Shown here: in pieces, positions 1-64,000 of the stretch
Numbering within the stretch: position 1 is the stretch's first letter
Layout of the letters: each line of letters opens with the position of its first letter
From: Planoprotostelium fungivorum
Taxonomy: Eukaryota; Evosea; Variosea; Cavosteliida; Cavosteliaceae
Length of the DNA stretch: 64,000 nucleotides
Assembly: GCA_003024175.1 (NCBI GenBank)
Contig: MDYQ01000040.1
Span: 1 to 64,000, forward strand
Reading direction: 5' to 3'
Position numbers and translations under genes: made by a program
Notes under the pieces: model-generated
The model's database searches: none
The model's input: the letters and a program-made list of their open reading frames with translations, nothing else
What the model was told of the DNA's origin: nothing

Positions 1-261
1 ACAGCGACGACACAGAGGTGATACCGTCTGAAGAACGAGAGATAACTTCTTCCAGGTTTCCGTGAGAGAGATCAATTCAGGTGTTTGTCCTTCTCCTGAA
101 CGAAGAATTGGCACAGACACAGGACAACAAGCTGAGGCCTCGTCCACCAACACCAACGATCCCGTAAATTCATCAGTGACAATGAACGCCGTATGCTGGA
201 CGTGTCGAGGATGTGTAGCTCTGAGCTGTTTAGGGGTTGTTGCGTTCCTTCTTCGTGCGGT

Positions 262-372
262 AGGCCTCGTGCTCAAATTTCTAGCTGTACTCCATCATGA
301 CCTTGTTCAGCAGAAGGACAACGTCACTCTCAGAGAGAAGCTCGAGCGACAGAAGACGCCCCCTCAACCGCT
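262..372. repeat. dispersed repeat R3, copy 1
   Basis: About 110 bp that recurs, diverged, at 4187-4303 in the same orientation. Shared blocks include the tract reading GTTCAGCAGAAGGAC and the tract CGCCCCCTCAACC. No coding function is visible in either copy. The family is unknown to me. Confidence 0.6.
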
Positions 373-420
373 GCCATGCAGAAACAGACAGCCGATACAA
401 AGAGCCCAAAGTCACATGAC

Positions 421-560
421 CTCGTTCAGCACGACACACGCACATGTGGGAACATACCCTCAACGGTGACACGGCACCGAAGACAAAGCCAGCAACACAA
501 CCCACGATCGTCATGGGAAGAAGAAATAGTCAGAGAGCGATAATCTTTATTGCCCAAAGG
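421..560. repeat. dispersed repeat R4, copy 1
   Basis: Recurs at 3390-3560 and, more diverged, at 7455-7600. Shared blocks are CACGCACATGTGGGA, then an AAGACGAAG-CCAGCAACA tract, then an ACGATTGTC-like tract followed by a T-rich run. The three copies differ by many substitutions and small gaps, so this is an old dispersed family rather than an assembly duplicate. Confidence 0.6.
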
Positions 561-1029
561 CGAACAACTTACTCGAGACCGGCAAAGAAGAGCACCGCCA
601 TCGACGACAATGATGATGATGAGAGAGGATACAGAGCTCTAAATCCATCCAAGACAGTTCGATGTCCTCTGCGCTGAGTGTGACGTCGTTGATGGACGGA
701 AATCTAGGGTACTCTTCCCTGAACTTATCAAGAGGCACCACCTTCTGATTCTTCACGTACTGTTCTGACTGAGCAGAAAGCCTACTCTTGACTCACTCCA
801 TCTCAAGAGCAGAGTCAGCTGGCTCCTCAGAATAATCCCCACAAACTTCTCATTGTCTCTTACCACTGGAAATCCATTGTGCGTCGTATCACGGAGAATC
901 TGAAAAGTTTTTTAGTCTGAGAACGTTGTCGTCGTCATCATGATGCGGTTGCGATCACCTGATGATGATGCGATTTCCATCATGTGATGGAACTCACTCG
1001 GATGATGTTCCTGACGCTCTCTCTCGTTC

Positions 1030-1830
1030 TCATGGTGATGACATATCCTGCATGACGTGACGGGCCTCCAGCCATTGAGACCAACTCGGAGGGTCCCAAT
1101 TGAGGACGGGGTAACGAATGACGCGATAGACCGAGTTGTAGATGCCACTGTCGAAAAAATCTCCGATCCACTTTGAGATAAACATGACAAAGAAGACGGG
1201 TAAGCTGAGGCCGATGTCTGTGATGGTGAGAAGTGTGAGTGTGTCAAGCTTCTCACTGCGTGTGGCCTCTATGATGATGGCTGTGAGAGAGATTGGGGTG
1301 CGAAAGATTCCCGCCAAAACGTAAGCCGCTCCCAACATGGCAAAGACGACTGGTGGATTCAGTTCCGCGAAGAATNAGACCGAGTTGTAGATTGCGCTGT
1401 CGAAAAAATCTCGATCCACTTTGAGATAAACATGACAAAGAAGACGGGTAAGCTGAGGCCGATGTCTGTGATGGTGAGAAGTGTGAGTGTGTCAAGCTGC
1501 TCACTGCGTGTGGCCTCTATGATGATGGCTGTGAGAGAGATTGGGGTGCGAAAGATTCCCGCCAAAACGTAAGCCGCTCCCAACATGGCGAAGACGACTG
1601 GTGGATTCAGTTCCGCGAAGAATAAAATGAATTCAAATCGAGATAGGGATATTTCGCGTGAAATCGAATGAAATACCTGGTTCTACATCGGAGACGATGG
1701 TCGATATCCATTCTCCCAAAGTCTGCCCATGACCGCTCCTGTCTTCGTTACGCCAACGACGCCACTTCTGTGGATGGCGGCAAAGAAGTCGACCGCCAAG
1801 CCGAAAGGAAAACATGTCTCTGCAGTGACA
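1030..1830 (-). pseudogene. CLC-type chloride channel fragment, interrupted by an N join
   Basis: The minus strand encodes a stretch typical of the C-terminal half of CLC chloride channels/transporters: a helix reading GAAYVLAGIFRTPISLTAII, where the family has GAAAFLGGVTRMTISL-like sequence, then a membrane helix around LSLPVFFVMFISKW, then the start of the cytosolic linker (NSVYRVIRYP). A GRLWENG-like segment lies upstream near 1,720. The reading is broken by a single N at 1376 flanked by two near-identical copies. No full pore domain, CBS pair, start or stop is present, so this is a partial gene or a gene damaged by assembly. The family assignment is good; function in the cell cannot be judged. 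Confidence 0.6.
1131..1616. repeat. direct copies flanking single N at 1376
   Basis: Bases 1131-1375 and 1377-1616 are nearly identical and lie head to tail around one N. Both carry the same CLC exon. The arrangement is what an unmerged overlap between two contigs produces; a true tandem duplication is less likely. Confidence 0.75.
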
Positions 1831-1935
1831 TCAGCGTCAGTCAGCAAGAAAGACAGCCATCACTCACCTGACACAAAGGCTCGCGCCCCATCTTCCACAC
1901 ATGATGTCTCACCTCGTATATGATTGGAGGTGTCC

Positions 1936-3137
1936 GGGTTAAGATCGGCGCTCGCTCGCCGGCAATCTTTCTGCAGGACATCAGACTGCACCCACGAAGC
2001 ACCTCTCACCTCAACTCGCTTTTCAAAGATCGGCTCGTCACGTATTCGACCGTGGTGTTTTTTTCGAAACAGAAAGCGACCAAGGCAGAAAGGCAGAAAT
2101 CACCACCTGTATAATTCAGCTACAAACATCACATCATCAAACTGGCGTGGCCATCATCCACTAAATTGACCACGAATCCTCACCTCTTCGGGCTCTCGTG
2201 ACAGCCGAGCCGTTGCGGCTCGCATCATCTTTCGGGGACGATCAGATGTGTGGTCTTCTTCCACAAACCTTCCTCAGAATCAGTTGGAATACTGTAGGGC
2301 GGCACTATTCCACCTTCAGGTCCTGATTGCGGCCACTTCTCAACCGAAAGATCTGTTGATCTTTGGTGGCGAGGGAGATGTCATTCTCAGTCCCATCTTG
2401 GTCCATCCCTCTCTCAACCACAAGAAACAAATCGACTCACAAGACACGGGCACCATGCGTGATGCCTCGCCGAAAGAAAATGAATTCCAGATGAGGTTTG
2501 CCGATGATCTACACCCACCCGGGCGCCTGGCGAAAACTNGGGTTAAGATCGGCGCTCGCTCACCGGCAATCTTTCTGCAGGACATCAGACTGCACCCACG
2601 AAGCACCTCTCACCTCAACTCGCTTTTCAAAGATCAGCTCGTCACATCTTCGACCGTGGTGTTTTTCTCGAAACAGAAAGCGACCAAGGCAGAAAGGCAG
2701 AAATCACCACCTGTATAATTCAGCTGCAAACATCACATCATCAAAACTGGCGTGGCCATCATCCACTCAATTGACCACGAATCCTCACCTCTTCGGGCTC
2801 TCGTGACAGCCGAGCCGTTACGGCTCGCATCATCTTTCGGGGACGATCAGATGTGTGGTCTTCTTCCACAAACCTCAGTTGGAATACTGTCGGGCGGCAC
2901 TATCTCACCTTCGAGTCCTGATTGCGGCCACTTCTCAACCGAAAGATCTGTTGATCTTTGGTGGCGAGGGAGATGTCGTTCTCAGTCCCATCTTGGTCCA
3001 TCCCTCTCTCAAACACAAGAAATAACTCGACTCACAAGACACGGGCACCATGCGTGATGCCTCGCCGAAAGAAAATGAATTCCAGATGAGGTTTGCCGAT
3101 GATCTACACCCACCCGGGCGCCTGGCAAAAACCTTTC
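1936..3137. repeat. repeat R5, two copies flanking single N at 2539
   Basis: Bases 1936-2538 and 2540-3137 are about 600 bp each and nearly identical, with a few substitutions and a short deletion near 2,870. A third, clearly older copy of part of the unit is at 7630-7905, so the unit is a real dispersed repeat. The pair around the N is probably an assembly overlap. No protein is recognisable. Confidence 0.75.
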
Positions 3138-3389
3138 CCAGACACCATACAGTATTCGTATCATTGCTCTGGTACAAAGACAGATTAGTCTTGGATCGAT
3201 CTGATTTATGTCAATCAAAGCGATGATCATCATCACCTGGGCGATCACTTCCTCATATCACAGCCTCACCCATCCTCAGCCTCTTCATTTTCTGCGTCAA
3301 ATTCGATTACTGCTGGTGGTCGGTACCATCTCAACTTAACTTCGAGTGCAACAAGTACTGCGGCGCTTGAAGAGAGAAATTCAAGCAAC

Positions 3390-3560
3390 CAATGCCTCGT
3401 TCAACACGATACACGCACATGTGGGATCATACTTTACCGTCTACACGGCTGTTGACGGTACCGCGACCCACCAAAGACGAAGTCAGCAACAACAGCAACA
3501 CAACCCACGATTGTCGTGAGGGTCAGACAGCAACAAGTTTTTATTGCTCAAAGGCTCAGC
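3390..3560. repeat. dispersed repeat R4, copy 2
   Basis: Diverged copy of the sequence at 421-560, in the same orientation, again ending in a T-rich run followed by a GCTCAAAGGC-like tract. Confidence 0.6.
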
Positions 3561-4628
3561 AAAGGAACTCAAGACTTAGATAATTAGCATTATCTACGAG
3601 ATTGGCAGCATGAAATTAGGCTCCTGGGCCCATTCCAAACCACTGCCAATCTCGAGTTGGTGGTGCCACTCGCGCAGTAGGCGTCGACTACACAAAAATA
3701 ATGCTTTAGTCAATAGCCTCAGATGATGTGATCGAAGAACACGAGTTGAGGTCATCTCATCCGCACATTCTTCGGATAACACAAAGGCTGATTGTCCTTC
3801 GGATTCGATAGTGCTGAGTTTGATGGACATTGGAATATGCTTTTCTTCCAAATTCACGAAATGCGCGACACAGGTGATCCATCAATGACTCATTCTTTCC
3901 AGTCCGTCAGATCAGTTACAAACGCTTCAGAAGATGTTTTGAAACGCTCTTCCATCTGATACCATTGTGTTGAAAAATCCCGAACACTGTTTTCACGTTT
4001 GAAGAAAGGAATGCCAGTGACCGCGATCGCTCCTTCTTCCTCTTGGTCTTGACAGAGTGGTTCAGCCACCAGTCAGATTAGGCTAGCATGTGTCGAAAGT
4101 GACCGAGTAGGCGTTGTCGTCGTGATGATGTGACGGCTTCATGGTCGCTGCCGTCAATTCTGATGACAATTCGCTACCAGCGGTAGGTAGGCCTCACGAT
4201 CAAGTTTCCGGTGATTCTTGCTGTACTCCATCACGATTTGTTCAGCAGAAGGACGACACCCACAGAGAGAATCCCGAGCAACAGAACACGCCCCCTCAAC
4301 CTGCAAGGGAGTAGCTCGTCAAGTGTTGTGTCTGCAACACAGAGCTGTAGCTTTCCTAGAGATGCCAGTCTCTGTGTGTAGTTTGGACAGAGTATAATGC
4401 AATTGAGCTGTATAGAGGATAAATGTATTGGATAGAATGAATGAGATTATTGAGTTACACGGCCGAGTGATTGTATAGATACAACTGTGTAAAGGATAAA
4501 CAGTGTTTGTGTGTATTGCCAAGAAATTTTTGGCTCAAATCAACACAGGGCTGATGTTTCTAGCATCTATAGAAACAAAGCAAAGAGGATAGAGGAATAT
4601 AAGGATTGTTTATTCAGCCTCCATCTTA
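3561..4628. other. no gene seen; includes R3 copy 2
   Basis: No recognisable coding exon. An 87-codon minus-strand frame at 3594-3857 matches nothing I know. The second copy of repeat R3 lies at 4187-4303. Base composition becomes AT-rich from about 4,300. Confidence 0.4.
4187..4303. repeat. dispersed repeat R3, copy 2
   Basis: Diverged copy of 262-372, sharing the GTAGGCCTC, GTTCAGCAGAAGGAC and CGCCCCCTCAACC tracts in the same order. Confidence 0.6.
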
Positions 4629-5276
4629 TTACAAGAGAAGTATTGCCAAGATCATACCAAATGAATAATACACCAACACAGTTGACAGTGCCTCATTCAG
4701 TGCTCTATAGCTGGCACTTCCACTACCACAAGTGAACTTATAATACTGTTGAATTGGACTCTTATGGTGTATCTGACACTGATTGTGAACTATGCTTGTC
4801 TGGGTGGTACAAGCAACTGCGTATTGAATGACCGTACCCTGAACTCAATTAACAAAGACAAGACAAAGAGTTCATACCTGATACAAAGAAGTTCCACAGT
4901 TGGGGAACAGATAAAGTTCTTGGATGGAGTTGGAGGGCCCAGGAGCTGAAGACAGCGTCCCACCATAGACATCTATGATCCTTTGTAAGCCGCAAACACC
5001 AGGTTCATAGGTGATTAACAGAGTGCCGGGAGTCTCTTGGTAACATCTGGAGTTATGATAGGTTTGAATCCCTATCATCTTGCCCGAGAAGGAAACAAAA
5101 TAACTGGTATTGAACCCTTGAATACATGTCTCAACTGGGACGATAGTGACTACTTGTGCTGCCTCCCGCGTACAGAGGAAGTAGTTTTCCTCTAAGTTGT
5201 ATATAACAACATTAGTAGAGAATGATCCTTGAATAAAGAAAATAAGTAAACAGGTCCAGACTGAGAGCATGCTCAT
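4629..5276 (-). CDS. secreted cysteine-containing protein, unknown family
   Basis: I do not recognise the family. Two exons (about 4878-5276 and 4629-4838) join in phase 0 across a 39-nt GT-AG intron whose donor follows CAG and whose acceptor follows a TTCAG. I chose the ATG at 5276 because it gives a classic signal peptide (MSML, then a WTCLLIFFIQGSFS hydrophobic core). The frame is open 32 codons further upstream, to 5372, with a basic stretch that would bury the signal. The mature part carries several cysteines, a central YFVSFSGKMIGIQTYH region, and ends in a hydrophobic tail (GMILAILLL) that could be a membrane or GPI-anchor signal. The gene sits in an AT-rich island unlike the compact genes further right. 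Confidence 0.6.
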
Positions 5277-5372
5277 GAGAATTTGGATTTGTATTGCACG
5301 ACTGGTTTGCTTTCTGGGGGTCCTTCTCTCGTTTGTATATCGGAAAAAAACTTCCCCTTTTTTTGTTCTCAT

Positions 5373-6522
5373 TCAATTTAATTCAGTATTCCAGCAACGG
5401 CATCCTTCCTATATCCTTGCTTGAGCCACAATGAAGCTGCTGACTCTGACTCTTCTTTCCAGAGGAGACATCAGTGTATTCCTGAATACCTACAGAGACC
5501 TCTCTTGCTCTGCATTAATCCAGATCACAGCAAACTACCGTTTGATTGAACGACAGCTGCACCACTCAGTATCCTCAGAACAGAGGTACCTGTGTTACCA
5601 TCACTGATAGTTGTGGGGGATTGGCTGGTGCTCAGTGAGTATTGAAGAGACAATGATCCAAACTAACTTGTACAAGGATTGGATACTGTGGCTCAGATTC
5701 TGTTATCCAGAACATCTACCAAAACAAGGGTAGCATCACAGACATCTCAAGATAGACCTGGACAGGCAAACAGTCTTCATTGTGTACCTTTGACCTTCTG
5801 TTTGGCCATCATTTTATTGTTGGTCTTATAAGCTACATCAGCACCCTTCCAGCTGGAAGTCCAAATATACTTCTTAACGCAATCACTGCCAATAAAGTTG
5901 ATCTTTCTTCACGTCACCATGTCTGTCATGCGGGCCTGATCATGTTCAAGCCACGTGTTCACTCCCTTCCGTGATGGTTTGTATCTCATCAAAAAGTCAT
6001 TCAACATCCTCCTTGATCCCTCATTGTGTGGCTCATCATCTCACTGGTATCAGTTCAATATTCAATTACAAACTATTCCCGTAACATATTGTGGAGTTAT
6101 GTTTTCAAAAAGTCCATCATAACATCGTCCTTTTTCTCTCAAATCATCAGCTAAGGTAGATTCAGCCTCACAAGTGATAATGATGGTGTCAGTTCGAAAA
6201 TCAGAGCAAGTGCAATTGAGTAATACGCTTCAACATTCCTAACTTTTCAACACCTCTCTTCACTGTCTGTATCTTGTCAAACAATTCAATTCAGCATCAA
6301 AAGCTGTATCGAATGATACCAGTCTGGAGTGTATTGGACATCTCATAACAGAGAAATATGTGTCACAAATCATAATTTTGTAACACTCGCTTCAACAATC
6401 TTGTTGTTTTACATCATTCGATTCAGCCTCAAAAGTTGCGTTGAATAGTATGTGTATCGACTGTTGGAAATGGCTGGCAAGTCAGATATATGCGTTGCAA
6501 TTCGTAATTCTTTTCGTGACAG
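5373..6522. other. AT-rich stretch, no gene assigned
   Basis: AT-rich sequence with short broken frames on both strands and no recognisable domain. It may contain exons of a gene related to the secreted protein on its left, but I could not join any convincingly. Confidence 0.4.
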
Positions 6523-7160
6523 TGGGTTGTACTGATGACCGATTTTTCTCTTTTTCTGGCACAAGATCACAAGATCTGATCCGATCAGCAGCTTTCTGTA
6601 TTCATTCAAGTCCTCACGCTTTGCAATTCCTTCCTATTTCTTTTTCTTCTATATGCCATCATATCCTATTCTAACCCTAAACTGACTCGCTTCTCAGTTC
6701 AACATCTTCTCCCACTCCATCTTTCTGCTCTTTGACTGCCACAAGATGAGACGAAGAGAACATCAAACAGAGCTAAGCCAACCAAAGGAAAAGGTTTTCG
6801 CAACGGGCAAGATGGATCATAATCACAAACGCTCACAACNTCGTGACGTGGGTTGTACTGATGGCCGATTTTTCTCTTTTCCGGCACAAGATCACAAGAT
6901 CTGATCCGATCAGCTTTCTGTATTCATTCAAGTCCTCACGCTTTGCAATTCCTTCCTATTTCTTTTTCTTCTATATGCCATCATATCCTATTCTAACCCT
7001 CAACTGACTCGCTTCTCAGTTCAACATCTTCTCCCACTCCATCTTTCTGCTCTTTGACTGCCACAAGATCAGACGAAGAGAACATCATACATAGCTGAGC
7101 CAACCAAAGGACAAGATTTTCGCGACGGGCAAGATGGATCATAATCACAAACGCTCACAA
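6523..7160. repeat. direct copies flanking single N at 6840
   Basis: About 320 bp left of the N (6523-6839) and 320 bp right of it (6841-7160) are nearly identical and in the same orientation. As at the other two N positions, this looks like an unmerged contig overlap. Confidence 0.75.
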
Positions 7161-7454
7161 CTCTAGCACGCTGCTCAACCATCACAATCAACTTCTTTCA
7201 CGCCTCATGTTCTGATAGTTCGACAGATGAGGTCACGACCTTTCAAGAGGTGGACACAGTGACCCTGGCTGAAGGTCATATCCTCTCTTCAGTATCGCCT
7301 CAGTTGGACGGTGAGAAACTATCTGTTTGAATGGCTCATGCTTCGTGGTGGAAGATCGGTGAGAAAGAGGAAAGCCATCACACACGAGAACGGAAGAAAC
7401 GTGGAAATACCTCGATGGTATTACGACTTTGAGCCTGTGGGGAAGCCAGCACCG

Positions 7455-7600
7455 GCCAATGACCGCTGCCGCTCGTAACACTCACACGACCGTACACGGC
7501 ACCACGTCACCACAAACGAAGCCAGCAACAACAGCGACACAACTAACGATTGTCAAAGAGGAAAAGGTGTTAGAGAGAGCAATAAAACTTTTTTGGCCAT
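7455..7600. repeat. dispersed repeat R4, copy 3
   Basis: The most diverged R4 copy: a CACGACCGTACACGGCACC-like start, the AACGAAGCCAGCAACAACAG block and the ACGATTGTC block are shared with 3390-3560. It is followed directly by an R5 copy. Confidence 0.5.
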
Positions 7601-7629
7601 CATTCTCCCATTTCAACACAAAGACTCAC

Positions 7630-7905
7630 CTCTTTGGCCTCTCCTGATGGCCGAGCCGTCGTGGCTTGCGTCATCCATCGGGGACGACCAGATGTGATAT
7701 CCCTCCACAAACCTTCCTCAGAATCATTCAAACCTTATCGAGCAGCACTCTCTCACCTTCGAGTCCTGATTGCGACCACTCTCAACCGAAAGCTCTCTTC
7801 ATCTTTGGTGCGAGGAAAATGCCATTTTCAGTCCCATCTTGGTCCGTCCTTCTCTCGACCACAAGAAACAACCAAACACAAAGACTCACAAGACCTGGGC
7901 TCCTT
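7630..7905. repeat. repeat R5, diverged copy
   Basis: Shares long blocks with 2200-2460 and 2800-3060, such as GGACGA-CAGATGTG, CTTCGAGTCCTGATTGCG and TCCCATCTTGGTCC. Many substitutions separate it from the pair near 2539, showing that R5 is a genuine old dispersed family. Confidence 0.65.
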
Positions 7906-7931
7906 GCAGGTTTGAGAGATGTTTCTTCGAG

Positions 7932-8085
7932 GTCAGTTATTTTGACTCAATATTGCGATTCGCAACTCGCTTTCCGACACCAGTGCCACAACAGAAAACT
8001 GGGCTGGACTCTCCTGTCCGAGTTCTCTCGGAGATGTTGAACAAGAAGGAACGAATATCGTCGTGGGACCGACTGGTGAGAATAG
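7932..8085. repeat. dispersed repeat R1, copy 1
   Basis: Shares its two ends with 22033-22210: the tract TCAGTTATTTTGACT-CAATATTGCGAT at the left and GTCCGAGTTCTCTCGGAGA-GTTGAACAAGAAGGAACGA at the right. The middle differs. The right block contains the hairpin-like GAGTTCTCTCGGAGA. Confidence 0.6.
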
Positions 8086-8165
8086 AGAGAGAATAGACCG
8101 TGGGCTCATTGTTCTTGCACTGGGATCGATACGTGCACTCACTCAATGAGTAGGACGGTGTTGGG

Positions 8166-9360
8166 GTGAGGTCTATTGTCTTCCAAACTTCTCATGATCT
8201 CAGAGATCGCGTGACCTCCTTCTCCGGGTACTATACAAAACAGGTGGCAGAGTGGAAGAAGTCGCACATATTATACGAAAAGTTGTTTGCTGCCATCAAA
8301 AATCAGATCAACAATCTAGACGAGAAGGACAGAAACCGACAGATGCGTGATATCACCCCATGAAAAATTGAAGACATTGAGAGCAAAAGGGGTGACGATT
8401 GGAAAGAAGGCTTTTGCAACCGCACGAAAGCATGCGAAGAATATAGGTGAGATCATCATCACGACGATGTGCAGGAGAACAGACTTTCAGCTGCTGAGAC
8501 GAAGCGCCTGAAGGATTGTGTTCAGACGTACGAGGAGCATCGAAAGGAGACAAAATTGGGAAGGACGTATTCACATTTGTGTCCGAAGACCTGAAGCACG
8601 ACGCCCATTTCATAATCAGTGCATGGGAGGAGATTCAGAAGAGCGACATATTCCTCTCACTTGGCGTGACCCGGATAAACTTTTGGAATGACAACTGCCG
8701 TGGACAATTTCGCAATTTTCAACTCCTGTCGTACCCTCTCCCCGCTGCTTGTGATGATGTTGATGATCACGTGAGTGAAAGCATCGTAACGTCATCTAAT
8801 CAACAGAAGGAGCTGAACGATCCCATGGACTGGGTCTACACATCGATGACCCTTCCTCAGAACGCAATTCAGGCGATGGAGAGAAGTTTTGTTCACAAGA
8901 CTCGATCGATGTGTCTCTGGGACGAGACTTGAACGCCGTATCGCTGAATGAGGCAAAGTAGGGAGGTGAGTCTGATTTCAATGATGGTGTTAGAGTTGAC
9001 TTCTGATCTCGTTGATAATGTCTTATCCACCTCATTGTCTCGTCAATCTACCATCCCATCACTCGTGGTGTTGTTATCCTCCGCTCCATCGCACCTGCGG
9101 CCTGAACCATAGATCATCTTTCACACGCTACAGGAGAATTTCTTCTCTGAGCCGAGGAATGAATGCGTACCTCGCGCAGAGTGGAGCAAAGAAACCCCGG
9201 AAGATCATCACCTGCGATTGTGGCGCCGTCGCCAACGTGAAGTTCAAGGTCACAGCGTGCGCTAATTGCTGCATCCTCAGATCTGCATCCTGCTCGCTCA
9301 CAGCACATCATCGCCAACGTAGTAAGAATCGATGCAAGATGATGCAGATGTTGATGTGAT
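8166..9360 (+). mobile_element. degraded DDE-transposase-like segment
   Basis: Plus-strand frames carry a segment (near 8,540-8,720) reading as a beta-strand/helix unit followed by FWNDNCRGQFRNFQ. This resembles the catalytic-aspartate region of several DDE transposase families, which read as SDNCxGQ(F/Y)K(N/S). Downstream (near 9,200-9,290) is a cysteine-rich stretch with CDC and CANCC. A KETKLGRTYSH-like basic segment upstream lies in another frame. I see no intact open frame, and I found no terminal inverted repeats or target duplications. A plain DNA transposon relic is the best reading; a decayed host gene cannot be excluded. Confidence 0.4.
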
Positions 9361-9616
9361 TGTGTGATACGAGACATTCGACAAGCCTTCTCGTTTCGTG
9401 TAGTTTTTCTCGCAATCAATCCGAATGACCCAACCGGATCTCTGTATCACCGACCCAAATCGTGAAATGGACATAGTTGTGACCTTCTTCTCGTTTCGTG
9501 GAGTTCTTTTCTCGCAAATGAGATCACCGCCACCTTGAAAAGCTTCTGACCTTTCTTCAAATTTGAAGAAGGTGAAGAACCAAGTTACTAAAATAGTAAT
9601 AACATGACCACACCCT
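9361..9616. other. no gene seen; start of repeat R2
   Basis: No coding feature recognised. The tract TTCTCGTTTCGTG-AGTT occurs twice within it (near 9,390 and 9,490). The right end is the first copy of repeat R2. Confidence 0.4.
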
Positions 9617-9643
9617 TTAATTCTTTTCAACAATCTTCCCAGT
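9577..9643. repeat. dispersed repeat R2, copy 1
   Basis: About 67 bp, shared with 21910-21975 in the same orientation with about eight mismatches. The core is ACATGACCACACCCTTTAAT. In this copy it contains the stop codon and last codons of the minus-strand frame at 9617-9916, so the repeat is partly a gene tail. Confidence 0.65.
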
Positions 9644-9916
9644 CTTTCTGCAGATTTCAATTGGTTCATTAGTTTTCCTTATCCAGTCCTCCTCTTTCTC
9701 TTTCCAGTAGTTTTCCATATTGCCCTTACGAAAAAAGCTTGGCATCTTCACTCCATCGAAGAAGACTGGCTCTTCATCTGAAGATGTGTAATCTTCTTCT
9801 TCAATTTCCATTGCTTCTTCTTCTGCTCTTCTCGATCTCAATCCTGTATTGTATGTTAGACCAAGAGTAATAGGTGTAAAGACACCATGAGGAGGTGCCT
9901 TTCTGGAGGTGATCAT
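9617..9916 (-). CDS. short acidic hypothetical protein
   Basis: Uninterrupted 99-residue frame with ATG and stop. It begins with a hydrophilic segment, has an acidic middle (EEEAMEIEEEDYTSSDEEP) and ends basic (RKTGKIVEKN). There is no signal peptide and no membrane segment, and I do not recognise the family. Its last codons and 3' flank recur at 21910-21975, where the frame is not intact, suggesting a once-multicopy sequence. It lies head to head with the WD40 gene that starts 115 bp to the right. It may be a real small gene or a surviving exon of a larger one. Confidence 0.4.
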   Translation of the reverse strand: MITSRKAPPHGVFTPITLGLTYNTGLRSRRAEEEAMEIEEEDYTSSDEEPVFFDGVKMPSFFRKGNMENYWKEKEEDWIRKTNEPIEICRKTGKIVEKN

Positions 9917-10031
9917 GTTCGGTCAACCGCTGATCTCTAACCAAAATTAACAATTTTATCTTTACTCAATATTCCAGCGTCGTCGTTGAACAGTCTACAA
10001 CGAAATATCTCCGTTTCAGCGCCCAATAATA

Positions 10032-11177
10032 ATGATGAACATCATTAAGAAGCAGGGCTATACGAAATTGAGCCGCGTTCAAATATTCACTAGTAGTTGT
10101 GATGGAACAGCAAAGATATGGGGATTGGACGGGACCTGCACTACCACCCTTTTAGGACACTCTGGCTCTGTCTGGTCAGTGGTGAGGTTAAGCAACGGTC
10201 AGATAGCTACTACCAGTGAAGATAAGACGGTAAAGATCTGGAATCTGGATGGGACCTGCACTGCCACCCTCCCTGGACATGACGGTCCTGCCTCCAACGT
10301 GATCCAACTCAGCAACGGTCAGATAGCCTCTGGTAGCGAGAACTGCACAGTCAAGATCTGGAATCTGGACGGTACCTGCAGTGCTACCCTCTCTGGACAT
10401 ACAGACTGTGTGTTGGTGGTAACAGAGCTTCGAAATGGTCAGATAGCCACTGGCAGTCACGACAAGACAGTGAAGATCTGGAAACTGGACGGGACCTGCA
10501 CTGCCACCCTCTCTGGACGCAAGACCTCAGTGCGATCAGTGACAGAACTGAGCAACGGTCAAATAATTGCTCACGGTCGAGACAACATAGTGAATGTATG
10601 GAGATTGGATGGAACTTGCACTGCTGTCTTCCTTGGGCATACAGAATATGTACTTTCAGTGATAGAGCTGCGCAACGGTCAGATAGCCACCAGAAGTTGG
10701 GATAGTACCATGAAGATCTGGAATCTGGATGGGACCTGCACTGCTACCCTCTCTGGACATAATGGCCTTCCACGCTCAATGATAGAGCTTCGCAATGGTC
10801 AGATAGCCACTTCGAGTCAAGATCAGACGGTGAAGATCTGGAATCTGGATGGTACCTGCACTGCCACCTTCTCTGGACATAAGAACACTGTCATGTCAAT
10901 CATAGAGCTGAGCAACGGTCAAATAGCCTCTTACAGCGGAGACCTCACAGTCAAGATCTGGAATCTGGATGGTACCTGCACTGCTACCCTCTCTGGACAC
11001 ACTGCATATTTACAGTCAATGATAGAGCTGAGCAACGGTCAGCTGGGCACTAGCAGTATTGACAAGACCGCAAAGATATGGAGACTGGATGGGACCTGCA
11101 CTGCTACCCTCTTTGGACACACAGATATTGTGTTGTCAATAGTGGAGCTGGGTGATTGCTGTGGTGGAGATGTGTAG
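10032..11177 (+). CDS. WD40 repeat protein with highly uniform blades
   Basis: A single 381-residue frame made almost entirely of 40-residue WD repeats. Eight complete units run from about residue 38, each following a GH(T/S) start, a NGQIA core, an SxDxTVKIW strand and the linker LDGTCTATLSGH. Half a unit sits at each end. The first half unit (KIWGLDGTC) and the last (HTDIVLSIVELG) could close a propeller by Velcro pairing. The linker LDGTCTATL is nearly invariant, far more so than in typical WD40 proteins, so the array was homogenised or amplified recently. There is no catalytic or F-box/kinase domain, so it is presumably a protein-binding scaffold. There is no intron, and the gene lies in an AT-richer island. 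The start is the first of two adjacent ATGs; an upstream exon is possible. Confidence 0.8.
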   Translation: MMNIIKKQGYTKLSRVQIFTSSCDGTAKIWGLDGTCTTTLLGHSGSVWSVVRLSNGQIATTSEDKTVKIWNLDGTCTATLPGHDGPASNVIQLSNGQIASGSENCTVKIWNLDGTCSATLSGHTDCVLVVTELRNGQIATGSHDKTVKIWKLDGTCTATLSGRKTSVRSVTELSNGQIIAHGRDNIVNVWRLDGTCTAVFLGHTEYVLSVIELRNGQIATRSWDSTMKIWNLDGTCTATLSGHNGLPRSMIELRNGQIATSSQDQTVKIWNLDGTCTATFSGHKNTVMSIIELSNGQIASYSGDLTVKIWNLDGTCTATLSGHTAYLQSMIELSNGQLGTSSIDKTAKIWRLDGTCTATLFGHTDIVLSIVELGDCCGGDV

Positions 11178-12110
11178 CATCAAACTCAAGGCTTGTTCTG
11201 TGATAAAAGACGACTTAAATTCTTATGCCTATCTCAACTTGGATTGGAAAAAATGAGACATCATTGATTAATGGATGATGATGTTCATGGAAGTTTTTCT
11301 TATCACTGTCCTCTCTGGAAACACCATTGACCAATAATGGTTGTACCTGGCAACAGTAAAAAATGACAAGGATATCCACCAAATTGTATCTGTTGCATAT
11401 GAGTGAGATGATCTTCTCTCAATGACTCACAATGTAAGAGAGCTCTCAGTATCTAAGAGGACAATGTCAGATGTGGGGGCGTGTGTGGCGTTACCAAGGT
11501 AGAGCGTTCAATTATCCCAACAATCATGTCCAACGTAGACCCAGACAAGGAGAGTGCGAGATGTAGTATTATTGTAAAGATCATCAGCAAAGATGCTGAT
11601 TCAAGGGAGAGAAGCGCGCCACGTCTGAGTGAGCCATATCACAGGGATGACCTCAGCTCTGTGTGTCTTTTGAAATAATCTCTGATAGAACGCCAGCTTG
11701 GTAAAAAGGTAAAACGGTTGATGAAAAAGTGAAATACACATAAATCGATCTGCACCGCCAAAAACCGTTTAAAAAAGTAGATCTGTGTCGATCTGGATTT
11801 ACTTAATGGACAATCTCCTTGCTGATCAATGTGCTAGCAGGGTGATTGAGTTCCTTACAGATCACCTGACGCTCTCCAATGGTAGCTCGTTGGCATTGAA
11901 AAAGAAGTACTCTCCTGTGACAGTCTATCGATGTGGTGGATTCTTCCAACTGGCTATGGCTGGAATATCTAACAGCTGTTTGAGCTGAATCAGAGATGCC
12001 ATCTGTGGATGGATGCCGTTGATGCCGTTCTGCCTTCAGCCAATTTGACCTGTATCGAGAGTCACCAAGGTGTTGAATGTTATCCTGTATGATGGGACGT
12101 AGCGAAGGAG
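11178..12110. other. no gene assigned
   Basis: Contains two short plus-strand frames (11481-11678, 65 codons; 11785-11988, 67 codons) with protein-like composition but no family I recognise. They could be exons of a decayed gene; I could not join them. Confidence 0.35.
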
Positions 12111-12111
12111 C

Positions 12112-12208
12112 TCAACTTTTTTGGGCCAACTTAAAAAAGTAGTGAGGAGAGGGTGACTTTTTTGGGCCAACTTAAAAAAGTAGTGAGGAGAGGGTGACTT
12201 TTTTGGGC
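12112..12208. repeat. 41-bp tandem repeat, 2.3 copies
   Basis: The unit starts ACTTTTTTGGGCCAACTT and continues AAAAAAGTAGTGAGGAGAGGGTG. It occurs at about 12113 and 12154, with a partial third at 12195. Within the unit ACTTTTTT and AAAAAAGT are inverted and could form an 8-bp stem around GGGCCAACTT. Related AAAAAAGTAG sequence occurs near 11,770. Confidence 0.7.
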
Positions 12209-12736
12209 GCACCCATGAAAACAATAGAAGAAATGATCTCACCATCTCCTCCTGATCGATGCTGGCTACTTCCAGAATGGACAGTCACTTGAGCATTTGG
12301 TCTCGGTGGCATCCTTGGTACCCTAGCGATGTCTACTTGGGGGCCCAACACGCTGGCTGACAGCTCCACCTTGTCTCCCTTTAAGTACACTATTACTTGT
12401 GAAGACAACACGTTCAAATCGAAGCCTTCCCGTGGTGTAATAAGAGTGCTCCCTCCATCCCACAAACGAAGCAGCCTCCTTCCACACAATCGCACATCTG
12501 AGGGCTGATAAAAATCAGAAAGAGCAGAAGATAGATAAGCGTAATGTTCACCCCTTTATCTTGTTCACAAAACCCTCTCTTTTCAAACTCCATCCGACAA
12601 TATCAGTCCTTATCTTCTGTCCAGCTTCAGCACAACTATGGCAGTAGAAATGCTTTCCTCTTGTTGTCCAGAAGTTGTAAATTATCGAATCACACCTGCG
12701 ACCATTCACTATCCTATTCTCGTGCGAAAAAACGGT

Positions 12737-15700
12737 TCACTTGGTACATCTCTGATTGGGTTTAGGTCTCTCTTTGGGAAGTCTCTCAAATGCGGCGTCA
12801 TCTGGAAGCCATTGTTTCAAGAGATTCCACCCCCTCTCAACACATCTTTGATTCTCTATCGTAACTCGATTCCTATGGAGGAAATAAAACATGAAATCAA
12901 AGAGCCCGGCTCTGATGAATGGAATATCTCCACTATCTAGTCAACCATCAAATCGAAAGAAACGACATCGCCTCTCACCTAGTTGGATCGTTGACAGGGA
13001 TTCCACGGGGACCATACGTCTGCTCACATTCACTCCTCTAGCCTCTTTCATCGATCGGCCTGCCATGGGAGGGATCAAGACTGCACTTCCACTCTTCTGA
13101 GAGAAACACCAGAACGGAATGTGATTCTCTCGCAGAAAGTTGACATCCACGTAGACCTTGTTTCCGCCATCCTCGTTGTTCCGCTCCGTGAATGCCTTGA
13201 CGACTTGATGCCAATCCGCACTTGTGACAATCCATTCGTTCTCTTCCGATGCTCCACGAGGAGAGAAGAATGTACACATTGTGGTGAACACTTGACTCTC
13301 ATATTCCACCCCTCCATCAGACCTATCTCTCATTCAACATGGAAAGAGAAGATGAAATACACACAAGTGGTATTCGTCAGGATCGATCCACAGCATGGCA
13401 TCTTCCACAGAGTTGTACTGCAAGAACTCTGGCATGACAGAATCCACATGTAATTGTATCTCGTGATATTGTATACGTTCTTGGCTCTCAGATGGCATCT
13501 TGACACAGATATCCTCTGGTAGATCGTTTATACCTGCACGATCGATTCATTCTCTCGTCTCAATACATCCATACCCTCGATGATGGTGGGTATTCCCTTG
13601 GTGATAACTTGGTTCCATAATATCGTTCGATCGATGTCCTTAACGTGTATGATCTGTGGATTCTCTTTTCAAATGTAAGATGGTGATACCTCCCGACTTG
13701 TAATCGATTGATTTCACCTAAACGTGTGGAATTGGAGATGGCCTGGAGTGGTATCCAAAAATTGTTACAAAAGGCAATCCTCCAGGTTTCTCGTTTCTCT
13801 CCTTCCACACCGAAAATCTGAGGTGTGTGAAAGACGTAACAGAATGATCGATCTGTCACCTGAATATGCAATTTGCCCAGTGCATCCAAGCAGTACAGAT
13901 GGATGGCAACACCATAAGTAGAACACGCGCGGATCACTTCATCAGTACTCGGCCCCTTATAGACATCCTTCTTCTACGTCAATACATATCTCCATCAGTC
14001 ACATGCTCTTCACTAACAGTATGACGATTGGATGCGCCACTGTAAAGATCTTCCCTTGTGCGATAGCCATTTGAGATATTCAAATCTTCATCCATCACGG
14101 CCTTTGCTCTCTCTAATAATCTCAGGGCGACACAAGAGGCCTCATATTCGTCATCTGGAAAGATGAATAGTTTCGCCTCTTCTAATTTGTTCAACAATTC
14201 TATGATGTTCTCCTTCTCCTTTCCGTTCTTGGTCTCATCGTAGAACGATATGACCTCTGAACGAGATCAGAAGATCGCATCATGTTGTGGATCGTCTTCA
14301 CCCTTGGGTATGATCTTAACGACTTTGTCCTCATCTGGCCTTCTCTGTTTCAGTTCCGATGTGGAAGACGAGATAGTGGAAGTGTCAACGACGGCAGCAT
14401 CTTCCTTGTCAGGTCGAATGATTTCATCTTCTGATGAGCCTGCATCATTTGGCTCTGGGTCATTCTTCTTGGATCTCTTCGATTTCTTTTGAGTTGGCTC
14501 AGCTCCTTTCTTCTTTGAGGACCTTTGACTCAATCGACTGCTGTAATCTTGTTCCTCCTCCCTGCTCCTCTTGTTTGATGTACAGACTGATAATCGATCA
14601 GATCTGTAGTCTCCTTCTTCTGAGATGGCCTGATGAGTGTTGGGCTGGGCTTTGCCCTTCCTGGCTGTTGTCCCCTTCTGGTCTCTCCCCTGTGCATCTC
14701 CCATCTGCTCTTTCTCTCTACCCTCTTCCTCTCCTGCTTTCTCTTTCCTCCCTTCATTCTGATGGTTGAGATGGGCAGAGGAGTGGACGTTCTGTGCCGT
14801 AGCACCCATCTCAGGTTCTGTTGGAAGAGGTTCTTCTGATATCGAGGAGCTAGGCTACAATTCGTCAAATGGAGAATATCTTTCTATCTATCAGATCTTA
14901 CCCTCACAGGGACTTGATTCATATTCGTGACATTTCCTTCCGTTTCCAACTCGATTGAGCAATCATGGAGTCCTTCAATGTTACTCGAGTTCATCACATC
15001 TTTGTAGCTGTGAAAGATGGAAGAGTAGACTGACTGTCTTATCTTGGGTTTCATGAAGCCAGCTCTCTCAAATAGATCGTCATAGTCCTTCACATCCTCT
15101 CCCTCTGAGTGAACGTTCAACAGAAACTGCATCTTCTCTTGATCAATACCAATGGGAGGAGAAGAACGAGTCCGTCCGTAACCTTTGTAACACTGGATGA
15201 TCTCATATCGATAGAACAGCCTTTCCTCTGTCATTCAGATGGATTCTTGTACATCACACCCACCTGAGATTCTTATCGGTCATCCGATCGATTCTGATCA
15301 TGTTGCTCTCTCTGTGTTGTATCACCCATCGATAAAGCCCAGCACGATAGAAATGAACGGTAACCATCTTTCGATTGTGATTTGTGGCTCCCTCAAGTGA
15401 CATGAGAATGATTCAATTCATCATAGAACCTCACCTCAATTTGCTCGTAGAAGCACTTCATGTCGAAAGTGGGCACAGCAGATAGCTTGACATACATCAG
15501 AATGTATCCCAGATACTGTTCCGCCAACTTCAGCTTTGATATCTTGTTGTTGCGGTTCGTCTCTTTGATGACCTCCTCTGTCTGATTGAGATATTGCACC
15601 ATATCGTCACAGCTCAGATGCATGATGATTTTGTTCCTCAACATCTTGTGGGATGGGTCGTTTGGGTACAATTCCGACCCTGTATAGAGGTCATCGGCTA

Positions 15701-17856
15701 TCGAAGAGAGAAAGTACGAAGCACACCAATATCATTTCCGTATGACTTCATCCTCTGAGCCTCTTCTCTCAATACAGATAGAACAGTCATTTCTTTCAGC
15801 TCATCACCCTGATCTTGCCTCTTGGTCGTTTGATCGGCTGGAGGTGGAGATTCAGATGGTTCCTCTCTCATCTGTATGGATCATCAGATATCGTGTCGTC
15901 TCTGAACCTTGTTGGAAACCTTGTGAGAATCCTTCATTCCGGGTGGCTTGTCCGCACATTGACATTCTAACAACTTTTCCCTCAAGATGTCTTGAATCTG
16001 ATCTTATATCAGATATCGTCTCATCTCTTCACTGGAACATCATCTGGCTCACCCGCACAAGGGATCCCCTCCGGTAATTCTCTATTTCGAATTTTGGTCT
16101 GTTCTTCTTCCACTCGCTCCTGAATACTTTGACGTCACAGCCGCTCTTCAGCCACTGCTCGAAGAAGTAGATCACACAGGGACCACAATTCTTCCCATCA
16201 TCCTTCTTCTGCATCCGTCGATTATCTGTGAGGATAGCTTTGTATCTTCTGAACTGATTTGAAGGTCAGAGAAGACAAAACACACGTACACGGATGACTC
16301 ACACCAGGTATGTGTCTGCGTATCCATTCTTTGACTTCGTTGGGTGGTGCTCCACGTTCTCCTTGAGGATCAAAGAAGAAGGCTGTCTTCTCCGCATTGA
16401 CGATGATCAACATCCAGTGGCCGATCGAGTCCTTCTTCCCGGGTATATTCACCAGCATGACGAGGAAAGATATCTTGCCCTCTGACAGTGCGACGATTGC
16501 TTCATGATAGGTCAGTCATCATCACACACGATCACAACGAGTCACCTGACTCGATCGATGGACAAGGACTTCTCCGATAATCTGTATCTACGATGTAGAT
16601 GTCCCTTCTGTCCCCGAGAATAAGACGCAACAAAATGAGCAGAACGTCTGCATCGTAAAGAGCGTTGGGGTTGTCTGCGAATTTCTTGACCGTCTTCATT
16701 TGTTCATTCAGATAAGTCTCTTTTCTCGCGTCAGAGAAGAGGGACGTGAGAGACTGACCTGACTTCCACGGATCTGGCTTTGCTGCTGCAGTTGAGATAG
16801 TTTCTCTCGAGCTCGTCTCTTCTTTCTCTTGTACATCATCTGCGATAGTCTCCTCTTCGTCCTCTACTTTCTCCATGTCTCCTTCTCCTCTGCCCATTTC
16901 CACATTCGTATCTTCTCTTTCAGTTGGAACTACAACCTGTGCCATCTCCCATATCAGTCTCTTATCCATCTATCAAAGTCTCATTCATCTTCCTCATCCA
17001 ATTTCTCTCACCCTCGCCATCATCTCTTTTCGTTTCATTTTGATGTCACCCTTGGACGTCTCTTGATAGATGGCATCCATTACTTTACGAATTCCTCCGA
17101 CTTGTGACATATCGCCACTCTTCTCCATCAACAACTCCATGAACCATAGTATATATATTCCACATGATGTTCCGTCCTGCTGTGGTCTCTTCCTTGAAGC
17201 AAATGGGTCCTTGATATTCTGCCCAGACACGATGTCAGTACGAAGGAGGAAACACGTCTGCTTCTTTCGAAATAGATGACTCACCTTCTTCTCGATACCA
17301 GCACTTTTCATATTCTTGAGCATCATCTCGAATAGTCTTCTTGACAACTCTCTCTCCGTTCCATAAGTCCTCTTGTCCAATGGGTTTTCGTTGTAAGAAT
17401 CTAACAGGTACATGCTGTTTCGATCTCCTCTCATCGACACGAGTAATGCCCAATGATTACCAGTACACCAAGGTATCATCAAAAGACATCGCTCTTGTTT
17501 TTCGTCATTGATTTCCTGGAGCCATTTCCTGCGCAAGTCACACATCCATTTCTTTTCCACTCTACTCACTTGATCGCTCCAGTATCTTCCTCAATGTTCC
17601 CTTTGGGATTACTAAGTAGAACAGAAGAGGTGATCTCTGCCACCCTAAGTGGTTTACGTTCGTGTTGAATTGCTGCCACACCCAAATTCACCAAAAAATC
17701 GCTCAGCCATTCAGTCTCGTCTTCCTTGGCCTTCTCCAATTCTTCTTGTAGTTTCAAGATTCTATTCCTCCCTTCAACCAGGGAAGGATCCATCTCAGAG
17801 AAATGAGTTGTGTCTGATGTGGCCTTCTTGCCGCTACTACAATAGCGATTAAGGCC
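12737..17856 (-). CDS. two Ulp1/SENP protease modules fused to a KDM6-like JmjC domain
   Basis: Exons join in frame across many 30-70 nt GT-AG introns into one protein of roughly 1,400 residues. Ulp1 module A (17.8-17.0 kb) starts at ETEWLSDFLVN and has the C48 catalytic set: His in GNHWALLVS, Asp in LLDSYNENP, Gln and Cys in QQDGTSCGIY. After an acidic linker, module B (16.6-16.0 kb) has His in IGHWMLIIV, Asp in FFFDPQGE and Cys in DDGKNCGPCVIYFF, but the oxyanion Gln position holds Lys. Next come uncharacterised segments and a basic Lys/Ser-rich, nuclear-looking stretch near 14.3-14.8 kb. The last part (13.65-12.74 kb) matches KDM6/UTX-type JmjC: ITKGIPTIIEG, MPEFLQYNS, NEWIVTSADWHQVVKAF, then IPFWCFSQKSGSAVLIPP. 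The usual iron-binding histidines look replaced. Likely a nuclear SUMO/chromatin regulator (inference). The module A junction near 17.6 kb fits either a 23- or a 68-nt intron. The 5' end is unresolved. Confidence 0.65.
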
Positions 17857-18680
17857 CTACAAAAGAAAAATGGTCAAGACAAATAAATCCGGCAGACATT
17901 TAACAGCCCTTCCTCCCTTTGGAAGACATCCATCAAACAGATACACATTCCTCTGTTATAAGGCATCTCCATTCTTCGACCGTTTGGCCGCCGATCTGCA
18001 ACTGGGCAACTATCCACCTGTCTTACTCTCACAGATGGAAAATCAGACGGTCATCAGCGTGAGTCTCCTCCGACAAAAATTGACTGACATCTTCCAGTCG
18101 AATGGTAGTACACCTCAGTTGACCTCAATCGTCGAGGCACGAGATCCTCCCAAACAACACAGAAGCTACGCCCGGAGCAGAATTCACAAGACACTCAGAG
18201 GTGATGGATCGAACAGGTCTTCCATCGTCTGATTCAATTAGGAACACATCAGGGAGCTTTTCGATCTCAGCACCTTTGAGCTGAAGCAGCGATGGATGGC
18301 CGCTGGAGTCTACACGTTTGGACGAGGGAGGCATGATCGTAACCTTCTCTCTATCGGCAAGGAGACAGTGAAGGCAGCGATAAAAAGGACACAAGATATG
18401 GAGAGGGTTGACTTGACCCGTGACGGTTTTAGGCCTCTCAACTTCCACGTGAGATGAGAAGGTGTAACACATCCACTGATACAAAATAGCTCAACGTTGA
18501 GAAGACCCAAAGGCATGCACAGAGAATCAGGGAGGATGTCGAATGCTTTAGAATGAGCCAAACATTCACGATAGAAAGATTTATGCAGAAGTATGGAAGA
18601 ATCGCCTCACACACGGTGTGATGAAGCACGGTACCTTCCCGTGTGGTGAGTAGTGCATCCCTCTCATCACTCATGTTCCA
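17857..18680. other. unresolved stretch; possible 5' exon of the Ulp1-JmjC gene
   Basis: A strong acceptor (TTTTTCTTTTGTAG on the minus strand) ends at 17857, so the Ulp1-JmjC gene should have an upstream exon. The best candidate is minus-strand 18170-18335, starting MPPSSKRVDSSG and ending at a CCGGGC|GTAGC donor. The joining intron would be unusually long, about 313 nt. On the plus strand a 120-codon frame (17870-18232) and a second open stretch at 18240-18457 also look coding-like. I cannot decide between the strands. Confidence 0.35.
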
Positions 18681-20390
<1,710 letters not shown>

Positions 20391-20410
20391 GTGTAGACCG
20401 CCATAATGAG

Positions 20411-21666
20411 ACAACATTTCATTACGGAAACATGAGCACCAGTACATTCTCTGTCAAGAGCCCGTTCTTGGGACACATCACTGATGTATTCCTTTCTGAT
20501 CTACGTAACGAAGAATATGGCTACAGTATAGGTACAATGTATCGTTTGATGATTGATGGGATGATGACACGATAGTAGGTGATTCACCTGCTGGCTGGCC
20601 TGTACAGAGTATCACTGTCATAGATGCTACTAATAATCAAGTGTATACATTTGGAATTTACCAGAATGACCTTGACTTGGATAAATGGAACTGCCGTACA
20701 GCAGTAGGGTGCATCAGTGATGGGAAATCACTGTCTCAATGCGGACCAGACGATCAAGGCAAACTGATATGCAAGCTATCACAGACGGTCATTCCTAATC
20801 ATGTGAAGGTGAAAGAAAATGAAACGAGTCGAGCCGGTGATGATTGATCTGACGATATCAAAGGTGTCAGTAGATTGGAGGAATGTACCTCAGTTAGGAG
20901 GGTTGAAAGATATGAGATTGGAATTGTTAGGGACCAGGGGAACATCAATTGCTTATGTCTCCAACTATCTGTGTCACGACTATCTATGTAGTGATGATGC
21001 AAATGGGATGACAGTGCATTGGGTCAAGGCTGAAATAGGGTCTCTATTGGTGAGTTGATTAGCTGAATAGATCTGAAATGATGATAGAGCGTGAGAATGG
21101 CACCTTCCAGACCTTATCCTGTCAAGCCTGATGTTGCACAAAAAGCGGTTGGGAAATATTGTACCGGGAGACCGATCTCAGGATATTCATCTTTGCAAAG
21201 TTTGAACGGAGTATAAGTATATCCATCAAATAACATCACATTACGCAACAACTTCTACTTGGGATTCGAAATTCTGGATCTATCCAACACATACATGCAG
21301 AGTGATCGTTCCTATTCTGGAAACAATGCAGTCTATCTTGCAGTACAACAACAATAGGTCATCATTGAGATCAGGAACCATCATCAGCGATAAGCACGTC
21401 ACAAATAGTTCCTGTGAGAATTGCAAAAGTAGTGATTTTTTGATTTGTTGATATCCAACAGATCGACTTCAAGTAGTGGTAATATTGTACACACCAATTC
21501 TCAACCCTGGGGAACAGATGGCAACAGAGGTACAAATACCTATCGTGTAACCCGACATTTCCCTGTGGCAACATTAGTCAGTCCAGATGCATACAAAGCT
21601 CTACAGGGAGCTTGCAAGAGTGCGCCAAATTACTCTTTCTCAATTCAACCACCAATGGGTGCATGA
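20411..21666 (+). CDS. AT-rich multi-exon gene, probable extracellular protein, unknown family
   Basis: Several plus-strand stretches read like exons of one secreted-type protein: one near 20.43-20.55 kb; a segment with WPVQSITVIDA and YTFGIYQNDLDLDKWNC followed by cysteines (20.59-20.83 kb); one with WRNVPQLGGLKDMRLELLG and a NYLCHDYLC stretch (20.83-21.06 kb); and one ending YKALQGACKSAPNYSFSI (21.45-21.67 kb). Spaced cysteines and the absence of membrane segments suggest an extracellular protein, but I could not place a start or signal peptide, and exon joins are unresolved. It begins right where the TBCD homology breaks off and is much more AT-rich than its neighbours. Family unknown. Confidence 0.4.
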
Positions 21667-21909
21667 TCTGTCAATAAATGTGTCCTGTCTTGATTTATCA
21701 TTCATCTCTATGCATTGCGCGATTGACTCTCTCGTTAGTGGCATTCTAACTGACGGATGTATCATCACCTTCTGCCATAGATCTAACTTCCTCTGTCTTC
21801 ACTGGAAGAAGGAATTGAGAGGGGCGAAGGTGGATCTGCCGTACCAAGCTGTATCTATGGCTGAGAATAATCCGGTCATCACGAAGATGGTCGCGATTGC
21901 GTTCAACAT

Positions 21910-21975
21910 CAAGTTCCTAAAATGGTAATGACATGACCACACCCTTTAATCGTTTTCAACAATCGTCCCAGTCTG
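21910..21975. repeat. dispersed repeat R2, copy 2
   Basis: Same orientation as 9577-9643 with the core ACATGACCACACCCTTTAAT and the t-rich TTTTCAACAATC tract. Confidence 0.65.
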
Positions 21976-22032
21976 CAAACTCTGTCAGCTGTTCAGGTGT
22001 TCAGGTTTGTTCTCAGGTTTCTTTGTTTTCTT

Positions 22033-22210
22033 TGAAGTCAGTTATTTTGACTGAATATTGCGATTTCTTGGTCCGCGATAAAGTGACGTTGTGGCTGTGA
22101 AAGTCACAACTTGAAAAACAACCGAGAAAAAAAAACGGTGTGATGTCCGAGTTCTCTCGGAGAAGTTGAACAAGAAGGAACGAACATCGTCGTGGTGACC
22201 GACTAGTGAG
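22033..22210. repeat. dispersed repeat R1, copy 2
   Basis: Shares both ends with 7932-8085; the middle is different, and here contains a run of nine A. Confidence 0.6.
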
Positions 22211-22614
22211 AAGACGAAGTCCAAAGACCACGAAGGGTAAACCGAATGCAAGTACCGATGTTGGAGAAAAGTGAAACGACAGATACGTTGGGCCTTCGAC
22301 ATCGAGCCTCATTCTCCTCGCTCAGAGACTCAACGTGCCCATCGCAGGTTCCGGTCAATTGGACGGAGGTGGGAGATGATCTGATGATGAGATGACGAAG
22401 AGATCCTGATGTGATGATCGTGATGGGAAGATCGTGTTGTGATGATGAGATGATCGTTATGATGATGATCGTTATGATGATGATCGTCATGATGATGAGA
22501 TGGAGAATGATGAGGTGACAGATTCCCGGAAGCAAAGAGAAGCCCACGGGTCAGGCGTGAAGGTCATCAGGCGATCCTTATTCACACGACACCAGAGATA
22601 GATGTCAACAGACT

Positions 22615-24806
22615 TTATTTTAGGATCCTCTCCTTTGCAATGAGACGCACGGCAGTGGGTTGCAAGGTGATCATGGCATCGATCTTCAGAGAAGCCCACG
22701 GGTCAGGCGTGAAGGTGAACTTGCGGTAGAATGCCACCAGCACGGCCTTCATCTCCAAGAGGGCAAACTTCTGCCCGATGCAACTGCGCTCTCCCTTTGC
22801 AAAGGGGATGTATTGGAAGGGTGGAATGTTCTTTACGTTCTCCTCGTTAAATCTATCGAGAGTCATTCGTTGATGTCCATCGCGATGATGTTGCACCTCT
22901 CGGGATCGAATCTTGTAGGGTTGGGGAAGTACTGTTCGTTGTAGTGCATGGCTAAGACGTGGACGGAGCAACCGACGTCTTTGTTGATGTCGTATTGTCC
23001 TATCTTTCCCTTTCGATTGGTGTTCCTGGAGATGGCAGCTGAGGGAAGATCGGCATCAGATGACACAATGGGATTGTGATCGATGATCGTGTGTGTGATT
23101 GGGATGAGACGATGATCGATGATGAGATGGTGATCGACTCACGTCCAGGAGGGTACATTCTTAGAGTCTCTTTGATGATGAGATTGAGATACTTCAATCC
23201 ATTCAACCTCAAGGCCGTCAACTCCACATCACCCAGTGCGTCGATCTCTCTTAGTAACTGTCTGTGTGTCAGACGTATATCACTCTACACGACGATCTAC
23301 AATCTGCCACGATCTTCTCTAGATCTCGCGAGATGATTCACCTTGGCTTCTACTTCGGGATGTCTTGAGATGAGATAGAAGGCCCACGCCAGAGTGTGAG
23401 CGGAAGTATCGTGACCTGATCTGATGAGACAGATGGACGATGAAGATCGTGGTGGTGATCGCAATGATGATCAGAAGAACGTTCACGATGGAGGTTGATG
23501 ATGTGATGATGTGATGATGAAGAGAATGACAGACCAGCAAAGAAGAAGGTGATGCACTGATCGATGATCGTCTCCTCATCCAAGAGGTGTCCCGTCTCAT
23601 CGTCCCTCGCCTTCAGCATCGACGCGATGAAATCTCTCGTGTCCTGGATCTCATCTACAACGTGTCAACGCGATGAAACCCCCACGACCCACCCAGTTGG
23701 TCCTTCCTCTCCCCGACGATCTTTCTGATTTCAGAGCGTAAGGTGGAGATGTTTCGATTGTGCTTCCACAGCAGCCACGGGTTGTAGAGGCGGAAGGGAC
23801 TGTAGAATCTCCTCTGTGTTTCGAATGCTCCCTGTTCCATGCAGTGAAGGATGGTCTCTGTTCTCGCGTCAGGGTGAGGGGTGAGGGTGACTCACGGATA
23901 TTCTCTGCTTCAGTGTTGTCCACTCCAAAGACGGTCTTTGCGATGATGTCTAAGGCGACGGCGACGGTGCACTGTGGTGTCTCCATGAGCGATGTGATCG
24001 TGTCATGTGATCTTGCACGATCTTCATGGGCATGCGAGATGATGTGAAGGGATGGTGATTCTCACCTTGTCGATGTCGAACGAGGTCATAGATCCTACAG
24101 AAGGTCTGTTGGATGCATACTTTTCTGCCAACTGTTTGTGATGAGAGGACATCGCCGCATGATAAAATTCGTGTGACTCACTCTCTCTGCGTGGATCTCA
24201 GCTGTCCTGACCATGGTGGGGAGGAAGTTCTTCTCGATGTTGGCCACGTTGAAGGTCTGAGCCACTAGTTTGTGGGTCTTCTTCCATTCCTCTCCGTAAG
24301 TGATCAAGATGGACTTGCTGCCTTTAAAGATCAGATGGGATCATGTCGATGGACTCACCGACGAATCGAGAGATGAGATCGTACGCTTTGTGTTTCTCAT
24401 CGAAGGAGCCGCTGTTGATGATGTCTTTCGCCAACTGATGATCGGAGATACCGACTGTGTCGATTCAGATGTGTGAGCTCGGGTAAACAGACTCACCCAT
24501 TGGTAATTTGAAGAAGTGGATCTTGTAGATCGGAAGCATGGCGCTCCATCTGTGGAAGACTGAGGAGGGAAACTCTGCTGGCAGATAAGGAATGGCCCCG
24601 AGATAATTAGAGAGGGGAGCAGGTGTGGGGATCCTCTCGTCGACTCTGCCATTACGTGAGGAACGTCGACCGTCGATTGAATGTCTCTACCCTTCATATG
24701 CGTCTGCCTTTGTAAACTTGATGATTTTGTAACCGACGACAGATGCTGCTGTCGCAGCGGCTGTGGCAATCCACACGGCTGGTTGTTGCAGGAGTTGGCT
24801 GTCCAT
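22615..24806 (-). CDS. cytochrome P450 monooxygenase
   Basis: Heme-thiolate monooxygenase, probably ER-anchored. The start at 24806 gives MDSQLLQQPAV followed by an Ala-rich hydrophobic N-terminal anchor. Family landmarks on the minus strand, N to C: a GEEWKKTHKLVAQTFN helix-C region (Trp and basic residues), a DECITFFFAG-like helix I region (here DQCITFFFAG, near 23.55 kb), the helix-K ExxR in KETLRMYPPG (near 23.15 kb), an FDPER stretch (NPTRFDPERCN, near 22.9 kb) and the heme-binding loop FAKGERSCIGQKFA with its Cys ligand (near 22.77 kb). It is split by many short introns. The stop TAA lies inside an AATAAA signal. Diverges from the CDC123-like gene 239 bp away. Subfamily and substrate unknown. 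Confidence 0.85.
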
Positions 24807-25045
24807 GGTTTGTGTGGAATGAATGACGTCGGGTCAAACTTTTCTCCGAGTACGCGTGCGAGCCCTCGACAGTCACCATCATCTCACGTGAGCAATAGAA
24901 AACATTGGTTATATAAGAGGATTCTCAATCGTTCAATGCACGGCCACCGGATTACAATTGACACACACGATGCTGGAAGTTCGCTGAATGACATGTTCGG
25001 TTAAGGCAGATCTAGACACGAGGTGATCTCACACAAACAAAGAAG

Positions 25046-26546
25046 ATGTCGCTCGCACAACTCCTCGGCGCAAAGAAGAAAGAACTCTCTCACGTAGACA
25101 TCGAAGAAAACGACAGACTCAACTTCGCATCTGGTAGAGTTTCCCCTTTATACTTTGTTCCTCATGTAAAACAGAACGATTGGATGTCCAAGATGATATG
25201 GAATACACGAGGAGGATGCGACTACTGGACTTTCACTGTTGGTATCCGATGATCCAATCTCACACCTTCTTCAGTAAATCATTCCCAATGACCCGCAAAG
25301 ACTGTCAAGATCTAGTCGACGCTCACAAGTCCTACAAGAGGGGAACGTCCATCGAGAAGATCGTACAGGTATCCATCACTCCCCTCCCCACCTTCTCATC
25401 TTGATTAGGAGGACCTGGCCGATCTTCGAGAGAGGATGGATCACGTTATGTCCGCTGCATCGAACGAACTGCAATGCACCTATGGAAGAGACAACCACTC
25501 GTGGTTCGTCAAGACCTCCTGCAGGTGTCCCCATCCACCATCATCATCCATCTCATCTCTCCATCTAGGTCACCTAAAGATGCTGCCTTGGGTCGAAAAG
25601 GTCTGAGAGAGAACTACCTGCGTCACTTGTCTCCATCACAAAGAGATGGAGTCCCTGCATCTCTCAATGAACAAGTGATCGCAGTGTTGTCTGCCGTCAG
25701 AGAGGCCTTCAAGGTGATGGACGTGGAGTCCATGCGATCTGATGGGTGGTAGGTCGATTGTGCCAGTCAGGCACTGGACTTGTTCATTCGAAGTGAGAGA
25801 GTTCAGGAGGATATAGCGGCCGTGACTTCAGTGTGCAAAGAAGAAGGTACACATCATCATCATCGATCGTGATCGTGACAACACATCACATGTCACCATC
25901 GGCACTCTCATCACGTTGAGAAACCAACTGATATCGACGTAGAATTGGACTTTGAGTTTATCGTGAGAGAGTGGAGAGAGATCCCCGTAGACATGGAATT
26001 CCGCGCCTTCTGCTGCGATGATCGCATCAACTGCATCACCCAGTACGATTTCTTCGTCCAATTCCCCAGGCTGCAGGCTCTAGAGAGACAGGTGCGTCAG
26101 AGACATATCTAAAGTTGAAAGGAGACAGATCACAGAGTCCATTGAGAGATTCTACCTCAACGACATCCTCCCTCGATTGAAAGAGAATCCACAATTCCCG
26201 CGAGAGTACGTCATCGACTTTGCATTCGCACAACGAGGAGGGGACACGATGGAGGGCCTCACGATCGAATGGGATCATCCACTCGTGGTGAGTCGTGAGC
26301 TCATGCGACAAGGTTGACCTCTTTAGATCGAGATCAACCCTTTCCATTCTTCACAGACGGGTCTCTTCGATCGTGAAGCAGATGCGAAGGTGAGATTTTA
26401 TTTCGTTTTATTCTTTTGTGGGACGGTGGCTGAGAGAGGATCAGGTGTTGGTGGGTCGTTCGCCCTTTGAATTGAGGATCAAGAGAGAGGAATTGGAGGA
26501 TGTCAACGCCATATCACACGAATGGAGGGACTTCATCTCGAAATAA
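25046..26546 (+). CDS. CDC123/D123-like ATP-grasp protein
   Basis: D123/CDC123-family proteins are ATP-grasp-fold factors; CDC123 itself helps assemble translation factor eIF2. Matching landmarks are a SWFVKTS..RSPKDAA motif (family VRLSxRSPKDA), IPVDMEFRAFCCDDRI (family MEFRCFV), YVIDFAF, and IEINPFH-SSQTGLFDRE (family IDFNPF). Exons 25046-25133, 25175-25368, then from 25409 and 25569, join in phase through 41-, 40-, about 50- and 30-nt GT-AG introns, with later short introns to the stop at 26544-26546. The stop TAA is inside AATAAA. It may be a paralogue rather than the orthologue of CDC123, because its N-terminal half is poorly conserved. It converges on the YqeY-like gene. Confidence 0.65.
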
Positions 26547-26769
26547 AGAGGTACGAGTGTGTGGACATCCATGATGCATCTTCTCATCCCTGATGTTCAT
26601 GTGGAATTAAAGAGACGATGAGTGAGGCGATGACACACCAATGTGTGATATCAATTGAAGAATTGTACCACACGATCGTTTGCATCATTTTATACCATCG
26701 ATCCATATACATTGTCCACTCAAATGATCTGTTTTCAAAATCTCTTCTTGATCTGAATTGGCCGTCTTC

Positions 26770-27375
26770 TCATGCCTTTGGAACATCAAGGACGTCTTTG
26801 ATCATGGATCTCATCAGTGTCATCTCCGCCTTGCTGTATTGCAATTTCTCCAAGGCTGGAATCCATCAGAGAGGATCTCGATGATGATAACCTCACCATC
26901 GATCACTTTCTTCGTCTCCTTTGCAGAGGTGGCACCCGTATCACGAACAGTGGCTTCCAATTTGGTCTTCAAATCATCCAACTCTGGGAGATATTCTGCA
27001 ATGATTGTGATGATGTCTCTCTCTTTCTGAGCGAGATCTGTCCTTCCGTTCGAACTCATGATCTTCTCGGTTTCCTTGGATGACTGAGACATTTTGAACA
27101 AGAACTTGGCAACAGACTCTTCTGTCAACGAATCGGGGCCCTCTTTCGTTTGGTATTGTAACTGAAGGACTTGAGAAACTGTAGACAACAAGTAGAAATG
27201 CGATCACCTGTGTCTTAACTTTTCTCAATACGGACAATCTGTCCTTCTGTTGTGACTTTGTTGCGATCAAGATGTCGTTGTTCAAGCGTTTCGTAAAATC
27301 TTCTGGTGTTCCAAAGCTGAGCCCTCTCTTCTGAATGTTGAAGGAGTTCAATGGTATCAACCTGATGGATCTCAT
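26770..27375 (-). CDS. GatB/YqeY-domain protein, mitochondrial (AIM41-like)
   Basis: YqeY-domain proteins resemble the tRNA-binding tail of GatB; the yeast mitochondrial member is Aim41. The N-terminus (MRSIRLIPLNSFNIQKRGL) is basic and free of acids, fitting a mitochondrial presequence. Next come FTKRLNNDILIATKSQQKDR and SVLRKVKTQ, the typical first helices. After an intron comes YLPELDDLKTKLEATVRDTG plus the conserved ATSAKETKKVID. A 38-nt intron then restores ALEKLQYSKAEMTLMRSMIKD and the stop at 26770-26772. The start at 27375 is the ATG directly before the presequence. Lies tail to tail with the CDC123-like gene and downstream of REV1 on the same strand. Confidence 0.7.
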
Positions 27376-27643
27376 GCGTCCGATATTAGATCCCAACACA
27401 AATGCCGTCTGCATGATGTCGATGATGTGATTCTCTTTTCGTTCACTCCCATCTACAACCACTATCACCGATTTACCGTGAAGACCGAAGGGTTTAGAAG
27501 GCTTACTCGTCATCTGCAACGAAGGCACACGAACACGATCTTTCTGTAGACTATGTGTGCTCCTATCGAATGAACGAGATCCACCGAGTTCAATCCACAC
27601 AGTTACAGAAGAAGAAAACCGTCTCTGTGTCACTTTACAATAT

Positions 27644-30600
27644 TCACAGGGGATGGATGTCGAAGGTAGCTCCATCATAAACCCGACCGAGTGCACTGTT
27701 TCCTTCGTGCAGACACTCGTGATACATTCTCCTCCACTTGTATCCGTCCCTTGCCACCCTCCTCAACCTCTGTAAGATCCTCTTTGCCCCTTCTAAATCT
27801 TTCCCTTCGATCTGCAGCCGTGAATCGTCTTTCTAGTCTCATCTCTCACCTGTCCCGAGATCATGCGAGACACATCACTCGCACGTAAGTCTCCCCCTTT
27901 CAGTGCCTCTTCAAATGTCAACATGAAATCCTGAAGGGTTTAGAATGTGAGAGGGAAGTGAGAGGGTCACCTGCAAGTTCTGTCGATTCTCGTCCGTGTA
28001 GGCTCTTGTGGTTGTCACTGGTTCTATGTGATTGGGTTCTACTGTCACTGCTGGTGCTGCCCTGCGGAGGTTGAACATGTCGTGGAGTGTCCTCTCCGTC
28101 GATTTCTTCTTCTTCTTCTTCTCTTCCTTCTTTCCCTTCCTTTTCTTTGGGTGCTGGTAGAAGGTCAGGGGGAATACACTTGTTTCTTTACCTTCTGCAT
28201 CGGTGGTTTGTGTGGTGGAGGTGCTCGGATGATTTCTTCTTCTTCGTCTAATCCTAGTTCGTCTTCTGAATCGACGGGGACATATTCTTCTACATCTCCC
28301 CTCCTCTCTTCCTCTATCTCCCCCCTCTCCTTCTCCTCTTCCCTCTTCTTTTCTTCTTCTCTCTTCTTTTCTTCTTCTCTCTTCTCTTCCTCTTCTCTCC
28401 TCACTCTTTCAGTCTCTTCGTTCGTCTGCACGGGATTCGCTTTCGATCGAAAGAAGATGTCCAATCGTTGCTGTGGTGTCTCACTGCTCTCTTCGATCTC
28501 CACCACTTCCTTCTTCTCTTCTTCAGTCTCTACCATCACCCACCACTCACCAGTTTCGACACGTGTATGCCGATGCCTCTCACTTGATCGGCTGGAATCT
28601 TCATCTTATCGAATATCCCGCAGACGATCCTGAGATTTCGTTGAGATTTCGTCGAGATCTCGTGAAAGGAATGGACGCACTTTGTGATCTGTGAAGAGGA
28701 ATCGGTGGGGGAGGGAAGGGTAGTCGATCGACTCATGTTATCTACGATGCCGTGTCCTCCGTATTTCAGTGGTTCGGGTGCTCCCTCCCTCTTCTTCTTG
28801 ATCTGATTTCAATGGATGAGACGTGTATATAGCGATTGTAGATGAGAGATTCACCTTCAGTGTGATGGCCTTACCCTTCACGCCCGCTTCTTTCAATCGT
28901 GAACACACCTCGGGTGATAATTGTTCTAAAAATAGATGGACTTGCTGCGTTGTAGATAGACGTATCCCCCAATTCACGTCACTACCGATCCTCTTACGCT
29001 TCTGTACGTTCCATTACGTTCGATTTCACAAGAATGAAACACACCGTGGCAGTCTGTAGGTCTCTGTCGTCCCTCCCTATGCCGTAATGGTACAGTGTGA
29101 GTCCCAATCTGGGCCCAAATTGATCTCTCAGCCAATCAGATCCCTTGTTCACCATGTCTCCCGCTGTCACGATGCCCTCCTACTTCTTTTCAATGTGAAT
29201 CATCCGCACACGACCCACCATCTCTAATTTCTTCGCGATTTTTCTTCCCACGTTGGGCAGAGAAGTGACGTTCAAGTTGCGGATGGTTTCAATCGATTCA
29301 GCATCAGTGAGATGTCTCGATCCGTTCGGCTTGGCCATCTTGCAGGCCAGACGGGCCAGTAGAATGTTACTACCTGTGAAAAGTCGATGAGAATCCGATA
29401 GAATGTCGACGTCTCACCTATACCGGCGCTGCAGGGACACCCCGTCCTCTGTAGTATTTGGTTCCTGATCTCTTCTGCAATTCGGAGGATGTGGTCGTGA
29501 CCATAGTGTGAGACATCCAACAGAGCTTCGTCACACGAGACCGGTTGGATCTTCCTCGAGTAACTGAGAAATATCGTGTAGATCTCTTTCGAAACCTGCT
29601 GACGTCAGCGTCACGTGATCTACCCTGTCGTTACCTTTTCGTATAGATCGAATTGATACGGAACTACGATGAGATTGGGACATAGTTTCTTCGCTTCAGA
29701 TAGCCACATCCCGTTCTTGACACCTGTTGGAAGATCAATGGAGAGAAGGGTATGGGTGTTTCTACCGAAGTTTCTGGCTTCGTAGGAGGCACAGGCTACG
29801 TCGGCGGTGGACTCTTTCGATGATGTGGAGTGAGATACGGCCAATGGTTTGTCTGTCAAAAATGTCATTTGTCATCTCATGATGTGATGCAATGATGATG
29901 CGAAGTAATGATGACGACGATGTGAAATGACGATGATGTGATGATGATCACCCCTGAGATCTTCTCTTCCTATCCTTGACACTGAAGCGAAGAAACAATC
30001 CATGTCCACGTGCATGATGATCCTCCCGTCACATCTCTCCTCTCTCCTCGTCTCCCTCATGTCCTCCCTCTCTCCCTCCTCTTCCTCCTCTTCCTATCTC
30101 CGTTCATCTACACCGTTGTAGATCGAACAAATCACCTCTTCCTCTCCTTCCTCTCCCTCTTTGGTTATCCTACTCTTCAGAAACATCTGGATCTCTGTCT
30201 GAAATTTCGTCTTCCAAGTGGAGAGGTGATGCAGGCGAGAAGAAGCGAAGAAGGAGGGAACGAAATTATCACGCAGGGCCTCTGGTGTGTCTTGTCCTCT
30301 CTCCTTCTGCACCTTCTGGTTCTTCTCCTCTTCTCTTCTCTTCCGCTCTTCATCTTCTTCCCTTCTCTTCTTCTGCACCTTCTCCTCTTCTCTTCTCTTT
30401 CGCTCCTCATCCTCTTGTCTTGTCTTGTCTGCTTGTCTAACTTTCTCCTCCATCTCACGTGTTTTCTTTGTATTTGTGGCTTCGGTTGCGTTCGTCAGAT
30501 CGATATGATTCTGTGGAGGTCAGAACGACACACCAACCCCCGTCATCATCTTCATCATGATGATGATCCATCACCTGATCCCTCCCCGTCATGCACTGCG

Positions 30601-31317
30601 CTCTCTTCAACAGACTCATCGTGTCCTTCACGGTACGACTCCTCAGTGGATCGGATGACATCATCACCTTCATCGGTGACGTCACCCTCTCTGCAGGTAG
30701 AGACAAGGCCTCCCTGAGGTCTCTCGTTCCTCTCTCTCCTCCCTTGTAACGAACGTACGGATCGATGGGAAGCAAACGATTCAGCTCCACGCTATCCAAG
30801 ATCCAATTGGGGTGAACGACTCTCTCGCTGTGCGAGTTGAGAATTGGGACGCTTCGAGTTGGAATTGGGACGGAAACTCACTCGGTCAGTTCTCTGATCC
30901 TCCAATCGGGGAGGTTGGTGGCGATGATGTGGGTGACCTGACATGGTGTCAGATGGTGTTCCCCTTCTCTCTTTTACCTTCGATTTGGTGTAATAATGTT
31001 CGTACGTTCCTCCGTGGAGGAGCATGATGTCGCGTAAGACCACCGATGGAGGTGATGTGTACCCATTCACCTGATGATGCGTCAGATATCTATGTCTATA
31101 TCACATACGAACCCAAATGGTAACGCCCTCGAATAGGTTCGATTCCCCCTCTCTGTCACACTCTTCATTCCATCGATCATCATCCATAATGTCACCTCTC
31201 CGTGTCGAATTGAGCTCTCAGTTTTTCTTTCTTGGATGTCATGTAATCTTTGAATCGATACGTTCTCGGTCGTCTGTCTGGTTCTTCGAGAGATTCTCTG
31301 ATTCCTCTTTGTCCCAT
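27644..31317 (-). CDS. REV1: DNA repair protein REV1 (Y-family polymerase/dCMP transferase)
   Basis: REV1 inserts dCMP opposite lesions and scaffolds translesion synthesis with Pol zeta. All family parts are here in order: a short N-terminal YMTSKKEKLRAQF segment; a BRCT domain (FEGVTIW then VNGYTSPPSVVLRDIMLLHG, and HPNWILDSVELNRLLP-like end) at 31.2-30.8 kb; a long Glu/Arg/Lys coiled region; the SRLHHLSTWKTKF motif; catalytic MHVDMDCFFASV (30.0 kb) and QPVSCDEALLDVS (29.55 kb) with the metal-binding Asp/Glu; palm, fingers and little finger (VNWGIRLSTTQQV, GIGIHVSKLV); an acidic repetitive region; and the C-terminal partner-binding domain (GKDLEGAKRILQRLRRVA). Start at 31317 is the first Met before the YMTSKK segment. 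Introns are short, many GATGAT-rich. Diverges from the GH18 gene by 408 bp. Confidence 0.9.
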
Positions 31318-31725
31318 TTTCGTCACATCGGCTCTGATCTCTTGAACGTCTGAGGTCGCTATCACATGGGTGCTCTGTATGAGCGATGCTTTCGTATTAT
31401 CGTGCGTGTGACTGTGATGTGATCCGTTGGAAGATCTCCCATCATCTGACGCCAGTTAGAAGGATCACACTATCCGATATTATACCCCGCGTTCGTGGTG
31501 ATTTCGTGTTGACTGGTGATACATCATTTGATCCACCCCTCTTTCTCTTCGCACTGAGGGACAATTCGGAATACGAGAAATCAAAGTCATTTGGTGAATC
31601 TGTGCCTCTCACATGATCTTCCGTGAACATGCCGCATGAGAAAATGACCGTTATTTCTTCAAACTCGTACTCTACAAACGCCCTCGTTCTTTTTTGCTTG
31701 TCAGGCACTTTTCACAACCACCGTT
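31318..31725. promoter_or_regulatory. divergent intergenic region between REV1 and GH18 gene
   Basis: A 408-bp gap between two divergent starts, so it must hold both promoters. An 88-codon minus frame inside it does not join REV1 in phase and looks like chance. No specific motif can be named. Confidence 0.4.
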
Positions 31726-33029
31726 ATGAGGACCCCTCTACTGCTTCTCTTGTTGTTATCTTTCAGTTGGGCTCAGAATATCTCTGCACCTATTTTATCT
31801 GTAAGTCTCAACAGAATCACAAATGATGTGACGTCTACAGGGACCCAAATACGCCGTGTATATCGATGGCGCCGCAGGTTGGTGGGGAGAAGCTCTCGCC
31901 AGATCTCTCAACGTCCCCGGCTACGCACCGAAGAACGCATACAACAATGTCATCCTCGCCTTCTGGCTGCCCGATAGAGCGGCCGATCTCGCCTCAGCGT
32001 GGGCGTCCTTGGATGATTCCACGAAGACCACCTATCTCAATGCGTATCACAATGTGAGCTCCCGATAAATCTTGCGAATGACATCAGACAGGCAGGGATC
32101 AGAGTCACCGTCTCTGCTTTTGGTTCTACCGTCAATCCTGCTACTCAGAACCTAGATGCAACAGCCACCGCCAACAGCTTCGCACAGTGGATCATCTCCA
32201 ATCGCTTGGACGGTGCCGACGTGGATTACGAAGACTCCGCTTCTTTCGAGAATAACATTGGGGCAACCTGGCTCATCACGTTCAACAAGGTTCTTCGAGG
32301 TGAAGATACGTTCCATCAGAACACTGCAGCTGATGGACTACAGCGGCACTTCCTTCTCCCCAATACACGATCTCCCACGCTCCTCAGGTTCGCAGATGGG
32401 ACACTTTCATCATTGCATTCTGATCTGAGACAGGGACCTTATTTCATGGACACGAAATATCCCGACGGCGCTTACAACACCATCCACCAGAAAGCCGGAA
32501 GCGGCATCGATTGGTGATGTCACATCACAACATCACCATCTCACATCCGCAGGTACAACGTCCAATTCTACAACCAAGATAGCACCACTTGTGAGTCCTC
32601 ATCCTCTCGTCTCATCTGATCCAATCAGATTCCACATGTGATACATTACTCGTCGCATCCGATGGATGGGCCAGCAACACTGCAGTCTCGCAGCTCATCG
32701 CGAAGAACATCCCCGCCTCGAAGATCGTCATCGGAAAGCCCATCGCAAAGACAGACGCCTACAACACGGGTTTCATGTCATCAAGTGATCTGGCCGCATG
32801 CGGGAAGATGGCCAAAGACAAGGGACGGTTCGGAGGTTTCATGGGCTGGCAGTACCCCAGCGACGTCAATGGAACGTGGATCAATGCGATCGCGATCGAG
32901 AATGACTCGGCCACCAATCAGCCGACGGGTTCTGATGTGCTCAAGCCGACGAGCGTAAAGCCCGGAATAGCCGCCGCGGTTCAATTGTCCGTCGCAGCTC
33001 TCATCATGGCGTGTCTCTTGGCTCTGTAG
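31726..33029 (+). CDS. secreted/GPI-anchored GH18 family glycosidase (chitinase-like)
   Basis: Signal peptide MRTPLLLLLLLSFSWAQN, then a GH18 TIM barrel: YAVYIDGAAGWWGEAL, NNVILAFWLPD, AGIRVTVSAFGS, the catalytic signature DGADVDYED (family DxxDxDxE, acid Glu present), LPSPQYTISHAPQ, GPYFMDTKYPDGAYN, WYNVQFYNQ and GGFMGWQYPSD. Exons join in phase over introns at 31801-31840 and 32054-32091, another near 32.31 kb, and further ones to 32.63 kb. The C-terminus is a hydrophobic tail after a Ser/Thr/Pro stretch, fitting a GPI-anchor signal. It probably cleaves chitin or a related beta-1,4-GlcNAc glycan, either for feeding or for wall remodelling (inference). AATAAA begins one base after the stop codon, and the convergent PGAP3 stop is only 20 bp away. 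Confidence 0.85.
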
Positions 33030-33049
33030 AATAAAAAGAGTCGAAAGAA

Positions 33050-34606
33050 TCAATGCGTCTTTTTATCTCCCGTGAAGAATTCGGCGTCTCGGATGAACCA
33101 CCACCGAGCGAGAGGTTGCATGAACAATATGATGAGATGCCAGAACGCATGTCCGTCGATGAACTGTCGGCATCAGCATCGGCGGCGTCACATCGTCACG
33201 CGATGATGATGATCTCACCCCGAATACGGGAGCGAAATCGACCATTTCGAATACGGCACCCAGAATGATAGTCGTACGAAGAGCAAAGAGCCATTTTCGA
33301 TTCCTGCATCATCACATCAACACGATGATGATGATGATCGTATGGCAATGATGAAGATGTAGATGATGACAAAGTCTCACGGGTGATTGGAGTGATAGAG
33401 CCAGATGTATTGTAGAACGCCCTCTGTCAGATTGGTGATGACCAGGACTTTCATGTTGTAGCCGTAATCGAAGACAATGTAGTGCATGTAGTGTAAATGG
33501 TAGCAAGTGTAGAGGAACAATAAGGTTCCCAGACTCAACATCTCTTTCATGGTGTCCAACCAGAAGACTCTTTGTTTGTGTCAAACGAAATGTGTGATAT
33601 GATGTGATGATGGTAATTGATCATGTGAATGTGATGTAGATGATGCATCTTGATGATGCAAGATGACCTCTGATCGTTACCTGAGTGTAGTCATATAGAG
33701 CGCCCACAGCAACGCAACGAGAGCGGAATAATAATCCATCTTCTCTGTCATGGGTGTGTCCTTGATGTGAAAGAGTGTAGCAGAATAAGCCGCGAACGTG
33801 GATAAGCCAAGGTAGCCCGCCACGATCCAACGGAATGGAAAACCGTCCTTCTTTGAGGCAGCCACCTGATCGTCATCCATCGGCCGATGAGACGACATGC
33901 AGAACTCACCTGCTCACGCTGTGTGAGGCTCTTGTAATTGGAAGGTGTGTGACCGTTGACTGTGATGGGCATGTGATCACCTGATGGAAGATGAGAAGGT
34001 GAAAGGTGAGATGATCAAGCGATCACCTTTCCCTTTCCTCCATGCAACTTTGATGTACATCAAGAGAGAGATGGTGACGGTGATGGCACTCGCGAGAGAA
34101 AAGAAGGCGGAAGCGATTTCCTCGACGATGGTGATTCGCGTGATAGGCACTCGTCCATTGTATTCATACATCTCTCCATCTCCATCTGAAAGTCGATCAG
34201 ATCAGGTCTTCGGATGGTATTACCTTTCCAGTTCTTAACGGAACATTCGTAATGTTTCCTCTGTATGCATCTGTTCCAATCAACACGATTTGAAGACGAT
34301 AAGATGCAATACCTTTCTTGACAAGGAGTGAAATTGTTCCTCCTCATTGTCTTGTATCCCAACATGTGAACAGACCACACATCCCAATAGTGCAACAGCG
34401 AACCTTCATTCCATTCAGAAGAACATTTAGGGAGGATACATACCTTCGGGGTATTCACTGAACCTCTGTTGACAAAGATTATCGCAATGCTGTGCCATCT
34501 CATCCATACAATTCAGATAGACCGGAGATCGATCTGCATGGCAAGAATTGATTGAGAAGATAAAAAGGAGAAAGAAGAGTGCTGGTGTAGCCCTCGTGTG
34601 GGACAT
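33050..34606 (-). CDS. PGAP3: PGAP3/Per1-like GPI-anchor lipid remodelling factor
   Basis: PGAP3 (yeast Per1) is a multi-pass ER/Golgi membrane protein of the CREST superfamily that removes an acyl chain from GPI anchors. The start at 34606 gives a signal peptide (MSHTRATPALFFLLFIFSIN) followed by DRSPVYLNCMDE and a cysteine-containing lumenal part (CDNLC). Then come several membrane helices with family landmarks: TEKMDYYSALVALLWALY, HYMHYIVFDYGYNM, EMVDFAPVFG and the conserved FIDGHAFWHLII (family LDAHAIWH). Exons join in phase over short introns, including the last two, to the stop at 33050-33052. The Trp/Cys segment before the first helices is less conserved than usual. Convergent with a GH18 gene whose product also looks GPI-anchored, though this is probably coincidence. 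Confidence 0.8.
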
Positions 34607-34755
34607 CATCGTCACCCGATTCTGATTACATATCACCCGCGTTCAGCGTTCCAAACAATTGTGCACATCCATCATCACCAACACATCAAATTCGCACGAT
34701 GATCTTGCATCTTGTCTCTCATCACTTGGACTCCAACTCTCGATGGGATCAACAT

Positions 34756-35937
34756 CTATTGGCTCGGGACTCTGTACAGATACACACCGCTCAAGCTGTC
34801 TTCTTCCTTCCAACCAGGAATGGGGTTCTCCACAGACAAGACAAACGTTCCAGGTTTGGCCTCTTTCATTTTCTCTGCGAACCTGTCTCCATCATCAGCA
34901 CACGTTGACGATCATCATCACGTCACCTCTTCATCGTGTTAGGTACTCCAAAGAACAGAACGACGTCTGCGTCTTGGATGTCTGTCTTCCACAGATCACC
35001 CGTCAACTGGACGAGATCAGTCCATGATGTCGATGACGATGACGATGATCGATACAAGTAGGTGTGATGATGAACGTCGGATATAGAATATGAACGGTGG
35101 TGATCGATGCGAGCGATCGTGATCATGATTCGATCGATGATCGTGATGCTGATGATGAACTCACAAACTCGGCGTTCTCCGCTTCTTCATCATCCTTTGC
35201 ATTTTTCTTCGCCGTGCGGGTGAGCCACGGGTTGATTTCAATACCCACCGCTGTCATTCCATTTTTTGCAGCCTCGATGACCATCCTTCCATCTCCACTT
35301 CCTAAATCGACAAACTTTTTTCCTACGTCCATCATCACACATCTCACCATCACATGATGCGATGATGATGATGGTCTCACCTCTCAACTGCTTGATGGGC
35401 AGCATCTCGAACACGGCCTCCATGTTGTCGGGCGTGGAGGGCACGTATGGAATCTTACCCAGACGGTTGGTGTTGCCGATGAGATAAGGTACGGCCCAAG
35501 CGTTGAAGGCAAAGAGGCCACCGGCGGCTGCAGTGAAGATGCCGACGCGAACGGGTAATGGAAGTTTGTCGGTCAATCGAAGGTTGCCAGGATCTGAAGT
35601 GAACCAGTAGTCTTGAAATTCGACTCCGAGGTAGACGCAGGAAGCTGTGGGGGTGAGATGGATAAATGGGAAACGAACACACCTACGCCCAATACACCGA
35701 CGGCGGGAATCCATCGTCGTTTTGGAGTGTGTTCGAGGGTCGACTGTTCGGTATCATTCGATACGGTGGATGATTTCAGATTATCATCCTGTCAGCCGTA
35801 AGCGAACTTGATAAGGGATGAGACTCACTTTGGGCGAATTTGATTGGCTTCTTATGGTGTATTGAGTGGGTTTCAGCTGGCCCGGTCAGATTCAGATGCA
35901 GGGCAATCACCTCTCACCCTGATCTGTCTGTTGACAT
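34756..35937 (-). CDS. ATPSCKMT: ATP synthase c-subunit lysine methyltransferase-like (FAM173)
   Basis: A class I SAM methyltransferase of the FAM173 family, whose animal member methylates a lysine of mitochondrial ATP synthase subunit c. N to C: a Ser-rich start, a membrane segment (VGIFTAAAGGLFAFNAWAVP), NRLGKIPYVPSTPDNMEAVF (family KxGxPFVPTP), the SAM-binding motif KKFVDLGSGDGRMVIEAAK with GIEINPW, then DLWKTDIQDADVVLFFGVP and a tail ending GVYLYRVPSQ. The ATG at 35937 fits: MSTDRSG joins SQSNSPK across a 65-nt intron, which joins DDNLKSS across another. Its membrane helix and lack of a signal peptide fit an inner-mitochondrial membrane protein. Diverges from the Hsp70 fusion gene by about 350 bp. 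Confidence 0.8.
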
Positions 35938-36283
35938 TAGATTGGGATAACTTTGTACATCTTTGAAACGATGAAGCAACACCGTGTCTGATCACCGCAC
36001 TTCCGATCATCGTGATGTGATGTGATCAGATCGGACAGAAAATAAATCAACCATTTTATTCGTCCTTTCATGCAGCCATGATGTATGTTGTTCTCTCTGA
36101 CTTCCAATTCTATGAAGCTCGTGAAGGAGGGCAGGACTGATGAACAGCTTCCTTCTTTGAACGGTCTCTGCTTGTTCCAGACACGAAATTTCATTGAAAC
36201 TCGGCAAGGAGGATTTTGCCGCGAGACTGAAAACGACACAACATCAACACGAACATCACGAACAACACGAAAACATATAGAAC

Positions 36284-39200
36284 ATGAACGTACCAGTTGG
36301 TATTGATTTAGGAACCACTTACTCATGTGTCGGCGCTTGGTTGAACGGGAGAGTGGAGATCATCAGCAACGACCAGGGACAGAGGATCACACCTTCTTAT
36401 GTAGCCTTCACAGACAGTGAGAGGCTTTTGGGTAATGCCGCCTACAACCAAGCATCTTTCAATGCAGAGAACACGGTGAACAACTGGTTTCGTCCATCTT
36501 TCCTGACTCCTGATAGGTCTTTGACGTCAAGAGACTCATCGGTCGAAGTTTCTCTGATCCACTAACACAAGCTGATATCATCCAATGGCCATTCAAAGTC
36601 GTCTCAGGAAGAGACGATCGACCTCTCATTGAAGTCCAGTATCAGGGGCAACAGAGACTCTTCACCGCCGAAGAGGTCTCAGCCATGGTGTTGACCAAGA
36701 TGAAGGAAACAGCAGAGACATTCGTTGGGCACTCTGTACGCGACGTCGTCGTCACTGTGCCAGCTTACTTCAATGATTCTCAGAGACAGGCCACAAAGGA
36801 TGCAGCCTCCATCGCTGGACTCAATGTAGTCCGTATCATGAACGAACCCACAGCTGCCGCCGTCGCTTACGGTTACGATAGAGGAACCGAAAGAAAGAAT
36901 ATCCTCGTCTTCGATCTCGGTAAGTAGACGATCACACAATCATGATGGATCTCATATCGTTGCAGGTGGAGGAACTTTAGACGTGTCTCTGTTGAAAGTG
37001 GAGAATGGAACTTTCTCTGTCTTTGCCGTGTCGGGTGATACTCATTTGGGAGGAGAAGATTTCGATTCCAGATTAGTCCATCACTTTGCCAATGAGTTCA
37101 AGATGAAGAAGGGAAAAGACATCGGCAGGAACCCGAAAGCGTGAGTCCACCTTCAAATCACTTCTCTCCACCACGCACCATCATGTGACGGACCTGCGTC
37201 TGACACCCACCATAGATTGAGAAGGCTGAGAACTGCATGTGAACGAGTAAAGAGGGAACTATCTACACAGACGAGAAGCTCATTAGAGATCGATGCCCTC
37301 TACGACGGAGAAGATTTCGCAGCCACCATCACGAGGGCGAAATTCGAGGAACTCAACCGAGACCTCTTCGATCGTTGCCTGGCACCCGTCGCAGTGGTAA
37401 CCATCTCCCATCATCATCTTCACGATGAGACTGACCGCGATGATGCAGGTCCTGATGGACAGTGGTCTGAGAAAAGAACAAGTAGATGACGTGGTTCTCG
37501 TTGGAGGTTCCTCTCGTATACCAAAGATCCAGATCATGCTGAAAGATTTTTTCGATGGAAGGGAGCTGAAGAGGTCAGTCAATCCAGACGAGGCCGTGGC
37601 TCACGGCGCGACGGTCATGGCGGCAATTTTGGCGGGAAATCAGAAGAGGGACGACCACTTCATTCAGGACGTGGCACCGTTGTCGCTCGGCGTGGAGACC
37701 ATCGGTGAGAAAATGATTTTATTTCGTTTTATTCTTTCGCTGAAGAGTGTAGGTGGAGTCATGTCGGTTCTCATTGCGAGGTGGAATCTCTCGTGATGGT
37801 TCGTTGTAGATTGACGTCTCCTACAGAAACAGTCGAGTTCCCACGGAAAAATCACAGATGGTATCTACCACCTCCGATTATCAATCTTCCGTTCTCATTC
37901 AGATCTACGAAGGTAAAGAAATGAATCATCACGATATATCACATCATCACATCACATCGTCACACCATCACATCATCATCATCATCATCATCATCACGAC
38001 AACAACATCCAACTCCTATCAGGTGAAATGCATCGCACTTCATCCAACAATCTCCTCGGTAAATTCGAATTGGGTGGCATACAACCGGCCAGGAGAGGTA
38101 TACCACAGATCCTAGTCACCTTCCGTCTAGACGAGGAGTCCATCCTCTACGTCTCTGCCACAGAATGTTCCAGCGGCCGCTCGCAGAACTTGACCATCAA
38201 GAACGACAAGGGAAGGTTATCCAGCGAGGACATCGGCAGGATGGTAAGAGAAGCGGAAGAGTTCAAATCGAGGGGGGTGAGTGTCAGAAGTGTCAGATTG
38301 ACATGTGCTGACGAGATGGTGACAGTTGATGAACCAGAGGAGGCTGGAGGCGAGGAATTATCTTCAGCAGATGGCGTTTGCGTACGGTGACACCATCAGA
38401 GATATGAAGATTACGGCTACGGAGAGAGTTAAATTGCAGAAGGCGATAGAGGATACTCTCATGTGGATCGATGATAATCCATCGGCAGAGGAAGACGAAT
38501 TCGATTACAAGAGAGAGGTGTGTAGATGTACTCTGACGTCTCTCATTCGACATCACACTTGATCTTATGAATGATGAAAGATGAAATAGCATTGTACTGA
38601 ATGAGAGACAGTTACTAGAGAGGATATTTGGTGTAGTCCACGATGGAGCACTGAAGAGACAACAAGAAGAAGAGACGAGGGAGAGACAAGAAGCAGAGCA
38701 GAGAAGGATGGAAGAAGAGAGGAGATTGCAAGAGGCCAGGATGGCTGCATCTGCCCCTCCTGTGGAGACGAACCCGTTCATGATGGGTGATCAGGAGACA
38801 CCCGTTCAGCGAACGAATCCATTCACCGAAGAGTCCAACCCCTTCGTGATAGAAAGTCCAACTTACGTACAATCCGGTATCAATCTGAGTGAGATGACAC
38901 TCATGGCTCAGAGGGTGAGAAATCTTTTAATTTTTGTAAAAGGAATTATTTCTGAGCGTTATAGATGAAATTGTCTGCTGAAGAGAAGAACAAGAAAGAA
39001 GCGAAGGAAGCGGATGACATGATGGAGAACTGTCTCTCAGCCGTTCGGTGAGACATCACACGTAAGATATCATCTCATTCGATGCAGGAACGCCACACAG
39101 AGGCTGACGGCAGCCTCCGCCCAACGCATGAACCAGAGGCTCGAAGCCGACCAAGACGGCGAGGATCTAAAAATGGAAACAAACAGCAGCACCCTCCGAA

Positions 39201-40189
39201 GCTGCTCTTCCCTCGCCTCCGCTGTCACCGCCCTCGTACAAGCCGCCGCGGCAGCTCAGAAGCTCATCGGCCAGAAGAAGGTACGTAACCCGAAATCCCT
39301 CAGAAAACTCACCGAAAACAGAGCGACCAGCCCGTCTACAACGCCGATCGTACGTGGGAGAACGGATTCATCTCTGCCTCACGTTCCATCGTGGAATCCG
39401 TGCAGCAGCTCGAGGTCGCCACGTCATCTGAAACCATCGACCCGGCACTCATCACTGCCGCCGCTCGCTCGGTTGCCTCTTGCACCGTCCAGCTCATCAT
39501 GTCTTACCGATCGAAATTGGGAGAGGGCTTACCTCTATCAGACGATTTAGACGTCGCAGCCAGGGCCGTGTCACGCGCGGCGAGGGACCTGGCCGACATG
39601 ATGAGCCGGAGGGGACACGATGACGTCATCACGGTGGCGTCTACAACGAGCCAAGATACGTCCGGGGTGCTGAGCTTGAGAGAGAGGATCGAGAAGCAGG
39701 CGAGAATCGATCGATTGGAGAGGGAATTAGAGGAAGCGAGGCGGGAGCAGGGTCAAATGAGAAGGTCGGAATATTCCAACGCCAATTTGAACGCGGGAGA
39801 CGCCCATCTACAACGCCCCGCGGTACCTCCTAGGAGGACGAGCCAGCCCCCCGTCCCAATTTCCGGTCCCAATCCGGAGACTCCGATGGACTTTGGTGTG
39901 AACCCGATGATGATGCCCATCACGAAGCCGACCCTGAGGTCGCGTTCGAATTCATTAGAGAAGGAGTTTTATTCCTTAGAGGAACTGCAGAGGAAGCCAT
40001 CACCAACAGGAACCGATCTGAATAACCTGGAGGTGAAGAGATGATGGATGTGTCGGTGATGATGAACGGTGACAGATGTATCTGAGCGAGGAAGAGTTTG
40101 AGAAGGTGTTTGGAATGAAGAAGGAGGAGTGGAAGAAGATGCCTCTGTTCAGGAGGAACCCGATCAAACAGCAACTGAGACTCGTGTGA
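36284..40189 (+). CDS. Hsp70 fused to NPF motifs, I/LWEQ domain and villin headpiece
   Basis: Fourteen exons (36284-36475, 36517-36919, 36966-37140, 37216-37396, 37449-37704, 37753-37766, 37810-37912, 38023-38276, 38326-38517, 38612-38914, 38965-39047, 39088-39280, 39322-40032, 40076-40189) sum to 3,174 nt with matching phases: 1,057 residues. Residues 1-385 are an Hsp70 ATPase domain ([53 protein letters not shown]). Residues 386-590 are the substrate domain and lid ([31 protein letters not shown]). After a charged helix come NPF motifs at 644-646, 659-661 and 666-668. An I/LWEQ actin-binding domain covers about 685-880 ([41 protein letters not shown]). Then a coiled coil (about 901-930), a [11 protein letters not shown] stretch and a villin headpiece (1021-1057, [12 protein letters not shown] to [14 protein letters not shown]). 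No EEVD tail. Probably a cytosolic chaperone tethered to actin and to EH-domain endocytic proteins (inference). Confidence 0.85.
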
Positions 40190-40389
40190 TGAGATCGATA
40201 AAAGATGATCTGTTCGAATAGGAGATAAACATGGGTTATTGTTCTCAATCTATAAAGACCTGGATGATGAACGACATGTCATCGTCTCATTCGTTAGCTG
40301 CGAGGAAAATGTGATAATGTGAATAAATTAGAAGAATTGTTTGTAGATGAACGGTGAAGATCAGATCTGAGATCAGATCATCACAAGCA

Positions 40390-41115
40390 ATGGCCCAACC
40401 TAAGCAACAGGGAATCGATATCAGCCAGCTGTCTCTCGAGCAGCTTAACACCTTCAAACAGCAGTTCGAAGAGGTGAATCACACATTTCCGAATCACATT
40501 TTCAGCTCATATGGCCTCCTAACTCATGTTTAGGAAGTCCAAGTTCTATCCAACTCGTGGCAGCAGCTCAAATTAGCCAGTGAGTTTCTATTCTTCTTCG
40601 TTCTGTGGCCGTCGATGAAAATGCGATGGCCTTCTCTGATCTTCACAGGCGCACGCTTTACCGACTCGAAAGATGCGTTATCCGCCATCAAGACAGAGAA
40701 CGAAGGTACCTCCTTTCAGAATTATTGATGATGTTTACATTGAAAATCAGGTAAAGCCATGCTGGTCCCCCTCACAACCTCCCTCTTCGTTCCAGGGCAG
40801 TTGACCAATACCGAACAAGTCCTGATCGACATTGGAACTGGTTACTATGTGACCAAGGTGAACCCATTTGACAATCTTCACAACTGTTCTCATGTTCCTT
40901 CCAGCCGGTGAAACAAGCCTCAGATTTCTTCGACAGAAAGATCAAGATGATCAACGACAATGCAGATCAGGTACTTCACATCTATCCCGTCCATCTTCTA
41001 AAAACTTTCAAAGGTAGCCCAAGCCGTCAGCGTGAAGAGGAAGAACTTGGAATCGGTTCTGTTGGTCATGCAACAGAAGATCGGACAGATGCAAGGTCAG
41101 GCCGAGAAGGAATAA
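40390..41115 (+). CDS. PFDN5: prefoldin subunit 5
   Basis: Alpha-type subunit of the hexameric prefoldin chaperone, which hands unfolded actin and tubulin to CCT. The reading is [19 protein letters not shown] (family start), [48 protein letters not shown] and a C-terminal coiled coil ending [15 protein letters not shown]. The two long helices flanking a beta hairpin and the LVPLT-S-FVPG signature are diagnostic. Six short exons join over 40-60 nt introns. The stop TAA is embedded in AATAAA. Two neighbours (the Hsp70 fusion and the TBCD fragment) also relate to actin/tubulin folding or actin binding, but this need not be functional clustering. Confidence 0.9.
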
Positions 41116-42090
41116 AAGAAAAATCACGATTTACACTCTGTTTCATTCTCCCCTCTTCATCGCGTGCATCCATCAAAGAAAGTCACGTAGATCGGTACAT
41201 CGGGGGAGTATGTGATGATGCATTCTAACGGAAGCGGAGGGGGCTGTGAGTGGACGATTTGTTTGTCTTTCGTAGAGGGCTACGGACGGACCTGGAGAGG
41301 TATGAGCAGGGGTCGATGTGATGCCGGTGATACACACATTTCCAATGATACATGGGAGGGCGACTGATTACTGCGGTGCACGGGAGAATTCATATCAGAC
41401 AGAGGCGAGCGCACCACTGGCCTTGAGGGCTTCTTCATAATGGGCACATAGCAACCTGTGCTGGGGTCGATGTTCTCCCATTCTTGAAAACGCTCGGTCG
41501 TGTATATGTCTAAATCATCCGCTCTCGTTTCTCCGTTGTTCGATAGAAGGTTTCCACACTCGGTCATGTCTTCAGCTTGTGATGATGCGCAATTGGCGTT
41601 TTTTAAACGCAATATTTTGGCGGGATCAAAAAAGACTGTTGTTTGCAACGATCTCATGCACAGAGGCTCCGATCATGAATCGCTTTGCCACGCATCATAC
41701 TTATTTGTCCTCTAATGTGTATTTGATCAAGAAACCTGAATCTGCCGGTTGGGAACAGGATCTCCTTCTTCTCCAGCGAACAAACCATGCAGCTAAGGAC
41801 AGCTTCAATCCTCAAAATATAGGTCTCCAGGGATTCATTCCCCTTCTATAATTAGTATGGGTATCAACCTGATCGCACCCTTTGATCTACTCTCGCGATC
41901 CACTCCAAAACCCACAGCACGTCAAAAGTTGTGATGACGATCCCGTATTTAGAGCGAGAACAGCTTGCTAAGGAAGCTCCTTTTGTCAATTATTCCTATG
42001 AAGCTTAACTAACCACCACACGTGACGTCGTCTCCCTGGGGATGGGAGTACACCACCTCTCCGTCAGAGTCAGCCAAGCAACATAGTGCG
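41116..42090. other. intergenic region with one small minus-strand frame
   Basis: Apart from the 125-codon frame at 41280-41657, no coding feature is seen. The right part (41,880-42,020) contains the promoter side of the membrane-protein gene. Confidence 0.4.
41280..41657 (-). CDS. hypothetical protein, 125 residues
   Basis: Uninterrupted frame from ATG to stop. It begins with a hydrophobic/basic patch (MRSLQTTVFFDPAKILRLKN) and continues hydrophilic with a proline- and serine-rich second half containing MKKPSRPVVRSPLSDMNSP, which looks like a disordered, phosphorylation-prone segment. No known domain, signal peptide or membrane helix. It could be real, or a long chance frame, in this 950-bp gap. 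Confidence 0.4.
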   Translation of the reverse strand: MRSLQTTVFFDPAKILRLKNANCASSQAEDMTECGNLLSNNGETRADDLDIYTTERFQEWENIDPSTGCYVPIMKKPSRPVVRSPLSDMNSPVHRSNQSPSHVSLEMCVSPASHRPLLIPLQVRP

Positions 42091-43732
42091 ATGGTGCGGC
42101 GATCATCAAATGGCGTCTTGCCTTTAGAGCATGAGGCTTCACAGAAGCGACCGCCCACGGCGAGCACAGTCATCCTTGTAATGCCTCAAGGAGGGTCTAC
42201 GTCAGATGATGTGAAGGAGGTGAGGTGTTCTCACCGTGATGTTGTGGTTGATTATCTCTCAGCCACTCAAGTCATTCGATTACTGGGTAGATCCAATAGA
42301 ATATTCAGAGATTCCTAATCTGCTCGGCTGGGTCCTCTTAGTCTTTGCCCAATTCTGCATCGTCGTCGCACTGATCATGTTGGTACCTCTATCACCGACG
42401 AATGGATTCACGGTCACCTCCGTCACTCTCTGGAGTGTTTTGGCCGCCTTGATGGTATGGGGTCTGTCGTCCGAATCTTGGCTTGTGGCATTTCCGCATC
42501 TGAAGCGATGGAGTTTCTGGCAACTGTGGCCTTTCGTGCTATGGGTGGCAGTCCTCATCGCCAGCCAGACGTTGTGGGTGGGAGTCCTCTACCTGCCCTT
42601 CAATTCGCTCCTCTCTTGTTTGGGATATCAGCCGTGCACCCTGGCCCTCTTATTTACGCTCACCAAGGAAGAACGAAATGATCCAGCCGTCAGAGTAAGA
42701 GTCGTGTGATGATGAGCTCATTTAACGTGGTGCAGGAGAAGATCAAGACATACTTACTGTTGACGGTAATACTGCCTGGCTTTTACGCCATTTCAGCACT
42801 GTATCTCGTCATATTCGGTTATTTGGCGGCCTACCCAGGAGCTCAGATCCTCGTCAATCTCGTCTATGCCGTCCTCAAATACGTTCTGAAGAGGATGCTG
42901 TCGAGGTGAGTCCTCGATGGTTCTGTCGCCCGATATTCACACTCGCAAGACTGTTTCATTCTCTGGGAGGATTCTCGGCCTCAAACGGTGCCGTCCTCTT
43001 CATGGATCTGATGCATCATTCCTTCACCATCTTGAACTTTCTGAACCGATCGAGCTTCGTGACTATCTTTGTCAATCTCCTGACGGAGGTGAAAGTCATC
43101 TCTCTCCCACCTTCTCATCTCCGATAGGCTCTCTTCATCTTGCGGATTGACCTCGCATGTTCGGACCGTTATCAGAAGGCGAAGCAGAAGGTCTTCAAAT
43201 TGTTAGGAACGGCCAAGTTCGACCGCTTCATGGATAAAGTGTTATACCCCAGCATTGAGATGACCAAGGAAGAACGAATCCGAGTGCAATGTTCTAGCCT
43301 CCTCTCGACAACCTTCGCTTCCATCGTGAGTCGCCGAGTGGTAGATTTTACGAATCTCACGTGATGCAGGGTACCATCATCGGCTTCCTACTCATCGTCT
43401 TTATTTCCAGAAATTCATACAACCACAACTACTATCCCTACTCGGACAGCGCCATGTCAGCACTCGCTTTCAATCAGCACATCTCCCCCCTACAGGGAGC
43501 CGTCATCGTGGTCGTTGGTACTCACACAGTTCTCGGCATCATATCCACGGCCAGCTTGATCTTCATCAAGGTGGCTCACCCTTCAGTCAGCGTTCTCATC
43601 GCCCTGAGGACGTTCAAAGACCTTCACTGGTTCACTACGGCGGCCTTCCTCATGGCCATCGCATTTTCGATCACGTTCGTGATGAAACACGAGCGGTATG
43701 CCTCTTTCTTCTTCCCACAGTTGTACACGTGA
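42091..43732 (+). CDS. multi-pass membrane protein, unknown family
   Basis: I do not recognise the family. The ATG at 42091 opens a hydrophilic N-terminus (MVRRSSNGVLPLEHEA). After a 43-nt intron come about ten to twelve hydrophobic helices, for example LLGWVLLVFAQFCIVVALIM, FWQLWPFVLWVAVLIASQTL, YLLLTVILPGFYAISALYLV, TIIGFLLIVFIS and VIVVVGTHTVLGIISTAS. Between the two halves lies a cytosolic-looking stretch with YQKAKQKVFKLLG and EMTKEERIRVQCSS. Two TKEER motifs, one in each half, hint at an internal duplication. Introns are 25-45 nt. The last exon ends LYT-stop at 43732; splicing from the GTGAGA just before that stop to an acceptor near 43783 would instead give a longer tail ending near 43871. 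Confidence 0.6.
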
Positions 43733-43917
43733 GAAGGTGAGAAGATGACTTCATCAGCATGACCACCTGACCATATTGCAGAATAACAAACAATTTTCTT
43801 GTATATTCGGCGGTTCAAAATCCCGCCGCAACGAGCCATCTTATTTATGTTGTGATAAAAGTTTGAGATACAACTTTTTATTTGTCATCATCCCATCGGC
43901 TTGGACACCTGATCTCT

Positions 43918-46380
43918 TTAGAATCTACATCCTTCCCCCTCCCTCACCTTCTCCCACAGTCCCATGAACACATTCTTTCCACCGTATTCTTCACGCAGTT
44001 CTTCATACTCCCTGGCATCGTACCACGACCAGAAGACCTCCCTGTCAGAGTACTACTCCCCTTCAATTCAAAATTCACTTCTTAACACTCACCACGAAGG
44101 CATAGAGAGCTTTTTTCCCTCCCAAACTCGCCACCAGCTTCTCCAATTGGATGTTGGCATCGAACAGAGGATAACCTCCGTTAGACGGTGCACCGTACAC
44201 CTTAAGGATTTAGGGTTTAATTCGTCCCCGTGGTGACTGAAAGTCTCACCCCTACGTTCATGGCATACATGTCTTCGACTGATTTGATGTCTTCAGATCG
44301 ACCGAGACCGAAGGTTCTCTTGTCTTGTGAGCAAGCCACGGGACACAGCCACAGGGGCCAGATACCAAGTGTGTCATCGTTCCATCTCAGCAATTTCTTC
44401 ACACCTATGGACGTGTGAGAGAATAGCGTGATGAGGATATTGATGTTGATTCTTGTGGATATTGCTGTGATCTGACGTGATGATGTGGTGATGTGGTGAT
44501 GTTGTGATGATGCGATGATGTGATGATGCGATGATGTGCTGTGGTTCATCACCTGAGGGTGGTATATCTAAATCTTGGAGAATAGCACTTCCTTCTCTCG
44601 TCTGATCTGAAACCAACATGGCGATCTTGTACAGAGTTGCCGTGGAAACGAGAGTGGTGAGTACGGTGTGGAATATGCGATTGCTCAGAAGAGAAGCGAG
44701 TGAAGGGAAGAACTTTGGAAGGGCTGTGATGCCCCAGAATCCTCCACGCTGTTATTCTTCAGCCATCCATCTCTCATGATGACACATTCATCATGTTCGC
44801 TCGATCGTCATCGCTCGGTGATCACGTGATCACCACCATGTCACGATCACGATCACGATCGTCAGTCACATCACGTGATCGTCGTGCACGATGATGAGAT
44901 GATCGACTCACGTCGTATCGAAAGAGATACACCGGTGTAGGAATCAACTCTTCGTGAAGCAATTCTCCATACTTTTCTAAATGCTCTTCGAAGGCCTCTG
45001 GTGTCACGTGACCTCCTCCCTTGCCGATGTCTTCGATGTGTCTGTAGTAGAGGTCGCTGGCCGGCCCCTGGCGGTAGATCGGCATTCCCTGTCTCAATTC
45101 AGTCCCAAATCCGGAATCCCGATGCCGAATACCGATCGATGCAGCCTGCGAGCGTCTTCCTTGGTCACGCAACCTCCGAACATACCTCTCCCGTGTCATT
45201 ACGTATGATATCGTACGTGACATCTCACCTATGGTGCCCCACGGAAAACCGACACCATCCATCAGCTTGTCATTACCGATCCAATTCTCTTCTTTTTCTC
45301 CTCGGTTGTACTCTTCCACCTCTTGTCTTCAGAGGGACACCTTCGTTGTATGTCACACCTTTCGATTGGATTCTCTGGTGAATTCCAACGGCGATGCGTA
45401 CTTCACGTATCTCAATCTCACCCATTCTGTCGCAGGTGTCAACTTGACCTATCACCCTTCAGCCGTGTCCCAAAATAAAAGAGTAAAAGATGCTTCGACA
45501 GAATTTTTCACCTCGGTGGAGAGAGTGAGTGCAACGGTTCCATTTGAGCCGGGGACAGATCTCCACAGTCTGGGATGTTCTGAAGAACGGATGACATCAC
45601 CACGGCCAGTCAGCAGGGTGGTGTCGACCAGTGTCGTATCGAACGTGGAATTTCTGCGAGTTTTCAGTGGAAGAGAGGACAAAAGGTGTACCTGTAAGAC
45701 GTCGACTCGATGCCCAAGCCCTGTTCGTATGAGTACGTATGACACGGTCACGTGACGTCACCTGGATGGCACCCCCTACTGTAATCCGTCTGAACTCGGG
45801 TACCACGAGGGGCAAGAGGTTGTGGGGGAGAGTGAGAGAAGAGAGGGCGGAGAAACTGACGAAGGGCTCGCAGACGGCACGGCGAGACTCTACGTCGAGT
45901 TCTAAGACGGAGTCCAGTTTGGTCATGTCCACCTGCGTCGATCAGAAGATGATGAGGGATGAGGGACTCGTACGCGAAATGCCTTCTCCTTGTATCTGCC
46001 ACTTCGAGCTGAGTGGCCCTCTCCTACTTTTCTTCCGATCACGACCTGATCGGGGTCAAAATCGATGGATCAATAATGGGTCATACCTCTTTACCACTCT
46101 CGCGTGCCTTCTTCAGATGTTCGATAATTTCTTTAACGTCGGCATCGTGTTGTCTTTGGCTCTTGTATGGAGCAGGGGGATCGAGCCCCCACACAGGTCG
46201 AAGGGGATCAGACCAAAGAGGTGCTAGTACATCTCTCCATAGACGAAGGGGCAGCTCTAATATACCCAGAAATAAAGCCCACGCCACAGACGCGATGATC
46301 TTGATTTTACGATCTGGCTGAGAGGATTCAGGTGATATCACAATGAGATCACGTGAAGATAGAGGACATCTCACCGTCAT
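43918..46380 (-). CDS. DHCR24: Delta(24)-sterol reductase-like FAD oxidoreductase
   Basis: DHCR24/DIMINUTO reduces the C24 double bond of sterols, using FAD, at the ER membrane. Starting at 46380, MT joins PDRKIKIIASVAWALFLG across an intron and supplies an N-terminal membrane anchor. The FAD-binding PCMH domain follows: MTKLDSVLELD, LPHNLLPLVVPEFRRITVGG, LLTGRGDVIRSSEH and LWRSVPGSNGTVAL. C-terminal landmarks are LTYHP, the DTLGIWPLWLCPV segment (family YPLWLCP), NVG then VYGAPSNGGYP, EKLVASLGGKKALYA and REVFWSWYDAREYEELREEYG (family NREEFWEMFD). The last junction works phase-perfectly through a 40-nt intron ending GGGGAGTAG. The stop is at 43918-43920. Converges on the membrane-protein gene. 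Implies endogenous sterol synthesis or sterol modification. Confidence 0.8.
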
Positions 46381-46594
46381 GATCGTTGTCACGTGTGTTC
46401 TTCTTTGTAGTGCCAAGTTGAAATATCTTGAACTTCTCAAACAATTGAGCCGCGTCGGATGACAGAGCATGATAGAGGCATCCGACCCACTATAGAGTTC
46501 CTCTGCGAAGCTTTAAGAAAAACTGAGATTGATTCATCCATAACTCTGGACTTCTTTCGCAAGAGTAGAACAAATGATCCCAGTGAGGTGACGA

Positions 46595-48578
46595 ATGCTC
46601 GATGTGGTAGTGAATGACGTTAAAAAGATAATGTTGGGATGGTCTGTATTGCACGGCCTTGTTCTCACAGTGATCACAAAGTTTGCTACGCTAGACATCT
46701 CGGCTGCCCGGCCGAAATCATCAAAACCGTCTGCGATGGCTAGCCTCTGGAGGAATTTTAACGAAGACCAGAGATCAGAAGGTGATGATTGACCTCGTGT
46801 ATCTCTGACCGTAGATAGCCATCTCTTTCATTCAACATCACCTGCAAGAATGGGGATACGACAGAAACGAATTCTACGAGATGGACATTGAAGAAGGTCA
46901 TAGCAGGTGCAGGGCTATTTGACGACGTCTTTACTGATCCGATCAGAGAGCTCCTCCTCGCTTTCGGTTGGCTTTTAGCTCACTCAAACTTCTTTCGAAG
47001 CTACAGGGACCGATATTTGGCCACCAGAGAAGACAAAGCTCGACAGATGGACATCGTGGGTGTCCCACTTCCTCCTTACCCACAGCACACGTGCTTTCTT
47101 CCTGAATTCAACGACGAAGAGGTGAATGGATCTGATGAGAGTTACAATGATGTGATGTCAGGATGGAGACGATGTCAGAATGAACGAGAGTCTCTCAGCG
47201 GTTGAGAACATGAATCCACCGGAGAAGAAGGTACAAAATCTTTGCGATTGAATCTGAAAAAGTCAGTTGAGAGCGATGCTGAATCAGCTGATCATGATCA
47301 CTGGAAGCGTCGATACCACTGTGAGGAGCATCGAGCAGTGGCAAGTCAATTACGAAAAGCTCATCTTTGAATTGTACAGTAAACAGGAGGGTGAGCCGTC
47401 AGATTATTCTCTCATCTGACACATCATCTGTAGCAGATGGACAGAGGGATATGTTCTCCCCCTACCAATTGTGGCTTTTATCTCATCCCGAGCTACTGGC
47501 CAAACATCAACTCGCTTTAGAACACCACAATACGACCCAGAGCGAGCTGCAGAGACTGGCAGGATACCAGACTTCATTCTTTCACTGGATGGTGAGAATG
47601 ATGGAGATGTCACAAAGAGTGTGACGCATCATCAGGAGAGCGTCGCGAACGAAATGAACATTCCTACCTTACCCATCGATTTAGACGAGAAAGTGATAGC
47701 AGATGATGAAGACGGTGGCGACAGTGACGACGGAGATGACGGAGTATCCGATTCACATGAACACAAAGAGTCCGAATTGTGAGATCCTTCTACTGCTTGA
47801 CCATTCATTTCCACAGGCGACAGCTCATCGAAGGCGTTCAACGAAACTTGATGCGAGAGCTCACCAAGAGAGAGAAATCCATCGCGACCGTAGATAACTT
47901 GTGGAACGGCATCAGCAAGAGGGCTACCTCTAACACTTGGGTAGACGTGCACAGGTTGAGAGCATTGCAGAAGGAGCACATCGAAGAGTCGTCCGAGACT
48001 TTTCGTGAGGTAATGATGACGTGGTGTGACGTATCGTGACGTCATCAGATCGACGAGCGAGTGAGGGGGATGTTTCCCAGCCGTGAGGAAGTTCTGTCCA
48101 GCCTGAGACCTGAACAGAGTGATCATCGCACATCATCACCGTCTCCTCATCCTCTGAAACAGACACGAAGAGGCATCGAAGGAAACCAAGACAGAAAGAA
48201 GAGACGGATCGATCCAAGATGACGACAGATCTGCCAATGAGACGTCTGAAATTGGAGGAATTGAAGACGAAGAAGGAGCTGCCCAGCTACGAGAGCATAC
48301 ATTCTATCTATAGCTCAGGGAAAACGGGACGGGCAAGAGAGAAGAGATCAGACAAGGTGATCTATTGCATCATGATCGTCATCCGATTGAGATGTATACA
48401 GCCGGAGGTCATCGAGACGACCGATGCACACAAAGAATCACACCGTCTGTCCATCATCTCCCACGATCTCGATCAACTCATCTCAACGAAAGAGAAAGAG
48501 ATGAAGCATCGCATGTCCACCTCCATCAACTCCCTCCCTTCCTACCGCATCTACCACCGCACGGCCGTGCAACAATAA
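46595..48578 (+). CDS. TEDC1-like protein (tubulin epsilon/delta complex)
   Basis: TEDC1 works with TEDC2 and delta/epsilon-tubulin in building triplet microtubules of centrioles. The tell-tale part is DPIRELLLAFGWLLAHSNFF (animal TEDC1: SRELLLALSWLLARG), preceded by AISFIQHHLQEWGYDRNEFY and an AMASLWRNF segment. The middle has IEQWQVNYEKLIFELYSKQ and an acidic Asp-rich tract near 47.7 kb. The C-terminal half is charged and probably coiled (RRQLIEGVQRNLMRELTKRE). Exons join through introns such as GTGATG to GTAGATAG near 46.8 kb, and a 45-nt one near 48.12 kb links the C-terminal tail in frame. The start at 46595 is the first in-frame ATG; a different first exon is possible. Stop TAA is inside AATAAA, 46 bp from the AKT gene's stop. 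Confidence 0.5.
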
Positions 48579-48624
48579 AACCCTCCGCATTTCTTTTATT
48601 CTCAATGGGCCGAATATAATTACA

Positions 48625-50234
<1,610 letters not shown>

Positions 50235-50732
50235 CTTTGCTACCTCTTCTCATCTGAGAACACCTCTAACGTTCTGAACCTCACCTCAACAACCGACACA
50301 GATAAGAGGGCTGTGGCTTTTGTAGCCGTGAAGATGATGTGCCCTCGGAAGGAAAAATAGGTCGGGCTCTGTTGTCTACATTGTTTACATCAGTACTATA
50401 CTGTGGTAGTCGACAACCTTATCACGGCTAAGGTTTCATCTTTGAGCTTACTCTCGGTTTAGAATGTGCTGGGCCTGAAGAAGGTCGAAGGTGACGGTGA
50501 TGAGAGAGGGCACGATGCGGACCCGATTGCACCACGGACCTTCGCAGTTCTTCAGCAGACATGTCTGATGACGTTTGACAACAACAAAATAAACAAGAGG
50601 AGGCAGGCAAATGAGAGAACCTTCACATCACCATCACCCTGCCATTCCAATCGTCCTCCAATCGTCTATCTCGATGAACTACAACCATCACATCATCGAA
50701 ACGAGAGGAGACGAGAGATTGCATATTCTGTA
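50235..50732. other. intergenic region, no gene seen
   Basis: Contains the AKT gene's upstream region and the 3' flank of the aminopeptidase gene. Short frames only; a 131-codon plus frame crossing into the aminopeptidase is antisense noise. Confidence 0.5.
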
Positions 50733-53700
50733 TTACTTCTCCGGATGGCTCTCCGCCCATTGGTCGAGCCACTTTTCAAGAGACTCGACGTTCTTCTCCC
50801 TCCACTTCCGGTTGATGTCGATCTGCTCGAGCGCCTGGATGATGCTGCGGGAGCCCTTTGAGAAGCCAGAGTTGTTGAGGAAATCAGAGATCCTCTTCTT
50901 GTCTTCGGAGGTGGAGAAGAGAGAGGTGACTCTCTTGATGATGCCATCCATGACAAACGGGGCGTCGCCAAATTTGGCCTTTAAGAGATCAAAGTTTCTC
51001 TCAATGAACTCCCAGGTCTTCGTGCGACCGTCGCGGGAAGATCGAGCGATGTTGACGAGAGTCGATTGCATGTCTTTGGGCTTGATGATGTCCTATCATC
51101 TTCATCAGCTCCTCAACTTGATGTTGATGTCGTTGATGGTGATGTCGATGATGTGATTCTCACTGGGTTGAGTGCATCTTGCAGTGTGGATTGGATCTGT
51201 CCCACATGTTCATGCCTTCCAAACTTACACAGTGCAGCCAAGAGAACGTTCTTCTCTGTGGCAGATGTCTCCTTCAGGTAGGCATCCTTCATCCATTTGT
51301 AGTCCATCTCGTTGCTCTTGCTGGCGGCAGCAGCGTAGATGGCAGGGTTGAGTGCAGAAGAGGTATTGGTGGGTCTACCCTGTTTCTTGGCTTCGAAGAG
51401 TCTGTAGCCCTCGTTGATGGTTCTCTCGTCGCCGGCAGAGATGGCGGAAGTGAGAGCGACGGGTCTGGTGAGGTCATTAGAGGATGATCGTATGATGATG
51501 ATGATGATGACACATGTGATGATGAGTGTGTTTGTGTGATGATCGTGATCAGACATATGATGATGAGACACGTGATGATGTTGATCGTGTGATGATGCTG
51601 ATGAGAATGGATGGGATACCTGAGAAGGCGTGTAGAGTGTGATTCATCACTATCTTCCGACTCTGTGAAAGTGAGATGGTCCACGGTATCTCTCAACGTA
51701 GCGCTGATGAACCGCTGGAACGTCTCGTAAAACCTGCGAACCTTCAGAGGAGAGAGAGGACGTACTTCACCTCTGCTCGTCTACAAAAGGTCTCAATCCT
51801 CCGAGGGATCCCAGCGTGGTCCACCATGGAACGTAATCTCTCTCGCCCTTCATGTTTTTGACCAGTGAGAGGGGCTGGGGGAACGTCAATCGACGATTGT
51901 AGATGAGATGATGAATGATGAATATGATGATGTAGCTCGTTTGCATGGGAATCGATGTAGTGTGATGTGATGAAATAAATAAGATGAAACTTTCATGATC
52001 GGTTGGTGATCGTGTGATCGTGATCGTGCGATCATGATCATGATGCAAGACTCACATATTCAATGGGAACAGACTGAGCCAAATTGAGGGCAAAAGAGTC
52101 GGAGAGAAGAGAAGAACGAGTCTCGTCAGAGAAGACCAAGTGGTCTTCCTCCCATTGTGCGATGATACGATCGAGTAAGGCTTGATCGTAAGAGACACGG
52201 TAGTAACCGGAACCGTTCACGTTTAGAACGGCCCAAGATCCATCATCGATGATCTGTAGACATCAGTCATGCTGATGTGATCGACATGGTGACGTGATTG
52301 AGATGATGTGATCGACATGATGTGATCGACATGATGTGATCGACATGATGATGTGATTGAGCTGATGATGATCTTGATGATCACTCACCTCCGTGTGCTC
52401 TTCGTCGTACGCTTGAGAGACGAAATCGTCTCTCTTCTGAATGGTCAGGGGAACGTTCCACAACTGAGTCTCGTTGGTGGGAGAAGAAGTGTAGAGGAAT
52501 CGTCTCTGACTCAAATGGATCTTTCCATCGTCTCCGAGAGATGCATTCACGACAGGATATCCGACCTGTGATCATCAACATCATCACCATGATCGCGATC
52601 ATCATCTCGATCATCATCGTGACGATCGCGATCGCGATCACGACAGACATACCTGCTCCGTCCACGACTTCATGAAGCCGGTCACGTCTGTCTGTCCCGT
52701 CTCTTCTACGATATCTGCCCACAGCTGCGTCGACTCGGCATTCCTTCTTCCTTCAGCTCCCACCCACACCATCTCTCACCCGTATTCTCTCTTGGTCAGA
52801 TAATGATGGATTCCCTTGACGAAACTGCCCTGGGACTGTTTCTCCATCTTGTCACGGAGCATTCTGAGAACGGAAGCGCCCTTGCTGTAAGAGATGGAGT
52901 CGAACTGCTGGGTGATGACGTCGGCTGAGAGGATGGGAACAACGAGGGGGTGGGAAGAGTGGAGGGAATCGAGATCCATGGCAACGGATCTGTCCATGGG
53001 AATGAATTGACTCCAGATGTTCCACGAGGGGTAGACCTGTCATTGTCAGCATCATGATCATGAGGATGAGAAAGATCATGATGATGAGAAAGATCATGAT
53101 GATGAGAAAGATCATGATGATGAGAAAGATCATGATGATGAGAAGAACACGATGGTGAGAAGACGATGATGATGATGGGAGGTGATGTGATCATGATCGC
53201 GATGATGAGAAGATCACCAGATCAACTCCTTGGTATTCAACGAAGCTAGCGAAACCCTCGTTCAACCAAACGTTATCCCACCATCCCATGGTCACCAGAT
53301 TTCCGAACCATTGATGGGCCAGCTGTTATGCATCAATACGTACGATGTCACCGACGATATCTTACTTCGTGTGATATGATCATGGCGATGGATTGCTTCG
53401 AAGCCAGAGAAGAAGTGTTTGGATTCCACAGGAGGGCCTCGATACGGTAGGTGATGAGTCCCTGCACGAATTCAGCCCACTACAACCCGCCAATCACGAG
53501 TTTTCACCCAGTTTTCCATCGCACCCGAAGTGAAGTCGGGCAGGGCGATCATGTCCAATTTGGGCATGACGTAAGGAATATCGAAATAATCTCCGAACGC
53601 ATCTACAATCTGCCAAACGTGAGCCACCTCTACACCAAGATCCCACCTTCGATCCAGTCTCTGCTGCAAACCTTCCCTGCTCTACAACGAGAGGTGGTGC

Positions 53701-55096
53701 AAAGACTCGAACGGGGACGCTGCCTCCGTTGTAAGTCACGTGACCGAATCTACTGACGACATAGCATACGAGGTAAGTCGACATGAGCGGACTCGTCGCA
53801 AAATGGTGGACCTAATCGTATCAATCTACAGAGTTGTAGACGGTCGAATACCTGGTAGCCGTCGGCGGAGCCATTGGTGGAGTAGTGACGGGGGGTGATA
53901 GAAACTTCGTTCATGTTGGAGATGGCAAACCAACCTTCAGAGGCATCGGCGGAGACACTCATTGTGAATGTTGCTTTGAAGCTGGGTTCATCAAAGCAGA
54001 CGAAGGCAGAGCTAAACCAGATTAAAATAGATCAAAATAGATGAAACAAATTATAATAGATTAAAGTAGATCAAACAGATGGAAATAGATCAAACCAGAT
54101 AGAAATAAATTAAAATAGATTAAAATGAGATAAGATCATTACCGAGCGTCGGCGGGCTCAAAGTCCGTCACAGCCAACCACTTCTTCTCTTCGTTCTCTG
54201 TGTCTCATGAGAACAAAGTATAGACATAGACGTACCCATGTAGCTGCTGCGATAGAAGCCTCTCGCGATATCTCCGATCTGTCCAGAACAAACGAAGGTG
54301 ATGTTGAATAGGGTCTGGTCCACCAGCAGGTTGGTCAAGTTCTTTCCAAAATGGAAGATGACAAATTCATCTGGAGTGTAATACGAGACACTGTTAAGAG
54401 GTGAGATAAACAGAGAAGTGAGAGGGAAGATGGACGATGACAGGATGATGGAGAAGATGAGATGAGATGTACCTGGAAGGTGCGATGGTCGTTCCATTTT
54501 GAGTGTGTAAGAGGACGTCAGACACCTGAGGGAGTGAGATGGAGGCTGATGAGGAGAGTGTCTCACCTGCAATTCTCTTGCATGCAGGATGATATCGCGG
54601 GTGGAGGAGTTTGTGATTTCGATCATGATGTTCTCTCGAACGGTGAAGGTGAAAGCGTTCATGTCTGGATCAACTTGCATGATGTAATGGAGGGGACGTA
54701 CTAAGGGGGATAGCCTACGATCGAAATCATTCTGCGATTCGATTCGAAAGTCATTTGGAGACTAACCTGAAGCTAGCTGGTTTAGACTCGTTATCGACAG
54801 GTTCTGGCGTGGGTGGTGGTGTGTATTCTGAAGAGAATGCTCAGATGCTGACAACAGATCGTGATTTAGCTGCTCACCTTGGCTGTACTTCACACCCAGC
54901 GTGAAGACGATAATGTTTAAAGCGATGATGATGCCTGCAAAGGACAAGAGTCCTCTCTTCAATCCCTTCGAATCCTAAACATATGAGTACGATGATTACT
55001 TAAAGGGGTGACACACAGAGCTAATTCCAAGAGAAGAAGGTCCTCTCCTTCCACCTCCTACGAGCTCAACATCCTCTTCCTCGGTTTCTTGCATCA
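50733..55096 (-). CDS. membrane-anchored M1 aminopeptidase (aminopeptidase N/ERAP-like)
   Basis: Zinc metallopeptidase that trims N-terminal residues. The start at 55096 gives a short acidic cytosolic tail ([16 protein letters not shown]), then a signal-anchor helix ([20 protein letters not shown]): a type II membrane protein. Family landmarks follow: FTSGAMENW (substrate-binding GAMEN, near 53.5 kb), ISHE plus [15 protein letters not shown] (HExxH zinc site, split by a 43-nt intron near 53.34 kb), [13 protein letters not shown] (third zinc ligand Glu) and [13 protein letters not shown]. The C-terminal ERAP1_C-type helical domain starts with [12 protein letters not shown] and ends [14 protein letters not shown]. 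Introns are numerous and low in complexity, including an 18-bp minisatellite (53056-53145) and an AT-rich tract (54013-54130). Confidence 0.9.
53056..53145. repeat. 18-bp intronic minisatellite, five copies
   Basis: Unit GATCATGATGATGAGAAA repeated five times head to tail with one or two changes (first copy has GATCATGAGGATGAGAAA), inside an intron of the M1 aminopeptidase gene. Confidence 0.85.
54013..54130. repeat. degenerate AT-rich tandem repeat in an intron
   Basis: A roughly 10-bp motif of the form AGATYAAAAT recurs about eleven times with changes, in an intron of the M1 aminopeptidase gene. It stands out from the GATGAT-rich introns around it. Confidence 0.75.
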
Positions 55097-55362
55097 TCTT
55101 CTATAATGTACGCTGACAATGGGTGAAGGTGTCCAACGTATCAAGAGGAGATGATGTTTGCGTCGTCTCGTGCGAGCTGCGAGTTGTGTTGCCCCTGACC
55201 CTGAGATATTTTACTCTCTACAACAGAAGCCGATCACCTCCCGATAACACGATCATGTCACCGCTCTTCATCTATGACATCCCAAACGCTCTGGAACACC
55301 CTCTTTCGTGATCGATTCTCTCTTTCTAATGATAGGACACTCTGAATTCAGACCCCAGAACT

Positions 55363-58104
55363 TTATGAGCAGAACAGTTGGGTCAGAGCTTCTAATGAAT
55401 AGTCCGACAACACTCGGTTCAATTCTTCCATCCGTGACTTCGTGTCCCTTCCTCTCAACTTCTGCTTGGCGATGAACATGTCGTGAAGCATCTTGGTCAA
55501 CTTGGCCATCTCATGAGGCATGGCCTTGTGTTCGCTCAAGATTTCATCTGCTTTACGAAGCAAAGAGGCGTTATCAGGTGATAGATAGCTCATGTCCTCT
55601 CCCTGCGTCGACAGCTCCTGCATCACCTTCAACATCGATGAGACCCGTTGCCTCTCACTTGTAAACTGACGACAAATTTGACTCGCTTCTCGAGCTGACA
55701 CTGACGTTCGATTCTCGGATGCATCATCTTCAGACAATCCGCGACGGCTGCATCCGATACAGTGGCAACTGCATTTAAGAGGGTCCCCCTGACGCTGGCC
55801 TCTTTCGTCATGATATCCTTGATGATGGACAGTGCTGATGTAGAATCACTGCGCAGAATCGCCTCACCCTTTCTAAAGTATCGCGTTAAAGAGGATGAAG
55901 AACCTGCGACTCACTGGTATTTACAGAGCAATAAGGTTTTCGTCTGGCTGTCTCTGAAATAAAGATCCATGATGTCTTTCGGTAATCTAAGACGATGAGA
56001 TCCACGTGACTCGTGATGACCTCACATTTCGGGGACATTAAATAAGCACAGAGATAACCATGCATTCATCTCAGATAAGCTGAAAGCTCCCGTCAACGAC
56101 AACTCATGAAACTGTCTGTTCTCTACTTCTTTCTCTGATATGCGAACGTGCAGCGGTAGAGGCTTGATGTCAATCTTCACCACCTACCCTTCATCAATGA
56201 ATGGATACGTATCATAGACATCACCTGACAGGACCGTGGAGAAGTCAGGGGAATGACGTAAGCCTGCAGGGTCCCACCCTTTCCCTCCTGTGTGTCGACT
56301 TTGAACTGAGCGCGGTTGACTTGTTCTAAAATTCTGCCTGAACCGAGGTAGAAGTTTTCGTCTTCGATGTTTTCTTCAGTCTGTGGAGATGTGGACGTAA
56401 TCGATGCACTCTTGTCAAAGTCTGAGACGGTGAGGCCTGGCACGTTCGATTGAAACAGGACACTATCCAGTGGCATGGGTAACTGCTGGCGGTTAACGCG
56501 GGAGATTTGAATTTTGAATATCTGACCTCGACGGAGAATAACCAGACACCTCCTTCGGCGTCGAACCAAAATTTGTGATTGACTTTGTACTGAGGCACCA
56601 CAGCGACCATCTCCTTCGATAATTTACCATATTTCACCTTAGCTTTCTCCACCTACCATCTTTTCAATTCTATTTCCACATCACTCATCTCTCTTCACCT
56701 TGTCCGCCAACTTTTCCAATTCAGATCGTAAGCCTTTTATCCTCTTGTCATTCTGCTCTTTCACGAGAGGATTCGACACAAACGTGTTTGGCTTCGATCC
56801 AATCAACTCCACGGGTCTGCCTCCACTGAAGACGACGATTTTCCCTACCATCGTTCACATCCTCTCCTCAGTTGTCAATGCGAGAGAGACTCACCCGAAT
56901 GTGTCACGAGGACGATCTCTTGACCCTCACCCTCCAGAGCCATTCCAACGTCCATGGCTTGAATGGATTCTCCGACGTTCACGCGAGAGATACGTCTAGG
57001 TGGTTCTAAAGGAGTGTCTCCCGCCGCATATACGTCTAACAATCTGATGTCTTCAGTCGTGATGAAGGTGAAGGTGATGACGATCGTCGCACCCATCATC
57101 TCTTCCGATCACGATGTGATCGGGGCCGGTGGGGTTGTTCCAGAGAGATATGCAATTGACGGCGGAGAGAGTTTCAGATGGAGGTAAAGTCCAACCCTTC
57201 TTCGCCTGAGATGAATCGACTGTGACGGAGCCGAGGCCACCTGATGCAGTACCGTAGAGATAAGTCCTGACGAGGTTTACAAGTGAGATGAGGTGATGAG
57301 CGCACCTGTCCTTTGAGTTCTCCTTTGTGGAGTATCGCTTTAGAGCGGTCACAGGTGCTCCTGTTTCGACTTCGAAGAGGAGGGTTGATTTCTGTAGAGG
57401 ATGAGACGATGTGAAGACGGTGAGCATCACACACCCGGACTACTCGGACGTGACCGTCGTGACAACCAACGATGGCTTCTGGATCTGCATTGTCGGTGAT
57501 GTGATCGGCGAGGATATCATGTACCTTGTCTGACACGATCAGACTCTTGACATCCTAAACAATCTGGCCTTCACCTCCGTTCAAATAGTTATACTTTTCT
57601 TTCTTGTCTGCGTACATCATGATCGAATGAGTTCCTGCAACCCAAATTCCTCCTTCCACTGATAAACAGCCTATCGGCTCTGCAATCAGTACATCGATCT
57701 TGAACGTCTCTCTTCCCTTCTCGCGTGAGATGATTACGGAAGTGATGTCTTACCTTTCGATTGATCTCGTGAATCGTATTACCGGTGGACACATATATGT
57801 CCTCTTTCAAAACGTTACGCTGTGGCGCTCCCAGTCCAATCCTCAATATGGGCTTGTTATCTGCCACCTGCATCTTCCATATAACCTGATGATGTGTCGG
57901 TCGAAGCAATGTAACCTCTCATCTCACAGCAGTATCGACTCTCTTCAAGTGTAGACATTGCAAAGTTCCTCCATCGTCTCCCACCACGACGTGCTGCGTA
58001 GCTTTCGTTCCCGGTGGAGGTGGAAGTAAACAGAGAGAACGACCAGATACGGGACCGATCAAGTGAATATCACTTCTAACAAACTCGATTTCGTCTCCAC
58101 TCAT
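55363..58104 (-). CDS. BBS7: Bardet-Biedl syndrome protein 7 homologue (BBSome subunit)
   Basis: BBS7 is a beta-propeller/appendage subunit of the BBSome, which sorts membrane proteins in cilia. Landmarks N to C: TKATQHVVVGDDGGTLQCLH (animal: TQKVVIGDHDGVVMCF), IWKMQVADNKPILRIGLG, DIYVSTGNTIHEINRKG, GGIWVAGTHSIMMYADKK, EAIVGCHDGHVRVV, HIVIGRDDG, EIVLVTHSGE, a short coiled coil (KRIKGLRSELEKLADKVK), then the appendage with GTLQAYVIPLTSPRSCQV (animal GTLQAYVTPRIQPKTCQV), HELSLTGAFSLSEMNAWL, and a helical C-terminus ending YSLEALTQLFCS. The ATG at 58104 starts MSGDEIEF. Short introns throughout. Same strand as the aminopeptidase 267 bp downstream. Strong evidence for a ciliated life stage. Confidence 0.85.
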
Positions 58105-58249
58105 GCTGCCGATGTCGCATCACCAGCTTGAATTGAACCGCCAACGGAAAAGCGTTGTAGACGGATAAATCCACAAATAAAACGATGAATAAAGAACGCT
58201 CATCCATCGACATCGCGATGATGCAAAAGACAAAGATCAAAATGGCTCT

Positions 58250-59911
58250 TTATTTCTCTCCCTCCTCTTCTTCCAGTTGTGGAACGTCTCTCTCTTGATA
58301 AATGTCCCTCACTTCAGAGGATGCCGCCTTCGCGATGACCTCTCTGTTCCTCTTCTGTGTGACCTCCCACTCCAAGTCCAACAAGTCAAACTTGTAAGTC
58401 ACCCACACGTTCAGATGAAGAGAGTCCCCGGCCTCGCATTCGAAGGGCTTCAAGAGAGGGAGATAGACTTGAGGGTAGGGGATGTCACTGTCTGAGGTCG
58501 GTGGAGATATAGAGGATGGACTCACGTTCCCTCTTTCGGGTTGGTAGACAGTTTGACGCCTTCTGCGAGGTCTGCTTCCCACCAGGTACAGAAGCCGTAG
58601 ATGGAGCTCTGTCTACAATCAGCCTCTCTTGATTTATCACTCTTTTTTTCATTCGATGATGTATCCTCTATCTTTCTTCTCTGTCTATCGCGATATTTCT
58701 CCTCTTTCAACATTTTTTCGTCTCAATTTCATCTTTCGTCCCAAATTGATCTCATTTGAACTCTCACCTTCTCGTTCGTCTCCCACACGAGTTCCAGGAA
58801 TTTTCTCTCCGTTTCATAGAACAAGCCCTCCAGCGGAATATTCTCGAAATCGATCTGAAATTTCGTCGATTTCTCGTCGAAATAAAATTTCTCACCTTGT
58901 TGAAGATTTGGCCTTCTGGGTCGGCCAGATGCTCTGGCTTGACGTGCAACACATTGTACGTACCCAGCCCAGAGTTGCCAAAGTAAGAGTAGTCCAGGTT
59001 GAATGCCTCTTTCGCCTCGGACCATTCACCTGAACTCGTTCAGCTTCTTCGTCATGATGTTGATGATGATGGCGATCGCGATGATGTCATGCCCATCATC
59101 TATGATCACCGTCTGATCGATGATCGAGATGATGACGTCGATCAGGGATCGCGATCAGAGATGAGCCTCACCAGTGATCTCTCGATTGTAATTCGGAGAG
59201 TTGACTGGGGAGGCCATCTGTGTGACTCGAGCTGGAATCAATATCTTCTGTCCCTTCTCATCCAACAACTGTCTTCCATCAGATCGTGATCGCAACCTTG
59301 ACGATCGATGATCGCATCACGATCACCAGTGACCAGCTTCATCATCATCTTACCTTCTGACGTGCGTGACGCATGATCTGTGGCAATCCAAATTCGAAAC
59401 AGAAGGGTGCAAACGTGTCGGACACTACGATGTCTCCCTTCACGGCCGCTTTGGTGACCTCTAATTGCATGTCAGAAGACGACGAACAGAAGGTGATGAA
59501 GACTCACTCATACTGGCTTTGTCTCTGAACACGAGGTTCTCGATGTTGTTTTCTGCGGCGAATTTTTTACTCATCTGATCGAGAGAATCACAATGTGATC
59601 GCGATGGCAGCGATGTCAACACACCTCCAAGAAAAATTGGTTCTGTTCGTAGAGAACGCACTTTTCTGCTTTCAAATCTCTCGCGGCCACGAGAGAGAGG
59701 ATGCCTGAGCCAGAGCCGACATTGATTACTTTACTCTTGTTTGGAACGATGGTCTGATGGATATCGTCAGTCCAATTGATCGAATGATGGAGGGTGATGT
59801 GAATCGATTCACCTTCCTCAGAGCCTCAACAAATGCCTTTCTGGTGGATGTTTTAGACATGGGTCCAGAAAGTTGGAGTGAACCGTAGACACGACTCCAA
59901 CCGGATGACAT
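58250..59911 (-). CDS. protein arginine methyltransferase, PRMT7/9-like
   Basis: PRMTs transfer methyl groups from SAM to arginine. The N-terminus has MSKTSTRKAFVEALRKV, then the SAM motif KVINVGSGSGILSLVAARD with the post-I acidic residue in CVLYEQNQ, SKKFAAENNIENLVFRDK, and the equivalent of the double-E loop in VVSDTFAPFCFEFGLPQIM, where only the second Glu is clearly kept. The following ILIPARVTQMASPV matches the PRMT7/9 barrel start (VPxxATVYAQ). The barrel ends YGFCTWWEADLAEGVKLST plus YPQVYLPLLKPFECEAGDSL. One catalytic module rather than the two of PRMT7. Stop TAA lies inside AATAAA. It is divergent from the PH-CRIB gene with 142 bp between starts, so both share a small promoter region. 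Confidence 0.65.
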
Positions 59912-60053
59912 GATTTGAATCTGTGATGGGATCGAATCTGTGATGTGTGTGATTTGATGTGATCATCTGTCGTTGTAGACGACTGAAGGACACAAACCAA
60001 TTTTCGCGGCTTGCTGTCACACAGTCGTCTGTCGGTTGGGATCATCAGAGACC

Positions 60054-62375
60054 ATGAGCCGTAGAGGAACGATCAATCGACAACCGAGTTTGTTCACTTC
60101 GTATGTCTAGTATCTGACGCTGTCAGTCATAGAAGGCTTCTTGTGGAAGCGGGGGGAAGGTATCACAGGATTGAGATGGAAGAGGAGGTGGTTCTCTTTG
60201 TTTGATGACAAATTGAATTATTATGCGAACAAAGGAGAGGCTCCGCTGGGTGATTATTCACCGTCACATCATACGAGTATTGACCATCGATTGGTAGGTA
60301 TGATCGACCTGACTTCCTCGAAGAAATTGACGATCAGGGTACCCACTCTCGATCCGATGTCCACGACAAGGAGATCATCACCTACTCTCCATTTCTTCAT
60401 AGAGACATTCGATCGCAGTTGGTCATTTCAGGTGCATGCGAATATCTCTTCGACACCCTCTAACCCCACGGATAGGCGGACGATCAGACACAGTTGGATG
60501 AATGGGTCTCTGCTCTCAATCGCTACTCGACACAGAGAAACAATGGACACGTGATCGAATGACATTGTGTTTCATCGATGGATGACCATCACAGTTCGAT
60601 AGCTCTCTCGTCCACGAGAACCTCTTCACCGAGTTATCGGACGATGAGAGGATCAATCTCAAACGATTATTTCAATATCCCTTCCATGTGTGTATGACTG
60701 ATCGCATGGGTTTAGACATTGAAACGTTGCAGATGCACGCCAGTGGTTTCATCCGTCTCTTCACTTTCTTAGACATTCCAGACAGCACGACGGAATTTCA
60801 ATGGAACGAGACACACACCATTGGAGCTCTCGTGTTGGTGGAGCAGACTCTCAGCAAACAATTTTCATTTCGAGTGTTAGATCCAGAGGTGTGAAGAGAA
60901 GAGCTTCAGATGTCTATCGATCATGGCGTGTGACGCGGATGGATGATGATGATGATGATGAACAGTCTTCGGCAGTGTCTTGGGTGTGTCCCGTAGATCT
61001 ATCTACGACCAATTACGAAGAGGAGACGGAATACTTCCACTCGTTCGATGGAAACAAGGACGACGTAGAAGAATTGAAAGATGTCACGGAGCAACAGAGA
61101 CGAGAGGTGAAGATGACATGATCATCGCAATGTGATCATGATGCGATCGTGATCGACACCATGTTGATCGCATGACTGACTCGTGAATAGGCAGACTACC
61201 GGATTGGATTTTCATTCAGCTCCATCGTCGAATCTCAAATGATGTTTGATAAGGTCACCGAGTTGAAGAATCGATCGAGAGAGGAAGTTGCGGTGCCAGA
61301 GAGACAGAATTCAGACGGCCTCATGCAACAGATCACACCGACGGGTGATCATCTCCACGATCTCGATCATCATCGTAATCATCATCTCTCACCGATGCGT
61401 CACATCGTGAACAATATTTTCACATTCATAATCTACATCACGATCGTCATCACGATCGTCAATCACGATCATTGCCATCATCGAAATGACAATCTGACAT
61501 TGCATCAGTTCGGAGATATCTCAAGATATTCCAAAAGAACATCGATGAAGAAGAAGAGGTAGAACCACAGGAGTCAGAAATATCCACGATCATTCCAGGA
61601 ACTTTCCAGCACGTCTCCCACGTAGGTGTCAATGCGAGGGGCAGAATAGAGGTGTGGGATTTATTCCATTTTATTTCGATTTATTTCATCAATTTGGGAC
61701 CTCATTGAGAATATCGCAGACGCGAGGACAGCTGCCGTCCCAATGGATCTCACAGAACGAAAGGTGGCACAAATTCTTCCTGGAATCTGGTCTACAACCT
61801 GCCGAATTGAAAGATGAAGAGATCGCCAGGGACCTCATCGAGTCGACGACACAGTTTCTCATTCATCTACAACCCACTGGTGATGAATCTGATCCTCACA
61901 CGATCATCGGACATCATCGAGATCAGAATCACCTTTGTCATATTTCCATCGTGTGGTGAAATCAAACGACATCATCGGGATGCATCATCATCCGTTGTTG
62001 ATGGTGATCTGATGGATGCCACACAGTTCCAGAAAAAGAGACGACGGATCAGATGAGATTATCCAGGAGGTCACAATACTTGACCGGCAACTCGGCCGAG
62101 ACTTTACAAGCTGCTCTCAACTCTAAGTCCAGCCCCAGATCCTCTTACGCCACAAAGTCCTTCTCCTTCAATCAAGTCCCAAACACGGTGATTAAAATCA
62201 AAAAAATCCTCTCTCTTCCATAGGAAGGAGGAACACAGACAGAAGAAGGGACTGAAGAGCCATTCAGATGCCAAAGATGAAGCCCAACCAAGAGAACGAA
62301 CTCAAGGGCAAGATCGAATCGTTCATCACGGAGAGGAGGAAGAGGGAGTCATTGCAAAAGCCTCTTCAGGACTAA
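60054..62375 (+). CDS. PH domain plus CRIB (Rho-GTPase binding) protein
   Basis: Plus-strand exons give an N-terminal PH domain (IEGFLWKRGEGITGLRWKRR, WFSLFDDKLNYYANKGE, LHFFIETFDRSWSFQ, and a QLDEWVSALNRYS helix). A middle region of unknown type follows (NLFTELSDDERINLKRLFQ, MHASGFIRLFTFLDIP, AVSWVCPVDLSTTNY). Then comes a CRIB motif, ISTIIPGTFQHVSHVGVNARG (consensus ISxPxxFxHxxHVG), followed by LPSQWISQNERWHKFFLESG, the equivalent of the PAK autoregulatory segment. No kinase domain follows, so it is an effector or adaptor for Cdc42/Rac-type GTPases rather than a PAK. The start at 60054 (MSRRGTINRQP) joins the PH domain across a 38-nt intron. The 3' end between 62,060 and 62,375 is not resolved; a plausible tail ends RRKRESLQKPLQD. 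Confidence 0.6.
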
Positions 62376-62496
62376 GAGTCTATAATGTTTGGAGACGGGA
62401 TGAGAGGACATTCTTAAAGTAATGGTGTGGCAGATGAGAGAGGATGAGAACATGTAAATGAAGATCACATGATGCTCACGCGTGAAAACTTTATTT

Positions 62497-62550
62497 CACT
62501 CTCAGATAGACATCACCACTCGGGCTTCGATGTCATTCTTCATCAGCGTG
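62497..62550 (-). promoter_or_regulatory. SECIS element of the selenoprotein M gene
   Basis: In the transcript, a short lower stem (CACGCU with GAGUG, one mismatch) leads to the AUGA core (62540-62543). An 11-position upper stem follows: AGAAUGACAUC (62529-62539) pairs with GAUGUCUAUCU (62504-62514), with two central mismatches. The 14-nt apical loop starts GAAG and supplies the AA. The stem is followed by GA of the non-Watson-Crick quartet. It lies about 30 nt after the stop codon and just before an AAATAAAG poly(A) signal, as expected for a eukaryotic SECIS. Confidence 0.75.
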
Positions 62551-62578
62551 CATCATGTTCCTCTATCTTACAGACATT

Positions 62579-63113
62579 CTATAGATTCGTGTGCTTTACG
62601 AATCCCCTCTCCTGTAAAAGCTTGTGAAGTCCAGCTTGATCGTATTTGGCCAGATCAAGTCGTTCGATCTCCTTCTCTTCAGAGTTATAGAAGGCGATCT
62701 CTGGATTGTGACCGGGTATCCATTTAACGGTTACTTCTGGAGCGCTGCATGAGAGTCAATACATTACACGATCCATTTGATGGGCACTCACTACACTTTG
62801 ATCTCATTCAATAAGAAATCTTTCACTTTTGGGAGAGCGTTCAATCTTCATCTGTTGCAAGACTGTCTATCGTCAATACGATGTCATATCATCACCTTCG
62901 ACCTACCTCTACAGCAGCTCGAACCGGTTTGTTTGGATCGTTCTTTACAGCTGCTTCCTCGACATGTGGTCTCTCCTCTACTGCATTTTCATCTTTCGAT
63001 GGAATCCTTGCTGCGGGTACTTTTTCCGCTGGTATTGATCTCGTCAGACTCTGCTGAACGAAGAAGAGGCTGATCACTGTGGCCGCGACCAACAGCAGGT
63101 TCCTCCCTCTCAT
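62579..63113 (-). CDS. SELENOM: selenoprotein M, with in-frame UGA as selenocysteine
   Basis: SelM is a small ER thioredoxin-fold oxidoreductase with a CxxU centre. Three exons, 62907-63113, 62792-62862 and 62579-62744, join in phase over 44- and 47-nt introns into 147 residues. Exon 1 encodes a signal peptide (MRGRNLLLVAATVISLFFVQ) and an acidic spacer. Exon 2 reads SCNR, then TGA (62848-62850, residue 74), then RLNALPKVKDFLLNEIKV. This matches animal SelM, CGGU followed by QLNRLKEVKAFV. Exon 3 completes APEVTVKWIPGHNPEIAFY and IERLDLAKYDQAGLHKLLQERGF (animal HLPGADPELVLL and INALVQELGF). A SECIS-like hairpin lies in the 3' UTR. The TGA as a real stop is very unlikely given the conserved downstream exons. 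Confidence 0.85.
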
Positions 63114-63233
63114 CCGGTCGCTGTGATGCGATGTGAAGGTCTATCGAAAATAATTACATCTACAAGTAATCTCGACCATTTTATCAGGCATCTTGCATCA
63201 CGATGCGATAACAGCCACAGATCCCCTTTCTCA

Positions 63234-64000
63234 TCACATGAAGTCATCTTCCAGTTCTTGATAAGTCTTTTGTGTCTCTCGGTTGGATGTCATGTTCTCG
63301 CTGACCATGATCGAATCGTAGCTCTCCATCTCTTTCTTCTTCGCCGCTTCTTCCAATTTGTATTTCTCTTGATCTCTCTGCATCGGGTCATTCTCGCATC
63401 ACGATCATCTCCACACCATGTCTGCATTGGACTTCTTCTGTTTCTCTCTGATCTCTCGATCTCTCTGCGCCCTCTGTCCTATTCGAATTCAGCACAGTCA
63501 TGTTACATCGGACGTCGATCGACATCGCTCACCGGCGAGATCAGGATAGCTCTCTTTCTTCGTTTTATTCAAACGATTGACGATCTCATTCTTTCTCTTA
63601 TCGATCTTGTATTTTCGTACTTCATTCTGTTGATGAAATGCAACCTGGATGATTTAGGACATTAAGATGATGATTCACAATGCACCTGACCGACGTCCAT
63701 GGCGCCCGTTTTCTTCAAGTTAGCCCATGGAGTGTAAACGATGGTGATATTGTTCTCTTTGTTACCTGCATGGTATGTTAACATGGATCAACATTGAGAA
63801 ATATTTACCATCGATACTGTTTGCCTTCACAAGTTGGCAACAGTCTTCTAAAACGGAAGCTGGTATACCTTCAATAGTCTGGTTCTACATGATCATCAGT
63901 TAGCTGACTTGAAAGAACATGTGATATATGATTACCTCGTCTAGACGCAGGTAAACGTGAGCAGAAGAGAATTTATCCACGTGAAACCAGATGTCCTCTG
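63234..64000 (-). CDS. CCDC25: CCDC25 homologue (NFACT-R domain), cut by window end
   Basis: CCDC25 (yeast Jlp2) carries the NFACT-R/DUF814 domain related to ribosome quality control factor NEMF; the human protein also senses extracellular DNA. The gene enters from beyond 64000 and lacks its first 40 or so residues. Visible exons read [20 protein letters not shown] (nearly identical to human), [38 protein letters not shown] with [43 protein letters not shown] and the coiled-coil tail ending [13 protein letters not shown] then EDDFM. Introns are 40-55 nt. Stop at 63234-63236, about 120 bp upstream of the SelM start on the same strand. Confidence 0.9.

Follow-up and report, generated by a model that had tools for sequence, protein, structure and literature searches.

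Hsp70 chaperones are usually generic engines that are aimed by separate co-chaperones: Their cycle depends on J-proteins, and class B J-proteins as well as TPR proteins require the EEVD motif, via which CHIP/STUB1 docks. I/LWEQ and headpiece domains bind F-actin, and EH domains bind NPF motifs. HIP1R and Sla2, which link to actin at endocytic sites, carry an ANTH domain N-terminal to the I/LWEQ domain and are not known to have a headpiece. Endocytic adaptors recruit EH proteins through NPF motifs (PMC6912373). In Dictyostelium talin B, the tail runs from the I/LWEQ domain through a proline-rich region to a villin headpiece, and talin A and the other talins are described as lacking the headpiece extension (PMC6449030). 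As reported there, the isolated I/LWEQ-PRR-VHP tail of talin B co-sediments with, binds and bundles F-actin, and it localises to the leading edge, with a high affinity that depends on the headpiece (PMC6449030). Cells null for talin B were, however, not rescued by this tail on its own, so that it localises but does not stand in for talin (PMC6449030). A chaperone activity close to actin has been described for HSPA-BAG3-STUB1, which works on force-unfolded filamin in chaperone-assisted selective autophagy (PMC10262806).

Here, we describe a predicted gene in which a complete Hsp70 and an actin-binding tail of this kind are joined. On balance, and by a modest degree, we lean towards reading its product as an actin-tethered, possibly dimeric Hsp70 that would act on cortical clients by means of an EH-binding NPF linker and a talin-B-type tail.

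Results

The fusion gene occupies positions 36284..40189 on the + strand of the window, i. e. of the whole 64-kb stretch of DNA that was analysed. Its 14 exons are separated by 13 introns, all of them GT..AG and 40-110 bases long, and join in phase into one reading frame that runs through 1,056 residues to a stop codon, a model that is supported by the spliced frame, by Pfam and by codon scoring. The 14 exons with matching phases that the initial annotation had proposed were obtained again when the gene was rebuilt, and the two junctions that it had singled out (38518..38611 and 38915..38964) came out as identical introns in the reconstruction; its length of 1,057 residues had to be corrected, as the stop had been counted. 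The proposed fusion of an Hsp70 with an I/LWEQ domain and a villin headpiece was borne out as well, with all three Pfam domains above their cut-offs in the single frame: HSP70 at residues 5-592 (profile positions 2-587 of 599; 728.4 bits, cut-off 20.6), I_LWEQ at residues 788-933 (66.4 bits, cut-off 27.5) and VHP at residues 1021-1055 (46.8 bits, cut-off 27). MreB_Mbl also exceeded its cut-off on part of the Hsp70 (52.6 bits), which is expected given the common actin-type ATPase fold. No tRNA (ARAGORN, bacterial code) or Rfam matches were present within the window. Elsewhere in the window, a BBS7 exon points to a ciliated organism; an amoebozoan origin would be plausible in view of the tail of the fusion. 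The next gene on the + strand has its ATG at 40390, 200 bases after the stop of the fusion.

Judged by its sequence, the Hsp70 half is a diverged paralogue of cytosolic Hsp70. Among the best 60 of its 168 sequence matches in the PDB, HSPA1A scored highest (753 bits), ahead of HSP70A, which we take to be the Chlamydomonas protein (744 bits), BiP (681 bits) and SSB1 (625 bits). The alignment with HSPA1A spans residues 4-600, and 343/596 positions (58%) are identical to HSPA1A and 345/590 to HSP70A, as compared to 452/596 (76%) between HSPA1A and HSP70A. The nucleotide-binding domain (exons 1-5 including introns, 36284..37652, +), recognised by Pfam and the PDB matches, begins at the N-terminus with no signal extension. 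It is followed by the interdomain linker (37653..37670, +), which in the alignment to Hsp70s reads DHFIQD in place of DLLLLD and has hydrophobic F and I residues at its centre, by the substrate-binding beta domain (exons 5-8 including introns, 37671..38211, +, with an approximate end) and by the helical lid (38212..38644, +), which by Hsp70 homology extends beyond intron 8 and takes in 11 codons at the start of exon 10. Measured against the columns that are invariant in three references only (HSPA1A, HSPA2 and HSP70A), a narrow set, the fusion has kept 212/283 columns in the nucleotide-binding domain, 61/90 in the beta domain and 21/40 in the lid, and just 2/9 in the linker, the other seven being different. 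All 21 of the 21 nucleotide-site positions listed are kept, among them D10, T13, K71, E175, D199 and T204. The corresponding lists gave five of six J-domain-contact positions kept, five of ten latch positions kept, and 12/21 substrate-pocket positions identical with 9/21 changed. Of the arch residues, V438 is kept and A406 is replaced by Ile. As the initial annotation had stated, EEVD is missing, and this holds for the entire fusion protein.

The ATPase of the fusion Hsp70 thus looks competent, as far as these positions tell. With the changes in the linker, the lid, the latch, the pocket and at A406, the fusion may depart from a standard Hsp70 in its allostery and in the way it binds clients. 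These same changes, including the nine altered pocket positions out of 21 listed, and the divergence of the head (343/596 identities to HSPA1A as opposed to 452/596 between HSPA1A and HSP70A) would also fit a head that has become a regulated scaffold or an ATP switch, in which case a talin-B-like actin crosslinker would be the working part of the protein. We regard this as rather unlikely, though it is the strongest competitor of an actin-tethered chaperone, since the head has kept 21/21 nucleotide-site positions, 5/6 J-domain-contact positions and the arch residue V438.

At the place where an EEVD tail would be, the fusion continues with a charged stretch rich in Glu, Arg and Gln (38645..38752, +), which from its composition is probably helical. 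Downstream of it lie the three NPF motifs of which the initial annotation had spoken: TNPF, TNPF and SNPF at residues 643, 658 and 665 (38771..38845, +). All of them are of the type (S/T)NPF, and they are found within 25 residues; in none of 2000 shuffles of the protein were three reached (shuffled mean 0.06). The NPF cluster is a candidate EH-domain ligand. The AP-2 motifs DPF/DPW and FxDxF as well as NPxY are absent from the fusion protein, and the two clathrin-box matches, both within the Hsp70, are at chance level (446/2000 shuffles reach two). The same is true for the SH3-ligand matches at residue 948 (240/2000 and 400/2000 shuffles), where a single site in the proline-rich stretch (39817..39885, +) fits PxxxPR/PxxPxR. 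The Pfam search at E up to 1 yielded 9 matches, none of them to a J domain, a FERM domain or a talin rod family, and neither an ANTH domain nor a membrane-binding domain was among the Pfam matches of the fusion protein.

The tail proper starts after intron 10 (38915..38964, +), which the spliced frame places in front of exon 11, and this exon opens with an ATG at 38965. The I/LWEQ core with its C-terminal dimerisation helix takes up residues ~725-935 (39107..39780, +, intron 12 included) and was detected by Pfam and by PDB sequence matches: Talin-1 R13-DD matched residues 725-935 with 50.6 bits (E 1.9e-12), the dimerisation helix being covered, and Sla2 and HIP12 (a shorter construct) matched with 42.7 and 34.0 bits, respectively. 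The lower scores of the HIP1R/Sla2 family are not decisive, as the construct lengths differ and the margin is small. The villin headpiece (residues ~994-1055, 39955..40186, +) crosses intron 13 and is likewise supported by Pfam and by PDB sequence matches, which are nearly full length for dematin (18-67 of 68) and supervillin (5-62 of 67). The supervillin match spans residues ~994-1051 of the fusion and so includes the N-terminal subdomain of the headpiece; abLIM2 and villins were matched by the headpiece too, and the tail as a whole matched 22 distinct PDB sequences. Among the actin-contact residues of the headpiece, the cap Trp is a Phe and one basic residue is a Gln. A fold prediction for exon 13 alone, made from the single sequence, gave a helical bundle (pLDDT 70.4, pTM 0.52), and the search of PDB folds with this model returned no matches at E up to 0.001, with talin R13-DD in eighth place (E 0.23); the predicted structure adds nothing to what the sequence comparisons suggest.

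Linker and tail together bear on the idea that the protein is a clathrin or endocytic uncoating chaperone, which its NPF motifs would bring to coated pits and its tail to the actin of invaginations, thus bypassing recruitment by auxilin. The NPF cluster is in line with this idea, and PMC6912373 describes both the use of NPF motifs for EH proteins by endocytic adaptors and the dismantling of clathrin coats by auxilin-recruited HSC70. Against these points have to be set the absence of AP-2 motifs, clathrin boxes that are not above chance and a tail with the domain order of talin B rather than that of Sla2/HIP1R. Since Pfam detected no J domain in the protein, uncoating that dispenses with auxilin or J-protein recruitment, as the initial annotation had envisaged, is unsupported, and we consider an uncoating chaperone improbable. 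The designation "endocytic actin adaptor" is supported in part: The actin-binding tail domains were confirmed, and for the endocytic part the evidence is limited to the three NPF motifs, in a protein that has the talin B order and no AP-2 motifs.

Whichever function is assumed, the Hsp70 head and the actin tail are, according to our reconstruction, encoded by one predicted gene. This conclusion is derived from the in-phase frame, the lid homology across intron 8, the shared codon use and the lack of an internal AATAAA. Intron 8 (38518..38611, +) is the junction that decides between one gene and two: Its splicing continues the lid homology, its retention leads to a stop at 38560-38562. After the splice, the residues LLERIFG carry on the pattern of the Hsp70 lid (ELEQV, ELERV). 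Against three Hsp70s (11, 5 and 7 residues), the spliced continuation has BLOSUM scores of 6, 7 and 12, which are matched by 1.8%, 1.5% and 0.3% of the peptides from the three + strand frames of the window, and retention has scores of -3, -6 and -7 against the same three, although these references are short and mutually related, so that the test is supportive rather than strong. Homology guided the choice of the acceptor of intron 8: Among 37 AGs listed up to 38797, there are 13 that preserve the frame, and one of these lies six bases upstream, at 38605. In codon scoring, in which each exon was excluded from its own training and six frames were compared, the annotated frame was the top one in 13/14 exons; exon 6 (28 bases) was missed, and exon 7 was top with a negative score (-1.2). 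For exons 10 and 11, which bridge the two halves, the scores were +29.0 and +11.8, respectively. Synonymous codon use did not differ between exons 1-9 and exons 10-14 (p 0.45, permutation), and GC3 was 0.57 and 0.66 in the two groups. The sole + strand AATAAA between the start at 36284 and the ATG of the next gene at 40390 is located at 40322..40327, so that there is none inside the fusion gene, with the reservation that this consensus may not be the signal of this organism.

The two neighbouring genes that would have to be assumed otherwise are an Hsp70 that ends at 38562 with intron 8 retained and a talin-tail gene that starts from an ATG at 38708 or 38965. Exon 10 does contain in-frame ATGs, the first of them at 38708, and the resulting gap of 145 bases (38562-38708) is near to the 200 bases that separate the fusion stop from the ATG at 40390; yet the whole of exon 10, including 38612-38707, is open with the codon score of +29.0, the lid homology extends into this exon, and AATAAA is absent from the gene until 40322. 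The ATG at 38965 opens exon 11, but a break between exons 10 and 11 would yield a stop at 38966-38968 that overlaps this ATG, which makes a separate tail gene starting there unlikely; the ATG may rather be the scar of the fusion point, where a once-separate tail gene began. For Dictyostelium purpureum, PMC3188802 describes three hipA-related genes with the C-terminal I/LWEQ fragment only, possibly pseudogenes, which suggests by analogy that I/LWEQ tails can exist apart from their parent genes. Taken together, we judge two separate genes to be very improbable. An assembly chimera of two unrelated contigs, a misjoin that the initial annotation had named as a danger, appears more improbable still: The locus comes from a single sequence record and GC3 is somewhat unequal in the two halves, but the splice is in phase and brings back the lid homology, synonymous codon use is alike in both halves, and the region 35500-41000 is without direct repeats of at least 25 bases that could cause a misjoin, its one imperfect inverted repeat pair being confined to exon 13.

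Discussion

Our work has uncovered a gene model that is robust and an architecture that is surprising; the function is predicted, and we infer that of an actin-tethered chaperone. In such a chaperone, the charged stretch, the linker with its three NPF motifs and the talin-B-type tail would take the place of the C-terminal co-chaperone tail. The tail would dimerise and would bind and possibly bundle F-actin, and the tethered Hsp70 heads would carry out ATP-driven substrate binding at cortical actin. Through the NPF motifs, EH-domain proteins of the Eps15/Pan1/EHD type might gather the fusion at endocytic or phagocytic actin sites, and its clients would then be proteins that are unfolded or assembled at these sites. 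J-proteins should still be required, since the fusion encodes no J domain, and the EEVD-dependent partners, i. e. class B J-proteins and TPR proteins, should not engage it. An alternative setting, suggested by analogy to the action of HSPA-BAG3 on filamin, would be the repair of force-unfolded actin-linked proteins. In its most far-reaching form, the proposal is that of a hard-wired dimeric cytoskeletal chaperone that grips F-actin with the talin-B-type tail, reaches EH-protein sites by means of NPF motifs that it carries itself, has covalent targeting in place of J-proteins and EEVD partners and perhaps repairs force-unfolded proteins. This full combination we put forward tentatively, as it strikes us as somewhat short of an even chance.

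An Hsp70, an I/LWEQ domain and a headpiece in one protein were not found in the literature that was searched. In their available parts, PMC12686525, PMC9453864 and PMC8821504 describe no headpiece or Hsp70 fusion, and that of PMC1702346 offers a reference title that names a talin homologue with a headpiece and nothing further of relevance. In one paper that mentions both, the I/LWEQ domain and Hsp70 belong to different proteins with no relation to each other. Relatives of the 366-residue tail were sought in two contig collections that are both poor in eukaryotes: Four pattern matches in the viral and 19 in the genome (prokaryotic) collection were obtained, and none of them was confirmed. Thus, the parts are known and their combination is new within the literature and the viral and prokaryotic contigs searched, where it was not found; it is seen as one gene in one genome.

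If our reading is true, a chaperone sits directly on the actin skeleton instead of being recruited by helpers. A natural Hsp70 that has a built-in actin anchor and lacks EEVD would put to a direct test the idea that fusion can substitute for chaperone targeting. Moreover, the protein would offer a handle on the question whether actin-linked proteins have to be refolded on site, a topic studied for filamin in muscle (PMC10262806).

The known systems differ in how much they have in common with the fusion. (i) HSPA-BAG3-STUB1 relies on separate co-chaperones for its recruitment, whereas the actin binder of the fusion would be covalent; docking of CHIP/STUB1 via EEVD would be impossible for the fusion. 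(ii) Epsin, Dab2 and similar EH ligands have NPF motifs as well (PMC6912373), but the fusion has no membrane-binding domain detected by Pfam, no AP-2 motif and no clathrin motif above chance. (iii) With HIP1R/Sla2, the fusion has the I/LWEQ domain with its dimerisation helix in common; it lacks their ANTH domain and possesses a headpiece. (iv) Like the cytosolic Hsp70/Hsc70 proteins HSPA1A and HSP70A, it has a complete nucleotide-binding domain, substrate-binding domain and lid as well as the nucleotide-site residues, but about 450 residues replace the EEVD tail, and the linker is altered. (v) Finally, in the talin B tail (residues 2225-2614) the domain order is identical to that in the fusion, by published description and not by direct alignment, and the lengths are similar: The talin B construct has 390 residues (PMC6449030), and the fusion has 366 residues from exon 11 to its end. 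Instead of the FERM head and the talin rod of talin B, the fusion carries an Hsp70 head and an NPF linker. Its predicted domain order is therefore best captured by a short label: Hsp70, NPF linker, talin-B-type tail.

Genes surrounding the Hsp70 fusion

The gene that follows the Hsp70–I/LWEQ–villin headpiece fusion encodes a prefoldin subunit (40390-41112, plus strand): it starts 200 bases 3' of the fusion's stop and matches Pfam Prefoldin with 84.9 bits when its exons are joined by eye. We take it to be subunit 5. Since it lies directly after the Hsp70 fusion, two chaperone-type genes are adjacent here. A methyltransferase-like exon (35168-35353, minus strand) lies 5' of the fusion in the opposite orientation; it has a Pfam DOT1 match of 26.1 bits and resembles FAM173/ATPSCKMT.

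The first half of the window also contains Tubulin-specific chaperone D (19225-19527, plus strand; ARM_TBCD_2nd, 135.8 bits) and, on the minus strand, a Cytochrome P450 (22624-24464), for which the Pfam match lies within exon 22624-22866 and the remaining exons were assigned by eye, as well as a YqeY-like domain (26856-27435; 40.7 bits in exon 26856-27143, with a weak second piece of 13.8 bits).

The minus strand further carries a BBS7 homologue exon (55417-55656), identified by matches to Pfam BBS7_hp (64 bits) and to BBS7 in the PDB (27.9 bits); its presence suggests that the organism has cilia. M1-family aminopeptidase exons with Peptidase_M1 and ERAP1_C matches (50781-52997) are found on the same strand, as is a PH domain ahead of a protein kinase domain (48842-50081; Pfam, each kinase piece alone being below the cut-off), an Akt-like arrangement.
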